In this document: positions 1 to 64,000 of the stretch, in pieces
Layout: each line of letters starts with the position of its first letter
Position numbering within the stretch: position 1 is the stretch's first letter
Assembly (NCBI RefSeq): GCF_029643245.1
Contig: NZ_CP116398.1
Coordinates: 2,542,001 to 2,606,000 of the forward strand
Reading direction: 5' to 3'
Source: Methylomonas sp. EFPC3
GTDB lineage: Bacteria; Pseudomonadota; Gammaproteobacteria; Methylococcales; Methylomonadaceae
Length of the DNA stretch: 64,000 bases
The notes under the pieces: model-generated
What the model saw: the letters and a program-made list of their open reading frames with translations, nothing else
Told to the model about the DNA's origin: nothing
The model's database searches: none
Translations under genes and position numbers: made by a program

Positions 1-11
1 TGAACCTTGTT

Positions 12-188
12 ATGAATGAGCTTAACCCTAAAAACAAAGACGTTCGAATCGCCGCCACCGTCGCCAACCGCCCGCGCCTCAGTACCCGCGAGTTGTTCGC
101 CGCCCAGAGCGAAGTGATTATCGAGCACCAAGGCGAAGAATATCGCTTACGCATCACCAGCAACGGCAAATTGATTTTGACCAAATAA
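12..188 (+). CDS. hemP: HemP-family hemin uptake protein
   Basis: A 58-residue protein starting MNELNPKNK and ending in the family's typical basic tail GKLILTK, preceded by a segment of the form EVIIEHQGEEYRLRIT. HemP proteins are about 60 residues long and sit at the head of heme-uptake loci. Their biochemical role is still poorly defined; regulation of the heme receptor has been proposed in some bacteria. It is followed 76 bases later by tonB and the rest of a heme-uptake cluster, which fits the assignment. The ATG at 12 is the first start visible; the promoter, and any Fur site, would lie left of the window. Confidence 0.85.
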   Translation: MNELNPKNKDVRIAATVANRPRLSTRELFAAQSEVIIEHQGEEYRLRITSNGKLILTK

Positions 189-264
189 ACCGTAGTACCG
201 CATAGCCAGCCAACCGGACGGTAGCCAGCCAAGCGTAACCAACCCACGCAATAGTCGAGGCTAT

Positions 265-1050
265 ATGACCGTCAATCTGTGTTTTCTACAAGCCATCGCC
301 GTAGCAACCAGTCCGCAACGGCAACCCGCGTTCCGCCATGCCGGTTCGCAGCCGCAGCCTTCAGCATCCGGCCATTGGCTCGGTCTGAGCTTGGTCCTTG
401 CCTTGCACATTGCCGGTCTATGCCTGATTCCGGACAGCCAGCCCGAAGCCAAAATCACGCCGCCGCAGGCCATCATGGTGAATTGGATCGCCGCACCGGC
501 CGCCAAAGCGCCTACTCCGGCTCCGCCGCCGGCCGCCGCCCAAGCGAAACCGGAAGCGGTCAAACCCAAAGCCAAACCCTTGCCTCAGGTTGCCAAACCG
601 AAACCGATACTGGCCACGCCCAGCGAAACCGCCTCGCCGATCAGCCTGCCGGCCGAACCGCTGCCCGCACCCGCACCCGCACGGCCGGCACCTGCCGCCG
701 TTTCGACAGCAGAAGCCGCACCGGCCGCGGCCAAAACCAGCGAAATCGACAACAATCAGGCGCCATTGACCCTGCCCAATCTGAACGCCGACTACCTGAA
801 CAACCCGCCGCCGGCCTACCCGCCGATCTCGCGCCAATTGGGCGAACAAGGCAAGGTCTACTTGCGGGTTTTGGTCAACGTCGAAGGCAACGTCGATCAA
901 GTCACGTTACGCAAAACCAGCGGCCACGAACGCCTGGACGCCGCTGCGCAGGAAACTGTCAAAAAATGGCGTTTCGTGCCGGCCAAACGCGCCGAACAAG
1001 CGGTCGCCGCTTGGGTGGTGGTACCGATTTCATTCAGCCTCGAGGGATAA
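265..1050 (+). CDS. tonB: TonB-family energy transducer
   Basis: A 261-residue protein with the TonB plan. A short cytoplasmic start is followed by one membrane helix at about residues 38-55. A long Ala/Pro/Lys-rich periplasmic spacer spans about 75-165, and a C-terminal domain (about 175-261) ends in the WRFVPAKR...VVVPISFSLEG pattern of TonB C-terminal folds. It should carry proton-motive energy from ExbBD to outer-membrane receptors. It stands 5 bases before exbB and upstream of a heme receptor, so it is probably a transducer dedicated to heme uptake. A longer overlapping frame exists but lacks any TonB features. Confidence 0.93.
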   Translation: MTVNLCFLQAIAVATSPQRQPAFRHAGSQPQPSASGHWLGLSLVLALHIAGLCLIPDSQPEAKITPPQAIMVNWIAAPAAKAPTPAPPPAAAQAKPEAVKPKAKPLPQVAKPKPILATPSETASPISLPAEPLPAPAPARPAPAAVSTAEAAPAAAKTSEIDNNQAPLTLPNLNADYLNNPPPAYPPISRQLGEQGKVYLRVLVNVEGNVDQVTLRKTSGHERLDAAAQETVKKWRFVPAKRAEQAVAAWVVVPISFSLEG

Positions 1051-1054
1051 AGCC

Positions 1055-1798
1055 ATGTCGTTCAACCAAAATCTCAGTCATTTTTTGTCGCAAAGCGACA
1101 CCGTCGGCCAAACCCTGTTCGGGCTACTGCTGTTGATGTCGGTCACCAGTTGGTATTTCATCGCCGTCAAGGCCTGGCAAGGCTTGCAGGCGCGGCGAAA
1201 CAGCAAACAATTCCTGAACCAATTCTGGAATGCCGCCTCGCTGGACGAAGTGGCGCACTCGCTGCATCAACACCGCGACGACGAACCGTTTTCGCATCTG
1301 GCATACCACGCTATCAGCGCCAGCCGCCACCACGCCAAGCACGGCAAACAACGCCTGCAGGAAGCCGGTTCGGCCAGCGAATTCCTGACCCGCGCCATGC
1401 GCCGGGTCATCGACGAGGAAACCGCCAAGCTGGAATGGGGCCTGACCGTACTGGCCTCGATCGCCAGCACCGCGCCGTTCGTCGGCCTGTTCGGCACGGT
1501 CTGGGGTGTTTACCACGCCTTGATCGGCATCGGCGAAAGCGGCCAGGGTTCGCTGGAACAAATCGCCGGCCCGGTCGGCGAAGCACTGATCATGACCGGC
1601 CTGGGCTTGGCCGTGGCGATTCCGGCCGTACTGGCCTACAACGATTGCGTCCGCTCCAACCGGGTATTGCTGGCGCAACTCGACGCCTTCGCCCACGACC
1701 TGTTCGCGTTCCTGACCACCGGCTCGGCCATCGCATCCGGCGCGGCGCCGGCCAATCCCGCCCAAAAACTGACGCTGGTTAGCGTGGGAGCGGAATAA
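1055..1798 (+). CDS. exbB: ExbB/TolQ-type proton channel subunit
   Basis: A 247-residue MotA/TolQ/ExbB-family inner-membrane protein. It has an N-terminal helix near residues 22-42, a long cytoplasmic loop, and two further helices in the C-terminal half. The family signature around WGLTVLASIASTAPFVGLFGTVWG and GLGLAVAIPAVLAYN is plainly visible. With ExbD it forms the proton channel that powers TonB. Its start lies 5 bases after the tonB stop and its stop codon shares a base with the exbD start, so the three are translated as one operon. Confidence 0.95.
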   Translation: MSFNQNLSHFLSQSDTVGQTLFGLLLLMSVTSWYFIAVKAWQGLQARRNSKQFLNQFWNAASLDEVAHSLHQHRDDEPFSHLAYHAISASRHHAKHGKQRLQEAGSASEFLTRAMRRVIDEETAKLEWGLTVLASIASTAPFVGLFGTVWGVYHALIGIGESGQGSLEQIAGPVGEALIMTGLGLAVAIPAVLAYNDCVRSNRVLLAQLDAFAHDLFAFLTTGSAIASGAAPANPAQKLTLVSVGAE

Positions 1799-2223
1799 TG
1801 GCCTTCGGCAACTTCGACCAAAACAAAGCCGGCGGCCATTCGATGGCCGAAATCAACATGGTGCCGCTGATCGACGTGATGCTGGTGCTGTTGGTGATCT
1901 TCATGATCACCGCACCGATGATGACCCACAGCGTCAAAATCGACCTGCCCAAAGCCAGCAGCCAGGTGCAGCCGCCGACACCGGTCGAGCCGGTGAATCT
2001 GGCGATAAATGCCGACGGCCAATTGTTCTGGAACCGGGACGCCGTCAGCCGCGAGCAATTGCAACAACGCTTGCAGCCGCTGGGCCAGCAAGCCGACGCC
2101 CCGGAAGTGCATATCCGCGCCGACCGCAACGTGGCTTACCACTTTATCGCCGAAACCCTGGCCGACGCGGCGAATGCCGGCGTCAGCAAGATCGGCTTCG
2201 TCTCGGAGCCGGAGAAAAAATAG
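1798..2223 (+). CDS. exbD: ExbD/TolR-type proton channel subunit
   Basis: A 141-residue protein with one N-terminal membrane helix at about residues 21-41. The helix contains the family sequence INMVPLIDVMLVLLVIFMIT, whose Asp is the protonated residue of ExbD/TolR proteins. The periplasmic remainder resembles the TolR fold. The ATG overlaps the last base of exbB (TAATG). It completes the tonB-exbB-exbD set placed directly before the heme receptor. Confidence 0.95.
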   Translation: MAFGNFDQNKAGGHSMAEINMVPLIDVMLVLLVIFMITAPMMTHSVKIDLPKASSQVQPPTPVEPVNLAINADGQLFWNRDAVSREQLQQRLQPLGQQADAPEVHIRADRNVAYHFIAETLADAANAGVSKIGFVSEPEKK

Positions 2224-2239
2224 TACGCAAAATTCCGAC

Positions 2240-2344
2240 CTTTGCCGGTTTTGGGATGTCTGGCGTAGGCGAGGTAGGGACGCCGCGTTGTCATGGTATG
2301 AACAGTAAAACGCCGTTACGTCAGATATCCCAAAGCCGGCAAAG
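2240..2344. repeat. Imperfect inverted repeat between exbD and the heme receptor gene
   Basis: The 394 bases between exbD and the receptor hold no convincing gene. Their main structure is a pair of 28-base arms, 2240-2267 and 2317-2344, complementary at about 25 of 28 positions and separated by 49 bases. The arms begin ctttgccggttttggga on one side and end tcccaaagccggcaaag on the other. It could act as a terminator or RNA-processing hairpin after exbD, or be a dispersed palindromic element. No T-run follows, so simple rho-independent termination is unlikely. Confidence 0.6.
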
Positions 2345-2617
2345 ACACATGCCGACCGCTTTCGTGCCGCTGCAAACCGGCCGGCGGTGGACAACCGAGC
2401 ACTGGTAGCAACGATGCCGCCAGCCGTCGCGCCGATCTGCCCGGCGCCTGGCTGCGCGGCGCAGGACACCGACAAGGACCCGTCGGCCGACAAGGATGTC
2501 ACCCTACACGGATAAATTAACAGCCGGCACCGAATAGCCGGCAAGCAGTACCAACCGAAACAACCCGCCAGCCCCCTAGCCGTCGCGCCAGGCAGCCAGC
2601 AGTAACCACTGTATGCC

Positions 2618-5068
2618 ATGGCAACCAAACTGAATTACTCATCGACAACCCTCGGCCGCTGCCCCTATGCGGCCTGCGCCGAATCTGCCGAGACTTGCAG
2701 CCGCGCCGCACTGTGCACGCTGCTATGGCTGCTGGCCGCTACGCCGTTGGCGGCCGAGCCGGTCGAAGCCGAAGTCGTCGAGGCGCCCGAAGAACTCGAG
2801 CTGGAAACCGTCACGGTCAAAGCCCAAACCGAAAAACCGGCCGCCGCCCCGCCCGGCACCCAATCGACGATAGACGCCAAAACCATCGAGCAACGCATGA
2901 TCCGTAATATCAAGGATTTGATCCGCTACGAACCCGGCGTCAACGTCGGTAACGATCCGCAGCGCTTCGGCGCCAGCGGTTTTACGATCCGCGGCCTGGG
3001 CGGCAACCGGGTGTTGATGCAGATCGACGGCGTGCGGCTGCCGGAAGCTTTCAGTATCGGCTCGTTCTCCAACGCCACTCGCAACGCGGTGGACATGGAT
3101 GCGCTGAAAGCGGTGGAAATCGTGCGCGGCGCCGGCCCGGCCGCTTACGGCGGCGACGCCATGGGCGGCACGGTCAATTTCGTCACCAAAGACCCGCGCG
3201 ACTACTTGAACGTGTTCGGCAAGGACTATTACACCGGCCTGAAACTGAACTACAACACCACCGATAACGGCTTTACCCAAACCGCCACCTTCGCCGGGGC
3301 GCTGGGCGGCTGGGAGAGCATGGCGCTATTCACGCACATGGCCAGCAACGAAACCGACAACAAGGGCAGTGTCGAAACCCTGGGCAGTACTCGTACCGCG
3401 CCCAGTCCGCAGGACAACGGCAATTACAACCTGCTGACCAAACTGCTGTACCGGTTCGATGATGACAACATCTTGCGGCTGAGCGGCGAATGGCTGAACA
3501 GCCGTTCCGATCTCGAAAGTCTGTTCATCATGGGCGAGCCCGACTTTAGCGGCCGCTTTGTCAACCGCATGCTGACCACCGATACCCAAACGCGTTGGCG
3601 GCTGACGTTGGACCACACCCTGAAGCACCTGGACACGGCATTCGTCGATGATGCCATGTGGAAGTTTTACACTCAAAAATCCGCCACCGGCCAAGTCACC
3701 CTGCAGGACCGCACTAATGCAAACGAAGGTAACACGCTGACCACACGACTGTTCGATTTCGCCAACGACGATTTCGGCGGCGAATTGAAATTGAACAAAA
3801 ATTTCACGCTCGGCGAATCCCGGCACGCCTTGCAATACGGCGGCCAAATCAGCAAGAACAGCATCGAACAACAACGCGACGGCAGCCGTGCCTGCCTCAG
3901 CGGTTCACCTAATCCATTAGTTTGTGCCAAGGGCAGCATCAGCAACGCGGTTACGCCGGACGATTTTCCGGTACGCGACTTTCCGCGGTCCACCGTCACC
4001 AAGGCCGGCGCTTACATCGAGGATAACATCGGCTTACTCGACAAACGCATCGAACTGATTCCGGGCGGCCGCTTCGAATATTTCCGCTTGTTGCCGGAAG
4101 TGGATTACCTGTTTCAAAAAGCCTCGGATGCCGCGGTTGCGGAAGGTGGCGATCCGATTGTGCCCAGCATCATCGACGCCCATGCCTTCCTGCCGAAGTT
4201 CGGCGCCTTGCTGCACCTCACCGATATTTTCAGCGTGCACGGCCAATACAGCCACGGTTTCCGCGGCCCCAACTTCAGCGAAAGCAATTTGGGCTTCACC
4301 AACGTCACCGGCGGTTACAGCACAATACCCAATATCAACTTACAGCCGGAAACCAGCATCGGAGCCGAAGCCGGCTTACGCGGCCGGGGCGCGGCCGGAG
4401 AGTTCGATATCAGCGTTTACCGCAACGATTACCAACAATTCATTTACCAAAAGACCATCTGTAATCCCGTCAAATCCCTGTGTCCACCGCTGAATTTCCT
4501 GACGTATCAAAACGTCAACAGCGCCGACCCGATCCGGATTCAGGGGATCGAATTCAAAAGCCGGTTTAATCTGGACTGGCTGACACCGGTGCTAACCGGC
4601 GCCAGCCTACTGGTCAGCGGTTCTTATACCCAGGGCATCAACCTGGAGACGCAGCGCAGCGACGACGAGGCACTCAGACAAATCAGCCCGAAGAAAGCCG
4701 TCATCGGTTTGAGTTACGACCAGCCCGGCGGCGACTGGGGCTCTGAGTTGATTCTGACCCTGGTCGGCCCGAAACAAGCCTCAACCCTGCCGCAGCCCGC
4801 CGACGAGGTGGAAGCAAAAGCTCGGCTGCTGCCCAGCGGTTACGGCGTTATCGATTTCAACGCTTACTACAACGCCGGCAAACATCTCAGCTTCAACGTC
4901 GGGGTGTTCAATCTGCTGGACAAGAAATATTTCGACTGGGAAGACATCAACACCCGCGGCAACGACCCGCACGCCACGTTGAACCGCTACTCCAGTTCGG
5001 AATATTGGGGAGACCGCTATTCGCGGCCGGGCCGCAACCTCGGCGTCTCCATGAAACTGGCATTTTGA
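2618..5068 (+). CDS. TonB-dependent heme/hemoglobin receptor
   Basis: An 816-residue outer-membrane receptor. A long N-terminus with a hydrophobic stretch near residues 30-47 ends in a probable signal cleavage at about LAA-EP. A TonB-box-like ETVTVKA is followed by a plug domain (about 80-190, with FTIRGLGGNRVLMQIDGVR and the GAGPAAYGGDAMGGTVNF signature). A C-terminal barrel ends in an aromatic residue (MKLAF). The segment YSHGFRGPNFSESNLGF resembles the FRAP/NPNL region of heme receptors. The flanking heme genes make heme or hemoglobin the likely ligand. A shorter true N-terminus is possible because the predicted signal peptide is unusually far from the start. Confidence 0.88.
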   Translation: MATKLNYSSTTLGRCPYAACAESAETCSRAALCTLLWLLAATPLAAEPVEAEVVEAPEELELETVTVKAQTEKPAAAPPGTQSTIDAKTIEQRMIRNIKDLIRYEPGVNVGNDPQRFGASGFTIRGLGGNRVLMQIDGVRLPEAFSIGSFSNATRNAVDMDALKAVEIVRGAGPAAYGGDAMGGTVNFVTKDPRDYLNVFGKDYYTGLKLNYNTTDNGFTQTATFAGALGGWESMALFTHMASNETDNKGSVETLGSTRTAPSPQDNGNYNLLTKLLYRFDDDNILRLSGEWLNSRSDLESLFIMGEPDFSGRFVNRMLTTDTQTRWRLTLDHTLKHLDTAFVDDAMWKFYTQKSATGQVTLQDRTNANEGNTLTTRLFDFANDDFGGELKLNKNFTLGESRHALQYGGQISKNSIEQQRDGSRACLSGSPNPLVCAKGSISNAVTPDDFPVRDFPRSTVTKAGAYIEDNIGLLDKRIELIPGGRFEYFRLLPEVDYLFQKASDAAVAEGGDPIVPSIIDAHAFLPKFGALLHLTDIFSVHGQYSHGFRGPNFSESNLGFTNVTGGYSTIPNINLQPETSIGAEAGLRGRGAAGEFDISVYRNDYQQFIYQKTICNPVKSLCPPLNFLTYQNVNSADPIRIQGIEFKSRFNLDWLTPVLTGASLLVSGSYTQGINLETQRSDDEALRQISPKKAVIGLSYDQPGGDWGSELILTLVGPKQASTLPQPADEVEAKARLLPSGYGVIDFNAYYNAGKHLSFNVGVFNLLDKKYFDWEDINTRGNDPHATLNRYSSSEYWGDRYSRPGRNLGVSMKLAF

Positions 5069-5082
5069 TCGAGGACAAACCG

Positions 5083-5328
5083 ATGAGCACAACAGCCAGG
5101 GCCAAACAGGCGGCCCAACGCAAACTGGAAACCCTGTTCGGCGATCTGCTGGATCACGACGGTTACGGCGACTTGCGGGTAGAAATGCGCCTGCTAAAAC
5201 GCGGCCAGAAGGAAGTCATCATTTACTGCGGCAAACAGTATCGCTACGTCGTGGACTTTCAAGCACGGGATGCGGCCAGCGTAAATCGCTCGGCGCAATC
5301 CGCTGCGGAGCCGGGAAAACCGGATTGA
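5083..5328 (+). CDS. Small conserved-looking protein of the heme locus, unknown function
   Basis: An 81-residue soluble protein beginning MSTTARAKQAAQ, with a charged amphipathic N-terminal half and a central KEVIIYCGKQYRYVVDF segment that looks like a beta hairpin. No signal peptide or membrane helix is seen. The ATG at 5083 is preferred over in-frame upstream codons because these would lie inside the receptor gene. It starts 14 bases after the receptor stop and is presumably co-transcribed. I do not recognise the family. Confidence 0.6.
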   Translation: MSTTARAKQAAQRKLETLFGDLLDHDGYGDLRVEMRLLKRGQKEVIIYCGKQYRYVVDFQARDAASVNRSAQSAAEPGKPD

Positions 5329-5468
5329 TTTTTAAATTTCCGCCACCGCAACCACAGACGCGGATCGCCGGCACGGGGCCGAAGCGGCGGAAACAATTTT
5401 TGGCAAAACCAACGCTGCGTCTTCACGGCGAAGAGCAACGCTAATTCAATCAAGCATAGGAAAGCATT

Positions 5469-6200
5469 ATGAAAACGACTCATCAACTGACTTTGATCGC
5501 CGGCCTGTTATCGCTGTCCGGCGCGGCCTTCGCGGATATCACCAACGGCCCGAATCCCTACGCCGCCGGCTACGGTTTCGACACACCCACCGAAGCGACT
5601 TGGGGCGGCTGGACTCGCGGCGATGCCGGCACGCTCTACGCCGAATGGGATACCTTTATTGACAGTACCTATCCCGGCACTCGCACCGCCGCACCCGATG
5701 TCGGCAGCGCCGGCACCAGCAACGCCAATATCGCCTGGAATGCCGGTACCTTCGCCGCCGGGTCGGGCAATCTCTACAGCTTCAGCGTCATTGAAGACTT
5801 CACCGCGTCGTTAAGCGGCAGCACGGCGTCAGGCCCGCTACGCGTAGCCCTGCAATTCGAAACCTGGGGCGTACCAATGGATTACGACAGCATTTTGCTG
5901 AACGGCGCTGCGCCGACCTATGTCGACACGACCTATTTCGAGGCCAACTATGCCAGTTCTTTCGGCCCTGTCGATCTGGTCCAGTATCTGGCGATCTGGG
6001 ATCTGCCAACCGCGGCGGCCAGTTACGCATTCGACTTCAACAGCGCCGAACACAGCATGAGTCTGGCCCAGATCGCAATCGACATCGGCCCGAATACCGG
6101 CCCAATTTCCGGAGTACCGCTGCCGGCCGCGGTGTGGATGTTCGGCGCCGGGCTGATGGCCGTGCTGGGCGTGAATCGTAAAAAAGGCTTGGCGGCCTAG
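5469..6200 (+). CDS. PEP-CTERM (VPLPA) sorted secreted protein
   Basis: A 243-residue protein with a signal peptide (MKTTHQLTLIAGLLSLSGAAFA) and a mature part rich in Gly, Ala, Ser, Thr and aromatics. The C-terminus reads VPLPAAVWMFGAGLMAVLG followed by NRKK. That is a VPLPA-type PEP-CTERM signal: motif, membrane helix, basic tail, normally processed by an exosortase. No exosortase gene is in the window. It sits between the heme receptor and the heme-degradation genes, so a surface heme-capture role can be proposed, but no sequence similarity to HasA or other hemophores is evident. The function is unknown. Confidence 0.8.
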   Translation: MKTTHQLTLIAGLLSLSGAAFADITNGPNPYAAGYGFDTPTEATWGGWTRGDAGTLYAEWDTFIDSTYPGTRTAAPDVGSAGTSNANIAWNAGTFAAGSGNLYSFSVIEDFTASLSGSTASGPLRVALQFETWGVPMDYDSILLNGAAPTYVDTTYFEANYASSFGPVDLVQYLAIWDLPTAAASYAFDFNSAEHSMSLAQIAIDIGPNTGPISGVPLPAAVWMFGAGLMAVLGVNRKKGLAA

Positions 6201-6212
6201 GCCGCCGTTTGC

Positions 6213-6235
6213 GCTTGGCGCCGTCGGCGCCAAGC
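6213..6235 (+). terminator. Perfect 10-bp hairpin after the PEP-CTERM gene
   Basis: The sequence gcttggcgcc-gtc-ggcgccaagc starts 12 bases after the stop codon and forms a perfect 10-bp stem. No T-run follows directly. It precedes a second hairpin that has one, so the pair may attenuate read-through into the next heme genes. Confidence 0.55.
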
Positions 6236-6243
6236 CCGACTAC

Positions 6244-6274
6244 CGCGATGCCCGCCACAGCGGCATCGCGTTTT
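6244..6274 (+). terminator. Rho-independent terminator-like hairpin before hmuS-like gene
   Basis: The arms cgcgatgcc and ggcatcgcg form a 9-bp stem directly followed by TTTT. It lies 18 bases before the next start codon, so it may be a partial terminator that sets expression of the hmuS-hugZ-hmuTUV part relative to the receptor part. Confidence 0.6.
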
Positions 6275-6291
6275 AGCAACCGGAGTTAAAC

Positions 6292-7308
6292 ATGATGCTG
6301 AATACGACCGCTACCCAAAACGCCAGCGCCGCCTACGAATTGAAACTGGCCTGGCGCGACCTGTTGGCCGACCACCCCCATCTGCGGCCGCGCGACGCAG
6401 CCAGCAGCCTTGGCGTCAGCGAGGCCGAACTGGTCGCGACCGGCTGCGGCGACAACGCCGTTCGGCTGCGTCCGGACTGGCCGGCCCTGATCGATGCCGT
6501 CGGCGGGCTCGGACCGGTGATGGCCTTGACCCGCAACGATGTCGCCGTACACGAAATAACCGGCCGGTACGAACGGCTGCGTTTGTGCGGCGATCTGCTG
6601 TTGGTGTCCGGGCATAACCTAGAACTGTGCCTGCTGACCGGCCGCTGGCATTCCGGCTACGCGGTGACCGAGCAAAGCCGGATCGGTCCGCGGCAAAGCC
6701 TGCAGTTTTTCGACGCCGAAGGCGAGGCCGTGCACAAGATCTACCTGACCGAACAGTCCGATGCCGGGCGTTACCGGCGCTTGGTCGCCAGCTTCGCCGC
6801 CGCCGACCAATCACCGACGGTAGAGCCCCTGAATATTGCCAGACCCACCGATATCGACTGGGCGACAACCGAGCGCCTGCCGGAGTTATGGCAGCGTCTG
6901 AGCCGGCCGCTGGCCGGCCGGCTGCAAACCGTCGGCTTCATTTCCGGGCAACAATTCCGGGAACTGCTGCAGCAATTGGCGCGGCTGGCGATGCCGCTGC
7001 AAATTCTGGTCCCCAGCCCCGGCGCGCTGCAATTGCACACCGGCCCGGTGCAGAACCTGCGGATTACCGAGCCTTGGTTCAACGTGCTGGACCAGGGCTT
7101 CAATCTGCATCTGAACGAAAAAGGCGTGGCCGAGACCGCCATCATCCAACTCGGCCACGGCCGGCACACGCTGCGCGGTTTGCTGTTACGCGACCGCCTC
7201 GGCTACACCGCAGCGACCGTTTTCGGCGCTTACGACCCCGTCGACGGTGAGAGTCTGTTGTGGCAGGAATTCATCGACGCCCTGCCCGGCAATCGTATTT
7301 TCAATTAA
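6292..7308 (+). CDS. hmuS: HemS/HmuS-family hemin-degrading factor
   Basis: A 338-residue soluble protein of the HemS/ChuX-type duplicated fold, close to the family's usual ~340-350 residues. The two halves show the repeated pattern (GPVMALTRNDVAVHEITGRYE in the first, PLQILVPSPGALQLHTGPVQNL in the second). These proteins bind heme in the cytoplasm and traffic or degrade it. Position between the TonB receptor and the heme ABC importer supports the call. Alternative start ATGs lie only one codon apart. Confidence 0.88.
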   Translation: MMLNTTATQNASAAYELKLAWRDLLADHPHLRPRDAASSLGVSEAELVATGCGDNAVRLRPDWPALIDAVGGLGPVMALTRNDVAVHEITGRYERLRLCGDLLLVSGHNLELCLLTGRWHSGYAVTEQSRIGPRQSLQFFDAEGEAVHKIYLTEQSDAGRYRRLVASFAAADQSPTVEPLNIARPTDIDWATTERLPELWQRLSRPLAGRLQTVGFISGQQFRELLQQLARLAMPLQILVPSPGALQLHTGPVQNLRITEPWFNVLDQGFNLHLNEKGVAETAIIQLGHGRHTLRGLLLRDRLGYTAATVFGAYDPVDGESLLWQEFIDALPGNRIFN

Positions 7309-7341
7309 CGGCCCGGTCGTCTCCGGGCACAGGATAAGACC

Positions 7342-7878
7342 ATGAATCCAAAAACGATAGACCTCGACCAAATCCGCCAAAGCTACAGCGCGTTGGCGCA
7401 AAGCTTTTCCTCGGTCTTGCTGGCCACGGTCAGCGCCGACGGCGAACCCGAAGCCAGTTATGCCGCCTATCTGCAACACGACGGCGACTACTACATCTAC
7501 GTCAGCGAGCTTTCGGCCCACACCCGTAACCTGCTCGCCAACGGCAAGGTCTGCTTGCTGTTCCTTGAGGACGAGGACAAGGCCACGCATCTGTTCGCCC
7601 GCCAGCGCGTCACCTACCACTGCAAGGCCGGCGAAATCGACCGCGACAGTGCTGCCTTCGACGACCTGATGAGTCTGTTCGAAGAAAAATTCGGCGCCTT
7701 CATCCGCCAGTTGCAGAGTATGCAGGACTTCCATTTGTTCCGCATCCAGCCGCAGCGCGGCAGCTTTGTGCAAGGCTTTGCCAAGGCTTTTGCGATAGAA
7801 GGCGACGATCTGAGCCAAATCCGCCACATGAACGATGTCGGTCACAAGTCCCGCGCACCGATCGAAGCGCCGGCATAA
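7342..7878 (+). CDS. HugZ/HutZ-type heme utilisation protein
   Basis: A 178-residue split-barrel flavin-fold protein of the pyridoxamine-phosphate-oxidase-like superfamily. The N-terminal segment SFSSVLLATVSADGEPEAS is followed by a Tyr-rich stretch (DGDYYIYVSELS) and a Phe/Gln-rich helix. The C-terminal IRHMNDVGHK carries histidines comparable to the heme-binding tail of HugZ/HutZ. Such proteins bind or cleave heme to release iron. It is 33 bases downstream of hmuS and 17 bases upstream of hmuT. Confidence 0.83.
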   Translation: MNPKTIDLDQIRQSYSALAQSFSSVLLATVSADGEPEASYAAYLQHDGDYYIYVSELSAHTRNLLANGKVCLLFLEDEDKATHLFARQRVTYHCKAGEIDRDSAAFDDLMSLFEEKFGAFIRQLQSMQDFHLFRIQPQRGSFVQGFAKAFAIEGDDLSQIRHMNDVGHKSRAPIEAPA

Positions 7879-7895
7879 GCGGCAGGGATTTGCAG

Positions 7896-8795
7896 ATGAA
7901 ACTCAGCCTATCGCTAGGCCTTGCCGGCCGAAGCGCAGTCGCCGCGCTGGTCTGGCTGGCGGCCGCCACGCCGGTATCGGCCGCCGCACCGGCCCGCATC
8001 GTTTCGGTCGGCGGCGCGTTAACCGAGATTGTCTACGCCCTGGGCGGCGAGGCGCGCCTGGTCGGCGTCGACAGCACCAGCCTGACCCCGGACGCCGCCA
8101 AAGCGTTACCGCAAGTCGGTTACATGCGCACGCTGTCCGCCGAAGGCGTGCTGTCGCTGCGCCCCGACTTGCTGCTGGCCAGCGCCCACGCCGGGCCACC
8201 GGCGGTATTGGCGCAATTGCACGCGGCCGGGGTACGGATCGAAACCGTGGCCGAGGATTATTCCGCTGCCGGCATCGCCGCCAAAATCGATACGATTGCC
8301 GGCTTGCTGGAACGGCCCGAGCGCGGCCGGGAACTGGCCGGGCAAGTGCAAGCCGACTTCGCGCGGCTGGCGCAGTGGCGCGCGCAACACAGCGAACAAC
8401 CCAAGGCCTTGTTTTTGATGGCGGTCGCCCACGGCGCACCGCTGGCGTCCGGCCGCGGCACCGCCGCCGACGCGGTGTTGGCGTTGGCCGGCGCCCGCAA
8501 TGCCGCCGCTGAATTGCAAGGTAACAAACCTATCAGTACCGAGGCGATGATCGCTGCCGCGCCGGAGGTGATTTTGTTGACCGACGTCGCCGCCAATGCC
8601 ATCGGCGGCCTGGACGCGTTCTACCGACAACCCGGCATTGCTCAAACGCCGGCCGGACGGAACCGCAACATCCGGGTTGTCGATACCTTGGCCTTGCTCG
8701 GCTTTGGTTTGCACAGCGGTCAGGCCATCCTGGATCTGGCGATGCAACTGCACGGCGAGCCGGCGGTTGCCGCCGACGCGGGTGCCAATCGATGA
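7896..8795 (+). CDS. hmuT: Periplasmic heme-binding protein of ABC importer
   Basis: A 299-residue class III substrate-binding protein. A Sec signal peptide of about 31 residues ends ATPVSA-AAPARI. The mature part opens with RIVSVGGALTEIVYALGGE, the usual start of the BtuF/HmuT fold, and continues with SLRPDLLLASAHAG. The ATG at 7896 is preferred to a TTG two codons earlier because a GGCAGGGA ribosome-binding sequence lies at 7881-7888. It overlaps the permease gene by ATGA. It is likely to bind heme in the periplasm. Confidence 0.9.
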   Translation: MKLSLSLGLAGRSAVAALVWLAAATPVSAAAPARIVSVGGALTEIVYALGGEARLVGVDSTSLTPDAAKALPQVGYMRTLSAEGVLSLRPDLLLASAHAGPPAVLAQLHAAGVRIETVAEDYSAAGIAAKIDTIAGLLERPERGRELAGQVQADFARLAQWRAQHSEQPKALFLMAVAHGAPLASGRGTAADAVLALAGARNAAAELQGNKPISTEAMIAAAPEVILLTDVAANAIGGLDAFYRQPGIAQTPAGRNRNIRVVDTLALLGFGLHSGQAILDLAMQLHGEPAVAADAGANR

Positions 8796-9886
8796 CCGCC
8801 TGTTCCGCAACCGAGGCCGCCAGACCGAGCCAGTGGCTGAAACCAGCCTTGAGCCGGGCCGGCCTGTGTTGGCTGCTGGCGCTCCTATTATGTTTGGCGG
8901 CCTTGGCTGCGCTGGGTAGCGGCGCGGTGGCGATCTCGGCCGGCCAGGCCGCCGCGATCGTTGCCGACCGCTTCGGTATCGCCCTGCCCTGGCCCTTCGC
9001 TGCCGAGCAACAAGCGGTGCTGTTGGCGATCCGCGCACCGCGTCTGGTGCTTGGCCTGCTGGTCGGCGCCGCCTTGGCCGCATCCGGCGCGGCGATGCAG
9101 GGCTTATTCCGCAACCCGCTGGCCGATCCGGGCTTGATCGGCGTCTCCAGCGGCGCGGCGCTGGCCGCGGTGGCGGTGATCGTGCTGCGCGACAGCCTGT
9201 TCGGCGCGCTGGCCGACGCATTCGGCGCTTATTTGTTGCCGGTCGCGGCCATTGCCGGCGGCTTTGGCGTCAGTTGGCTGGTCTACCGGCTGGCCGACAG
9301 CGGCGACCGGCTGGACGTGGCCTCACTGCTATTATCCGGCATCGCCATCAACGCCCTGGCCGGTTCCGCCACCGGCCTGCTGGTTTATCTGGCCGACGAC
9401 GACCAATTGCGCAGCTTGACCTTCTGGAGCCTGGGCAGCCTGAACGGTGCCGGTTGGGATGGCGTCGTGTTGGGCGCGCCGTTTTTACTGGCGAATCTGC
9501 TGCTGTTACCGTGGCTGGCCGACGCGCTGAACGCATTGCTGCTCGGCGAGGCCGAAGCCGGCCATCTCGGCTTTCCGGTGGAACGGATCAAGGCCGGGGT
9601 GGTGGCCTTGGTCGCGCTCGGTGTCGGCGCGGCGGTGGCCTTGTCCGGCGTGATCGGCTTCGTCGGCCTGGTGGTGCCCCATCTGTTGCGGCTGGCGTTG
9701 GGTCCGGATCACCGCTGGCTGTTGCCGGCTTCCGGCTTGCTCGGTGCCTTGTTGCTGATCTGCGCCGACTATCTGGCTCGCAGCTTGGCGGCGCCGGCCG
9801 AGATTCCGATCGGCATCGTCACCGGCCTGCTCGGCAGTCCGTTTTTTCTGTGGCTGCTGTTTCGGCAAAAACTGATGGGGCGTTGA
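8792..9886 (+). CDS. hmuU: Heme ABC transporter permease (FecCD family)
   Basis: A 364-residue, roughly ten-helix FecCD-family permease. Visible signatures are RAPRLVLGLLVGAALAASGAAMQ near the N-terminal third, NPLADPGLIGVSSGAALA, and the C-terminal GVIGFVGLVVPHLLRL. An N-terminal extension of about 25 residues precedes the first helix. Its ATGA overlap with hmuT and single-base spacing to hmuV show translational coupling. It should form the inner-membrane channel of the heme importer. Confidence 0.92.
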   Translation: MTACSATEAARPSQWLKPALSRAGLCWLLALLLCLAALAALGSGAVAISAGQAAAIVADRFGIALPWPFAAEQQAVLLAIRAPRLVLGLLVGAALAASGAAMQGLFRNPLADPGLIGVSSGAALAAVAVIVLRDSLFGALADAFGAYLLPVAAIAGGFGVSWLVYRLADSGDRLDVASLLLSGIAINALAGSATGLLVYLADDDQLRSLTFWSLGSLNGAGWDGVVLGAPFLLANLLLLPWLADALNALLLGEAEAGHLGFPVERIKAGVVALVALGVGAAVALSGVIGFVGLVVPHLLRLALGPDHRWLLPASGLLGALLLICADYLARSLAAPAEIPIGIVTGLLGSPFFLWLLFRQKLMGR

Positions 9887-9887
9887 C

Positions 9888-10703
9888 ATGCTGCAAGCAA
9901 TCGATCTGAACTTGCGCGCCGGCCCGAAAACCTTGCTGGCCGGCGTGACGCTGCAACTGCGTCCCGGCGAAGTGCTAGCCGTGGCCGGCCCCAACGGCGC
10001 CGGCAAATCCAGCCTGCTGCGGGCCTTGAGCGGCGAACTGGCACCGAGCGCCGGCCAAGTGCTGATGAACGGCCGGCCGCAAGCCGACTGGCCGCCCAAG
10101 CAAGCGGCGCGTTTGCGCGGGGTGTTGCCGCAAAGTTCCGGATTGGCCTTCCGCTTTAGCGTGCGTGACGTGGTCTTGATGGGCCGCAGCCCGCAACGTA
10201 AAACCCACAGCGCCGCGCAAAATCTAGCCATCGCCGACCAAGCTTTGGCGCTGACCGACACCGGCCATCTGGCCGAGCGCATCTACACCACGCTGTCCGG
10301 CGGCGAGCGGCAACGGGTGCAATTGGCGCGAGTGCTGGCGCAAATCTGGGAGCCGCAACACCCGCTGCAGCGCTACTTGCTGCTGGACGAACCGACCTCG
10401 GCGCTGGATCTGGCCCACCAACACGCCGTGTTAGCCATCGCCCGCCGTTTTGCCGACAGGCAACAGGCCGGGGTATTGGCGGTGTTACACGACCTGAACC
10501 TGGCCGCGCTCTACGCCGACCGCATCGCCCTGCTGCACCAAGGCCGCTTGGCCGCCGTCGGCACCCCGGCGCAAACCTTGAACAGCGCATCGATCCGGCA
10601 AGTGTTCGATTATCCAGTCAGCATCGCCAGCCACCCGCAACACCCGCAGGCGCTGTTAGTAATACCGCAACGGCAAGCCGCGCCCGGCATGCCGGCGCGA
10701 TGA
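9888..10703 (+). CDS. hmuV: Heme ABC transporter ATP-binding protein
   Basis: A 271-residue ABC ATPase with Walker A GPNGAGKS at residues 34-41, a Q-loop PQSSGLAF, signature LSGGERQR, Walker B YLLLDEPTSALD and the switch His in VLHDLNLAALYAD. An insertion EPQHPLQRYL before Walker B is typical of HmuV, as opposed to general FecE-type ATPases. It is the last gene of the heme locus. Confidence 0.93.
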   Translation: MLQAIDLNLRAGPKTLLAGVTLQLRPGEVLAVAGPNGAGKSSLLRALSGELAPSAGQVLMNGRPQADWPPKQAARLRGVLPQSSGLAFRFSVRDVVLMGRSPQRKTHSAAQNLAIADQALALTDTGHLAERIYTTLSGGERQRVQLARVLAQIWEPQHPLQRYLLLDEPTSALDLAHQHAVLAIARRFADRQQAGVLAVLHDLNLAALYADRIALLHQGRLAAVGTPAQTLNSASIRQVFDYPVSIASHPQHPQALLVIPQRQAAPGMPAR

Positions 10704-10784
10704 GAGAGTCGGTCCATGGGGCTGGCGCTCACTTGAGCCGAGGAATACCGGTTTTAGCGTGTTCGGAGGAATGCGTTAACAAAA

Positions 10785-10810
10785 GCCGCCAGGGATGGCG
10801 GCACCTTTTT
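10785..10810 (+). terminator. Putative terminator after the heme operon
   Basis: The hairpin gccgcc-agggat-ggcggc (10785-10802) is followed by accttttt. It lies 82 bases after the hmuV stop and is the first plausible end for the heme transcript. Confidence 0.55.
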
Positions 10811-10900
10811 GTGAGAAACCAACGGCTAACGGGCTTGGGGGCTGTGGATTGGAGGTGGAACGGATAACGAAGACCGTGACGCGAACGACCCCAAGTTGAC

Positions 10901-10939
10901 ATTTGAAGCATTGCGCTCAATGTCGGGAGGGCTTCAAAT
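10901..10939. repeat. Short inverted repeat at the left edge of the cassette array
   Basis: The nine-base arms atttgaagc (10901-10909) and gcttcaaat (10931-10939) flank a 21-base loop just outside the last attC-like site. It may be part of another decayed attC or a border palindrome. The 10704-10946 stretch shows no convincing gene. Confidence 0.4.
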
Positions 10940-10946
10940 AGCAGCC

Positions 10947-11067
10947 ATTCAACGTAAAAGTAAGGGGCGCGCCGGGGCAAAGTTTAACAAAGCCAGCGAA
11001 CCCGAAAAAATAAGAAAGGTTAACAAACGCCTACGTCCGGCGCGTCCCTTTGACTACCATGTTAGGC
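10947..11067 (-). repeat. attC-like site 1 (array end)
   Basis: On the minus strand it runs from GCCTAAC (11067-11061) to GTTGAAT (10953-10947), both matching the attC core consensuses RYYYAAC and GTTRRRY. Inner arms AAAGGGACGCGCCGG and CCCCGGCGCGCCCCTT are strongly complementary. The TAG at 11069-11067 of the frame before it shares a base with the first core, the usual spacing in gene cassettes. Length is 121 bases. Confidence 0.75.
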
Positions 11068-11166
11068 TACTTTCGCCAATGTTTAACTAAATTCCCAAAT
11101 TCCGTTTTTTCGAAAAAGTGACCTCGAGGCCATAAGATACTAAAGGACTGACCTTCATTTTGAAGT

Positions 11167-11352
11167 TCATTGGCATCTACACCTTTCCGATACGCCCATC
11201 TGCGCCATAAGGACACATGTAATGTCGACGTCTTCGATGCACTCGACATCGATCGAGTCGTCGTGATTAGACAGTTGGAGCACTTTCAGTATCGAGTAGT
11301 CGAACTGATAGAAGTACCCGTGTATCGTGTCAACGGCGCTACGGTCCGTCAT
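11167..11352 (-). pseudogene. Cassette-borne fragment resembling the N-terminus of a defence-type dsDNA nuclease
   Basis: A 61-residue frame begins MTDRSAVDTIHGYFYQFDYS and continues to ECIEDVDI, after which it runs into apparently unrelated residues and a stop. That opening resembles the N-terminus of large hypothetical proteins with a predicted nuclease domain found in anti-phage loci (Cap4/DUF4297-like, from memory). Only about 47 residues are kept. A second frame (stop at 11067) covers the rest of the cassette with no recognisable content. I read it as a deleted gene remnant held between attC-like sites. Confidence 0.5.
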
Positions 11353-11445
11353 GCGCTCATCCCCAACAGATTACCGAGGAGTCGAAGTCGGTAATGAGGT
11401 GAAGAAACAAATCGACTTGCCATATCTGGGAACCCAGTTGTTTAA

Positions 11446-11555
11446 GCCCAACGCCCAGGTTAACCGGCGCCGGAGGCCGAAGGGCACCAAAGCTGGCCAT
11501 AAAAATGGCGAAGCCATGGCCAGCTTTGGCGTCCGCGTTGAACCGCCAGTTAGGC
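11446..11555 (-). repeat. attC site 2, downstream of the MarR cassette gene
   Basis: On the minus strand it runs from GCCTAAC (11555-11549) to GTTGGGC (11452-11446), 110 bases. It contains a perfect 14-bp palindrome (ccaaagctggccat / atggccagctttgg). The MarR stop codon ends 6 bases before the first core. This is the most textbook attC of the region. Confidence 0.85.
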
Positions 11556-11561
11556 GACACT

Positions 11562-11993
11562 TCAACTCTGGCGACCCAAAAGGGTGCCTGCGCGCTTGGC
11601 AATTTCTGTGAGAGTTCGATGGGTGGCTTGAAGGTCTTCGATTGGTAAATCACCATAGAGACGTTGTGTCATTCCTTCAACTTCACCGCTCAGGCGGATA
11701 AACACCGCTTTGCCGCTTTCCGTGTGCGCAAGAACATCGTCTTGGTTCTTGGCAATAAGGCCGGCGCGCGTCAGTCTGCCTATCGATTCGTGACCATCCG
11801 CTGCAGCGGCGATGATATGGCCAGTAATCTGCCGTTGAACCACGTCATCGGATTTCAAGGGTGCGCCGCTGGTGAAGGCTAGAACTGTCCATTCGGCAAA
11901 CGAAAGATTGACATTTTGAAGTTTTTGCTCAAGCAGTGCGCGCATGGAGCGTTCTGCAGAACCAACGGACCTGGTGAGTGGGGGGAGTTGCAT
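11562..11993 (-). CDS. MarR-like transcriptional regulator (gene cassette)
   Basis: A 143-residue protein with MarR-type winged-helix features: FAEWTVLAFTSGAPLKSDDVV, a helix GRLTRAGLIA, and a wing TESGKAVFIRLSGEVEGM. It is close to the family's ~140-150 residues. It is preceded on its strand by attC-like site 3 and a GGAG ribosome-binding sequence, and followed within 6 bases by attC site 2, so it is a complete cassette. The ligand and target are unknown. Its codon use is less GC-rich than that of the core genes. Confidence 0.75.
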   Translation of the reverse strand: MQLPPLTRSVGSAERSMRALLEQKLQNVNLSFAEWTVLAFTSGAPLKSDDVVQRQITGHIIAAAADGHESIGRLTRAGLIAKNQDDVLAHTESGKAVFIRLSGEVEGMTQRLYGDLPIEDLQATHRTLTEIAKRAGTLLGRQS

Positions 11994-12028
11994 CGAATTT
12001 CTCCAGAGTTGAAAGTGATTGCCATTGA

Positions 12029-12087
12029 CGCCTAAAGTAGAGCTAAGCCGACCGCGGAAGCGGGTCGGCTTGAGCGTATTGTTGGGT
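12029..12087 (-). repeat. attC-like site 3, downstream of the VOC cassette gene
   Basis: On the minus strand it reads ACCCAAC ... CAAGCCGAC ... GTCGGCTTA ... TTTAGGC. This matches the classic short attC architecture, including the CAAGCCGAC/GTCGGCTT L-arms. The right core TTTAGGC deviates by one base from GTTRRRY. It begins about 15 bases after the VOC stop codon. Confidence 0.75.
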
Positions 12088-12101
12088 GATCTGCACCTTA
12101 A

Positions 12102-12512
12102 TCAGCCAACAGACGGGATCGCCGACGAGTCCATCCACATCGCCTCCCACACATGCCCATCGGGATCGGCGAGATTCCGGTTGTACATGAACCCGAGATC
12201 CTGTATCGGATTGATGTCGGCCGTTCCGCCATGTTTCGCGGCTGCATCGTTCATCCCGTCGACGGCCTCCTTGCTGTCGCAAGAAATCGCCAACATCACT
12301 TCGCTCGAGTTCATGGCAGGAATGGGGCGATTTGTGAAGCTGCGCCATTTCGCGTGGGTGAGCAACATCACGTTGATGGTCTCGCTCCATACCATGCAGG
12401 CTGCGGTATCATCGCTGAACTGCGGATTGTTGACGAAGCCTAGGGCTTCGTAGAAGGCTTTGGATTGCGGCAGGTTCGTCACCGGTAGGTTCACGAAAAT
12501 CATCTTGGTCAT
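12102..12512 (-). CDS. VOC/glyoxalase-fold protein (gene cassette)
   Basis: A 136-residue single-domain vicinal-oxygen-chelate protein. It opens MIFVNLPVTNLPQSKAFYEALGF and ends with the family's DPDGHVWEAMWMD, which carries a metal-ligand-type Glu. Related proteins include lactoylglutathione-lyase-like and antibiotic-resistance proteins; the substrate cannot be told from sequence. VOC proteins are common integron cargo. No clear attC was found between it and the Crp-like gene upstream. Confidence 0.8.
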   Translation of the reverse strand: MTKMIFVNLPVTNLPQSKAFYEALGFVNNPQFSDDTAACMVWSETINVMLLTHAKWRSFTNRPIPAMNSSEVMLAISCDSKEAVDGMNDAAAKHGGTADINPIQDLGFMYNRNLADPDGHVWEAMWMDSSAIPSVG

Positions 12513-12615
12513 TTTAAGTCTCCGTTAGTTGCAACAAGCTACGTGCTTGCCGAACCAAAGATTACAGATACGACTGCACTAACGCATTGATGTTTGTTAA
12601 GACTTCACGCCTAGC

Positions 12616-13206
12616 CTATCCCACGCCTAAAGCGATTGCTTTCCTGATGCGGCTGAGGCTCTCGGGAGTGATACCCAGCCATGCCGCGATGTGATGCTGC
12701 TTCAAGCGCCGGTGCAGGAGCGGTTCCCTGCTTATGAAATCACGATAGCGCTTCATCGCGTCGTTATGCCGGAAGGATATCTCGTCCGGCTCCTTTTCGA
12801 CGATCCAATGACGCTCCATGTACCGGATGTAGAAATCCGCAATGTCGGGGAACTCCGTTACGAGCGCTCGAAACGCCGCAAACTCATACTCAAGGACAGT
12901 GCTGTCCTCGATTGCGGTGATTGTGAATAGGCTTGGCTGCCCAAGCAAGGTCGCGCTGACTGAGGCGGCGATGCGGTTCTCCGGAAAGAAGTATTTGATG
13001 GTCATATTGCCCTCTGGACCGACATAATGCTGAGAGAACAGCCCTTCGACGACAAAGGCAAATGTGGTTGGTACAGTTCCCGACAGAATAAACGACTCGT
13101 CTTTGCGGTAATGTCTTGGTCGAAGAAGCGATGTCCAAGCTTGCTCCGCCTTCTTCGAGAGCTTTGTATAGGTACGGACTTTCTTGAACAAAGCATCCGT
13201 GGTCAT
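12616..13206 (-). CDS. Crp/Fnr-family regulator 1 (gene cassette)
   Basis: A 196-residue protein with a cyclic-nucleotide-binding-like beta-roll (residues ~20-115, including LSGTVPTTFAFVVEGLFSQHY) and a C-terminal helix-turn-helix HHIAAWLGITPESLSRIRK. No cysteine cluster for an Fe-S sensor is present. The ATG at 13206 lies 9 bases after the recombination core GTTGGGC of attC site 4, as expected for a cassette gene. Such short Crp-like proteins often act in stress responses; the effector is unknown. Confidence 0.8.
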   Translation of the reverse strand: MTTDALFKKVRTYTKLSKKAEQAWTSLLRPRHYRKDESFILSGTVPTTFAFVVEGLFSQHYVGPEGNMTIKYFFPENRIAASVSATLLGQPSLFTITAIEDSTVLEYEFAAFRALVTEFPDIADFYIRYMERHWIVEKEPDEISFRHNDAMKRYRDFISREPLLHRRLKQHHIAAWLGITPESLSRIRKAIALGVG

Positions 13207-13214
13207 GTTATGAC

Positions 13215-13299
13215 GCCCAACGTCGAGGGTAAGGGGCGCTGCGCTTTATCGCGCAGCGTCCCAGCGACCAGAGGGAGCGCCTTGACCGCAGGGTTGGGC
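13215..13299 (-). repeat. attC site 4 between the two Crp-like genes
   Basis: On the minus strand it runs GCCCAAC (13299-13293) to GTTGGGC (13221-13215), 85 bases. Central arms gcgctgcgc and gcgcagcg form a hairpin. The stop codon of the upstream gene ends one base before the first core. Confidence 0.82.
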
Positions 13300-13300
13300 G

Positions 13301-13897
13301 TCATGCGAGTCTCCCTTGAGCTTTGAGGCGAGTCCGAATTCGGCTGAGTGCAACAGGGGTGACCCTGATGTAGCTTGCAATGTCGTGTTGCCTAATACAG
13401 GCCACAAGTTCAGAGTGCTCGCCGAGGAAACCGAGATATCGCTCTTCGGGCGAGTGTGTCAGAAGCTCCAACTCGCGTTTCTCTTTTCGCTGGCCGTAGT
13501 GCTTGAAAGCAGTGCTTAGCGCGCGTTGCCATTCGATGTGACTATCTGCCAGTTGCTGAAGCCTGCGATACTCAATTATTTCAATCGTGGATTCGGTCAC
13601 AGCATAGGCGGAAAAGTTCGTTACCCCACCATCTTCCAGCGCCATGAGGCTTGCGAAGCAGATACCAGCTTCCGCGAATCCTTTGATCCAAGAATCGCCA
13701 GCCGGCGTTTCATACACAAGCTTGATAACACCCAAGTTGACAACGAAAGCGAAGGGCATGCTTTCACCGACGTGGAATAGCGCATCACCCGGCTTGAGTC
13801 GGCGTTGGGTTGTGGCGGGAATCAGATCATTCATGACCGGCAGATCTGAACCCGCCAAGCGCCTAAACACTTCAAAGGTGGATACGTAGGTGCCCAT
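13301..13897 (-). CDS. Crp/Fnr-family regulator 2 (gene cassette)
   Basis: A 198-residue protein with an N-terminal sensor barrel (RRLKPGDALFHVGESMPFAFVVNLGVIKLVY), a long dimer helix (WQRALSTAFKHYGQRKEKRELELLTHSPEERYLGFL) and a C-terminal helix-turn-helix (HDIASYIRVTPVALSRIR). The EERYLGFL segment is characteristic of Crp-like regulators. It is unrelated at the sequence level to the neighbouring Crp-like protein beyond the shared fold, so this is not a recent duplication. Confidence 0.8.
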   Translation of the reverse strand: MGTYVSTFEVFRRLAGSDLPVMNDLIPATTQRRLKPGDALFHVGESMPFAFVVNLGVIKLVYETPAGDSWIKGFAEAGICFASLMALEDGGVTNFSAYAVTESTIEIIEYRRLQQLADSHIEWQRALSTAFKHYGQRKEKRELELLTHSPEERYLGFLGEHSELVACIRQHDIASYIRVTPVALSRIRTRLKAQGRLA

Positions 13898-13974
13898 GCC
13901 GTTAACTCAGGTTATCGCGGCCCCATGCTTGTGTAGGCAAACTAAGCGGATCATGCAACCCAAAGGAGATCGCT

Positions 13975-14421
13975 GTGCGTTTTTTGCTTCTTCCCCCTAT
14001 CGTCGTGCTCATGTCTGCCGGCATCATGTTTTTGCTCCATGTAGCAGTTCCCATCGTACAACTGGTGCCACGACCAGCAAATTTTGCGGGTCTTATCCTG
14101 GTTGTTGCCGGATTAGGCATTGCAAATTGGCATGCGCGCCTATTCCGGCGCATCGGCTCCAACATAAACACTTTTGGAGAGCCTGGGCGATTGACCACAG
14201 AAGGTTTGTTTCGCCGAACAAGAAATCCAATGTACCTTGGAATGATCGTTTTTTTGGCCGGGGTGGCGTGTATGCTCGGGTCAATTTCGCCCATGGCTGG
14301 GCCTCTTGGTTTCTTCATTCTTGCGAATTATTGGTACATACCGCTCGAAGAAAGGGCTATGGCGTTGAAATTTGGCAATGAGTATTTTGAATATCAACGC
14401 TCGGTTCCTCGCTGGTTGTGA
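13975..14421 (+). CDS. Isoprenylcysteine carboxylmethyltransferase-family membrane protein
   Basis: A 148-residue protein with about four membrane helices and the family C-terminal pattern: GLFRRTRNPMYLGMIVFLAG, then YIPLEERAMALKFGNEYFEYQRSVPRWL, where Glu-Glu and Tyr are typical. Bacterial members (ICMT/PEMT-like) are presumed methyltransferases acting on lipids or other small molecules. It uses a GTG start after an AAAGGAGAT ribosome-binding site at 13962-13970. It points against the other cassette genes but still lies inside the cassette region. Reversed genes occur in cassettes, usually with their own promoter. Confidence 0.8.
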   Translation: MRFLLLPPIVVLMSAGIMFLLHVAVPIVQLVPRPANFAGLILVVAGLGIANWHARLFRRIGSNINTFGEPGRLTTEGLFRRTRNPMYLGMIVFLAGVACMLGSISPMAGPLGFFILANYWYIPLEERAMALKFGNEYFEYQRSVPRWL

Positions 14422-14442
14422 TGCAAGGCGCTTTCAGATGAT

Positions 14443-14449
14443 GCCCAAC
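14443..14449 (-). other. attI-like recombination core at the array's proximal end
   Basis: GTTGGGC on the minus strand, with no paired RYYYAAC within attC distance on the integrase side. It stands 127 bases from the start of the integrase-like fragment, the usual place of attI. The stretch 14450-14575 is AT-rich and should hold the old cassette and integrase promoters, but I cannot define them. Confidence 0.5.
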
Positions 14450-14575
14450 AAGTTATTAGATAGTTCCGTATATCTACCATAAAAGCTGCGCTGCTCCAAT
14501 AAATTTGTGATTAGCAAGGATTTTTCCTTTCTGTATATCATTCACACTGCGTCCAAATCAGCTTTGGAGGTTGCC

Positions 14576-14647
14576 ATGTTAGCCGTTCCCGCATCTCTTA
14601 GCCAGGCATTTGAAACACAACTCAATCAGCTCGGTAGGATGCGGTAA
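14576..14647 (+). pseudogene. Probable N-terminal remnant of an integron integrase
   Basis: The frame opens with ATG after GGAGG (14566-14570) and reads MLAVPASLSQAFETQLNQLG before entering a palindromic repeat and stopping. Many integron and related tyrosine recombinases begin with a similar LPxxLxxxFExxL segment. It is divergent from the cassette genes, exactly where intI is expected. Only about 20 residues survive and no downstream catalytic parts (R-H-R-Y) are seen in the window. The identification is an inference from position plus a short similarity. Confidence 0.45.
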
Positions 14648-14706
14648 ACAACGTGCACCGCATCGTTCTCGATTGGTGCGGTTCGTAAAAACTCACCGCA
14701 CCCTAC
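14634..14706. repeat. Palindromic repeat interrupting the integrase-like frame
   Basis: The ends gtaggatgcggt (14634-14645) and accgcaccctac (14695-14706) are complementary at 11 of 12 positions. An inner pair, gcaccgcatcg and gattggtgcggt, is also nearly complementary. It belongs to the same style of 70-100 bp short palindromic elements as the one at 56194. From 14707 to 14889 I see no gene. Confidence 0.65.
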
Positions 14707-14889
14707 GCCTGCTTTTGGCTGGGAGCAGTCTTTGGCATTTCCCATTCGTTTGTCGGCTTATGACCGATCACTGCCCTCGGCAGCCTTAAGATGCACTTAT
14801 CGAATGTAACGAACAACGAGATACGCATCGTTCGCGAGCTACCGATATTAAGGCGCCGCCTCGCCCGACACATCCTCTAGCCCCACGTA

Positions 14890-15462
14890 TCAATTCACCT
14901 CGTAAACGGCGTAAGCCCAATAGTCCTTGCCGGGGCGCAGGCTGCAGCGCCAGCCCTGGGCCCGCAGTTCGCGGCCGATCAAATGGTTCATCACGCCGTG
15001 TCCCACCAACGCTACGCTGCCGTGAATCCGGGCAAGATCGATCAGGCGTTGCGCGGCCGAGCGGGCACGGCGTTTGGCTGCGGCGTAGGATTCGCCGTTG
15101 CGGGAAAAGCCGGCCAGCCAGAGCAGGCGCAGCACGGTCAGCCACACGGCCGCCGGCAGGCGAATCCGGCCATGGCGAAAGTGCGGCAATTGGGCTTCGC
15201 CGAACAGGGCATCGGCGACCGGATTTTCCCCCAATCCCAGTGCCTGAGCCGATTGCCGGGAACGCGGCAGATCGCTGCACAAGGCCATGCCGATGTCTTT
15301 TAGCACTGCGCGGGTTGTCGGCGGCGGCGCATCGACGATGCCGGCGACGCGGTAAGCATCGGCCAAGCGCGCCAGATCGGTCGCCCGCAAAATGCCGGTC
15401 AGCGCTACGCTCGGCCGGCCGTGCCGCAGCAAAACGATGCGTGCGGGTGTTGGCGCCGTCAT
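14890..15462 (-). CDS. Histidine phosphatase superfamily protein
   Basis: A 190-residue protein of the phosphoglycerate-mutase-like histidine phosphatase group. The nucleophile motif LLRHGRPS is near the N-terminus, an Arg-containing CSDLPRSRQSA segment follows, and the second catalytic His lies in VALVGHGVMNHLIG. The substrate is unknown. Its ATG overlaps the stop codon of the cupin gene upstream (ATGA), so the two are co-translated. Confidence 0.85.
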   Translation of the reverse strand: MTAPTPARIVLLRHGRPSVALTGILRATDLARLADAYRVAGIVDAPPPTTRAVLKDIGMALCSDLPRSRQSAQALGLGENPVADALFGEAQLPHFRHGRIRLPAAVWLTVLRLLWLAGFSRNGESYAAAKRRARSAAQRLIDLARIHGSVALVGHGVMNHLIGRELRAQGWRCSLRPGKDYWAYAVYEVN

Positions 15463-15953
15463 GGATACGGCTCGCCGTTGTTATGGGTAAACTGCCAACC
15501 GCCGGCCGTGCCGACTGCCCGCAAGTCGTCGTCCGGATATTCGACCCGGTCGCCCGGCGTGCGGTCGCCGATTTCCAGATAGAGCACGTCGTCCGCCGAT
15601 TCGTTGACCAAGCGATGGGCGTTGCCGCTGCCGGCCTGGAAGCCGGCGCACATGCCCGGCGCCAGCCGTGTCGCGCCCTCGTCGGTATAGAGCGTCGGCG
15701 TACCCTGCAGTATGTAAATAAATTCGTCCTGCTTGGCGTGGGCGTGGCGCAGGGCGGAAATCGCGCCGGGTTCCAGTTTGGTCAGGTTGACGCCGAAGTT
15801 TTGCAGCCCGAACACGTCCCCGAGCGGCGTCTTTTCCCGCCCCGCGAAGCGGGTGCCATGTAGATCGAGAATGGCTTGGGGATACAAGGATTTTCGCGGT
15901 CGCGGCGGCACTTGCTCGGCGGCAACGGCGACGGGGAACGGTAGTTCGGTCAT
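15459..15953 (-). CDS. Cupin-domain protein
   Basis: A 164-residue single-cupin protein. Motif 1 is GAISALRHAHAKQDEFIYILQGTPTLY (His-x-His, Glu) and motif 2 is GMCAGFQAGSGNAHRLVNES (His). It is a metal-binding beta-barrel of the type often annotated near ureidoglycine aminohydrolases; the function is not determinable. The start at 15953 is chosen because CCGGAG lies just upstream; an in-frame ATG nine codons earlier has no such site. The 290 bases before it (15954-16244) show no gene. Confidence 0.82.
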   Translation of the reverse strand: MTELPFPVAVAAEQVPPRPRKSLYPQAILDLHGTRFAGREKTPLGDVFGLQNFGVNLTKLEPGAISALRHAHAKQDEFIYILQGTPTLYTDEGATRLAPGMCAGFQAGSGNAHRLVNESADDVLYLEIGDRTPGDRVEYPDDDLRAVGTAGGWQFTHNNGEPYP

Positions 15954-16244
15954 TTGGATAACTCCGGAAACGAGCGGCAAGGCAACAGATTAGCCGACAA
16001 ACCGGGCGCAGGTAAAATCGGTCTGGCGGCAGTTGTAACTGTACTGCGGCTTGTTCGCTCCGTTATGGGTGGGTTCGAGGCGGGGATTGCTTGGTGTTGG
16101 ACTCGGTCTATGCGCTCGATTGGCGATCTACCCGCTGCAAGAAAGCAGCGCGAGGGTTTGCGCGATTGAGACGGCGCTGTTGCAGGACGATTCTAAGGGG
16201 TTGTTGCCATTCGGGCAGCAGCGGCCAAGCGCGAACGGCATCCG

Positions 16245-16538
16245 CTATTTCGGATCGCGGCGTCGGGCAACACTGGGTTTGAAAAACGCGCGCCATACTT
16301 CCGCCGGTTCGGCGCGGCCGGTCAATACCCGATCGATGGTGCTCCTGTTGGACTTAACGAAAAGCCCCAGGGCGATCAGCACCAATAGTGCGGCGACCCC
16401 AAGCACTGGCGCCGCATCGCTTTGCAATGCCTCGGCGATTTTGACGCCGGCTTCCGGAAACAGGACCTTAACGACGAAGTTGCAGCCTATCGTTGCCGAT
16501 AAAATGGCGATGACAAGCGCCTGCGGGTGGTAACGCAT
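16245..16538 (-). CDS. Small two-helix membrane protein of the Fur-box operon
   Basis: A 97-residue protein with hydrophobic helices at about residues 7-26 and 42-61, separated by a short polar loop. The Arg/Lys-rich cytoplasmic tail ends RRRDPK. I do not recognise the family. It is third in a compact minus-strand operon (12 bases after the preceding gene) whose promoter carries a Fur box, so an iron-linked function is inferred. Confidence 0.6.
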   Translation of the reverse strand: MRYHPQALVIAILSATIGCNFVVKVLFPEAGVKIAEALQSDAAPVLGVAALLVLIALGLFVKSNRSTIDRVLTGRAEPAEVWRAFFKPSVARRRDPK

Positions 16539-16550
16539 CGCTTCGCCCGG

Positions 16551-16799
16551 TTAATTCAAACGCTGGCTGGGCTTGATCACGGTAAAGCCGGCGCGTCTGG
16601 CCTTGTCCTTATCGCCGCCGGTTCTGGCCTGGATTGCCGCATCGGCCAACGTGTCGGCCAGCCCGAGAAAATCGGCCACTTCAAACCGCATCGTCAAATT
16701 CTGCACGTGCAAGTGGACGACGCCGCATTCGCGGCAAATCTGGACCTTACCGAATTCGGTGGCCGCCAGATATTCATGGTTGCAGGGTTTCTTACTCAT
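16551..16799 (-). CDS. Small zinc-ribbon-like protein of the Fur-box operon
   Basis: An 82-residue protein starting MSKKPCNHEYL. It has a C-x-H pair at residues 6-8 and CRECGVVHLHV at about 22-32, together a possible metal site of CxH plus CxxC(xxxHxH) type. The second half is a helical region LGLADTLADAAIQA. Its ATG overlaps the stop of the gene before it by 4 bases. The family is not recognised; a metal-binding regulator or chaperone in iron metabolism is a guess. Confidence 0.65.
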   Translation of the reverse strand: MSKKPCNHEYLAATEFGKVQICRECGVVHLHVQNLTMRFEVADFLGLADTLADAAIQARTGGDKDKARRAGFTVIKPSQRLN

Positions 16800-17029
16800 C
16801 GCTCGCTCCTTAATTTAAGAGAAAAATCCGCCAAAGCTTGCCGACCACCCAGTTTTGCGGCGGCCAGCGATAAAAACATCTTCCAGACAATTTGCTTGGA
16901 CCCCAGATCCAGACAACGAAAATCGGTGGCGTGCAGTTGGCCTGTTTCGACCAGCGTTGCAAGTACGTCCGGCGCAATCGCCAGATTGACGCAATCCGTT
17001 TTGTCCCAAAATGAAAATAGTCGTTTCAC
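16796..17029 (-). CDS. Small unknown protein, first gene of the Fur-box operon
   Basis: A 77-residue protein if started at the GTG 17029-17027 (VKRLFSFWDKTD...). The reading frame is open further upstream to 17179, but that would place the Fur box inside the coding region, so the GTG after the box is preferred. The C-terminal part FRCLDLGSKQIVWKMFLSLAAAK is probably helical. It has no signal peptide and no recognised family. It is co-translated with the zinc-ribbon gene. Confidence 0.55.
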   Translation of the reverse strand: MKRLFSFWDKTDCVNLAIAPDVLATLVETGQLHATDFRCLDLGSKQIVWKMFLSLAAAKLGGRQALADFSLKLRSER

Positions 17030-17057
17030 GATTGCTAACAGGCAGTGAATTTGAATT

Positions 17058-17078
17058 AAATGATAATTATTCTCATTT
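17058..17078 (-). promoter_or_regulatory. Fur box of the three-gene operon
   Basis: The sequence aaatgataattattctcattt is a near match to the 19-bp Fur consensus (gataatgataatcattatc), with dyad symmetry. It lies 29 bases upstream of the GTG of the first gene. The operon should be repressed when iron is plentiful. Confidence 0.8.
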
Positions 17079-17319
17079 AAGTCGTAAAGCACTTTTCCCT
17101 CTCTGCGCGAAATTATTTTTTTCAAAGCGCGCAACAATGCCAAATCAGGCCCAGGTGCGAGCGAAGCGATAGCGGCCAAGCTTCAGGTAATTCCTGATTT
17201 TGGCGGCAGATTTTTCACTCCGAGCGGACTCTGGGGCCGGCGTATCTGAAATGGAAATTTAGGGTCTGGGCGAAGCCGTTGCGACTCAGCAACAATTGAC
17301 AAGCAAATCGAAACACATA

Positions 17320-17350
17320 AAATGAGAATCGTTATTATTTGAGAACGATT
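17320..17350 (+). promoter_or_regulatory. Fur box of the siderophore receptor operon
   Basis: The stretch aaatgagaatcgttattatt followed by tgagaacgatt contains overlapping Fur-type hexamers (gagaat, cgttat). It lies about 145 bases upstream of the receptor start. The region 17030-17495 otherwise holds only this divergent regulatory DNA. Confidence 0.72.
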
Positions 17351-17495
17351 TCAATTACGCTCCGTGCAGCATCTTTCTCAGAGCATTGCGCTCCCGCCCG
17401 AATTAGCGCGCGAGACCAGCATTGCAACACCTTTATAGCCACCCAGCGTTCCTCGCCAGGCAGCCAACCGAATTTATGCCAACTTAGGGGAACGT

Positions 17496-19697
17496 ATGTC
17501 AGACACCAAACCACTCCGTAGCAAATCCGGCAACGCCAAATGGCGGCTGGGCGTCCTTCTGCCGCTCGGCGCCGCCTTGAGCGGCATGGCCTTAGCCGAA
17601 CCTACAGCCAACACCGTTGCCGACAATGACCAGGAACTCGTGCTCGACGACGTTAAAGTCAAAGCCAACCGCGATAAACCGGTCAACCGCTTCAAGGCCG
17701 ACACGTCTACAACCGGCAGTAAAACCGAAATGGCGATTCGCGATATCCCGCAATCGATCAGCGTGGTCAAGGAAGAACTGATCGAATCGCAAAATGCTTT
17801 TAATTTGCGCGATGCGTTGCGTAACGTTAGCGGCCTGACTATCGCTGCCGGCGAAGGCGGCCGCACCGGCGACTCGATTACGTTGCGCGGTTTTTCCGCC
17901 AATTCCGACCAATATCTGGACGGCGTCAAGGACAACGGCCAATACGCCCGCGACACCTTCTTTATCGAGCGGGCCGAAGTGCTGAAAGGTGCCTCGTCGA
18001 TTCTGTTTGGCCGCGGCGCAACCGGCGGCGTGATCAACCAGGTGTTCAAAAAACCCACCGGCAAAACCGGAGTCACCGGCAGCTTCACCTACGGCCTGTA
18101 CGACTTCAAACGCACCACCATCGACGCCGAGACCAAATACCAGGATCTGGGCGCGCGCTTGAATGTGCTGTACCAGGATGCCGACTCGTTCCGCGACTAC
18201 AACTACACCAACCGCTGGGGCATTGCGCCGTCGTTCAAATGGGATATCACGGCCGACACCGACCTGACCTTGAATCTGCTTCATCAGCAGGAGGACGGCG
18301 TATTCGACTATGGCGTGCCGATGTATAAAGGTCGGCCGGCCGACGTGCCGATCAATACCTTCTACGGTTACTCCGACAACCGGATGATGGACACCGATGT
18401 CAACGTCGCCACCGTGGCCTTGACCCACCGCTTCAACCAGGATTTCTCGGTGAAAAATACCGTGCGTTACGGCGACTACGAACGTAAATACCTGACTCAC
18501 TTATTCTCCTGTCCGAGCACCGGTGTCTGCGTGCCCACCAGCGGCGCCAACGCCGGCACCATCAACCGTAGCCAGGCGCTAAGGTTGAATACGCAGGAAA
18601 ATATCTATAACCAGACCGACTTCGTTTATAAGAAACCGTTGTTCGGCCACGTCAATACCTTGATGTTCGGCAGCGAGTTCGGTTGGGAGGAGTACGATTT
18701 CAAATCCAAAAACTCGACCGGCTTGACCCGGATATCGGTGTTCGATCCGCGTATCACGGCCAGCACCAGCGGCCTGGCTTACGATTTCAGCGGCTTTCTG
18801 GCCACCAACCGGCTGACCCGGGCGCAAACCTATGCCGGCTATTTGATGGACCAATTCGAAATTACACCGGAATGGAAAATCCTGGGCGGCACCCGTTACG
18901 ACGTGTTCGAAGCTCAGCAGATAGACCGGATCAGCACCGGCAATTTCGATACCAGCGTGTCGCAATGGAGCCCGCGCGGCGGCATCATCTGGCAACCCAG
19001 CAAGGAGCAGTCTTACTACTTCAGCTACGGCAAGTCCTTCAATCCATCGGCGGAAAGTCTGAGCTTATCGGCCAACAACGCCAACCTGCCGCCCGAACAA
19101 AATAACAACTATGAAATCGGTGCCAAGTGGGATTTATTCGACGGCCAACTGTCGGCCACTGCTGCGGTATTCCGTCTGGAAAAAACCAATGCCCGCACCA
19201 CGTCGCCCGACCCCACTCTGCAAATGCTGGCCGGCGAGCAACGCACCGACGGCTTCGAGCTAGGTTTGGCCGGACAAATCATGCCGAATTGGGATGCGTC
19301 GATCACCTATGCCCACCTCGATGCCGAAATCACCAAGTCGACCTCTACCGCGAACGGATCGGTCAGCGGCGCGGTCAAGTCGTTCCTGGGCATGACGCCG
19401 GTCAACGTACCCGAGGATAGCGGCGTGGCCTGGACTACTTACCACCTGACCGACAACTGGGAAATCGGCGGCGGCGTGTTTTACGCCAGCCACCGTTACG
19501 CCGATAACGTCAACGAAGCGGTTTTGCCCGGCTACGCCCGCTTGGATGCGGTAGTGGCTTACCACCAGAAACATTACGATGTGCAACTGAACGTGTTCAA
19601 CCTGACCGACACGGTGTATTACGAGTCCGGCCAACAAAACTCGGCGCTGCCAGGGACACCGGTATCCGGCCAGTTGACCGTCAGTTTTAAATATTAA
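17496..19697 (+). CDS. TonB-dependent siderophore receptor (catecholate type)
   Basis: A 733-residue outer-membrane receptor. The signal peptide ends GMALA-EP, a TonB-box-like region LDDVKVKA follows, then a plug (about 60-200) with IRDIPQSISVVKEELI, ITLRGFSANSDQYLDGVKD and the GRGATGGVINQVFKKP signature. The barrel ends in an aromatic residue (TVSFKY). It has no N-terminal STN signalling domain, so surface signalling through an anti-sigma factor is not expected. Linkage to piuC and a PepSY membrane protein resembles Fiu/PiuA loci, which points to catecholate siderophores. A Fur box lies upstream. Confidence 0.9.
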   Translation: MSDTKPLRSKSGNAKWRLGVLLPLGAALSGMALAEPTANTVADNDQELVLDDVKVKANRDKPVNRFKADTSTTGSKTEMAIRDIPQSISVVKEELIESQNAFNLRDALRNVSGLTIAAGEGGRTGDSITLRGFSANSDQYLDGVKDNGQYARDTFFIERAEVLKGASSILFGRGATGGVINQVFKKPTGKTGVTGSFTYGLYDFKRTTIDAETKYQDLGARLNVLYQDADSFRDYNYTNRWGIAPSFKWDITADTDLTLNLLHQQEDGVFDYGVPMYKGRPADVPINTFYGYSDNRMMDTDVNVATVALTHRFNQDFSVKNTVRYGDYERKYLTHLFSCPSTGVCVPTSGANAGTINRSQALRLNTQENIYNQTDFVYKKPLFGHVNTLMFGSEFGWEEYDFKSKNSTGLTRISVFDPRITASTSGLAYDFSGFLATNRLTRAQTYAGYLMDQFEITPEWKILGGTRYDVFEAQQIDRISTGNFDTSVSQWSPRGGIIWQPSKEQSYYFSYGKSFNPSAESLSLSANNANLPPEQNNNYEIGAKWDLFDGQLSATAAVFRLEKTNARTTSPDPTLQMLAGEQRTDGFELGLAGQIMPNWDASITYAHLDAEITKSTSTANGSVSGAVKSFLGMTPVNVPEDSGVAWTTYHLTDNWEIGGGVFYASHRYADNVNEAVLPGYARLDAVVAYHQKHYDVQLNVFNLTDTVYYESGQQNSALPGTPVSGQLTVSFKY

Positions 19698-19754
19698 CCG
19701 CTGCGAAAAAATGTCCGAATCGACGTTTCCCGCTGACTAATTTTGCTCTTACCC

Positions 19755-20474
19755 ATGATTGCCATGAATAGCATCACCGACACTGTACCCACGCCAGCCA
19801 ACCGCCCGCCGAAAAAAACCAACGGCGGCTATTTATTCCTGCCCAAAAATCTTTCGCGCGGCGCTTTTTTGAAATGGCTGCGCCGCACCCACGCCTGGTT
19901 CGGGCTGTGGGGCGCGGCGATGGGTTTGCTGTTCGGTTTTACCGGGATTTTGATGAACCACCGCGAGGTGATGAAAATTCCGATCGGCCGGATGGAGCCC
20001 AAGGAAATCCAAATCGCCTTGCCCGAGCCGAAACCGGCCGATCCGAAAGCGCTGGCGGCCTGGCTGGGCCAGACGCTTAACGTCGACACCAGCCACGCCA
20101 GAGCGCGAAGAGAACCGGGCAAGATCGTGACCTGGAATAACCAGGCCGTGCAACAGCCGGCCTCGTGGCAGATCAATCTGCGCAACCCGCAACATATGTT
20201 GTCGGCCGATTACTGGGAAGGGAATGCTTTTGTCACGGTTAAACAAAGCGACGCCAATCTGCTGCAAACCCTGAACAATCTGCACAAGGGCGTCGGGATG
20301 GGCGTGGGCTGGGTGTTGCTGGTCGATACCCTGGCCGGCGGCCTGATTCTGCTCAGTCTGACCGGCACGTTATTGTGGACGCGATTGCACGGTAATCGGC
20401 TGGCCGCGGCCGGTTTGGGCTTGGGCTCGTTGAGCCTGATGCTGTATTTCGCCATTGACGCGATCGGAGCTTGA
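19755..20474 (+). CDS. PepSY-associated membrane protein (siderophore locus)
   Basis: About 239 residues. The helix WFGLWGAAMGLLFGFTGILMNH has flanking Arg/His residues (LRRTHAWFG), followed by a periplasmic domain and two C-terminal helices (GWVLLVDTLAGGLILLSLTG, GLGSLSLMLYFAIDAIG). This matches the PepSY-TM arrangement of proteins linked to siderophore receptors and possibly to ferric-siderophore reduction. ATGs at 19755 and 19764 are both possible starts. It is 57 bases after the receptor and 3 bases before piuC. Confidence 0.8.
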   Translation: MIAMNSITDTVPTPANRPPKKTNGGYLFLPKNLSRGAFLKWLRRTHAWFGLWGAAMGLLFGFTGILMNHREVMKIPIGRMEPKEIQIALPEPKPADPKALAAWLGQTLNVDTSHARARREPGKIVTWNNQAVQQPASWQINLRNPQHMLSADYWEGNAFVTVKQSDANLLQTLNNLHKGVGMGVGWVLLVDTLAGGLILLSLTGTLLWTRLHGNRLAAAGLGLGSLSLMLYFAIDAIGA

Positions 20475-20477
20475 GCC

Positions 20478-21161
20478 ATGCTGATCGAAATTCCGCAGGT
20501 GCTGAACCCGGACGAACTCAGCCGAGTCCGCGGGATTCTGGCCGATGCGGCTTGGGCCGACGGCCGGATCACGGCCGGCAGCCAGTCGGCGCAAGTCAAA
20601 AACAACTGGCAGTTGCCGGAACAATCCTGCCAAAGCGCGGCGGCCCGCACTATTTTGCTGGACGCGCTGAACCGCAACGCCTTGTTCCTGTCTGCTGCGC
20701 TGCCGAAGCGCATCTTCCCGCCCCTATTCAACCGTTACGAAGGTGAACACAACACCTTCGGCAACCATATCGACAATGCGGTTCGGCATTGTCCGGTCAG
20801 CGGCCAGCGGGTACGCACCGATTTGTCGGCGACGATTTTTTTGGCCGATCCGGACAGTTACGACGGCGGCGAACTGGTGATCGAAGACACCTACGGCCAG
20901 CATGCCGTCAAGCTGGCCGCCGGCGACATGGTGCTGTATCCCGGCTCCAGTCTGCACCGGGTGGAGCCGGTGACGGGCGGCGCCAGGGTGGCGTCGTTTT
21001 TCTGGCTGGAAAGCATGGTGCGCGAAACCGAACGCCGCCGGCTGCTGTTCGAAATGGACATGGCCATCCTGCAGTTACGCAACACCGGTGGCGACAGCGA
21101 GCCGGTGGTCAATCTGACCGGCTGCTACCACAATCTACTGCGGATGTGGGCTGAGGTTTAA
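20478..21161 (+). CDS. piuC: PiuC-type Fe(II)/2-oxoglutarate-dependent hydroxylase
   Basis: A 227-residue PKHD-type dioxygenase, the length usual for PiuC/YbiX. The metal-binding HxD is in [13 protein letters not shown] and the distal His in [23 protein letters not shown], where the Arg binds 2-oxoglutarate. The family is regularly linked to catecholate siderophore receptors in iron-starvation operons, but its physiological substrate is not settled. It follows the PepSY gene by 3 bases. Confidence 0.92.
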
Positions 21162-21291
21162 GCGCGCATCCCGACTTTCTAGCGGCGGCTGACCGGGACT
21201 CGGTTTCGAGCCGTGCAACCTATTGTGCCGCTATCGGCTACACTTGCCGACATCCGCAACCCGCGCTCGAAGCTTCGCAGACATCCCGCCA

Positions 21292-21801
21292 ATGAACCCG
21301 TTTATTTTCGCCGCAGCGGCATTCGCGGCCGCAATGGCCTTAGGCTACTTGCTGATCAAGCGCCGGATCAAGCAGAAGCGGGAGAAATCGCCGAAACCGG
21401 CCGTAGCCAAGCCCAATCCCAATGACCGGGTCATCTCCTGCCCGGCCTGCGCTCAGCAAATCAAATTCACGCTACCGGTCAAAAGTAATAAGGCCCAATG
21501 CCGCAAGTGCGCGGCACAATTCAAATTGGACGTCGACGCGCATAACAACGTCTATATCACCGAAATCAAGCTGCCGGAAGACGATACCGCGGTCAAAACC
21601 TTGGACGAATGCTTTGCAATTCTGGAAGTGAAGCCGGAAGCGATTCCGCTGGACATCCGCGCTGCTTATAAGAAGAAAATTTCGGAATACCACCCGGACA
21701 AGGTCGAAAACCTGGGCGCGAAAATCAGGCAAGTGGCGGAAGAAGAAACCCGAAGAATCAATGCCGCCTATGCGATGTTGCAGGAAGACGACCGGGTTTA
21801 A
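21292..21801 (+). CDS. Membrane-anchored zinc-ribbon DnaJ-domain protein
   Basis: A 169-residue protein with an N-terminal membrane helix (FIFAAAAFAAAMALGYLLI) and a basic linker. A zinc ribbon follows (CPACAQQ ... CRKCAAQF, two CxxC pairs), then a C-terminal J domain (about 100-165) with the HPD tripeptide in EYHPDKVENLG. It should stimulate an Hsp70 at the membrane. The ATG at 21292 is taken because the upstream extension reads across the intergenic region. Confidence 0.85.
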   Translation: MNPFIFAAAAFAAAMALGYLLIKRRIKQKREKSPKPAVAKPNPNDRVISCPACAQQIKFTLPVKSNKAQCRKCAAQFKLDVDAHNNVYITEIKLPEDDTAVKTLDECFAILEVKPEAIPLDIRAAYKKKISEYHPDKVENLGAKIRQVAEEETRRINAAYAMLQEDDRV

Positions 21802-22106
21802 TCGTTGGCCATCTTTGCCAGCCGAATCATCTCGATCTGATTGCCGGCCGGGTCTTGAATGTACACCGATGCAGTGCCGTCGCGATGAGTTCGCAATGGG
21901 CCGTAGTCCTCCGCATGTTCGGAGACGATGGCAAAATGCGGCGGGTGTTGGTTGGGCAGCACCAATGCCAGCGCTACGTTGGCAAATTGCAGCAAGGCCC
22001 AGGTTTGGTCCTGATACGCCACACGCACTTGGTAACGGCTGGTGTACCAGTCCACGCTTTGTTGAATATCGTCGACTTGAATCGCGATGTGGTGAATGGT
22101 GTCCAT
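21798..22106 (-). CDS. VOC/glyoxalase-fold protein
   Basis: A 102-residue half-size VOC protein. It opens TIHHIAIQVDDIQQSVDWYTSRY and closes YIQDPAGNQIEMIRLA, carrying the His near the start and the Glu near the end that ligate metal in the family. A dimer would form the active site. The substrate is unknown. It converges with the DnaJ gene, overlapping its stop by 4 bases. Confidence 0.85.
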   Translation of the reverse strand: MDTIHHIAIQVDDIQQSVDWYTSRYQVRVAYQDQTWALLQFANVALALVLPNQHPPHFAIVSEHAEDYGPLRTHRDGTASVYIQDPAGNQIEMIRLAKMAND

Positions 22107-22312
22107 GTTTTATCCTCCAGCGGCCTGTTTCCAGTCAGTTGCCAGGCCATTTATACCGCACAAAAGTTCGGCGGCAAATTGAGGCAAATCAAACTGCGGC
22201 CGCGACTTGCGAACAGGATTTAAGCGCCGAACAAAATCCTTAAATTTATTATGCGACAAATTGTCGCGTTTTTCTGGACAAGTGCATTTTTCTTCACTAG
22301 AATGCGCCCACC

Positions 22313-22326
22313 TTGACTTAGGTCAA
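22313..22326 (+). promoter_or_regulatory. FNR/Anr-type binding site
   Basis: TTGAC-TTAG-GTCAA is a perfect 5-4-5 palindrome matching the FNR-family pattern TTGAY-N4-RTCAA. It lies upstream of a region with no obvious gene that ends in a strong terminator-like hairpin, so it may control a small RNA or the small protein gene beyond it. Confidence 0.6.
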
Positions 22327-22339
22327 TACGCCTTGCAAG

Positions 22340-22497
22340 GGCGTATCTTTAAAAAGGGGGAGGAGGTAAGCGACCGTTTCGGCGGTATAACAAGAAAAAC
22401 AGCGCAACACTTTAACCTACCGCTACATCGGGTAGGCGTCCATCAAAAAAACATAAAAACACCGGACGGAGCCCACTACAATGTGGGCTTTTTTTAT
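22340..22497 (+). ncRNA. Candidate small RNA downstream of the FNR-type site
   Basis: Between the FNR-type site and the hairpin plus T-run at 22471-22497 there is about 150 bases of structured, non-coding-looking sequence, including a ggaggagg stretch and the local hairpin ctaccgctacatcgggtag. The approximate 5' end is a guess. No homology to a known RNA family is claimed. Confidence 0.35.
22471..22497 (+). terminator. Rho-independent terminator-like hairpin
   Basis: gcccac-tacaat-gtgggc (22471-22488) is directly followed by seven T residues. It is the best intrinsic terminator in the local stretch and would end a transcript from the FNR-type site. Confidence 0.75.
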
Positions 22498-22527
22498 GTT
22501 CTTATACTTTCAATTCTACTTGTCGTT

Positions 22528-22725
22528 ATGCTGATGAAAGAAAAGCCAGACTCCATACCCGCCGAACTGATGGAATACGAGCGGTTTATCGAGGAATTGC
22601 TCAACGATACCAAGCATCCGGTCCATAACCGCGCTCACCCGCTCCACAAAGAATCCGTCAAAGCGCTCGACGAGATGATGCGGCGGGTGGAAGAAATGCG
22701 CAACGAGTGGCTATCAAAGGGCTGA
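22528..22725 (+). CDS. Small unknown protein
   Basis: A 65-residue highly charged helical protein (MLMKEKPDSIPAELMEYERF..., ending MRNEWLSKG), taking the ATG at 22528. The frame is open upstream. A GTG start at 22483 would add a hydrophobic helix VGFFYVLILSILLVV, making a membrane-anchored form, but that start lies inside the terminator-like hairpin. The family is unknown. Confidence 0.5.
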   Translation: MLMKEKPDSIPAELMEYERFIEELLNDTKHPVHNRAHPLHKESVKALDEMMRRVEEMRNEWLSKG

Positions 22726-22836
22726 GCCCTGCATCCCGGACTGGGATGATCGGCTCGGTTGCTTGGCGCCTCGTATCGGCTCCAAACATCGGCCTCTCCT
22801 GCCAGCCATCAGCAAACCAAGCCATGCTGGCTTAAA

Positions 22837-23043
22837 TCAGTGCACCTCGGTCGAAACCACCATCGGACAATTTAATTTGCCCGGATACTGACTGACCATC
22901 TGCACTAATTCCTGCGCTAACTGTAATCGGCGCTGGTTTTCCAGCAAGGCTTGCAGCCAAATCAATTGGTTTTTCAATTCTGCGATCTGGCCTTCCTGTT
23001 CGGCCACGGTTTGCAATAAAGCCTCGAAAGTCATCGTGGACAT
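22837..23043 (-). CDS. Small coiled-coil protein
   Basis: A 68-residue protein starting MSTMTFEALLQTVAEQEGQ. A heptad-like segment (IAELKNQLIWLQALLENQRRLQ) over residues ~20-45 predicts a coiled coil. A purine-rich GGGGGA ribosome-binding sequence lies before the ATG. The family is not recognised. Confidence 0.55.
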   Translation of the reverse strand: MSTMTFEALLQTVAEQEGQIAELKNQLIWLQALLENQRRLQLAQELVQMVSQYPGKLNCPMVVSTEVH

Positions 23044-23477
23044 TTCTGTATCCCCCGTTTCGTGAAATAACCGCGACAGCGGTTTTTGAGTTCAATGCCG
23101 GACTTGGCGACGATCACGCTGTTTTTCAATGCCGCCCTGTTCAACAGCGACATCGTCGTTATTGCCCCGGCATCGCGTACTCAATTAAGCGGCCGAAACT
23201 GAAAAACCTGCAATCCGCCCTTTTGCAAACTGTGACTGCGATCCGCAAAGATTTCGCTTACCCCCGTGTCAACCAAAACCGGGTTGGTTGGTGTCGTTAC
23301 AAGCCAAACCGCTATACCAATCCGGATCGCAGCACGCCTGAACATTGGAAACTACAAAACCACTCGCCGCTTTACACCGACACGGCTAAATAGTCTATTC
23401 TGAAGCCACGCGCCATAAAGACACCAGGCCAAACTGTGCGATAGAATGTTGAATTGATTCTACCCGGAGGATAGGCA
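23044..23477. other. Intergenic region before the fhc locus
   Basis: This stretch has no gene with a convincing start. A plus-strand frame is open from 23040 to a TAG at 23391-23393 (about 117 codons) but has no ATG; its first possible starts are TTG and GTG about 55 codons from the end. The segment cataaagacaccaggcc...tgtgcgatagaatg just before the pterin dehydratase gene may hold the fhc promoter, but I cannot fix the -10 and -35 elements. Confidence 0.4.
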
Positions 23478-23855
23478 ATGCCTCACGATACACTCAAAGT
23501 TTATAGCGAAGCCGAAATTGCCGAACGATTGAGTCGCGACTTGCCGCACTGGTATTACGAGAACGGCTGGATTCGGCGCAAATTCAAAACCAGCGGCTGG
23601 AAAGCCACGTTGATGGTCGTCAATACCGTCGGCCATCTGGCGGAGAAAGCCTGGCACCATCCGGATTTAACGGTTTCCTACGCATTCGTGATCGTCAAAC
23701 TGGTCACCCATGCCGCCAAAGGCGTGACCGAAATGGATTTCGCACTGGCAAAAAAAATCGAGCAGGTGGTGTTGTGGGACGCCGCCGCCGAATCCGACGG
23801 CATTTTCGAGGGCACGCCGGACGATCCGCGTTTCAAATACATTAAAAAAGACTGA
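23478..23855 (+). CDS. 4a-hydroxytetrahydrobiopterin dehydratase-like (PhhB/DcoH) protein
   Basis: A 125-residue protein of the pterin-4a-carbinolamine dehydratase family, slightly longer than the ~100-residue core. The catalytic pattern is seen as KAWHHPDLTVSYAFVIVKLVTHAAKGVTEMDFALAKKIE. Homologues are repeatedly found next to H4MPT-dependent C1 genes in methylotrophs, where a pterin-related role has been suggested but not proven. It starts after an AGGAGG-like site (ccggagga) and sits 10 bases before fhcB. Confidence 0.85.
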   Translation: MPHDTLKVYSEAEIAERLSRDLPHWYYENGWIRRKFKTSGWKATLMVVNTVGHLAEKAWHHPDLTVSYAFVIVKLVTHAAKGVTEMDFALAKKIEQVVLWDAAAESDGIFEGTPDDPRFKYIKKD

Positions 23856-23865
23856 GGACAGCACG

Positions 23866-25125
23866 ATGACTGAAATCACCGAGGTACCCAGCCCGTTTTG
23901 CGGCATCGGCACCGACGATCTGAGTATCAAGGTGGAAGGCTTGGCCGTGACAGTAACCGCCAACGGTTGCGCGGTCAACACCCCCGCCTTCGAACAGCCG
24001 ATTAGCGATACCGCACCGCGTATCGCCGGCCAAACTGCCAGCCTGGAGGCTGCCGTCGCCAAAGCCGCCGAATTGCTGCGCGACACCCGGCAACCAGTCA
24101 TCGGCGGCTGCGCGACCGACGTCAACGGCATGCGCGCCTTGCTGGCGCTGGCGGACAAGGCTGGCGCGGTGGTCGATAACATCAACTTCAACGCGGCTCG
24201 CCGCAATTTGCTGGCGATGCAGGACTCCGGCTGGATGAACACCACTTTGGCTGAGGTCAAGAATCGCTGTGATTTGCTGTTGATCATCGGTACCGATCCC
24301 GAAGTCTTTGCACCGCGCTTTTTCGAACGCTTTTTATGGAACGAACACGCGATGTTCCTAGAAAGCACTGACCAACGTGACGTGATTTATCTTGGCAAGA
24401 CACCCGCGGGCAAGGCCGCTGTTTCACCTGCTGGCAAAACACCAACCGTGCTGGCCTGCGACGACGCCGACCTACCTGACGTGGTGGCGGTGCTGTCCGC
24501 TCTGGTCAGGAATCAACCATTACAGGTTGAAACCGTCGGCAATATTGCGGTTTCGGCACTGCAAAAAGTAGCCGACAGATTACGCCAGGCACGTTATGGC
24601 GTCGTATTGTGGAGCGCAGGTAAACTGGCATTCGAACACGCTGAGTTAACTGTTCAAACGATCTGCAATATCGTCAAAGACATCAATATGCAGGCCACCC
24701 GTTGCTCCGGCCTGCCGCTGGGCGGCAAGGAAGGCGATTACACCGCCAATCAGGTTTGCGGCTGGACCACCGGTTATCCAGCACGAGTCAATTTCGCCAG
24801 AGGCTATCCGGAATACGATCCGTTTCTGTTCGATAGTCAGGCCATGATCGCCAACGGCGAAGCCGATGCCTTGGTATGGGTGCAGGCCTATAACGCAACG
24901 GCGACGCCACCACGAACAGGCTTGCCGACCATCGTTGTCGGCCGTTCCGGCATGCAACTCGAACCCGAGCCCGACGTATTCATTCCGGTCGGTACGCCGG
25001 GGATCGATCACGCCGGTCATGTTTATCGGATGGATAGTGTAGTGGCCTTACGCTTGAAAAAATTGCGCGATTCCGGTCTGCCTAGCACCGCCGAGGTGCT
25101 GAATGCCATTGAACAAGCACTTTAG
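23866..25125 (+). CDS. fhcB: Formyltransferase/hydrolase complex subunit B (FhcB)
   Basis: A 419-residue homologue of the molybdopterin-binding subunit of archaeal formylmethanofuran dehydrogenase. In bacteria Fhc hydrolyses the formyl group to formate and FhcB has no redox role. The sequence agrees. The N-terminal FCGIGTDDL keeps only one of the cysteines that bind the archaeal Fe-S cluster. The active-site Cys/Sec region is replaced (IGGCATDVNGMRALL). The protein is otherwise collinear with the family and ends near VPVGTPGIDHAGHVYRMD. It is the first fhc gene, 9 bases before fhcA. Confidence 0.92.
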   Translation: MTEITEVPSPFCGIGTDDLSIKVEGLAVTVTANGCAVNTPAFEQPISDTAPRIAGQTASLEAAVAKAAELLRDTRQPVIGGCATDVNGMRALLALADKAGAVVDNINFNAARRNLLAMQDSGWMNTTLAEVKNRCDLLLIIGTDPEVFAPRFFERFLWNEHAMFLESTDQRDVIYLGKTPAGKAAVSPAGKTPTVLACDDADLPDVVAVLSALVRNQPLQVETVGNIAVSALQKVADRLRQARYGVVLWSAGKLAFEHAELTVQTICNIVKDINMQATRCSGLPLGGKEGDYTANQVCGWTTGYPARVNFARGYPEYDPFLFDSQAMIANGEADALVWVQAYNATATPPRTGLPTIVVGRSGMQLEPEPDVFIPVGTPGIDHAGHVYRMDSVVALRLKKLRDSGLPSTAEVLNAIEQAL

Positions 25126-25134
25126 GATACCGAC

Positions 25135-26799
25135 ATGCTGATAAAACTCACAGGTGGCACCATTTATGATCCGGCCAGCGGCATTGCCGGTCAGCAACAG
25201 GATATTTACATTCAGGACGGCCGCATCGTCGAAGCGCCCGAGGACGGCCGCCCGGTAGATCGGGAATACGACTTGCGCGGCAAAGTCGTCATGTCGGGCG
25301 CCATCGACATGCACACCCACATCGGCGGCGGCAAGGGCAACATCGCCCGTACCCTGCTGCCGGAAGATCACCGAGCCGATCCGGTGCACCGCACTCATTT
25401 GACCCGTTCCGGCACCGGCCATGCGATGCCTTCAAGTTTCGTCACCGGTTACCGTTACGCCGAAATGGGCTACACCGCCTGCTTCGAACCGGCGGTATTG
25501 CCGATCAACGCCCGTCAGGCCCACATGGAAATGGGCGACACGCCCATCATCGATAAAGGCGGCTACGTGATGCTGGGCAGTGACGACTTTTTGCTGCGTA
25601 TGCTGACCGCCAAAAAAGACCAGAAAGCCGTCAACGATTACGTGGCCTGGACGCTGAACGCCGCCAAAGCTATCGGGGTCAAAGTGGTTAACGCCGGCGG
25701 CATCAACGCCTTCAAATTCAACCAACGCAAGCTGGAGCTGGACGAGCAAAACGCTCATTACGGCGTCACTCCGCGGCAAGTGCTGCAAACCCTGGCCCGC
25801 GCGGTCAATGAACTGGGCGTGACTCATCCCCTGCACGTGCACGGCTGCAACCTGGGCGTCCCCGGCAACGTCGATACCACCTTGAACACCATCGAAGGCA
25901 TCGACGGCCTGCCGATGCATCTGACTCATATTCAGTTCCACAGCTACGGCACCGAAGGCGACTTCAAATTCTCCTCCGGCGCGGCGCAAATTGCAGAGGC
26001 GATCAACAAGAATAAAAATATCACCGCCGACGTCGGCCAAATCTTGTTCGGCCAGACCGTCACTGCCTCCGGCGACAACATGCGCCAACACGCCAACCAC
26101 AAGTTCGCCAGTCCGAACAAGTGGGTGTGTATGGACATCGAATGCGATGCCGGCTGCGGCGTGGTGCCGTTCAAGTATAAGGACCAGAACTTCGTCAACG
26201 CCTTGCAATGGGCGATTGGCCTCGAAATCTTCCTGCTGGTCGAAGACCCGTGGCGAATCTTCCTGACCACCGACCACCCCAACGGCGCGCCGTTCACCAG
26301 CTATCCGCATTTGATCCGTTTGCTGATGGACCGTAGTTTCCGCAATGACATGCTGGCGACTATTCATCCGGAAGCACAAAAGATGACCACGCTGGCATCG
26401 ATCGAGCGCGAATACAGCTTGAACGAAATCGCCATCATGACCCGCGCCGGCGCCGCTCGCATCATCGGCCTGAAAGACCGCGGTGCGCTCAGCCCCGGCA
26501 ACTTCGCCGACATTACCGTCTATACCGAAAACGACAATCGGGAGACCATGTTCTCGAAACCGGATTACGTATTCAAAGACGGCGAACTGGTGGTGAAAGA
26601 CGGCGAGGTCGTCAAAGTCACCTGGGGTACCACCCACATCGTCAGACCGGACTACGACCTGTCTATCGAAAACGAACTGAAACCGTATTTCGATAAATAC
26701 CTGACCATGAAACTCGGCAACTTTAAAATCAGCGATGATGAGATTAGCGAAGACGGCCGCGGCAGTTTGACGACGCATCCGTTGCATATCGGCGTATAG
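25135..26799 (+). CDS. fhcA: Formyltransferase/hydrolase complex subunit A (FhcA)
   Basis: A 554-residue amidohydrolase-superfamily subunit, the formylmethanofuran hydrolase. Metal-site motifs are IDMHTHIGGGKGN (HxH), a Lys-containing stretch near VKVVNAGGINAFKF, THPLHVHGCNLG, MHLTHIQFHSYG and the distal Asp in FLTTDHPNGAPF. With FhcD and FhcC it forms the complex that transfers the formyl group from H4MPT to methanofuran and releases formate. Confidence 0.95.
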   Translation: MLIKLTGGTIYDPASGIAGQQQDIYIQDGRIVEAPEDGRPVDREYDLRGKVVMSGAIDMHTHIGGGKGNIARTLLPEDHRADPVHRTHLTRSGTGHAMPSSFVTGYRYAEMGYTACFEPAVLPINARQAHMEMGDTPIIDKGGYVMLGSDDFLLRMLTAKKDQKAVNDYVAWTLNAAKAIGVKVVNAGGINAFKFNQRKLELDEQNAHYGVTPRQVLQTLARAVNELGVTHPLHVHGCNLGVPGNVDTTLNTIEGIDGLPMHLTHIQFHSYGTEGDFKFSSGAAQIAEAINKNKNITADVGQILFGQTVTASGDNMRQHANHKFASPNKWVCMDIECDAGCGVVPFKYKDQNFVNALQWAIGLEIFLLVEDPWRIFLTTDHPNGAPFTSYPHLIRLLMDRSFRNDMLATIHPEAQKMTTLASIEREYSLNEIAIMTRAGAARIIGLKDRGALSPGNFADITVYTENDNRETMFSKPDYVFKDGELVVKDGEVVKVTWGTTHIVRPDYDLSIENELKPYFDKYLTMKLGNFKISDDEISEDGRGSLTTHPLHIGV

Positions 26800-26823
26800 G
26801 TCAATCGGAACCCAAGGAACAAG

Positions 26824-27489
26824 ATGACTCTAACATCGATCACAATCGCCGACAGAGAAGCCGAGCTGGCCGATTATCTGGCACGCCAGCCATATCTGGT
26901 CGAGCAGGATGGCATTACTCTGAGTATTGCGAAAAATGTATTTCCCTCGGATTTCGGCTTGACCAGTTCGTTTTTCGGCGACTTCATGCTGCAGCAAAAT
27001 CCGGCGAAGACCGGATTGGATATGGGCTGCGGCAGCGGCTATTTCGCGTTTATATTGAAAAAAATCGGCTGCGAAGAGGTTATCGGTGTCGACTTTAATC
27101 CGGACGCCGTCGCCTGTGCCCGCCACAACGGTTCATTAAATCCAGATATAGCGCCGGAAGCATTCCTGCATAGTGATTTGTTTGCCTCGGTTCCGGCCAA
27201 ACGTTTCGGCATGATTGTTTTCAATTTCAATTATTACCCCTCCAACGGTACATTCGGCTTGAACGAGGACGGCGGTCAACAAATACTGCGCCGCTTTTTT
27301 CGCGAAGTGCCGGATTATCTGGAGCCGGACGCGCAGATATTTATTCCCTTTTCCGATTTTGTCGGCGCCGAACACGACCCGAAACACATCGCGCCCGAGT
27401 TTGGCTTTAACGTAAACACCGTTGCCGAAACTTATAACCACGCGGGGCGGCACGTGATCTACCAAATCAATCAAAACCAATTCGATTAA
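26824..27489 (+). CDS. SAM-dependent methyltransferase inserted in the fhc operon
   Basis: A 221-residue class I methyltransferase. The SAM motif I is GLDMGCGSGYFAFILKK, followed by the acidic motif EEVIGVDFNPDAVACA. At the place of the NPPY motif of N5-glutamine/adenine methyltransferases it has VFNFNYYP, so substrate type is unclear. It lies 24 bases after fhcA and 49 before fhcD in the same direction. Its codons are more AT-rich than those of the fhc genes, hinting at a different origin. Modification of an Fhc subunit or a pterin/methanofuran step are possibilities only. Confidence 0.75.
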   Translation: MTLTSITIADREAELADYLARQPYLVEQDGITLSIAKNVFPSDFGLTSSFFGDFMLQQNPAKTGLDMGCGSGYFAFILKKIGCEEVIGVDFNPDAVACARHNGSLNPDIAPEAFLHSDLFASVPAKRFGMIVFNFNYYPSNGTFGLNEDGGQQILRRFFREVPDYLEPDAQIFIPFSDFVGAEHDPKHIAPEFGFNVNTVAETYNHAGRHVIYQINQNQFD

Positions 27490-27538
27490 ACCACCGCGGC
27501 AAATCGATATACAGAACTCCGGACTATGAGTAACCACG

Positions 27539-28435
27539 ATGATAATTAACGGCGTCACCATAGATAAAACTTTCGCCGAAGCCTTCCCGATGAAAGCGAC
27601 GCGCGCCATCATCACCGCCCAGAACGAAAAATGGGCGATGATTTCCGCACAGGCCATGACCGGCTTCGCCACCTCGGTCATTGCCTGCGGCTGCGAAGCC
27701 GGCATCGAACGGGTGTTGAGTCCGGACGAAACTCCGGACGGCCGTCCTGGCGTCGCGATCATGATTTATGCGATGGGCAGCAAAGGCTTGGCCAAACAAT
27801 TGGAAACCCGAGCCGGCCAGTGCGTGCTAACCTCGCCGACGTCTGCGCTATTCGCCGGCATCGAAGGCGGCAAGCCGATTCCGCTGGGTAAAAACCTGCG
27901 TTTCTTCGGCGACGGCTTTCAGATTGCGAAAAAAATCGGTGGCAAACGTTACTGGCGGGTGCCGGTAATGGACGGCGAATTTCTGACCGAAGCGACGACC
28001 GGCATGGTTGACGCGGTCGGCGGCGGTAACTTTCTGGTATTGGCGGAATCACAACCGCAAGCCCTGGCGGCCTGCGAAGCGGCGATCGAAGCGATGAAAA
28101 AAATCCCCAACGTGATCATGCCCTTCCCCGGCGGCGTGGTTCGCTCCGGATCGAAGGTAGGCTCCAAATACAAAGCCTTGAGCGCCTCGACCAACGATGC
28201 GTTTTGCCCGACGCTGAAAGGCGTGACCAAAACCGATCTGTCGCCGGAAATCGAATCGGTGATGGAAATCGTCATCGACGGTTTGAGCAAGGAAGACATC
28301 GACAAGGCGATGCGGGTCGGCATTCAGGCGGTTTGCGATCTGGGTGCGGCCAACGGCATCAAGCGCATCAGCGCTGGTAACTACGGCGGCAAACTCGGCC
28401 CATTCCACTTTCACTTGCAGGAGATCATGGCATGA
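27539..28435 (+). CDS. fhcD: Formylmethanofuran:H4MPT formyltransferase (FhcD/Ftr)
   Basis: A 298-residue Ftr-family protein, the usual length. It opens MIINGVTIDKTFAEAFPMKATRAIITA and contains the conserved CEAGIERVLSPDETPDGRPG and PFPGGVVRSGSKVGSKY segments. It moves the formyl group between H4MPT and methanofuran within the Fhc complex. It overlaps fhcC by ATGA. Confidence 0.96.
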   Translation: MIINGVTIDKTFAEAFPMKATRAIITAQNEKWAMISAQAMTGFATSVIACGCEAGIERVLSPDETPDGRPGVAIMIYAMGSKGLAKQLETRAGQCVLTSPTSALFAGIEGGKPIPLGKNLRFFGDGFQIAKKIGGKRYWRVPVMDGEFLTEATTGMVDAVGGGNFLVLAESQPQALAACEAAIEAMKKIPNVIMPFPGGVVRSGSKVGSKYKALSASTNDAFCPTLKGVTKTDLSPEIESVMEIVIDGLSKEDIDKAMRVGIQAVCDLGAANGIKRISAGNYGGKLGPFHFHLQEIMA

Positions 28436-29247
28436 CCTCGTTGACGTTTACTTTGATCGAAACGCCGCCGGCGCAGCGCATCGACATGTCGCCGCTGGTC
28501 TGCCACAAACTGGCCGGCCAGAGCCTGGACCAAATTGCGGCGATCGAACTGCAATGCGGCAAGCAAAAGCTGCGGGTCGCTCAACTGTTTCATATTACCG
28601 GTAGCAACGCCGACGACCTCAGTATCGTCGGCAGCACCGGCAAGCTGGATTTCATCGGCAAAGAGTTGGCAAATGGCAGCATCAGCGTACAGGGTGAAGC
28701 CGGCGCCTATTTGGGCATGCAGATGAAGGGCGGCACGATCAACGTGATCGGCGATGTGGGCCTTTATGCCGGCTGCGAAATGAAGAACGGTCTGATTCAA
28801 ATCGAAGGCGATGCCGGAGATTTCCTCGGCGGTGCGCTGCCTGGCAACAAGCAAGGCATGAAAGGCGGCACGATCCTGGTCAAAGGTAACGTCGGCCAGC
28901 GTTGCGGCGACCACCTGCGCCGCGGCCAAATTTTGGTCGAAGGCAACGCCGGCGATTATTGCGGCTCACGCATGGTCGCCGGAACCATTGCCGTGATGGG
29001 CCAAGTTGGCCGTTACGCCGGTTATGCCATGCGGCGCGGCACTTTGCTATTGTGGAACCAACCGCAATTGCCTGCCACTTTCAACGATTGCGGCTCGCAT
29101 ACGCTGGCCTTCCTGCCGATGCTGTTCGCGTCGTTTAAATCGCTGAACTCCCGCTTCGCCGACAAAGCTATTGCCTTCAATCGGGTGCGCCGCTTCGGCG
29201 GCGATATGGCCGAAGCCGGGCGCGGGGAAATTCTGGTCAAACTTTAA
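28432..29247 (+). CDS. fhcC: Formyltransferase/hydrolase complex subunit C (FhcC)
   Basis: A 271-residue protein whose central part is a run of Gly-rich beta-helix repeats (GGTINVIGDVGLYAGCEMKNG, GGTILVKGNVGQRCGDHLRRG and similar), as in the C subunit of formylmethanofuran dehydrogenase and the GltB C-terminal domain. It has a structural role in the Fhc complex, where it is thought to hold the polyglutamyl methanofuran arm near FhcA/FhcD. Confidence 0.95.
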   Translation: MTSLTFTLIETPPAQRIDMSPLVCHKLAGQSLDQIAAIELQCGKQKLRVAQLFHITGSNADDLSIVGSTGKLDFIGKELANGSISVQGEAGAYLGMQMKGGTINVIGDVGLYAGCEMKNGLIQIEGDAGDFLGGALPGNKQGMKGGTILVKGNVGQRCGDHLRRGQILVEGNAGDYCGSRMVAGTIAVMGQVGRYAGYAMRRGTLLLWNQPQLPATFNDCGSHTLAFLPMLFASFKSLNSRFADKAIAFNRVRRFGGDMAEAGRGEILVKL

Positions 29248-29299
29248 GCGGCCAGTCAATGCCGGCCGGCTCCCGCCCGGTCGGCAGCAGCTATTTTGA

Positions 29300-30151
29300 A
29301 TGCCGAAAACTCTCAGCACCAACGACCACGACCGGAACATTGCCGGCCTGCGCTACGTTTATCCGGTAATTTCCCGCCGCGCCGGCGGCCTGTCGATTGG
29401 GATTAATTTCAATCCCAACAACGCCTGCAACTGGCATTGCGTCTACTGCCAAGTCCCCGGCCTGCAGCGCGGTAATGCGCCGGAATTGGATTTTGCGTTG
29501 TTGGAGCAAGAGCTGCGAGAGTTCCTGAATCAGGTCTTAAACGGCGACTTTTATCAGCGCTTCAATATCCCGGAACCGCAGCGCGTGATTAAGGACATCG
29601 CCATCTCCGGTAACGGCGAACCCACCAGTTTGAAGAATTTCGACCGCGCCGCCGACCTCATAGGCGGGATCGCCAGTCAAGCCGGCCTGTTTCCGGAAAG
29701 TCGTTATGTACTGATCAGTAACGGCAGTTTGATTCATCAATCCGCGGTCCAACAAGGACTGAGAACCTTGGCGCGTTACAACGGCGAGCTTTGGTTCAAG
29801 CTGGATAGCGCGACCGAGTCGGGCCGCAAGCTGATCAATCAGACCGGGCAAAGCCAGCAGAAACTGTTGGAGCACTTGCGAATCGCCGCAAAACTTTGCC
29901 GAACCAAATTACAGACCTGCGTTTTCAGCTATCGATTTGCGTGGTCAGACCAAGAGAAACAAGCTTATTTGAGTTTGTTAAAACAATTGCGGCAGATGGA
30001 TATAAAGATCGAGCAGGTCATGCTTTACAGCTTGGCACGACCGTCTCTACAAGCGGAAGCGGCGGAATTGGCCAAAGCATCCACAGCTAGCATGGATGCT
30101 TTGGCAGCCGACGTCAGCGCCCTGGGCTATGACGTCAGCGTCAGTTATTAA
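29300..30151 (+). CDS. Radical SAM protein downstream of fhc
   Basis: A 283-residue radical SAM enzyme. The cluster motif CNWHCVYC lies at about residues 44-51, and GNGEPT (the GGE-like SAM-contact segment) and VLISNGSL follow. A single 4Fe-4S cluster is expected; no C-terminal cysteine-rich extension is seen. It lies 52 bases after fhcC, so a link to C1-cofactor metabolism is plausible by context, but the substrate is unknown. Confidence 0.82.
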   Translation: MPKTLSTNDHDRNIAGLRYVYPVISRRAGGLSIGINFNPNNACNWHCVYCQVPGLQRGNAPELDFALLEQELREFLNQVLNGDFYQRFNIPEPQRVIKDIAISGNGEPTSLKNFDRAADLIGGIASQAGLFPESRYVLISNGSLIHQSAVQQGLRTLARYNGELWFKLDSATESGRKLINQTGQSQQKLLEHLRIAAKLCRTKLQTCVFSYRFAWSDQEKQAYLSLLKQLRQMDIKIEQVMLYSLARPSLQAEAAELAKASTASMDALAADVSALGYDVSVSY

Positions 30152-30402
30152 GCGCGAATATCTAATATCGAACCCAGCATTTTTTCGTGGGCCTTGATGA
30201 TTTTGACGCCGGCCGAAGTTTCCAATTCGGCTTCTTTCAAACTCAACACCGGCTTGAACATCTCTGCCGAGCCGACATCTTTGGAACCACCGACCTCCTG
30301 CTCCTGAACCGGCAGACTTGCGATAGTTTGCGCAGCGGTACTGGCCTTTTGCTGAGCTTGCGAGATCAGGCTGGTGGCACTATTCAGAGCGTTGGTAATC
30401 AT
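30148..30402 (-). CDS. Small protein with flagellar-rod-like C-terminal helix
   Basis: An 84-residue protein starting MITNALNSATSLISQAQQ after a strong GGAGGTGTAACC-ATG signal. The C-terminus (LETSAGVKIIKAHEKMLGSILDI) resembles the terminal helix of axial flagellar proteins of the FlgB/FlgC/FlgE type and of small YjfB-like motility proteins. No flagellar gene is nearby, so the assignment is tentative. It converges with the radical SAM gene, overlapping by 4 bases. Confidence 0.55.
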   Translation of the reverse strand: MITNALNSATSLISQAQQKASTAAQTIASLPVQEQEVGGSKDVGSAEMFKPVLSLKEAELETSAGVKIIKAHEKMLGSILDIRA

Positions 30403-30511
30403 GGTTACACCTCCTGCAAAACAGGTTTGCATCATACCGCTTAGCGTAGCGGCCGACAGCCCATAACTTTAATTTTTGTCAGCATTTTGCAGACGCAATC
30501 ACACTCGATAA

Positions 30512-31435
30512 CTATTTGTCTTTTTTAAAGATTTTTGCACACCAACCTTGCAGGTAAGGCGCCAACTTGCTTTGGCAGAGCGCGCAGCCAGACGAGCCCG
30601 TCCGCTTGGCCCAAGCGGCCAATTTGCGGTAAGCATCAATGCCGCCTAACTCCTCGAATTTGGTTTCGACGATGGTACTCCACTGCGGCCTGGGTTGGCC
30701 CTGCCCATCCAGAAACACTTTGTCGAATAGCCACATTTCCGCCACCGACACCGTCCACATAAACGCAAACGATACCGCCATGCCGCCGCCGGCCAATACC
30801 ACCAGCCAAGCAAATATCGGATGCAATTTGGTCAACCACCACGACAAAATATCCACTAGCAGGAAAACATATGGCATGCCGATCGCGATCGACTTGTATT
30901 TGACGGTACTGGTTTCGGCAAAACTGAAAATCAAGCCGACAAACATGAATATGAAACTGATGCCGAACAAATGGATATGCGACACCCGAGTCAACGAGCC
31001 GAAGGTGGCGCCTTCGTCCTCTTTGGTCAACTCCTTCAGAACCTTGAAATCGGTGAAATCCGGCAGCGACGATTCCTTGTTGTGGCACATCACGCAGCGT
31101 TCCTGAATGATCTTGGCCACGCCGGACTCTTCGTATTCGTCCTGGTCGGCGCCGTCGCGCACCCATTGAATGATTTGAAACCGCTCCTGTTCCGAGGCGT
31201 TTTCCTTCATCGAACCATTCAGTTTGGTCTCCAACACCGTGCCGGAGCGGTTCCCGTAGTAGCTGTACACGATGTCGTCTATCGACAGGCCGAATTTACC
31301 GTCGGCCATCCCGTGGGTAAACAGGATCTGAATCAACGCCACCAGATAACCGACCGCCACCGTTGTCAAATAACCGGTGAACAGCACTTTAACCGGGATA
31401 TCCAATTGTTTTAACGATGAAAATTCGCGTGCCAT
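30512..31435 (-). CDS. Multi-helix membrane protein with a c-type heme motif
   Basis: A 307-residue protein. It has an N-terminal helix (about 17-40), a periplasmic-type domain containing the single heme-binding motif CVMCH at about residues 113-117, and four further helices (HLFGISFIFMFVGLIFSF and following). The cytoplasmic-looking tail carries a CALC pair. The motif implies a covalently bound heme and electron-transfer or sensing function. I recall similar unnamed proteins in methanotroph genomes; no function is known to me. It has its own promoter region and lies between unrelated genes. Confidence 0.7.
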   Translation of the reverse strand: MAREFSSLKQLDIPVKVLFTGYLTTVAVGYLVALIQILFTHGMADGKFGLSIDDIVYSYYGNRSGTVLETKLNGSMKENASEQERFQIIQWVRDGADQDEYEESGVAKIIQERCVMCHNKESSLPDFTDFKVLKELTKEDEGATFGSLTRVSHIHLFGISFIFMFVGLIFSFAETSTVKYKSIAIGMPYVFLLVDILSWWLTKLHPIFAWLVVLAGGGMAVSFAFMWTVSVAEMWLFDKVFLDGQGQPRPQWSTIVETKFEELGGIDAYRKLAAWAKRTGSSGCALCQSKLAPYLQGWCAKIFKKDK

Positions 31436-31520
31436 ACTCTAATCCCAGTTTAGAAAAGGAGTCTGCATTATAGCTTGCTGGACGGGCCGTCCCCTAGCGA
31501 AACGGCTTTGTTTCGCGCAT

Positions 31521-31553
31521 AAAAAAGGCCCTTGAACAATCAAGAGCCTTTTG
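31521..31553 (-). terminator. Terminator of the cold-shock gene
   Basis: On the minus strand aaaaggctcttgattgttcaagggccttttttat forms a stem (aggctcttga / tcaagggcct) with A and T runs on either side, 20 bases after the stop. It is a typical intrinsic terminator. Confidence 0.85.
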
Positions 31554-31572
31554 TTTCCGTAACCGTTAAGGT

Positions 31573-31776
31573 TTATCTGGGCGACACATTGGTGGCGGTC
31601 AAGCCTTTGGGGCCGGATTCGATATCGAACTGGACCGATTGGCCAGGCGACAAGGTTTTAAAACCTTCTCCCAAAATCACGGAATGATGTACGAACACAT
31701 CTTCTTTTCCTTCGGAAGGCTCGATAAATCCAAAACCTTTGGTGTTGTTAAACCACTTTACAGTGCCTGTTGCCAT
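31573..31776 (-). CDS. CspA-family cold-shock protein
   Basis: A 67-residue single cold-shock domain. RNP-1 is KGFGFIE, RNP-2 is VFVHHS and the tail is [11 protein letters not shown]. It binds single-stranded RNA/DNA as an RNA chaperone. The ~275-base region between it and clpB includes a long leader, as is common for csp genes. Confidence 0.95.
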
Positions 31777-31982
31777 CTTAAAACTCCTACAAAATAAAAC
31801 TATTGGTTACGCAGACCGACATTAATGGCAACCGTTGCTGCCTGAAGCAGTGGCGATAAGCCGCAAACATCTATTATCTGAGCGCGGGCATTGTACTTTG
31901 AATCAATGGTCTAAGCTACCGGCGATATTCGGGCATTCCCCTGAAGACTAAGCGGAAATTTTGTCCAGCCCAAGCCTCGACG

Positions 31983-32011
31983 CTTGAAAACCGATTCAGG
32001 CCGCCCCATGT
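31983..32011 (+). promoter_or_regulatory. Sigma-32 heat-shock promoter of clpB
   Basis: CTTGAAA (31983-31989), 14 bases, then CCCCATGT (32004-32011). Both boxes match the RpoH consensus, and transcription would start about 30 bases before the clpB ATG. Confidence 0.88.
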
Positions 32012-32051
32012 CGGTCGCAACCAAACTTATTTTCCTAACGAGGTACGCTGC

Positions 32052-34625
32052 ATGCGAATGGATAAATTAACCAGTAAATTTCAACAGGCTCTCGGCGACG
32101 CGCAAAGTCTGGCGCTCGGCAAAGACCACCAGTTCATCGAGCCGTTGCATGTCATGCAGGCCTTGATCGACCAGGAAGGCGGCAGCATCAAACCTTTATT
32201 GCAGCAGGTCGGGGTTCAGGTCAACGCCTTGCGCAACGATCTGTTGAAAGAGATCGACCGTTTGGCCAGCGTTTCAGGCGCCGGCGGCGACGTGCAGATT
32301 TCCAACGAATTGTCGCGGATGCTGAATCTGACCGACAAACTGGCACAAAAGCGCAAAGACGCCTACATCTCCAGCGAACTATTCCTGTTAGCGGCGCTGG
32401 ACACCAACGGAGCCTTGCAGAACCTGCTGAAAAAGGCCGGCGTCACCGCATCGGCCGTCGAAAAAGCCATCGACAACATGCGCGGCGGCCAGAACGTCAA
32501 CGATGCCAATGCCGAAGACCAACGCCAAGCTTTAAAAAAATACACGATCAATCTGACCGAGCGGGCCGAGCAAGGCAAGCTGGATCCGGTGATCGGCCGC
32601 GACGACGAAATCCGCCGCACCATTCAGGTGTTGCAACGCCGCACCAAGAACAACCCGGTGTTGATCGGCGAGCCCGGCGTCGGTAAAACTGCGATCGTCG
32701 AAGGCCTGGCCCAACGCATCGTCAACGGCGAGGTGCCGGAAGGCATCAAGGGCAAGCAATTGTTGTCGCTGGACATGGCGGCGCTGATCGCTGGCGCCAA
32801 ATTCCGCGGCGAGTTCGAGGAGCGCCTGAAAGCGGTCTTGAACGACATCGCCAAGCTGGAAGGCCAGGTGATTCTGTTCATCGACGAGTTGCATACCATG
32901 GTCGGCGCCGGCAAAGCCGAAGGCGCGATGGACGCCGGCAATATGCTCAAGCCTGCCCTGGCGCGCGGCGAGCTGCATTGCGTGGGTGCGACGACGCTGG
33001 ACGAATACCGCCAATACATCGAAAAGGACGCCGCATTGGAACGCCGTTTTCAAAAAGTCTTGGTCGACGAGCCCAGCGTCGAAGACACCATCGCCATCCT
33101 GCGCGGCTTAAAGGAACGTTACGAAATCCACCACAGCGTCGACATTACCGACCCGGCCATCGTCGCCGCGGCGATGCTGTCGCACCGTTATATCTCCGAC
33201 CGGCAATTGCCGGACAAAGCCATCGATCTGATCGACGAAGCTGCCAGCCGGATTCGGATGGAAATGGATTCCAAACCGGAAGCGATGGATAAACTCGACC
33301 GCCGCCTGATTCAGCTGAAAATCGAACGTGAGGCGATGAAAAACGAAAGCGACCCAGCCTCGAAAAAGCGCCTGGAAACCTTGCAGGAAGACATTGCCGA
33401 GCTAGAGAAAGAATATTCCGATCTCGACGAAATCTGGAAAGCTGAAAAGGCGGCGCTGCAAGGCACGGCCACCATCAAAGAGCGGCTGGAACACGCTCGC
33501 CTGGAGTTGGAAGCTGCCCGCCGCAATCAGGATTACACCCGGATGTCGGAGCTGCAATACGGCGAGATTCCGAAACTGGAGAAGGAGCTGGACTTGGCAT
33601 CGCAAGCCGAAATGCAGGAAGCCAAATTATTGCGCAGCAAAGTCACGGATGAGGAAATCGCCGAAGTCGTATCGAAATGGACCGGCATTCCGGTCTCGAA
33701 AATGATGGAAGGCGAGCGGGAGAAATTGTTGCGAATGGAAGAAGAGCTGGGCAAACGCGTGATCGGCCAAACGGAAGCCTTGAAAGCCGTCAGCAACGCG
33801 ATCCGCCGCTCCCGCGCCGGGCTTTCCGACCCGAACCGGCCGAACGGCTCGTTCCTGTTCTTGGGACCGACCGGCGTCGGTAAAACCGAGCTGTGCAAGG
33901 CCTTGGCCGAATTCATGTTCGACACCGAAGAAGCCATGGTGCGCATCGATATGTCGGAATTCATGGAGAAACATTCGGTCGCGCGTTTGATCGGTGCACC
34001 GCCGGGTTACGTCGGCTACGAAGAAGGCGGTTACCTGACCGAAGCCGTGCGCCGTAAGCCCTACTCGGTGATCCTGCTCGACGAGATCGAAAAAGCCCAC
34101 AACGACGTGTTCAATGTCTTGCTGCAAGTCCTGGACGACGGCCGGCTGACCGACGGCCAGGGCCGTACCGTGGATTTCAAGAACACGGTGGTGGTGATGA
34201 CGTCCAACCTGGGCTCCAGCGTGATTCAGGAACTGGCGGGCGAAGACAACTATGCCGAAATGAAAGACGCGGTAATGGACATCGTCGGCCAGCATTTCCG
34301 GCCGGAATTTATCAACCGGGTCGACGAGGCCGTGGTGTTCCATCCGCTGGAGCAAGACCAGATTCGGGCAATCTGCAAAATCCAGATCGATTTACTACGC
34401 CGGCGCCTGCAAGAGAAGGAGATCGGCTTGACCATCAGCGAACCGGCCTTGGATTTGCTCGGCGAGGCCGGCTTCGATCCGGTCTACGGCGCGCGGCCAT
34501 TGAAACGGGCGATACAACGCCAATTGGAAAATCCGTTGGCTAACGAAATATTGGCCGGCCGTTTCTTGCCGGGCAATACGATAAAAATCGATGTTGCCAA
34601 CGACGGCCTGACCTTCAGCAAATAA
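32052..34625 (+). CDS. clpB: ATP-dependent disaggregase ClpB
   Basis: An 857-residue Hsp100 protein of normal ClpB length. An N-domain (1-145) precedes AAA1 with Walker A GEPGVGKT near residue 206. The long coiled-coil M-domain (about 410-525) precedes AAA2 with GPTGVGKT near residue 606 and a C-terminal sensor-2 region [18 protein letters not shown]. It resolubilises aggregated proteins with DnaK. A sigma-32 promoter stands directly upstream. Starts at 32052 or 32058 are both possible; [11 protein letters not shown] is the usual opening. Confidence 0.98.
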
Positions 34626-34630
34626 GCCCG

Positions 34631-34666
34631 CCGCGCCGGCCCGGATTCAAGTTCGGGCCGGCGCGG
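34631..34666. terminator. GC-rich hairpin between convergent clpB and oxidoreductase genes
   Basis: The arms ccgcgccggcccg and cgggccggcgcgg form a 13-bp stem with a 10-base loop in the 47-base gap between convergent genes. It probably ends transcripts from both sides, although T-runs are weak. Confidence 0.65.
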
Positions 34667-34672
34667 GTTCCG

Positions 34673-35689
34673 CTAAATTTTTACCGTCCGCCCTTCTGCG
34701 GCCGCTTGCAACGCAGCGACAATGGTCCGGCAATTGTCGCGGGCATCGTCGAACGACAATTGCGGCTGCTTGCCGTTTAGCACGCAATCGCTGAAATGTT
34801 CGATCTCCAAACGAAAATGGTTCGCCGCCGGCATCCGTTCTTCGGCAAAGCGGCCGTCCTCGGTCCACCAGGAAATAATCGGAATATCGCCCGGCAATTG
34901 CCAGACGACGTGGCATTTTATGCCGCCCCGGGTGCCGATGATCTCGTATTCGCAACGTCGCGCCCGCTCGAAACTGAAATCGAAGTGGCCAAATTTGCCG
35001 TCTCCAAAATCCAGCACCCCGCTGGTGGTAATGTCGGCACCGCTTTCGACATACTTGGATAAAGCAGTAACCGTGCGCGGCGCCTGCTGAAAAAACATCC
35101 GCAACGAATGGATCGCATAACAGCCGATATCCCACATCGCACCGCCGCCGCGCGAAACATCCTCCGCCAGCCGGTACATCCGCGCCGGCCGCATCATGAA
35201 CGAATAGCTAGCTCGTACCGAACGCACCTCGCCGATCAAGCCGGAGCCGATCAATTCCAATACCCGAGCATGCTGCGGATGGAAACGGTACATAAACCCT
35301 TCCATGACCGTCACCCGATAGCGGCGGGCGGCGGTTTCGATGGCATCGATGTCGGCCACGGTCAAAGCCATCGGTTTTTCGCAGAGTACGTGTTTGCGGT
35401 GCTCGATGGCTCGTAGGGCCCATTCCGCGTGTTCGTGGTTGGCCATCGGCAAATATAGGGCTTGCACGTCGTCGTCGTTGAGCAGGCTGTCCAGATTGTC
35501 GTAACTTTGAATATTGGGATGGCAAGGAGCGTATTGGGCCAAAGTTTGCGCGGCGGCTCCCGGCCGCCGGCTGGCTATCCCGACCAATTCGGAATTCTGA
35601 GCCTCGACTATAGCGGGCAGCAGGCGCTCGTTGATACGCGCCGCCCCGAGTATTCCCCAGCGCAGCTTGGCTTGATCTTGGTTATTCAT
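34673..35689 (-). CDS. Gfo/Idh/MocA-family oxidoreductase
   Basis: A 338-residue NAD(P)-dependent dehydrogenase. The N-terminal Rossmann fold begins LRWGILGAARINERLLPAI, the EKPMA motif (HVLCEKPMALTVAD) carries the conserved Lys, and MWDIGCYAIHSLRMFF supplies the catalytic-type Asp/His. These enzymes oxidise sugars or trans-dihydrodiols; the exact substrate is unknown. It is monocistronic, with convergent clpB and upstream rpsT. Confidence 0.9.
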   Translation of the reverse strand: MNNQDQAKLRWGILGAARINERLLPAIVEAQNSELVGIASRRPGAAAQTLAQYAPCHPNIQSYDNLDSLLNDDDVQALYLPMANHEHAEWALRAIEHRKHVLCEKPMALTVADIDAIETAARRYRVTVMEGFMYRFHPQHARVLELIGSGLIGEVRSVRASYSFMMRPARMYRLAEDVSRGGGAMWDIGCYAIHSLRMFFQQAPRTVTALSKYVESGADITTSGVLDFGDGKFGHFDFSFERARRCEYEIIGTRGGIKCHVVWQLPGDIPIISWWTEDGRFAEERMPAANHFRLEIEHFSDCVLNGKQPQLSFDDARDNCRTIVAALQAAAEGRTVKI

Positions 35690-35860
35690 GGCGATTACCT
35701 TTTACTGATATTCTTAAGCAGTAACAGATTAGCAGCTTGTTTAACAGCCGCAAACGCGGCTGGAAAAAAGTCTTCCGCGGCAAGCAAACGATTGTCCGAA
35801 AACGTGGCGCCAAGTGCGGCGACTAAAACATCACTCGGCAACTGAAAAAACGCCAGGCAC

Positions 35861-35894
35861 AAAAAAGGCCCGGACGTTTCCATCCGGGCCTTTT
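35861..35894 (-). terminator. rpsT terminator
   Basis: On the minus strand gcaaaaggcccggatggaaacgtccgggcctttttt forms a 9-bp GC stem with a terminal T-run, 26 bases after the rpsT stop. Confidence 0.92.
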
Positions 35895-35919
35895 GCAATC
35901 GATTATGCCTAAACCAAAA

Positions 35920-36183
35920 TTAAGCCATGGCGCGCAGTCTGTTATTCAATCTGCTTTTACCGCGGGCGGCTTTATTTTTGTGGATCAAGCCTTTGTTGAC
36001 GGCTGAATCGATAACGGGGACAGCCACTTTGAACGCGGCTTGCGCTTGCTCTTTATCGCCTGCTCTAACAGCGGCGATCACTTTTTTGATGAAAGTGCGT
36101 AAGTTGCTGCGCTGTCCGGCATTGCGAATACGGCTTTTCTCTGCCTGACGCGCTCTTTTTCTAGCTTGTGGTGAATTCGCCAT
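35920..36183 (-). CDS. rpsT: 30S ribosomal protein S20
   Basis: An 87-residue basic protein of the S20 family: [31 protein letters not shown]..., with the conserved [17 protein letters not shown] near the C-terminus. It is normal in length and is transcribed divergently from murJ, an arrangement common in gammaproteobacteria. Confidence 0.98.
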
Positions 36184-36283
36184 AGTCTATCAATTTGTTT
36201 CAGTGAATTTGGAACCGCATATTATCTTTTTGAATGCTATGATTGTCAAATTTTTAGCTGCTTCTGAATAGACGGGAAGATTC

Positions 36284-37831
36284 GTGAGTAAACAGCTTTT
36301 CAAATCAACCGCCATTGTCGGCAGTATGACATTGATTTCGCGGTTGATGGGCTTCGCCAGAGACATGCTGTTCGCCAATATTTTCGGGGTTAATGCTGCC
36401 ACCGATGCTTTCTTCGTCGCGTTCCGGATTCCCAATTTTTTACGCCGTTTATTTGCCGAAGGCGCTTTCGCTCAAGCCTTCGTACCGCTACTGTCCGATT
36501 ACCATCAGAAAGGTACTAGAGAAGCATTACGCCAGTTCATAGACCGCAGCTCAGGCACCTTGGCAGCGTTACTGGCTCTGGTCGCGCTAGCCGGAGTCGT
36601 TGCAGCCCCCTTGTTAATCCTGGTGTTTGCGCCGGGATTTTTGTGGGAAGGCAGCCAGTACGAGTTGACCGTACAAATGCTGCGCATCACATTTCCTTAC
36701 CTGTTTTTCGTCACATTGGTCGCTTTTGCCGGCGCAATATTGAATGCCCAAGGCCGATTTGCGGTTCCGGCTTTGACACCGGTGATCTTGAACCTCGCGA
36801 TGATCGCTGCCGCAATCTGGCTGGCACCGCTAATGGACCAACCGATTGTCGCGCTGGCCTGGGGCGTATTCGCGGCCGGAGCGATACAGTTGGCATTTCA
36901 AATTCCGCCGTTGTTGCGCCTCGGCTTGCTACCGCGGCCACGCTGGGCCTACCGCGATCCAAGCGTAAAACGCATGCTGACGCGGATGCCGTCGGCGATT
37001 TTCGGCGTCTCGGTGGTGCAGGTCAACTTGCTGTTCGGCACTTTGGTAGCTTCTTTTCTGGCTCCGGGCAGCGTGTCGTGGCTGTATTACTCAGACCGCC
37101 TGGTCGAATTCCCGCTTGGAATCCTCGGCATTGCCGTCGCCACCGTGATTTTGCCGCATCTGTCGGCGCATCATGCCACGTCGGACCAGCTTGCATTTTC
37201 CAAGGCATTGGATTGGGGCTTGAAACTGACACTACTAATTGGCATGCCGGCCACTTTGGGATTGGCATTTCTGGCCGAACCTTTGCTTTCTACCTTGTTC
37301 CAATACAACGAATTCGACAGCGGCGACGTCAAGATGGCCGGCCGCAGCCTGATTGCGTATTCGCTGGGCTTGTTGGCTTTTATGCTAATCAAAGTGCTGG
37401 CCCCCGGCTTTACCTCCCGCCACGATACCCGAACACCGACACGATTCGGCGGGTATTCGATGCTTGCCAATGTAGCCTTCAACCTGATTTTGGTCTGGCC
37501 TTTGGCTCATGCCGGAGTTGCCTTAGCGACCACCTTATCCGCCTATCTCAACGCAGTGCTGTTGTTACGCAACCTGGTTACGACACGCATTTACCAACCT
37601 TGCGCCGGTTGGTACGGTTATATCGGGCGGATTGTGGCGGCAAACGCAACCATGTCGGCATTTTTGTACTATTTTGTCGATGCCGGCTTATGGCTGAATT
37701 GGAACGCCGCTCAACGCGGCCTGAACTTGGCGGCGACAATCAGCTTGGCGATAATCGTTTACGGCAGCGCTCTGCTACTATCCGGCTTCCGCCCGCGGCA
37801 TATCGGATTCCGGGAATCGGCCACTGCTTGA
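36284..37831 (+). CDS. murJ: Lipid II flippase MurJ
   Basis: A 515-residue, about 14-helix MOP-superfamily protein. It opens SKQLFKSTAIVGSMTLISRLMGFARDM, with the conserved Arg in the SRLxGFxRD motif, and has the usual RRLFAEGAFAQAFVPLL segment. It flips the peptidoglycan precursor lipid II across the inner membrane. The start is GTG at 36284. Confidence 0.96.
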   Translation: MSKQLFKSTAIVGSMTLISRLMGFARDMLFANIFGVNAATDAFFVAFRIPNFLRRLFAEGAFAQAFVPLLSDYHQKGTREALRQFIDRSSGTLAALLALVALAGVVAAPLLILVFAPGFLWEGSQYELTVQMLRITFPYLFFVTLVAFAGAILNAQGRFAVPALTPVILNLAMIAAAIWLAPLMDQPIVALAWGVFAAGAIQLAFQIPPLLRLGLLPRPRWAYRDPSVKRMLTRMPSAIFGVSVVQVNLLFGTLVASFLAPGSVSWLYYSDRLVEFPLGILGIAVATVILPHLSAHHATSDQLAFSKALDWGLKLTLLIGMPATLGLAFLAEPLLSTLFQYNEFDSGDVKMAGRSLIAYSLGLLAFMLIKVLAPGFTSRHDTRTPTRFGGYSMLANVAFNLILVWPLAHAGVALATTLSAYLNAVLLLRNLVTTRIYQPCAGWYGYIGRIVAANATMSAFLYYFVDAGLWLNWNAAQRGLNLAATISLAIIVYGSALLLSGFRPRHIGFRESATA

Positions 37832-37916
37832 GATTTAATCCGCCGCCACCATTGTCATGTAGAATGCGCTGCCAACAGCGGTTTCCATCACGATACAATT
37901 TATTTTTCAGTAAGCT

Positions 37917-38744
37917 ATGAACACAAAAACAATCGGCTTTATCGGCGGCGGCAACATGGCAACCAGCTTGATGCGCGGCCTGATAGCCAGCGGCCACTCG
38001 CCCCAGCAAATCTGGGTATCCGATGCCGCTCCCGACATCCTGAAGTCCCACGCCGATCAATTACACGTCAATATTTCCGCCGATAACGCTAATATCGCCA
38101 ACGAAGCCGACGTCGTGGTTCTGGCGGTCAAACCGCAGATTCTGCGAGACGTCTGCTTGCAAATCGCACCGCAACTGAAACAAAAGAACGTTCTGGTAGT
38201 GTCGATCGCCGCCGGCATCGGTCAACAAAGCTTGGCGCTATGGCTGGGCGCAAACACCGCCATCGTCCGTTGCATGCCCAACACCCCGGCTTTGGTTCAA
38301 ACCGGTGCCACGGCATTGCACGCCAATCCGCAAGTCAACGAGGAACAGAAAGACCTGGCCGAGAACATCCTGCGCGCCGTCGGCTTGACGTTATGGTTCG
38401 GGGACGAGGCCAAACTCGACGCCGTTACTGCGGTCTCCGGCAGCGGCCCGGCCTATTTTTTTCTGTTAATGGAAGCGATGGAGCAGGCCGCTTTGGAACT
38501 GGGTCTGGACGAACATTCCGCGCGTTTATTAATTCAGCAAACTGCGTTGGGCGCGGCGAAAATCGCCCTGGAATCCGCCGAATCTCCGGCACAACTACGG
38601 GCGCGAGTAACATCGCCAGGCGGTACAACGCAGCAAGCCGTCGAGACCTTTCTGCAACACGGCTTCGTCGATTTGGTATCGAAAGCCCTGCATGCCGCCA
38701 GGGACCGCTCGATTGAAATGTCAAAACAACTCGGAGCCGACTGA
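37917..38744 (+). CDS. proC: Pyrroline-5-carboxylate reductase
   Basis: A 275-residue enzyme. The N-terminal NAD(P) motif is IGFIGGGNMATSLMRGLI, and the C-terminal family signature is seen around SPAQLRARVTSPGGTTQQAVETF. It makes proline from P5C. Its TGA overlaps the ATG of the YggT gene (TGATG), so the pair is coupled. A pyridoxal-binding YggS gene often in front is absent here. Confidence 0.97.
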   Translation: MNTKTIGFIGGGNMATSLMRGLIASGHSPQQIWVSDAAPDILKSHADQLHVNISADNANIANEADVVVLAVKPQILRDVCLQIAPQLKQKNVLVVSIAAGIGQQSLALWLGANTAIVRCMPNTPALVQTGATALHANPQVNEEQKDLAENILRAVGLTLWFGDEAKLDAVTAVSGSGPAYFFLLMEAMEQAALELGLDEHSARLLIQQTALGAAKIALESAESPAQLRARVTSPGGTTQQAVETFLQHGFVDLVSKALHAARDRSIEMSKQLGAD

Positions 38745-39319
38745 TGGGCAGTAACTACATGACAGATCCCTTGGTGTTTTTGATCGACACCCTGTTCTCG
38801 CTCTACATCCTGGCGGTCGCCTTGCGGTTTTTGCTGCAATGGACCCAAGCCGATTTTTACAATCCGATTTCGCAGTTTCTGGTCAAAATCACCCATCCGC
38901 CGTTAAGGATCATGCGGCGCTTTATCCCGGCGATCGGCCGTATCGACAGTTCCTCGCTGGTTCTGGCGCTGGTACTGCAAATGATCGCCAATTTTTCGAT
39001 TCTGGCACTGAAAAGCTTATCGATCAGCGTAGTCGCTTTGCTGCTGCTGTCGTTTACCGACCTTGTAAAAATGCTGTTGGACATTTTTGTCTACGCCATT
39101 TTTGCCGCAGCGATCCTGAGCTGGTTCGCAGCGGGCAGTTACAGCAGCGCCTCATCGATCTTGTACAGTTTGACCGAACCGCTGCTGAACGTTTGCCGCA
39201 GAGTATTGCCCGATTTAGGCGGCATTGACTTGTCGCCTTTGGCAGCTCTGGTGTTGTTGCAACTGGCAAAAATGATGATATTACCGCCATTACATCAGCT
39301 GGCCACGATCTTGGGCTAG
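38744..39319 (+). CDS. YggT-family membrane protein
   Basis: A 191-residue protein with two YggT repeats, each a helix pair. The first is FLIDTLFSLYILAVALRFLLQW...NPISQFLVKITHPPLRIMRR, and the second AAILSWFAAGS...LYSLTEPLLNVCRRVLPDLGGID. The family is linked to membrane or division processes. It is coupled to proC, as in many gammaproteobacteria. Confidence 0.92.
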   Translation: MGSNYMTDPLVFLIDTLFSLYILAVALRFLLQWTQADFYNPISQFLVKITHPPLRIMRRFIPAIGRIDSSSLVLALVLQMIANFSILALKSLSISVVALLLLSFTDLVKMLLDIFVYAIFAAAILSWFAAGSYSSASSILYSLTEPLLNVCRRVLPDLGGIDLSPLAALVLLQLAKMMILPPLHQLATILG

Positions 39320-39337
39320 GTCGGATCGCCGAAAAAT

Positions 39338-41233
<1,896 letters not shown>

Positions 41234-43738
41234 TTAAAATGGCAAATGAAGGTCGGGATTCACTTTCAGCAGCAATTGCCTGAACTGCGCCTGAATTTGC
41301 TGCATCGCTTCCTGGGTATCGGCTTCGAACCGGACGGTCAACACCGGCGTGGTATTCGAGGCGCGGACCAAGCCCCAGCCATCGGCAAACTCGACGCGCA
41401 TACCGTCGATATTGACGATTTTTCCGCCCTTGAATTCGGCTTGAGCGAATAAGCGCTCCATCAAACCGGCTCCTTCGCCTTCCGCCACCGGCACCTGCAG
41501 TTCCGGGGTGTTGATACTGTCCGGCAGATCGGCAAACAACTCGCCGCTACTTCGCATATCGTTGGAAAGGATCTCGACCAGCCGCGCGCCGGCATACAGC
41601 GCATCGTCGAAACCGAACCACCGATCGTTGAAAAATATATGGCCGCTCATTTCTCCGGCCAGGGCTGCCGCAGTTTCTTTCAGCTTGGCTTTCATCAGCG
41701 AATGGCCGCTTTTCCACATCAAGGGCCGACCTCCGCGTTTAACAATCTGATCGTGCAAATGCCGGGAGCATTTCACGTCATAAATGATCTCCGATCCAGG
41801 CTTATGCGTCAGCACGTCGCGGGCGAACAACATCATTTGCCGATCCGGCCAGATAATTTTACCGGTCGAATCCACCACGCCCAAACGGTCGCCGTCGCCG
41901 TCGAAAGCCAAGCCGATATCGGCCGCGTAATGTTTGACGGCAGACACCAAGTCGGTCAGGTTTTCCGGCTTGCTGGGGTCCGGATGGTGATTGGGAAAAT
42001 TGCCGTCGATCTCGCAAAACAGCTCGACCACTTCGCAACCCAGGGTTTTCAGCAACATCGGCGCCAACCGTCCGGCCGCACCGTTCCCGCAATCGACAAC
42101 GACCTTCATCGGTCGCACCAGATGCAGATCTTCCGTAATCATGCCGATATATTCGTTGCCGAACAGGCTGTTGCGTTGAATCGAGCCGGGCTCGGTCTGG
42201 CTGTAGTCGCCCGCTTCCAGACGCTGTTTCAATTGTTGCAACTTTTCGCCGGATAAGGTCTCGCCGTTCAAAACCAGTTTGAGGCCGTTGTATTCTTTCG
42301 GATTATGGCTGCCGGTGACCATCACGCCGCTAGCGCCTTCGCTGTGGTGAGCGACAAAGTACAACAGCGGCGTCGGCACCAAACCGATGTCGAGCACATC
42401 GCAGCCGCCGGCTGTCAAACCTTGAGCCATGGCATCCGCTAACTCGGGACTGGTCAAACGGCCGTCTCGGCCCAACACGATGGTCCTGACCTGCTGTTGC
42501 CGAGCCTCGTTCGCCAGCACCAAGCCGATCGCCCGCACCGTTTCTGCCGTCAGGTCGCGACCGACTACGCCGCGAATGTCGTAAGCTTTAAAAATATCGC
42601 CGCTCTTGCCCGCGGGCTTGGCAGGCTTTACCTCGGCAACTGGCGTCGGCTCGGGCAGGCTAACCGGCGCCGAGGACAACGCTATCGGCACGCTGGCGTA
42701 CTGCTCCGCAACCGCGGCAGACTTGGAGGGCTCGACAAAATCCATATCGAACGATTCCTCGAAAAAATCGAAGTCCTCGTCGACTTCGACCGGCTTCTCG
42801 GGTTGCTTTTCATGTTCCAGAATGCGTTTGAATTGGGCCAAGGTGGACACGATCGGACGCATCTCGTCCAGTTGCACCGGATAATGCCCCGCACTTTTGC
42901 CGGTCATCATATCCTTGGCAGCCTTCAATATACTGCTCTGGTCGTGCCGCAAATAGTCGGCCAATTTTCGGTAACCGATAAAAAACGCCAGACTCAACAA
43001 CAACGCCGGGATCAGGATAATGCACAGAAACAGCACCACATCGGCAGGCTCGGTAGCCTCACCTGTCCACAAATCCAGTTGCCAGCGACTGTTAAGCAAC
43101 GGCAGGGTCTGGGGATCGTCAAGTTTTGCAGCGGAATTGCCGGCAGTGGCCAATACGGCACTGTCTTGGCGAACTTCGACAAAACCGCCGCTGAAACTGG
43201 TTTTGCCGATTAACAATTGCAATGCATCAGGTTTCAAACTGACCAGTATCACGCCGATCGGCTGCTGATCTTTAATGACCAAGCTGGTTATCGCCAGGTG
43301 CCGGTGTTCGCCCTCGCCTTGCACCGACGGCTTTTGTTTGGCGGCGAGCGTCGCCCTGACCATTTCCAAGTCGGCAAACCCCATGTTCGGTGCTTGAGTC
43401 AAATCCGGTTCGCTGACATTCGCCGGCAGCAAACGCACTTTCAAAGCGTTCGGGATCACGCTCTGCAATCTGGCTGCCACGCTAATGCGGTTTGCAGCAT
43501 CCTGCGTCTCGGGGCTGAACACGGCAATTACGTCCGGCGCTAGTGCCAGGCCATCGACAACGTGTTGCAAGGTGTCGATTTGGGTCGACAAACTGACGGC
43601 CATGCCGTTCGCTACGGCTGTAACGCTGGCTTGTTGCGTCTCTGCGACTTTGGCCGCCGAGAACCAATATGCGCCGCCGCCGGCCAATAAGACCATAAAC
43701 ACGGCAATGCCGGCGACGATGCTGAATATGCGCCCCAT
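41234..43738 (-). CDS. Membrane-anchored phosphomannomutase/phosphoglucomutase (AlgC-type)
   Basis: An 834-residue two-part protein. Residues 1-~270 form an N-terminal helix, a periplasmic sensor-like domain and a second helix (VVLFLCIILIPALLLSLAFFIGY). A cytoplasmic linker leads to a full phosphohexomutase from ~380 (FKAYDIRGVVGRDLTAE). The catalytic Ser is in VMVTGSHNPKEYNG, the metal site is DGDGDRLGVVD, and the sugar-binding loop is GEMSGHIFF. It supplies mannose-1-P or glucose-1-P for exopolysaccharide and LPS. It is next to dut and argB, as algC is in Pseudomonas-type genomes. Confidence 0.92.
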   Translation of the reverse strand: MGRIFSIVAGIAVFMVLLAGGGAYWFSAAKVAETQQASVTAVANGMAVSLSTQIDTLQHVVDGLALAPDVIAVFSPETQDAANRISVAARLQSVIPNALKVRLLPANVSEPDLTQAPNMGFADLEMVRATLAAKQKPSVQGEGEHRHLAITSLVIKDQQPIGVILVSLKPDALQLLIGKTSFSGGFVEVRQDSAVLATAGNSAAKLDDPQTLPLLNSRWQLDLWTGEATEPADVVLFLCIILIPALLLSLAFFIGYRKLADYLRHDQSSILKAAKDMMTGKSAGHYPVQLDEMRPIVSTLAQFKRILEHEKQPEKPVEVDEDFDFFEESFDMDFVEPSKSAAVAEQYASVPIALSSAPVSLPEPTPVAEVKPAKPAGKSGDIFKAYDIRGVVGRDLTAETVRAIGLVLANEARQQQVRTIVLGRDGRLTSPELADAMAQGLTAGGCDVLDIGLVPTPLLYFVAHHSEGASGVMVTGSHNPKEYNGLKLVLNGETLSGEKLQQLKQRLEAGDYSQTEPGSIQRNSLFGNEYIGMITEDLHLVRPMKVVVDCGNGAAGRLAPMLLKTLGCEVVELFCEIDGNFPNHHPDPSKPENLTDLVSAVKHYAADIGLAFDGDGDRLGVVDSTGKIIWPDRQMMLFARDVLTHKPGSEIIYDVKCSRHLHDQIVKRGGRPLMWKSGHSLMKAKLKETAAALAGEMSGHIFFNDRWFGFDDALYAGARLVEILSNDMRSSGELFADLPDSINTPELQVPVAEGEGAGLMERLFAQAEFKGGKIVNIDGMRVEFADGWGLVRASNTTPVLTVRFEADTQEAMQQIQAQFRQLLLKVNPDLHLPF

Positions 43739-43750
43739 GGTTGCCCTCGA

Positions 43751-44206
43751 TCAATGCCGACCGCTATGTCCGAAACCGCCGCTACCGCGATGGCTGGCAT
43801 CGAATTCGGCAACGCATTCGAATTCCACTTGCGCAACCGGCACGAACACCATTTGGGCAATGCGTTCGCCCACTTCAACGATGAATGGCTCCGTGCCGCG
43901 ATTCCAACAGGACACGAACACCTGGCCCTGGTAATCCGAATCGATCAAACCGACCAGGTTACCCAACACGATGCCGTGTTTGTGGCCCAAGCCGGATCGA
44001 GGCAGCAGCATTGCCGCCAAATGCGGATCGTCGATATGAATCGCCAGACCGGTCGGAATCAATGCAGTCTGGCCGGGCTGCAGCGTCAACGCCTGTTCCA
44101 GACAGGCCCGCAAATCCAGCCCGGCCGAACCCGGCGTGGCGTAAGCCGGCAACGGGATCTGCTCGCCCAAGCGTGAATCAAGGATTTTTAATTGGATTTT
44201 TCTCAT
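43751..44206 (-). CDS. dut: dUTP diphosphatase
   Basis: A 151-residue trimeric dUTPase. Motifs visible are [11 protein letters not shown] (I), [17 protein letters not shown] (II), [11 protein letters not shown] (III), [11 protein letters not shown] (IV) and the C-terminal [10 protein letters not shown] (V). The ATG at 44206 gives MRKIQLKIL, the usual opening. It overlaps the 3' end of coaBC by 29 bases. Confidence 0.97.
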
Positions 44207-45398
44207 GCATTCTCTCGGCAATCAATTGCAACAACTGCACCGCCAGACTGGTTTTGTCGGCCATCTCCAGCGTTTTTCGGCCATCCGGCCAGAACACCTG
44301 CAAGGCGTTGCGTTCGGAATCGAAGCCGCCTTCGGCCCGGCCCACCCAGTTAGCGGCAATCATGTCCAGATTTTTACTGCGCAGCTTGCCCAGTGCGTAG
44401 TTCTCAAGATCGTCGGTTTCGGCGGCAAAACCGACGACCCAAGGTTTGGGCAGTAGTCCTGCAACCGCGGCGACGATATCCGGATTCTTTTCCAACTCAA
44501 TCACGCTGTCTTCGGCTTCACCTTTCTTCAGTTTGCGCCCGGCGACCTGTTTGGCTCGATAATCAGCCACTGCCGCCGCACCGATATAAAGGTCTGCATC
44601 AGCGCAAGCGTTCAGCACGGCCTGGTACATCTGCAATGCAGTCTCGACCTGAATGAATTTGGCCCCGGTCGGCGCCGGCAGATGCACCGGGCCGCTGACC
44701 AAAGTCACATCGGCGCCGGCGGCGACAGCGGCTTTGGTCAACGCATAACCCATCTTGCCGGAACTACGGTTACTGATAAACCGCACCGGATCCAACGGCT
44801 CGCGGGTCGGACCGGCGCTGACCACCAGTTTCAGGCCGGCAATTAAACCGCCAGTGGACTGGATCAATACGCTTTGGACGATTTCGGCCGGCTCGACCAT
44901 GCGCCCGTATCCCTGCTCGCCGCAGGCTTGCTCGCCCGCGGCCGGGCCAATCACCGTCACTCCGTGCTGCTGCAAACGAGCGATATTTTCTTGGGTAACC
45001 GGCTTGCCCCACATCGCCTGGTTCATGGCCGGCGCCACGTAAACCGGACATTCGGCGGCCAGATACAAAGTCGACAACAAATCGTCGGCCAATCCGTGCG
45101 CCATTTTGGCCAATGTATCCGCAGTTGCCGGTGCAATCAGGAGCAGATCGGCCCAGCGCGCCAGTTGGATATGGCTCATCGCCTGTTCCTGCTCCGGATC
45201 AAGCAATTCGCTGTGCACGCTATGTCCGCTCAGGGCCTGAAAAGTCAGCGGAGCCACGAACCGGGCGGCGGCGGCGGTCATCACCACCCTGACCTCGCAG
45301 CCTTGCTTGCGCAGCAGGCGCAGCAATTCCGCCGCTTTATAGGCCGCGATACCGCCGCAAACTCCCAGTAAAATTCGCTTGTTAATAACACGCCCCAA
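44178..45398 (-). CDS. coaBC: Bifunctional phosphopantothenoylcysteine decarboxylase/synthetase
   Basis: A 406-residue coenzyme A biosynthesis enzyme. The N-terminal CoaC flavoprotein half has [19 protein letters not shown] and PAMNQAMWG. The CoaB half has [31 protein letters not shown] and a Lys-containing [20 protein letters not shown]. No ATG precedes the conserved region, so a TTG at 45398 is the probable start. It is divergent from radC, as in most gammaproteobacteria. Confidence 0.95.
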
Positions 45399-45479
45399 AA
45401 TGGCTAATTACGGAATTATGGCAAAGTCGGTCCGATTCTTCTACGCTTAAAACCGTTTCTTAACGGCCGGAGCGAGTTG

Positions 45480-46154
45480 ATGAGCATTAAAAATTGGCCT
45501 GCCGACGAACGCCCGCGGGAAAAACTGTTGCAGCGCGGCGCCGGCGCCTTGACAGATGCCGAATTGCTGGCGATTTTCTTGCGTACCGGCACGGCCGGTA
45601 AATCGGCGGTGGATATGGCACGGGAACTACTCAGCGAATACGGTTCGTTGCGCGCGCTGCTAGGCGCCGACCAGCAGCGATTTTGCCAGAGCCACGGCCT
45701 GGGCGACGCCAAATATGCACAACTGCAGGCGGTGCTGGAAATGGCCCGCCGCCATTTCGCCGAAATTCTGCAACGCGGCAACGCGCTGACCAGCCCGGAT
45801 ATCACCCGCGCTTACCTGAGCGCACAACTACGCGGCCACAGCTACGAAATTTTCGCCTGTTTGTTTCTCGACAACCAGCACCGGGTGATTCAATGGGAAG
45901 AATTGTTTCGCGGCACGATAGACGGCGCCAGCGTTTATCCGCGCGAAGTCGCCAAACGGGCGTTGTTTCACCATGCTGCGGCGGTGATATTCGCTCATAA
46001 CCATCCTTCGGGGATCAACGAACCCAGCCAGGCCGACCGGCAGATTACCGAGAAACTGAAACAAGCCCTGGGCTTGTTCGATATCCGGGTGTTGGACCAT
46101 TTCATCGTTGGCGACGGTCCGCCGTTCTCGTTCGCCGAACACGGCCTGCTGTAA
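45480..46154 (+). CDS. radC: RadC-family JAMM-domain protein
   Basis: A 224-residue protein of normal RadC length. A helix-hairpin-helix region lies at residues 1-80. The JAMM/MPN metal motif is [16 protein letters not shown], followed by LDHFIVGDG. The molecular function of chromosomal RadC is unsettled despite its DNA-repair name. The ATG at 45480 follows a TTG that could also start the frame. Confidence 0.95.
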
Positions 46155-46160
46155 CCGGCT

Positions 46161-46892
46161 TTATTGGCTATCCTGACCTAACGGCCGATAGTGGCTTAAC
46201 ACCTGTTCCGCCAGCCGCGAAAACGGCATGCTTTGGATCCAAACCGATCCCGTGCCTTTCAAGGTTGCCAGAAACAGACCCTCACCGCCGAACAGCATGC
46301 TTTTCAGGCCGCCGCTCAGGGCGATGTTGTAATCGATGTCGCCGCTGAAAGCGACCAGACAACCGGTATCCAACCGCAGGGTTTCATTGCGCAATTCTTT
46401 GCGCACCACCGTACCGCCGGCATGGATGAAGGCCATCCCGTCGCCGCGCAGGCGCTGCAAAATAAAACCTTCGCCGCCAAAAAAACCGCTGCCCAATCGT
46501 TTGTTGAAGGCGATGTCGACCTGGGTACCGAACGCCGCCGCCAAAAATGCCGATTTCTGGCAGATCACTTCCTGCCCCAACTCAGCCATATTTAACGCAA
46601 TGATGGTGCCCGGAAACGGTGCGGCAAAAGCCACTTGCCGTTTTTGGCCGCCGCGGTTGCTGAAATGGGTCAGAAAAACCGATTCGCCGGTCAACAAGCG
46701 CTTGCCGATACCGAACAGCTTATCCATCACGCCGCCGGAACCGTCGCCCATTTTGGTTTCGAATTCGATATCCTGCTCCAGATAGGTCATCGCGCCGGCT
46801 TCGGCAACAACGGTTTCGTTCGGATCCAATTCGATTTCGACCATCTGAATATCGTGGCCGACGATCCGGTAATCAACTTCGTGGCAATTCAT
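46161..46892 (-). CDS. AIM24/TIGR00266-family protein
   Basis: A 243-residue beta-rich protein of the AIM24 family. Signatures include [30 protein letters not shown] and [21 protein letters not shown]. Bacterial members have no established role; a tubby-like fold has been noted. The start at 46892 follows GGAGAGTTT. It precedes, on the opposite side, a convergent radC. Confidence 0.9.
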
Positions 46893-46909
46893 AAACTCTC
46901 CGCAAAAAA

Positions 46910-49282
46910 TCAACTCTGATTGGAAAACGCCTGATCGGGCTGCACCGACTCCCCATTGCAGCCGGCCTGATAAAACTCGAAACGATTGCGACCCTGTTGC
47001 TTGGCGATATACATGGCTTCATCGGCATGCCGCAACAAATAATCCGGATTGCTGGGATCATACGGATAAATGGTAACGCCGCTACTAACCCCTACTTGTA
47101 CCTGCTGCCCGGCAATCGGGTAGCTGCGGGCAACGTTCTGGTGAATCCGCTCCAGCGCCTGTATGCACTGCTGCTTCGATTCGACGCCGCACATCAACAC
47201 TGCAAACTCGTCGCCACCCAAACGGCACACGGTATCTTCTTCGCGCAAGCCGGCCCGCAACCGCGCCGCGACTTCCACCAGCAACTGATCGCCGGCCTCG
47301 TGACCCAGATTATCGTTAATTTGCTTGAAGCCGTCCAAATCCATGTACACCACGCCCAGCAAGGAATTGTCTCGCTTGCAGCGTGCCATGGCCTGCTGAA
47401 AACGGTCGGTGAACAAGGTCCGGTTAGGCAAATGCGTCAACGGGTCGTGATGTGCCATCTCCTCCAATGCCTGTTGATGCAACTTCGACTGGGTAATATC
47501 GGAGAACAAACCGACGTAATTGACCGCTTCACCTTTCTGGTTGCGCATCGCCGAGATCGTCAACAGTTCCACATACAATTCCCCGTTTTTCTTGCGGTTC
47601 CATATCTCGCCCTGCCAACAGCCCTCGGTTTGCAGGGTTTGCCACAGGTTTTTATAAAATTCGGCATCGTGTTTGCCGGATTTGAGGAAGTTGTGGTTGC
47701 GGCCGATCACTTCGTCGCGCGGATACCCGGTTATCGCACAAAAGGTTGGGTTGGCGTCGATGATAATCCCGTCGGCATCGGTGATGGTGATCCCTTCGTG
47801 CGCATCGGCAAACACGCGTGCCGCCAACTGTAATTTGCCCTCGGCGCGCTTACGCTCGGTAATATTGGTCAAAATGCAGTGAATGATCGCCGGCCCTGAT
47901 TTACGGCTTTGCAGGCGGCCGTCCAATATCACCGTGATGGTGCCTCCGGATTTTCTGCGCAGCGTCAGTTCGCACTCCAACACGCCGTAATGGTTCAACA
48001 TTTGCAGTTTCAGGCCGAAATCGGCCCCGGCATCGGCGTCGTCAACTAAAAAATCCGGCAATTTTTTCCCTATCAACTCGTCGCCCGGGTAATCCAACAA
48101 TGCGCACAATTGCGGATTCGCATCCAGCAGGCAACCGTGCCGGTCCAATGCCATATAGGCGACCGGCGAGTTCTCGAACAGACTGCGGAAGCGGTGTTCG
48201 CTTTGTTTCAAGGATTCGGTGAGATGTAACGCGATCAGACTGCTGCGGCGGGCCTTGATATAGGCCGCGCAGAAAAATACCGGCAGAAAACTGATAAACG
48301 CGGCGGCCAGAAATTCGCCCCAAGGCGGTTCCAATTTACTCGCTTTACTGAAGCCGGCCAATTCGGTGAAGCGCAAAGTCCAATGCCTCCCCGCCAGTTC
48401 CAGCCGCCGCTCCAGACGCAAATGGCCAAATCCGAGACTTTGCTGCTGAAAATCGAGGGTATCGCTACTGTCGTACAACAAACTTTCCGCGTCGGTACGG
48501 TCGGAATCGAAAATTTCCAGCCGCAACGCCGACAATTGCTTTCCGAGTATCGCGCGAAGCAAATCGTTCATCCGGTAAGGTATATAGACCCAACCCTGGA
48601 TGGCAATTCGGCGTTGTTCCGGCGTTTGCGGAATGCTCCCATGACGGTAAACCGGAAAAAACGCCAACATTCCGGCCTGAGGATTGGCTTTGGAATCCTG
48701 CACCAAGGTGACCTTACCGGAGTAAGCCAAGTCTCCGCTATCCCGCGCCCGTTCCATCGCCTCGCGCCGTACCGGCTCGGAAAACATGTCGAAGCCGAAG
48801 GCCCGCAAATTGCGCCCGTAGAACGGCTCCAGGTAAACGATACTGCTGTAATGAGGCCGCGGAGTCGCCGGAGCAACGACGTAATCCGGAAATCCCTGGC
48901 TGCGAATCTGCAAAATATGACTTTGCAACTCATTCGCCGGAATCCACTGTGCGTAACCGACGCCTTGCACGCCGGGATGGTTTTGGTCCAAGCCCAACAT
49001 TTCGACGAAAGCCCGCCAGTCGGCGCGGCTCACTTCGTTGCTGGCGGCAAAGACGCCGGCCGCACTCCGCAGTGTTAGCGCATGCAATGCCATGCGTTCG
49101 CTGATATTCGAGGTGATGCGCTCGACTTCGAATTCGAAATATTCGCGAAGTCGTTGTTGATAATGCCGTTCGAGAGCTTGCCACGCAAAAAACAAAAACG
49201 CTGCCGAAACCGATAGCACCAACAGCACCGGCATATAGTGCCGGTAACGCAACGTCGACAGCTTCCCGACTGAGCTCACCAT
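46910..49282 (-). CDS. CHASE-PAS-PAS diguanylate cyclase
   Basis: A 790-residue signalling protein. An N-terminal helix (20-38) is followed by a periplasmic CHASE domain (about 75-290) and a second helix near 320-340. PAS domains start near [21 protein letters not shown] and [25 protein letters not shown] domain carries the intact active-site motif GGDEF in [13 protein letters not shown]. No EAL domain is present. It should make cyclic di-GMP in response to an extracellular small molecule. Confidence 0.92.
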
Positions 49283-49506
49283 GGCATACCCCCACGCCTT
49301 ATCAGTTGCTTATTGGGCGGTTTCTAGGACTTGTCTCGAATCACCAGCGCAAGCAGCGCTTCGACCATCATGGCAGACGGACGGCAACCAAATCAACGAC
49401 CCGTTTTGCGATCAAACAAACGCCGCGGTATCGGCTTGGCACCAATGAATTTTCGGCAAATTTTCAGGATTTAAGAGTATATGATTTTCGAAGCATGGCT
49501 AGGTCC

Positions 49507-49530
49507 GGCACAACGTTCTTTCGTTGTGCC
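49507..49530. terminator. Hairpin downstream of dapE
   Basis: ggcacaacg-ttcttt-cgttgtgcc is a perfect 9-bp stem 22 bases beyond the dapE stop in the 269-base gap before the cyclase gene. No T-run follows on the minus strand, so it may be an RNA-stabilising or rho-dependent structure. Confidence 0.5.
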
Positions 49531-49551
49531 GACCAGTCGGCGCAGGCCCGG

Positions 49552-51017
<1,466 letters not shown>

Positions 51018-51023
51018 TGCCGG

Positions 51024-51266
51024 TTATGCCTCGCCGGCCAACAGTTCGTCCAGGCTAGGCAAGCTTTTATCGGCCTGCGCGCGGGCTTTGTAGACATCGA
51101 CGAACTCCATAAACGCTTGTTCGAGATCGTCCAACACTTCCTCCTCGTCGGCCACTTCGTCTTCCGGAATCTCGTCGGATTCCAAATAGTCTTTCTGGAT
51201 CGCGATTTCGCCGTTCAAGGACAGCAGCGCAAGGATCAAGGCATTATTCGAAATATTTTCTGGCAT
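51024..51266 (-). CDS. Small acidic unknown protein
   Basis: An 80-residue very acidic protein (DEIPEDEVADEEEVLDDLEQAF), probably helical. It lies 6 bases before the ArsC-like gene and is likely the first gene of the dapE operon. The family is not recognised. Confidence 0.6.
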   Translation of the reverse strand: MPENISNNALILALLSLNGEIAIQKDYLESDEIPEDEVADEEEVLDDLEQAFMEFVDVYKARAQADKSLPSLDELLAGEA

Positions 51267-51435
51267 GGTGTGCTCGCAGGTTGAAATGGAAGAACAGAAC
51301 TGAGCAGGAGGCCGCTAGGATTGGCGCCGAGCTAACCCGGCAATAGTCGTTGCATGCATGCAAGTACCGCCTCCATCGAATTTGGCCGCATTGTAACGCA
51401 TTGGCGGCGAGCGATGTTAACCGCGGCGTTCAGCG

Positions 51436-52749
51436 TCAAATGTTTTTCAACAAGCGGTTGCCCGGGCTATCCGCCATCGCCTGGCGGAAATGGTCGACGG
51501 CATCGGCAAAAGCCGGTTCCGGCTGGATATCCGGCAACTGGTTTTGGCCGCAGCTTTCCAGTGCATCGGCTACATAGCCGATACTGAGAATATTAATATC
51601 GACCGCTGGCTGGTAGACCGAAACGGTTTGTTCCGGATGGCAGAATTCGACGACGATGCGACTGGCAATCAGCTTATGCAGCAACGCCTGCACCAAGGCC
51701 AGCGGAATCATCAAATCCCGGGCCAATTCCTCGGCCGACGGCGGCGCGTCCTGGTTGACGAAGCGTTTAACCAGGGCATGTGCGATTTGCAGCGCCAGGA
51801 TTTTCTTCAACGAAAAACTCAGATTGCGGAAACGGTCGCCGTGGCGGTGAATCGGGTAGTTCTGGATATAAAACGCCATCTCGCAACCGAACAACACGAT
51901 CATCCAACAGCTTTGCAGCCAGACCACAAACAGCGGCAAGGCGGCGAAACTGCCGTAGATCGCGTTATAGCTGGACACGCCGATTTGCAGGCTCAAATAG
52001 GCCCACTGCAAACCGTGGTAGAGCATGCCGGTCACGGCGCCGGCAGCCAGCCCGGCCCGGTAGTCGATGGCGTGGTTCGGCATGAATACGAATACCACCG
52101 TGAACAGCACGATCATCAGCAGCAACGGCGACAGCCCCAAGGCTTTCAATACCAGCCAGACGCCGAAAGCCGGCAGATGTATCGCCCCGGCCAACCAGCC
52201 TACCTGGGTTTGCAGGAACACGGTCAGGCCGCTGGCAGCCATCAGCAGTACCGGCCCCAGCAACATCAGCGACAAATAATCGCTGCATTTGCGCCCCCAA
52301 CTGCGGTCCTGATCGATTTTCCAGATGTAGTTGAACGACTCTTCGATATTGGCGATCAGGCTGACCACGGTCCAAAACAAAGCCGCGATACCGATGCCGG
52401 CCACCACTTCGCCCTGAGTCTTGGCCAGCAAATTTTGGGCAAAGCCGATCAAGCGCAACATCAGTTCGTCCTGCTGCGGCGCCCGCTCCAGTAATTGCCG
52501 TTGCAGCAGCTTTTCGAAGCCGAAACCCTTGGCGATGCCGAACAACATCGCAATCACCGGCACGATAGACAGGATGCTATACAAGGTCAGCGCCGAGGCT
52601 CGCAGTTGGCATAAATCGCGGCGAAAGCCTTGCACCGCCAACAACGCGATTTTCAAACAGCGGATGCCAAGCGCCGGCCAGCAAGTCAGGCTCCGTTCAT
52701 CCAGCCGCCAAATGTCTTCTTTGCAGAACAGCAACAGGTTCAATGCCAT
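51436..52749 (-). CDS. YihY/UPF0761-family inner-membrane protein
   Basis: A 437-residue protein. The N-terminal soluble part is followed by about six membrane helices with the family patterns LRASALTLYSILSIVPVIAMLFG and YNAIYGSFAALPLFVVWLQSCWMIVLFGCEMAF. The extended cytoplasmic C-terminal domain contains a winged-helix-like stretch APPSAEELARDLMIPLALVQALL. The family was once misnamed ribonuclease BN. The ATG at 52749 is preferred because upstream sequence looks non-coding. Confidence 0.9.
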   Translation of the reverse strand: MALNLLLFCKEDIWRLDERSLTCWPALGIRCLKIALLAVQGFRRDLCQLRASALTLYSILSIVPVIAMLFGIAKGFGFEKLLQRQLLERAPQQDELMLRLIGFAQNLLAKTQGEVVAGIGIAALFWTVVSLIANIEESFNYIWKIDQDRSWGRKCSDYLSLMLLGPVLLMAASGLTVFLQTQVGWLAGAIHLPAFGVWLVLKALGLSPLLLMIVLFTVVFVFMPNHAIDYRAGLAAGAVTGMLYHGLQWAYLSLQIGVSSYNAIYGSFAALPLFVVWLQSCWMIVLFGCEMAFYIQNYPIHRHGDRFRNLSFSLKKILALQIAHALVKRFVNQDAPPSAEELARDLMIPLALVQALLHKLIASRIVVEFCHPEQTVSVYQPAVDINILSIGYVADALESCGQNQLPDIQPEPAFADAVDHFRQAMADSPGNRLLKNI

Positions 52750-52876
52750 ACAAGTCTCTATCGTTGGGGCCGATCGGCAAGTGCGAACGATACACCGCGC
52801 CGTTGAACGACAGTATGCCGGATAAAACCGGCAAAATCCCGGCATTCCGAGTGCATCGATGGCCGAGTTTGTCGGG

Positions 52877-53317
52877 TCAGGCCAAACGCCGCAAGTGCAG
52901 CCGCCGATTGCACCCGAAAAATCGGCATCGACTGAGAAAACCGGGCAGCCATTTGATGGGGCTCATGACACGTAACGCCCATTTTCGATCCAGATAATAG
53001 TTCAGGCGCAATTCCTCCGGGCCGACGATTTCCACAGCATCCAACACCAACGACGCATACGGCACGCCCAGGCTGCGCCGCGCCAGAACCTGCAATTCCC
53101 GGTTCAGCAACACGAATTCGCTGGCTTCTTCGAACGGGCAATCCCAATCGCAAATCAGCAAATAGTCGCCGGCTTCGGTTTGGAACTGATGTAACAGCCG
53201 ATAGCCGGGGACATGGCAAGCAGTCGGCACGCCATGCTGTAATAGCCGGGTTTGCAGCGGCCAATTCCGGTAATCGCCGGCATGGCTGGCCAGAGAAAAA
53301 AGCTCGATCACGCGCAT
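52877..53317 (-). CDS. Unknown protein
   Basis: A 146-residue soluble protein starting MRVIELFSLASHAGDYRNWPLQ, with a central GDYLLICDWDCPFEEASEFVLL and a basic, Cys-containing C-terminus (SRCRFFGCNRRLHLRRL). There is no signal peptide. I do not recognise the family. It stands alone, between YihY and the mutarotase-like gene. Confidence 0.6.
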   Translation of the reverse strand: MRVIELFSLASHAGDYRNWPLQTRLLQHGVPTACHVPGYRLLHQFQTEAGDYLLICDWDCPFEEASEFVLLNRELQVLARRSLGVPYASLVLDAVEIVGPEELRLNYYLDRKWALRVMSPIKWLPGFLSRCRFFGCNRRLHLRRLA

Positions 53318-53551
53318 GCAATTCCTATAGAAAAACAGCGGCAACAATCACGAATGACAGTCGGGTTTAATTCGCCTAAGTAAATTATTCTGCATTCGAT
53401 TACCTGATATGAATGCTTGCAGTTTACAATAATCGGCTGCGAGCCGGCACCTAACGGTTTAAACACAACGCGACAGCTCTTGTTACGCACTATGCAAGCC
53501 CCGACACCGGCTGTATCCCAAATCCAGCCAAAGACAAGGACAAACTTCACC

Positions 53552-54289
53552 ATGCAATTCACCGATACCGGCACTCTGATCAGATGGCAACTGGACGATA
53601 TCGACGTTGTCGCACCGCTCCACGACAAGCCGGGCGGCGGCTCGCGCGGCGGGGTATATCTTTGTATCCCCAATTTCGAGGAACTGTCGCCGCCGTTCAG
53701 CATCAAGCACGGCGAATACCGCACCACGGTTTGCGACGTCACGCTGCCGCATCAAAAGAACCTGGCGGCATCCAACGAAAACGACTGGGGCAACATCGAG
53801 GTGGTTACCGATTGGGAAGAAACCGACGAACAACACAGCAAAACGCTGAAAGTCACCACCACCATCCGCGCCCTCTCGGAAACCGCGCTGGTACGGCCCG
53901 GCTTTCACCCGTATTTTTCGATTACACCGAACAGTTTTGTAGATATTGTCGGCACGCGGATAGACGTAGCCGCGCTACCGCACGACAGCATGCGAGCTTA
54001 TCCGGCAGTAACACCGAGTGACCCGGTCAAACTCAGCACCGAGGAATTTGCCGTATCTATGGCCTGCGAGATCAGCCCGCTGTCGCAGCCGATAGCACTG
54101 GCGTTCGGCGTGTGGAGCGATAAAAAAGCGGAGTATGTTTGTATAGAGCCGATTATCGGCAAGCAACTCGGCGCAGATGGTCTGCCGACGCCATTGGAGC
54201 TAACACAGAGCGAGGAGTTATTGATGGTGTTTACGATTCGGGCGGAGAGTACAAAAATTGCCGTTACGCTACCAAACGCCAAACGTTGA
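53552..54289 (+). CDS. Aldose-1-epimerase-like (galactose mutarotase fold) protein
   Basis: A 245-residue beta-sandwich protein. Family features are FSIKHGEYRTTVC near the start, VRPGFHPYFSI with the catalytic-type His, and the C-terminal VCIEPIIGK with the Glu that acts as base. It is shorter than GalM and closer to the YeaD-like hexose-6-phosphate epimerase group. The start at 53552 removes an N-terminal tail that lacks family similarity. Confidence 0.8.
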   Translation: MQFTDTGTLIRWQLDDIDVVAPLHDKPGGGSRGGVYLCIPNFEELSPPFSIKHGEYRTTVCDVTLPHQKNLAASNENDWGNIEVVTDWEETDEQHSKTLKVTTTIRALSETALVRPGFHPYFSITPNSFVDIVGTRIDVAALPHDSMRAYPAVTPSDPVKLSTEEFAVSMACEISPLSQPIALAFGVWSDKKAEYVCIEPIIGKQLGADGLPTPLELTQSEELLMVFTIRAESTKIAVTLPNAKR

Positions 54290-54334
54290 TTCGCTAGCCT
54301 TGTTGTGCGAAGCGCAATGTCACTGAAACTCGAG

Positions 54335-54374
54335 GTCGACATTCTTCCCGCATTCTAAGCGGGAGAATGTCGAC
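54335..54374. terminator. Long hairpin between convergent genes
   Basis: gtcgacattcttcccgc and gcgggagaatgtcgac pair over 16 bp with one bulged base. It lies between the mutarotase-like gene and the convergent membrane-protein gene. It lacks a T-run on either strand. Confidence 0.6.
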
Positions 54375-54382
54375 TGGGTAAA

Positions 54383-54796
54383 CTAAAAAAACGAACGTAT
54401 AAGTAGTAACCCTGGAATGGAAAGCAGGGCCGATAATCCAGCAATTGCCATGCTCGGTTTGAAATCTAGACCAAGACTTATCTTATATCCGAGCGTATAG
54501 GCTGCAAAAAGACCCATCGGAAAAATGACTGAACCAACGCCAGAAAGCTCAATATTAGCCCCAAAACTGCCTAAGGTCGCCACCAGCCAAATTAGCCCGA
54601 CGACAGGTAGACACAATGAAAGAGTAACTGCTTTAAAAGCTTCGCCAAAGGAAACATCAAGTCCTGTTATTAACTTTGCACTGTAGCGAACTACCATAGG
54701 GATCAGAAGTAGGACGAGTCCAGTAATTATCGACACATTTACCGGCGCCCAGATCAGAAAAATTAACCCTGCAAGCGTGATTAACAAATAAAACAT
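54383..54796 (-). CDS. Small multi-helix membrane protein, unknown
   Basis: A 137-residue protein with about four helices (MFYLLITLAGLIFLIWAPV, IITGLVLLLIPMVVRY, LCLPVVGLIWLVATLG, MAIAGLSALLSIPGLLLI). The start at 54796 follows AAAGGAT. Its lower GC than the surrounding genes suggests acquisition. The family is not recognised. Confidence 0.65.
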   Translation of the reverse strand: MFYLLITLAGLIFLIWAPVNVSIITGLVLLLIPMVVRYSAKLITGLDVSFGEAFKAVTLSLCLPVVGLIWLVATLGSFGANIELSGVGSVIFPMGLFAAYTLGYKISLGLDFKPSMAIAGLSALLSIPGLLLIRSFF

Positions 54797-54924
54797 GGCC
54801 AATCCTTTAATTTTTTCATTTTGAAAGCCCTAAGCTCCAAGCCGATTGGAAGCCAAAAACGCTCGACTCCACTCTTATTCATCCAGACTACTTGCTAGCC
54901 TTAAGAACTTGGCAAAGATCGGAA

Positions 54925-55260
54925 TTAAATCAAACGCGCTATTTTCAGCAACACCGCGACGATAATAGTAGTTTGCAAGAAACCGGCGGCAATAATCCAG
55001 CTGGTCAAATCGGCTTTGGTTACCGCTTGGTTGCAACTGGTGTCGGCCCTGAGAAATTCTATTTTGTAGACTAACTCGGACTCTAGCGCTTTGATTTCAC
55101 TACGCAATACACCTTCCAAGTCTTTTAAATCGCGTTTGGTGGCAACATCGTCGAGATGAAGCGTGTTATCTACGACTTCTTTTTGCATTTCAGTAGTGAC
55201 TTCGGCTTGAGCCTCGTTAAAACCGGCTGATTTTAAAGTAGCACAAATTTCGAGGCATCA
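54925..55260 (-). pseudogene. Frameshifted DUF1640-like coiled-coil membrane protein
   Basis: An 87-residue open frame (start 55188, MQKEVVDNTLHLDDVATKRDLKDLEG) ends in a membrane helix (WIIAAGFLQTTIIVAVLLKIARLI). In the same frame upstream, TLKSAGFNEAQAEV is encoded. A base appears to be missing near 55242-55245, after which DASKFV is found in another frame. Joined, these give the DUF1640 opening DASKFV-ATLKSAGFNEAQAE. The gene is therefore probably broken, though the ATG at 55188 could still yield a short product. Confidence 0.65.
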
Positions 55261-55346
55261 ATGGTATCACGCGCTTAACAAGAAATCGGTAACCGCTTTG
55301 TAGCGCATGTCACCCAAACGAGCGCCATGCGCCGGAGAGCGAGCGG

Positions 55347-56165
55347 TTAATCCCGCAACAACTCGTTAATACCGGTTTTACTGCGGGTTTTCTCATCCAC
55401 TTGCTTGATGATCACCGCGCAATACAGGCTGTGGCTGCCGTCTTTGCTCGGCAGGTTGCCGGAGACTACCACCGAGCCGGCCGGGATGCGGCCGTAAGTC
55501 ACTTCGCCGGTCATCCGGTTGAAGATCTTGGTGCTCTGGCCGATGTAAACGCCCATCGATACCACGCAGTTGTCTTCGACGATGACGCCCTCGACGATTT
55601 CGGAACGGGCGCCGATGAAGCAGTTGTCACCGATGATGGTCGGGTTGGCTTGCAGCGGTTCCAGCACGCCGCCGATGCCGACGCCGCCGGACAAGTGGAC
55701 GTTTTTACCGATTTGCGCGCAGGAACCCACGGTTACCCAGGTATCGACCATCGTGCCGCTATCGACATAAGCGCCGATGTTGACGTAAGACGGCATCAGG
55801 ATAGCACCCGGCGCGACATAGGAACCGTAACGGGCTACCGCGTTAGGCACGACGCGAACGCCGGCTTGCGCAAAATCAGCCTCGCTGTAACTACCGAATT
55901 TGGTCGGCACTTTGTCGTAATAACGCACGTCGCCGCTTTCGATCACTTTGTTTTCGTTGATCCGGAACGATAGCAACACGGCTTTTTTCAGCCATTGGTT
56001 GGTAACCCAGTCGCCGTCTTTTTTCTCGGCGACGCGCATTTCGCCCTTGTCGAGCATGTTCAACACTTCGGCAACCGCGTTGCGGACTTCGGCGGAGACG
56101 GTAGACGGACTGATTTCGGCGCGATTTTCGAAGGCGTCGTTGATGATGGTTTCCAGATTTGACAT
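55347..56165 (-). CDS. dapD: Tetrahydrodipicolinate N-succinyltransferase
   Basis: A 272-residue left-handed beta-helix enzyme of normal DapD length. It has hexapeptide repeats ([47 protein letters not shown]) and the C-terminal [12 protein letters not shown]. It commits tetrahydrodipicolinate to the succinylase branch of lysine synthesis. dapC lies just upstream in the same direction. Confidence 0.98.
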
Positions 56166-56193
56166 GGTATTTCGTGGGTTGGATAAAAATAAT

Positions 56194-56287
56194 GTAGGTT
56201 GGGTTTACCCGCAGGGCATAAAAGCGAAGCGTAACCCAACAATTAAGGCCTCTCGTTGGGTTACGGCTTACGCCTAACCCAACCTAC
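56194..56287. repeat. Palindromic repeat at the 3' end of dapC
   Basis: The terminal arms gtaggttgggtt (56194-56205) and aacccaacctac (56276-56287) are perfectly complementary. An inner pair, cgtaacccaac (56230-56240) and gttgggttacg (56255-56265), is also perfect. It is a short nested palindrome of MITE/REP style, like that at 14634. Its edge provides the dapC stop codon. Confidence 0.75.
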
Positions 56288-57486
56288 GCGGTGTTTTCAT
56301 TGAGAAAATCTTTAATACGCTGCGCAGCTTCGACGCATTCCTCAATCGGCGCGACCAACGCGATACGGACATGATTGGCGCCGGGATTGATGCCGCCGCT
56401 ATCACGGGATAAGTAACTGCCAGGCAGCACCGTGATGTTTTGCTTGGCAAACAGTTTTTGGGCAAACTCGGTATCGGACATCGGCGTTTTCAGCCAAACA
56501 TAAAAACTGGCTGGCGGCCGCTCGATTTCGCAAACGTCTTGCAATATCTCGATAAACGCGGTGAATTTAGCGCGGTATAACTGGCGATTGTGCTTGACGT
56601 GGTCCTCGTCGTTCCAGGCGGCGATGCTGGCGTGCTGAGTCGGCACCGGCATCGGGCAGCCGTGATAGGTGCGGTATTTGAAATACTGCTTCAGCACCTC
56701 GGCATCGCCGGCCACAAACCCTGAGCGCAGACCGGGCGCGTTCGAGCGTTTGGACAGACTATGAAAAATCACGCAACGTTTGAAATCCTTACTGCCGGCG
56801 GCGTAAGCGCTTTGCAGCAAACCTTGCGGCGGATTGGCTTCGTCGTCATAGAGTTCGGTGTAACACTCGTCGGAGGCGATGACAAAATCGTACCTGTCGG
56901 CCAAGGCCAATAATTTCAGATGATCAGCCTGCGACAACACCGTGCCGGTCGGATTGCCGGGCGAGCAAATAAACATCAGTTGGCAGCGTTGCCAAATCGT
57001 TTCCGGCACGCTGTCAAAATCCGGCAAATAACCATCGGCCTCAACCGTGTTCAGATAATATGGCTCGGCGCCGGCCAACAGCGCCGCGCCTTCGTAGATC
57101 TGATAAAACGGGTTGGGCATGATCACTACCGGCTTGTCGGCCGGATCGACCACGGCTTGCACTAGCGAAAACAAGGCCTCGCGGGTGCCATTTACCGGCA
57201 GCACTTGGGTTTCGGCATCCACACCACCCGCCGGAATCCCAAAACGACGGCAAGTCCAATCGGCTATCGCTTGACGCAGTTCCGGCAGGCCCTTGGTGGT
57301 GGGGTACTGAGTCAGGCCATGCAAATGCCGCAGCAAGGCTTCCTGGATGAAATGCGGCGTAGCATGCTTAGGCTCGCCAATCGATAAAGCGATATGAGCT
57401 TTGTCGGCCGGCGGCGTAATGCCTTGCTTCAGCGTTGCCAGCTTTTCAAACGGGTACGGGTGTAAGGCGGATAAATACGGATTCAT
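56284..57486 (-). CDS. dapC: Succinyl-diaminopimelate aminotransferase
   Basis: A 400-residue class I/II PLP aminotransferase. The PLP Lys is in VIFHSLSKRSNAPGLRSGFVAGD, and the substrate-binding Arg is in NHVRIALVAP near the C-terminus. The opening MNPYLSALHPYPFEKLATLK matches the DapC type. With dapD and dapE in the window, it completes the succinylase branch. Its TAG lies inside the palindromic repeat. Confidence 0.94.
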   Translation of the reverse strand: MNPYLSALHPYPFEKLATLKQGITPPADKAHIALSIGEPKHATPHFIQEALLRHLHGLTQYPTTKGLPELRQAIADWTCRRFGIPAGGVDAETQVLPVNGTREALFSLVQAVVDPADKPVVIMPNPFYQIYEGAALLAGAEPYYLNTVEADGYLPDFDSVPETIWQRCQLMFICSPGNPTGTVLSQADHLKLLALADRYDFVIASDECYTELYDDEANPPQGLLQSAYAAGSKDFKRCVIFHSLSKRSNAPGLRSGFVAGDAEVLKQYFKYRTYHGCPMPVPTQHASIAAWNDEDHVKHNRQLYRAKFTAFIEILQDVCEIERPPASFYVWLKTPMSDTEFAQKLFAKQNITVLPGSYLSRDSGGINPGANHVRIALVAPIEECVEAAQRIKDFLNENTA

Positions 57487-57489
57487 GCT

Positions 57490-58275
57490 TTATTTGCTAC
57501 AACGCGGTTGGCGTCCTTGGCTCCAGGCTTGCTGTTGAATTTGCAACGCGCGGTTCATGTTCTGTTGCAGATTGTCGATGCGGCTGGCATGCGACGGGTG
57601 GGTCGACATGAATTCGATCGGCTGCCCGCCTTGCGCGGCCTTGTCCATCTTCAACCACAAATTAATGCTTTGCCGCGGGTCGAAGCCGGCGCGAGCCATC
57701 AAATCCAAGCCAATGGTATCGGCTTCGGTCTCGTGAATCCGACTGTAAGGCAGGATCACCCCGTACTGGGCGCCAACACCGAGCAAGCCCAATGCCGTTT
57801 GCCCCATGGCTGTCTGCGGCTGCGTCACGGCCTGCACCATCGCCAGACCGGTGCTGACCGCGGTTTCCTGCGACAAGCGCTCGTTACTGTGGCGCGACAG
57901 GACGTGGCCCACTTCATGGCCGACGACCGCCGCCAGCTGGTCGGCATTCTCGACCAGATTGATCAAACCGGTATGCACGCCGATTTTATTACCGGGCAAC
58001 GCGAATGCGTTCAGGGTTTCGTCTTCGAACACAACCACTTCCCACTGGCCGCCGGTTTGTTGGGTAATTGCATAAGCCACGCACTGGGCAAATTGGTTGA
58101 CGCGAGAATTGCGGCTGACCGGGTTTTTGCTCTTCATGCTGTCGAAGGCCTGCAAACCCATTTGGTCGACTTGGTTGTCGGGCATGTAAATAAACTGGGT
58201 GCGGCCGGTCGGACTGGTTGCACAACTATTGAGCAATACGAAACCGGCAGCGATAAGCAAATTTCTAGTCAACAT
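57490..58275 (-). CDS. M48-family metalloprotease lipoprotein
   Basis: A 261-residue protein. The lipobox LLNSC gives a lipidated Cys at residue 18, the zinc motif is VVGHEVGHVLSRH, and the third ligand region is RIHETEADTIGLDLMARAGFDP. The C-terminal THPSHASRIDNLQ is as in LoiP/YcaL-type proteases. It probably acts in outer-membrane protein quality control. It lies 3 bases before dapC. Confidence 0.93.
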   Translation of the reverse strand: MLTRNLLIAAGFVLLNSCATSPTGRTQFIYMPDNQVDQMGLQAFDSMKSKNPVSRNSRVNQFAQCVAYAITQQTGGQWEVVVFEDETLNAFALPGNKIGVHTGLINLVENADQLAAVVGHEVGHVLSRHSNERLSQETAVSTGLAMVQAVTQPQTAMGQTALGLLGVGAQYGVILPYSRIHETEADTIGLDLMARAGFDPRQSINLWLKMDKAAQGGQPIEFMSTHPSHASRIDNLQQNMNRALQIQQQAWSQGRQPRCSK

Positions 58276-58428
58276 GGCTTAACTACCCGCAGAGAAATGG
58301 CCGGCCATTTTAGCCTAACTCGCCAGGGGGTTACACGCTTTTTGGCCATGCCAGCTGGAGGGGGTAGCGCACAATAAGCTGAGCACTCAGATGACCTTAC
58401 GAAAAGCCGAACCGACGCTGGTTTGCGC

Positions 58429-58923
58429 CTACCCCGCCCGCACCAGCTGCAGAAGTTGCTGCAAACAAAACAACACGGTCTGCTGCCGAATGTTTTGCCT
58501 GTCGCCGGAAAACTGCTTTCTTACGCACACAGCTTCCTCGCCACCCCGCTGCCGCCAGGCGACGAAAACCGTCCCCACCGGCTTTTCGGCCGTGCCGCCA
58601 TCCGGGCCGGCGATGCCGGTAACGGCCAAAGCCAAGTCAGCCGAGCTGTGTGCGAGGACGCCGGCCGCCATTTCTCCGGCAGTCTCGGCGCTAACCGCGC
58701 CGTAACGTTGCAATGTCTGCGGATGTACCCCCAGCAGTTCGACCTTGGCCGCATTGCTGTAGGTGACAAAACCGCGATCGAACCAAGCGGAACTGCCGGG
58801 CACATCGGTGATGGCCGCGGCGATGCCGCCCCCGGTACAGGACTCTGCCAAACCCAATACCCGGTTCGAACCTCGCAAACCTTCGCCGAGCTGCTCGGAC
58901 AACAGATAACCCGGATCGCGCAT
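58429..58923 (-). CDS. pncC: Nicotinamide-nucleotide amidase (PncC/CinA C-terminal family)
   Basis: A 164-residue stand-alone CinA C-terminal domain. The conserved AESCTGGGIAAAITDVPGSSAWFDRGFVTYSNAAK lies near the N-terminus, and ALAVTGIAGPDGGTAEKPVGTVFVAW in the middle. It deamidates NMN. In many gammaproteobacteria it lies next to recA, which is not seen here. The ATG at 58923 is preceded by a TTG in frame. Confidence 0.95.
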   Translation of the reverse strand: MRDPGYLLSEQLGEGLRGSNRVLGLAESCTGGGIAAAITDVPGSSAWFDRGFVTYSNAAKVELLGVHPQTLQRYGAVSAETAGEMAAGVLAHSSADLALAVTGIAGPDGGTAEKPVGTVFVAWRQRGGEEAVCVRKQFSGDRQNIRQQTVLFCLQQLLQLVRAG

Positions 58924-58978
58924 CAACGCCCCAAGGCCTGCCCGCAGCAGTATCGTCTCCCGGCACTATTGCCGGTCA

Positions 58979-59557
58979 TCATTGCGGCAGCTTTTTGACT
59001 TCGCCGACTTTTTCGAAGTCTGCACCGACGCTGATAATGAAGCTGGTGACCTGTTCGATGCTCATTTCGGATTTAACCACTTTCGATTCGTGGACGATGA
59101 TGGCAAACCCGGATGTCGGGTTTGGAGAAGTCGGCACAAACAGCACGTATCGATCGTCGGTTTTGTTGGTCACGTAAGCTGGCACCCAAATGCCCTCTTT
59201 CGGATACTCGACATAAACCACTTCGCGCGGTTCCTGCAACTGGTGGCCGGCAATCATGTTCACCAGTTTTTTGGTGACCCGGTAAATCGTACTCAACAGC
59301 GGAATGCGTTCGATCAGATGTTCGAACATTGCGATAATCGAAAAGCGGCCGAGGCTGACGCGGTGGCCGACATAAGTGATGGTAGCGAAGCTGGCCGCAA
59401 ATAGCAGAAAGGTCACCAAGTAGTTGTCTGAATAACCGTATACGAACTGGAACAAATCGGTCAGTCGGTCTTTAACGAACAGCACGATTTGCACGATCAC
59501 CATGATCGGAATGAACGCTAATACGCCGATCAGGGTGTGGTTCAGAATTTTCTTCAT
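58979..59557 (-). CDS. DUF502-family membrane protein
   Basis: A 192-residue protein with two N-terminal helices (TLIGVLAFIPIMVIVQIVLFV, YLVTFLLFAASFATITYVG). The DUF502 soluble part contains RIPLLSTIYRVTKKLVNMI and a FVPTSPNPTSGFAIIVHE segment close to the family signature. Function is unknown; homologues are plant COV-like. It is transcribed in the direction of pncC. Confidence 0.9.
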   Translation of the reverse strand: MKKILNHTLIGVLAFIPIMVIVQIVLFVKDRLTDLFQFVYGYSDNYLVTFLLFAASFATITYVGHRVSLGRFSIIAMFEHLIERIPLLSTIYRVTKKLVNMIAGHQLQEPREVVYVEYPKEGIWVPAYVTNKTDDRYVLFVPTSPNPTSGFAIIVHESKVVKSEMSIEQVTSFIISVGADFEKVGEVKKLPQ

Positions 59558-59658
59558 GATGCGCCTACCTCATTAGTTATTGTTGTTATCGATATACGGT
59601 TTTATCAAAGTTAAGCCTGATTAGAAAGCGCCAGTTAGCCCGGCTCCGTCAAAACGGC

Positions 59659-60747
59659 CTAACGCAGAATTCTGAACAGCCCCCGCGTCGCTACCGCCAT
59701 AACCAGCAGAGCCGGCCCGGCAAACCCCAGCAACCCCGTCAATGCGGTTTGACTGGCGCTGGCGTCCCAAAGCGTCAGCGAACTGTTTAACGATATATTG
59801 GACGGCGCCAGAAACGGGAACATTGATACGCCTAAGGTCAGCACTGCCAGGGCCAGCGCCACCGCCAGCGCTAACAACGCCCAATACGCCCGATCGAACT
59901 TACACAGCACCCAGGCGCCGATGCCGGCGAGGAAAGCCAGACCGGGGATCACCCACAACGCCGGCTCGTGTTCGTAATTATCCAGCCACAAGCCGTCGCC
60001 GCGCTTGACGAATTTGGCCAACGGATTGGAAACGCCGTCCGGCAGGATTTCGGTAGTGACGTGGTAGCCTTCCAAATGGGTAATCCAACCGCCACACAAA
60101 GCAAATAACAATAAAAACAGAATTACCGTAGTTTGCGCCACCGCTTTTGCGCGTAACTGTAACTCAGGATCGCCGTGCAATTGCAAATAGACTGCTGCGT
60201 AAGCGGCCAACAACGCCAGACAACAGGCCGCAACCAACATTGCAAACGGGTTGAACAGGCCGGCCAGACTACCCAAAAAAGCGATATGCATGTCGCTGCT
60301 CAGATGAAACGGAAAACCCTTCAACAAATTTCCCGCCAGCAGGCCCAACACGACGACGGGCAACAATCCACTGAGAAATAGCGCCTTATCCCAATACGGC
60401 AGCCAATCCGGATGCTCGAGGCTATTTCTAAAGTAAAGACCGATCGGCCTGATACAGACGGCCAGTATCACGCACAACAGCAAATTCTGGAAGCTGGAAA
60501 ACACCACGGCATAGACCGTGGGCCAGCCCGCATACAACACCGCGATCACTGCAGCCAGCCAGGCTTGATTTCCCGCGCTGAGCGGCGCCAGTCTGGCAGC
60601 GATCTGCCGCCGTTGGGGTTCGGACAACTGCAAAAACGGCAACAACAGCGCCACGCCCATTTCCAGACCGCTACTCAACGCAAAACCGACCGTAAATAAA
60701 CCGAGCAGCCCCCAGCACAACAAGCGCAAAATATCGTAATCAAGCAT
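59659..60747 (-). CDS. cydB: Cytochrome bd-like oxidase subunit II (divergent CydB)
   Basis: A 362-residue, about nine-helix protein that aligns along its length with E. coli CydB (MLDYDILRLLCWGLLGLFTVGFA; GNLLKGFPFHLS; MFPFLAPSNISLNSSLTLWDASASQTAL). The acidic residues of the N-terminal part are changed: the DGFDMG motif reads SSGLEMG (Asp25 to Ser, Asp29 to Glu) and WDGNQ reads SAGNQ (Asp58 to Ala). Numbers are E. coli positions recalled from memory. Those Asps belong to the proposed proton path. It overlaps the subunit I gene by 8 bases. Confidence 0.85.
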   Translation of the reverse strand: MLDYDILRLLCWGLLGLFTVGFALSSGLEMGVALLLPFLQLSEPQRRQIAARLAPLSAGNQAWLAAVIAVLYAGWPTVYAVVFSSFQNLLLCVILAVCIRPIGLYFRNSLEHPDWLPYWDKALFLSGLLPVVVLGLLAGNLLKGFPFHLSSDMHIAFLGSLAGLFNPFAMLVAACCLALLAAYAAVYLQLHGDPELQLRAKAVAQTTVILFLLLFALCGGWITHLEGYHVTTEILPDGVSNPLAKFVKRGDGLWLDNYEHEPALWVIPGLAFLAGIGAWVLCKFDRAYWALLALAVALALAVLTLGVSMFPFLAPSNISLNSSLTLWDASASQTALTGLLGFAGPALLVMAVATRGLFRILR

Positions 60748-62134
60748 CGCCGCCCTCCTGAGCTGACGCCGCTCCCTGTTTTATCAATTGCATCGCCAGC
60801 AGAATCGCCAGGGCCAGTAACCCGGAATACGCTAAGGCGTAAACAGCCAAACCGAGTACCAAGTCGCTAGTCGTTAAAGTCGATACCGCCAACCATGTCG
60901 GCAAAATGTCGACCACAATCCAAGGCTGGTCGCCGAATTCGGAGATGAACCAACCGCCAACGCTGGCCAACCAAGTAGCAGGCAATGCGTACATTGCCGA
61001 CTTCAGCACCCACGGCTGCCGGCTGCCGGTCACGACACCGAAACCGGCTGTCAAAAACGTCACTAGTGCCAACACACCGAACACGATCATGGCCTTATGC
61101 CCCCAATACAGGGGCGCTGCCGGCGGCAAACTGGCTTGCGCCGCCTGCTCAATTTGCGTCGGACTAGCATCGACCACACCGTCTCTCCAACGTTTCAGCA
61201 ACAATCCGTAACCAAGATCGGCTTTAGCGGCACCGAATTCCTCCCACAATTGCGCTTGCGGGTTATCGTCGCGCAATTGTTGCAACATGGCGTAAGCGCG
61301 GACACCGTTTTCGATTCGTTGCCGGTTTTGCGCCAGAATGTCGTCGGCAGGCAGGCCGTTAATTGCCATCAGCTTGCCGCGCTGAAACGAACTTTGTTTG
61401 TAAATGCCGGCGTCTCCCAACAACAAGGTAGCAACAATCGCCAGCAAGCCCAGCCCCACAGCAATGGAATACGACGGCCCGGACAACCCCGTTTCGGCCG
61501 ACCTTAGCCGGTAATAGGCGCTGATAGCCAACACGAACCCGGCTGCCAACGCATAGCTGGAAAGCAAGCTATGGGCGAATTTGGCCAGCGCCACCGGATT
61601 GCATAACACGGCACGCCAATCTGCCATGTCCATCCGCAACGCCTGTACGTCGAATTCGGCACCGACCGGATATTGCATCCAGCCGCTGGCGACCGAAAAA
61701 CCAAACAATATCAAATGGCAGCCCAAGCACACCGCCAGGGTAGCGAGAAGATGCGGAAAGCCCCCCAACCTGTCCCAGCCGTACAACATCCAGCCCAAAG
61801 CGTTCGCCGCCGTAAACAAGCCTGCCAAAACTCCGACCAGCACCGGCCCGGCAAAGGCATCGCCGGCATAGTGAGCAAAATACGACCAATTGCCACCGAA
61901 TTGGAACAGCATGGCCACACTCGACGCTAGACTCAATCCGAAACTGAGTGCGAACAACTTGCCCCAAAACCGGCATAAGGTTTGGTAATCGCCCCTGCCG
62001 CCAGCCAGCCCCCAAGTTTCCAATACCAGTAAGAAAAACGATAAGCCTACCGTCAGCGGTACAAATAGAAAATGCTGTACTGCATTGATCGCAAACTGCG
62101 AGCGAGACAATTCAATAACCGTTTCGGAAACCAT
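60740..62134 (-). CDS. cydA: Cytochrome bd-like oxidase subunit I (divergent CydA)
   Basis: A 464-residue CydA homologue, shorter than E. coli CydA (522). Heme-ligand positions appear kept: His in AVQHFLFVPLTVG (His19), His in KFAHSLLSSY (His186), Met in HKAMIVFG (Met393) and Glu in GWFISEFG (Glu445). Functional residues are lost: Glu99 and Glu107 (VLVGVLAGLFTAAN), Glu257 (KLMAIN instead of KLAAIE), Arg391 (Lys here) and the GRQPW Arg (GDQPW). The Q-loop is also short. E. coli numbering is from memory. It is probably not an ordinary quinol oxidase. Confidence 0.85.
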   Translation of the reverse strand: MVSETVIELSRSQFAINAVQHFLFVPLTVGLSFFLLVLETWGLAGGRGDYQTLCRFWGKLFALSFGLSLASSVAMLFQFGGNWSYFAHYAGDAFAGPVLVGVLAGLFTAANALGWMLYGWDRLGGFPHLLATLAVCLGCHLILFGFSVASGWMQYPVGAEFDVQALRMDMADWRAVLCNPVALAKFAHSLLSSYALAAGFVLAISAYYRLRSAETGLSGPSYSIAVGLGLLAIVATLLLGDAGIYKQSSFQRGKLMAINGLPADDILAQNRQRIENGVRAYAMLQQLRDDNPQAQLWEEFGAAKADLGYGLLLKRWRDGVVDASPTQIEQAAQASLPPAAPLYWGHKAMIVFGVLALVTFLTAGFGVVTGSRQPWVLKSAMYALPATWLASVGGWFISEFGDQPWIVVDILPTWLAVSTLTTSDLVLGLAVYALAYSGLLALAILLAMQLIKQGAASAQEGGDA

Positions 62135-62297
62135 TCCTACCTCTAGGCCAAGCTCAAAATGGCGGCAATTATAAAATTATCCGCCCGTTTGTCTGCGTTT
62201 TTCTCGATCAAGTCGCATTATATCGGCCGCCAGACCATGGAGAATAAGCGGCACTGATATACACTTTGATGGACTACGGCCGCGTTTACGACACTCC

Positions 62298-64000
62298 ATG
62301 AAGCTCCCGCCCCGCTGGATAATCGGACTGAAAATCATTGGCTTGGCGCTACTTTACGCCGGCTTGGCCAAGCTGGTATTGGCTTTTTTTTCCGACCGCG
62401 GAAACGTCACACTGATCTGGTTTCCGGCTGGCCTGGGTCTGGCCGCATTTTTGTTGAATGCCAAACATTATTGGGCCGGCGTACTGTCAGGCGCTTTCAT
62501 CGCGGGTTTGTTGGTCGGCGACTCGTGGACAATCTCGGCCTTTATTGCGGCCGGCAACACTCTGGAATCGTGGATCGGCGCTTGGCTCCTGCTTGGCAAC
62601 CCCGGTTTTTCGATCAAACTGCGCCACCCGAGCGACTTCGCGTGGCTGGCCGTCACCGGCGCGGTTGCCGCCTGTTTCAGTGCGCTGATCGGGCCGATGG
62701 CGTTGTTGCTGGGCGGTTACCTGACTCAAGACCAGTTGTTTCCGAGCATGCTGCATTGGTGGATGGCCGATTTGTTTGGTATCGCTTTAGTAACCCCTTG
62801 CATTCTGATTTGGCGAAAATGGCCAACTGGCTGGTTCGTCGTCAAACGTCTGCCGGAAACTGCGACCTTCTTGGCGCTGAGTTTTTTCAGCGGCCAAGCG
62901 ATATTTCTGGGTTGGTGTCCGGATGTAATCAGCGGTTACGCCCGCGGGTATTGGACTTTTCTGTTTGTGGTTTGGGCGGCGGCTCGCTTCGGACGCCACG
63001 GCGTGATGCTCCTGATTGGCATAACCGCGATCCAGTCTCTGTGGGGATTGGAGCGCCAGTGCGGCCTGTTTGCCTCCGGCGATTTGCAAGCCGGTCTGCT
63101 GAATATTTGGCTCTATTTACTGGTCCTGGCCTGTGTCGGCATTCCGTTGGCGTTAATGCTTTACGACCGCGAGCAAAAAGCCCAAGCACTGCAAGAAAGC
63201 GAAAACCGCCTGAGCTTTGCGTTGCAAACCATAGACACCGGCGCCTGGGATCTCGACCTTGAAACAGAAACCGTGATGCGCACTCCGATCCACGACCGGA
63301 TTTTCGGCTACGACGACCTGTTACCGGTCTGGACTTACCAAACCTTTCTCGGTCACGTCGTATCGACATACCGGGACACCGTCGACCAAGACTTCCGCCA
63401 CGCCCGCCGCGACCGCAGCAATTGGAATTTCGAATGCAAAATTCGCCGATTGGATGGCGAAATTCGCTGGATTCGCGGTTCCGGTCGCCACCATAGCCTA
63501 TACCCAAGAATGACGGGGATCATCCAGGACATCACGCTTCAAAAACTTGCCGACGAAAACCGCCAATTGGCCATGCTTTTCTACCAGAATTGCAACGAGG
63601 GGATGATGATTACCGAAGTGGATGCGACGATTGTTTCGGTCAATCCGGCTTTCAGCGAGATTACAGGCTACGAAGCGGCAGACGTCATTGGTAAAAACGC
63701 CAGTATTCTCGGTTCCGGCCGCCACGATTCCGGATTCTTTCAGGACATGTGGCAAACCATCAACAGCCTGGGCCAGTGGCACGGGGAAATTTGGAACCGT
63801 CGTAAAAACGGCGAACTATACGTCGAACAACTCAGCATCAATACCGTTTTCGATGCCAACGGCTTGCCGCTACGCCGCATCGGCCTATTTTTCGACGTAA
63901 CCCAACGCAAACTTAACGAAGAACAATTACGCAAACAAGCCTACTTCGATCCTTTGACCGGTATCGGCAACCGCCGCATGTTTTACGACCGATTGGACCA
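62298..64000 (+). CDS. MASE1-PAS-GGDEF signalling protein (cut by window edge)
   Basis: The frame is open from ATG 62298 to the window end, at least 567 residues. About eight membrane helices (residues ~8-275) show the MASE1 pattern (VTLIWFPAGLGLAAFLLNAKHYWAGVLSG). A first PAS domain covers about 295-415 (FALQTIDTGAWDLDLETE). A second covers about 425-540 (EGMMITEVDATIVSVNPAFSEITGYEAADVIGKN, followed by a PAC). The start of a GGDEF domain follows (YFDPLTGIGNRRMFYDRLD). It is probably a diguanylate cyclase; an EAL domain further on cannot be excluded. Confidence 0.88.
   Translation, partial: MKLPPRWIIGLKIIGLALLYAGLAKLVLAFFSDRGNVTLIWFPAGLGLAAFLLNAKHYWAGVLSGAFIAGLLVGDSWTISAFIAAGNTLESWIGAWLLLGNPGFSIKLRHPSDFAWLAVTGAVAACFSALIGPMALLLGGYLTQDQLFPSMLHWWMADLFGIALVTPCILIWRKWPTGWFVVKRLPETATFLALSFFSGQAIFLGWCPDVISGYARGYWTFLFVVWAAARFGRHGVMLLIGITAIQSLWGLERQCGLFASGDLQAGLLNIWLYLLVLACVGIPLALMLYDREQKAQALQESENRLSFALQTIDTGAWDLDLETETVMRTPIHDRIFGYDDLLPVWTYQTFLGHVVSTYRDTVDQDFRHARRDRSNWNFECKIRRLDGEIRWIRGSGRHHSLYPRMTGIIQDITLQKLADENRQLAMLFYQNCNEGMMITEVDATIVSVNPAFSEITGYEAADVIGKNASILGSGRHDSGFFQDMWQTINSLGQWHGEIWNRRKNGELYVEQLSINTVFDANGLPLRRIGLFFDVTQRKLNEEQLRKQAYFDPLTGIGNRRMFYDRLD

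Follow-up and report, generated by a model that had tools for sequence, protein, structure and literature searches.

Methylomonas sp. EFPC3, a gammaproteobacterial methanotroph, carries a cydAB-like gene pair in addition to a canonical cytochrome bd operon, and the question raised by this locus is whether the pair encodes a second quinol:O2 oxidase or a protein with another function. The pair lies in the 64-kb stretch of DNA analysed here (the window; G000:C1:2542001-2606000), which is part of a complete genome of 4.44 Mb and in which no Rfam matches or tRNAs were found. The CydA-like gene (bp 60740 to 62134, minus strand, 464 aa) and the CydB-like gene (bp 59659 to 60747, minus strand, 362 aa) overlap by 8 nt. 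Both subunits were assigned to cytochrome bd by Pfam and by a PDB sequence search, and the CydB-like subunit by NCBIfam as well: the CydA-like protein scored 307 bits with PF01654, a PF02322 match of 192 bits supplied the other superfamily domain, and the CydB-like protein scored 264 bits with TIGR00203 (cut-off 117.3). As the initial annotation had it, the two proteins match E. coli bd-I CydA (6rko_A, 366 bits) and CydB (254 bits) end to end. An AlphaFold model of the CydA-like subunit (pLDDT 78.8, pTM 0.81) gave a TM-score of 0.85 to E. coli bd-I CydA (6rx4_A). A protein identical to this subunit is present in Methylomonas koyamae SM2.

The Q-loop had been described as short, which is true of one half only. 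QN, the quinol-binding and quinol-oxidising part, is cut from 52 residues in E. coli to 6 in the window CydA, but QC, the part needed for assembly (PMC8324918), has the same 77 residues as in E. coli, placing the protein in the long-Q-loop class. What is left of QN is the string GLPADD (residues 260 to 265; bp 61340 to 61357, minus strand), located between Qh1 and the intact QC half. Qh1 reads KLMAIN, with K252 kept and E257 replaced by N; the qOR1 quinol site is thus without QN and E257, and has K252 and Y243. R298 of that site sits in QN (PMC13189123), and both R298 and QN are missing in all 35 members of the paralog clade described below, with QC intact in the members measured. The cyanide-insensitive short-Q-loop enzymes (CIO) also have a smaller total Q-loop, but they lack the long QC and keep E99, E107, E257 and R448, unlike the window pair; membership of that class was rejected on the length of QC.

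Alignment to E. coli K-12 CydA (NP_415261; residue numbers are those of E. coli) gave the substitutions E74L, E99G, E107A, E257N, R391K and R448D, confirming the reported absence of E99, E107, E257, R391 and the arginine of GRQPW, while H19, H186, M393, E445, K252, D239, Y243 and W441 were retained. R391K is conservative; the tree shows at least 11 changes at R391, and only three species have R448D. It had also been claimed that the heme ligands were kept. H19, H186, M393 and E445 are indeed present, but E99, now G, is itself reported as a heme-binding or heme-d axial residue (PMC9498996, PMC6853902, PMC8324918), so the claim is only partly true and the full qOR1 heme-binding set is not found. 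E. coli mutants in E99 or E74 lose heme d (PMC6853902).

In the CydB-like subunit the expected D58A and D29E were found, but the supposed loss of Asp25 concerns T25/D26 of E. coli, and since canonical enzymes may have D, E or G at position 26, it carries no weight. D105Y, K109S and loss of Y379 were found in addition. The E. coli H-channel has been traced as K53-K57-D105(B)-D58(B)-E107-E74, with E107 proposed as the terminal proton donor (PMC13189123), and another structure gave the alternative route D119-K57-K109(B)-D105(B)-Y379(B)-D58(B) (PMC6853902). The window pair has E107A, E74L, D58A(B) and D105Y(B) in the H-channel; K57 and D119 are still present, though most of either published wire is gone. 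E74L, D105Y, K109S and the loss of Y379, which make up the rest of the proton wire, had not been listed earlier, and neither had the absence of CydX. No CydX-like ORF was found in the 101-bp gap after the window cydB, so that this qOR1 feature is missing too; the canonical operon of the same genome has such an ORF after cydB. Compared with E. coli bd-I (CydAB-X), the window pair shares the fold, the two-subunit operon, the QC loop and H19, H186, M393, E445, K252 and W441, but lacks or has replaced the QN lid, E74, E99, E107, E257, R448, D58, D105, K109 and Y379 of CydB, and CydX.

A divergent CydA paralog of this type is present in 36 of 37 Methylomonas genomes, at 33-85% identity. It was found at E <= 1e-116 in 34 of the 37; the 35th genome (G019) has a still more divergent copy, the 36th (G029) has fragments only, and in G033, an incomplete genome, the paralog was not found. 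Relatives occur in two genomes of one other, neighbouring genus; at the threshold used for the Methylomonas paralogs, no match came from the remaining genera of the family or from a sampling of the class. In the CydA tree, 35 divergent sequences fall on one side of a single branch (support 96/85), some of them on long branches, and this clade groups with Methylococcales canonical and E. coli-type CydA in a reference set that leaves out OR-N. Protein distances of the divergent CydA were a median of 13 times those of canonical CydA in the same genome pairs. By its place in this tree, the window pair is a member of one genus-wide CydAB paralog clade.

Heme-binding residues are replaced repeatedly within the clade: H19 in 11 of the 35 members, E99 in 16, M393 in 6, E445 in 6 and H186 in 4. 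All five are kept in 11 members, and H19, H186, M393 and E445 together in 17, leaving 18 in which at least one of these four is gone; the window's sub-clade has lost E99. E74 was lost in 35/35 members, and E107 and E257 in 34/35 each. D58 and D105 of CydB were replaced in all 33 divergent CydB (CydB') sequences aligned; among canonical CydB, position 58 is D or E and position 105 is D in 26 of 27. The initial view that every functional patch had changed except the heme ligands is not supported, either for E99 in the window or for H19, M393, E445 and H186 across the clade. One copy from a single-contig genome (L164) is without H186, M393 and E445, yet its predicted structure is again a bd fold, with TM-scores of 0.80-0.83 against E. 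coli CydA; its models were built from shallow alignments that include ligand-keeping relatives, and indicate fold compatibility rather than proof. Fold and operon appear, from sequences and models, to persist while relatives lose ligands.

The reading that we prefer, at a probability of about 60%, is that the pair is a selected pseudo-oxidase with a bd fold, heme-poor to heme-less, and not a quinol:O2 oxidase. The residue losses, the single clade, the purifying selection and the persistence without a canonical oxidase can be read from the sequences themselves. On this reading, a Methylomonas-wide paralog of long-Q-loop (E. coli bd-I, qOR1) CydAB would have been converted into a pseudo-oxidase that retains the bd fold, the pairing of CydA with CydB and the half of the Q-loop needed for assembly, and that drops the quinol lid, the cytoplasmic proton wire and CydX, as well as the heme-d residue E99 in the window's sub-clade. 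The window copy would still bind low-spin heme b558 (H186/M393) and perhaps b595 (H19/E445), would have little or no functional heme d, and would not turn over quinol and O2; its selected function, probably not respiration, would be structural or signalling. Some heme chemistry is plausible in this copy, which keeps H19, H186, M393, E445, K252, W441, D239 and Y243.

The replacements of E99 and E107 could be compensated, and a buried motif may be relevant here. The string CLGCH (residues 136 to 140; bp 61715 to 61729, minus strand) lies midway along predicted TM helix 4, which spans residues 125-154 in the AlphaFold model. Its GCH part is invariant in 15/15 members of the window's sub-clade, coinciding with the loss of E99, and the full CxxCH is present in 6/15. 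Tentatively, and at somewhat less than even odds, the pair can be viewed as an ex-oxidase bd complex with a new selected function, its heme sites eroding stepwise from full to none within the genus; the window copy would then be an intermediate in which E99 was replaced and a buried TM4 Cys-His gained, possibly as a remodelled heme or ligand site.

The pair might instead be a still-active altered oxidase that scavenges O2 or NO non-electrogenically with electrons from another donor. The four heme residues kept in the window, the 11 members that keep all five, the purifying selection, and the retention of the pair in a genome (G027) that lost its canonical bd would all suit such an enzyme. We consider it unlikely, since E99 is lost in the window's sub-clade, E74, E107, D58 and QN are lost clade-wide, one or more of H19, H186, M393 and E445 is gone in about half of the members, and no conserved electron-donor protein was found encoded beside the divergent pair. 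The loss of E99, E74, E107 and D58 weakens the O2 or NO scavenger reading, and ligand losses in intact, selected proteins across the clade make an enzyme with another donor unlikely as the shared function. The original suggestion of selection for a different enzyme thus finds support in so far as the pair is not decaying (dN/dS about 0.1) and is probably no standard quinol oxidase, a canonical cydAB being present at another locus; it finds none as regards another donor, and the pair may yet be a sensor.

A search for a canonical cydAB elsewhere in the genome, as had been proposed, located one at G000:C1:3884637-3887793 (cydA 579 bits, with cydB). It belongs to the same superfamily and Q-loop class, with about 40% CydA identity to the window copy, but keeps every tested catalytic residue, has CydX, and evolves about 13 times more slowly than the window pair. 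Judging from gene content, respiration in this genome can rely on this canonical bd and on the products of three heme-copper oxidase genes. Both copies occur in most Methylomonas genomes, dimers of canonical bd are known (PMC13189123), and catalytically dead paralogs are often regulators of active ones (PMC5106787), so that the divergent pair could be pictured as a regulatory or structural partner of canonical CydAB in a pseudoenzyme-type heterocomplex. This is very unlikely in view of the genomes that keep the divergent copy on its own. In G027, a complete genome, the canonical cydAB has been deleted in place with its flanking genes intact (L197, G027:C1:874000-884000), leaving only the last 73 residues of CydA (447-519) and the first 129 of CydB (1-129), and the divergent pair is intact; in G020, G177 and G210 the divergent copy is kept and no other CydA is encoded. 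An obligate partnership is weakened by all four.

Still less tenable, in spite of the 13-fold protein divergence and the loss of catalytic residues piece by piece, is the view that the pair is a redundant copy that decays slowly and serves no selected function. In close pairs dN/dS was mostly 0.07-0.17 for the divergent CydA (CydA') and mostly 0.06-0.16 for CydB', at unsaturated dS, and it was 0.08-0.10 in the window trio, whose ORFs are intact; a very close pair (L017-L018) gave 0.2 on few changes. Pairs already without H19 gave 0.12-0.17, and those without M393 and E445 gave 0.074. Canonical CydA had a dN/dS of 0.04-0.08 in unsaturated pairs, and the neighbouring DUF502, phoR, phoB and dapC genes mostly 0.01-0.08 at similar dS. 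Values of about 0.07-0.17 mean that the pair is not decaying, and with the copy kept in 36/37 genomes and the operon structure conserved, slow decay is largely refuted; a pseudogene reading was rejected on the same values and the intact ORFs. Purifying selection is acting here on proteins that can no longer hold the usual heme set in the usual manner.

The bd superfamily also has non-quinol branches, OR-N (CydAA') and OR-C (heme c), whose members are described as having no quinol sites (PMC10839748, PMC12342949) and of which the CLGCH string is reminiscent. It is highly implausible that the pair belongs to either, as the partner is a true CydB by its TIGR00203 match, the best match is E. coli bd-I, QC is long, the clade groups with Methylococcales canonical CydA (in a tree without OR-N sequences), and CLGCH lies in the middle of the membrane and differs even among close relatives. 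Heme c attachment through CLGCH was rejected as the likely case on the latter grounds, and OR-N CydAA' identity on the partner. OR-N CydAA' of Nitrospirota, Nitrospinota and archaea is similarly bd-like and proposed to be non-quinol, but it pairs CydA with CydA', whereas the CydA of the window is partnered by a true CydB and groups with bd-I. M. smegmatis AppC is likewise a second CydA-like protein in one genome, but its heme, proton and quinol residues are reportedly retained (PMC9498996), unlike those of the window CydA.

For the preferred pseudo-oxidase, the gene neighbourhood hints at a role as a membrane redox- or gas-responsive module or a scaffold, which we regard as possible but doubtful. 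In the window's sub-clade the module may be tied to a MASE1-PAS-GGDEF protein, the gene for which is a conserved neighbour there and is transcribed divergently from cydA'. In the window this gene (bp 62298 to 63998, plus strand) encodes a MASE1-PAS sensor and runs off the end, with GGDEF seen in full-length relatives. The intergenic region between it and cydA' (bp 62135 to 62297, 163 nt) has one promoter-like site on the minus strand (bp 62168 to 62195), the total number of sites there being not above chance, and no Pho box was found in it; no FNR box was found either. In most members phoBR lies upstream of the pair, with gaps of 100-300 nt or other genes between; with no Pho box, a phosphate link was set aside and phoBR treated as context only. 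Several members from the other sub-clade (L041, L043, L044, L046, L047, L051 and L164) have a phosphoketolase (xfp) gene downstream of cydA'B' on the same strand.

No earlier description of Methylomonas bd paralogs was found in the literature searched, a key superfamily paper being outside that search. In studies of methanotrophs the presence of bd serves to indicate low-oxygen respiration (e.g. PMC11218250), and a cydAB annotation means an oxidase by default; counting a genus-wide selected copy that has neither quinol lid nor proton wire as another high-affinity oxidase would be an error. The clade also offers a natural series in which catalytic parts are removed singly with the fold kept, which could help to tell structural from catalytic residues.

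Several features of the canonical operons were also observed. In those of Methylomonas, cydA and cydB are often separated by a further ORF of about 170-200 aa (L033:7463-8056, L176:4094-4639), in which no Pfam match and no CxxCH was found. In the window's genome a multicopper oxidase gene lies upstream of the canonical operon, and downstream of it lies a formaldehyde-activating-enzyme-like gene. Canonical CydA of Methylomonas (L001, L171-L180) is separate on the tree from that of Methylobacter and other Methylococcales (L061-L112), a grouping that may reflect horizontal replacement, the place of the CIO outgroup being unsure. In a methanotroph MAG (L061:8001-14565), two cydAB pairs with canonical residues lie close together on one strand, and, of the sequences on the canonical side of the tree, the second of these is the closest to the divergent clade.
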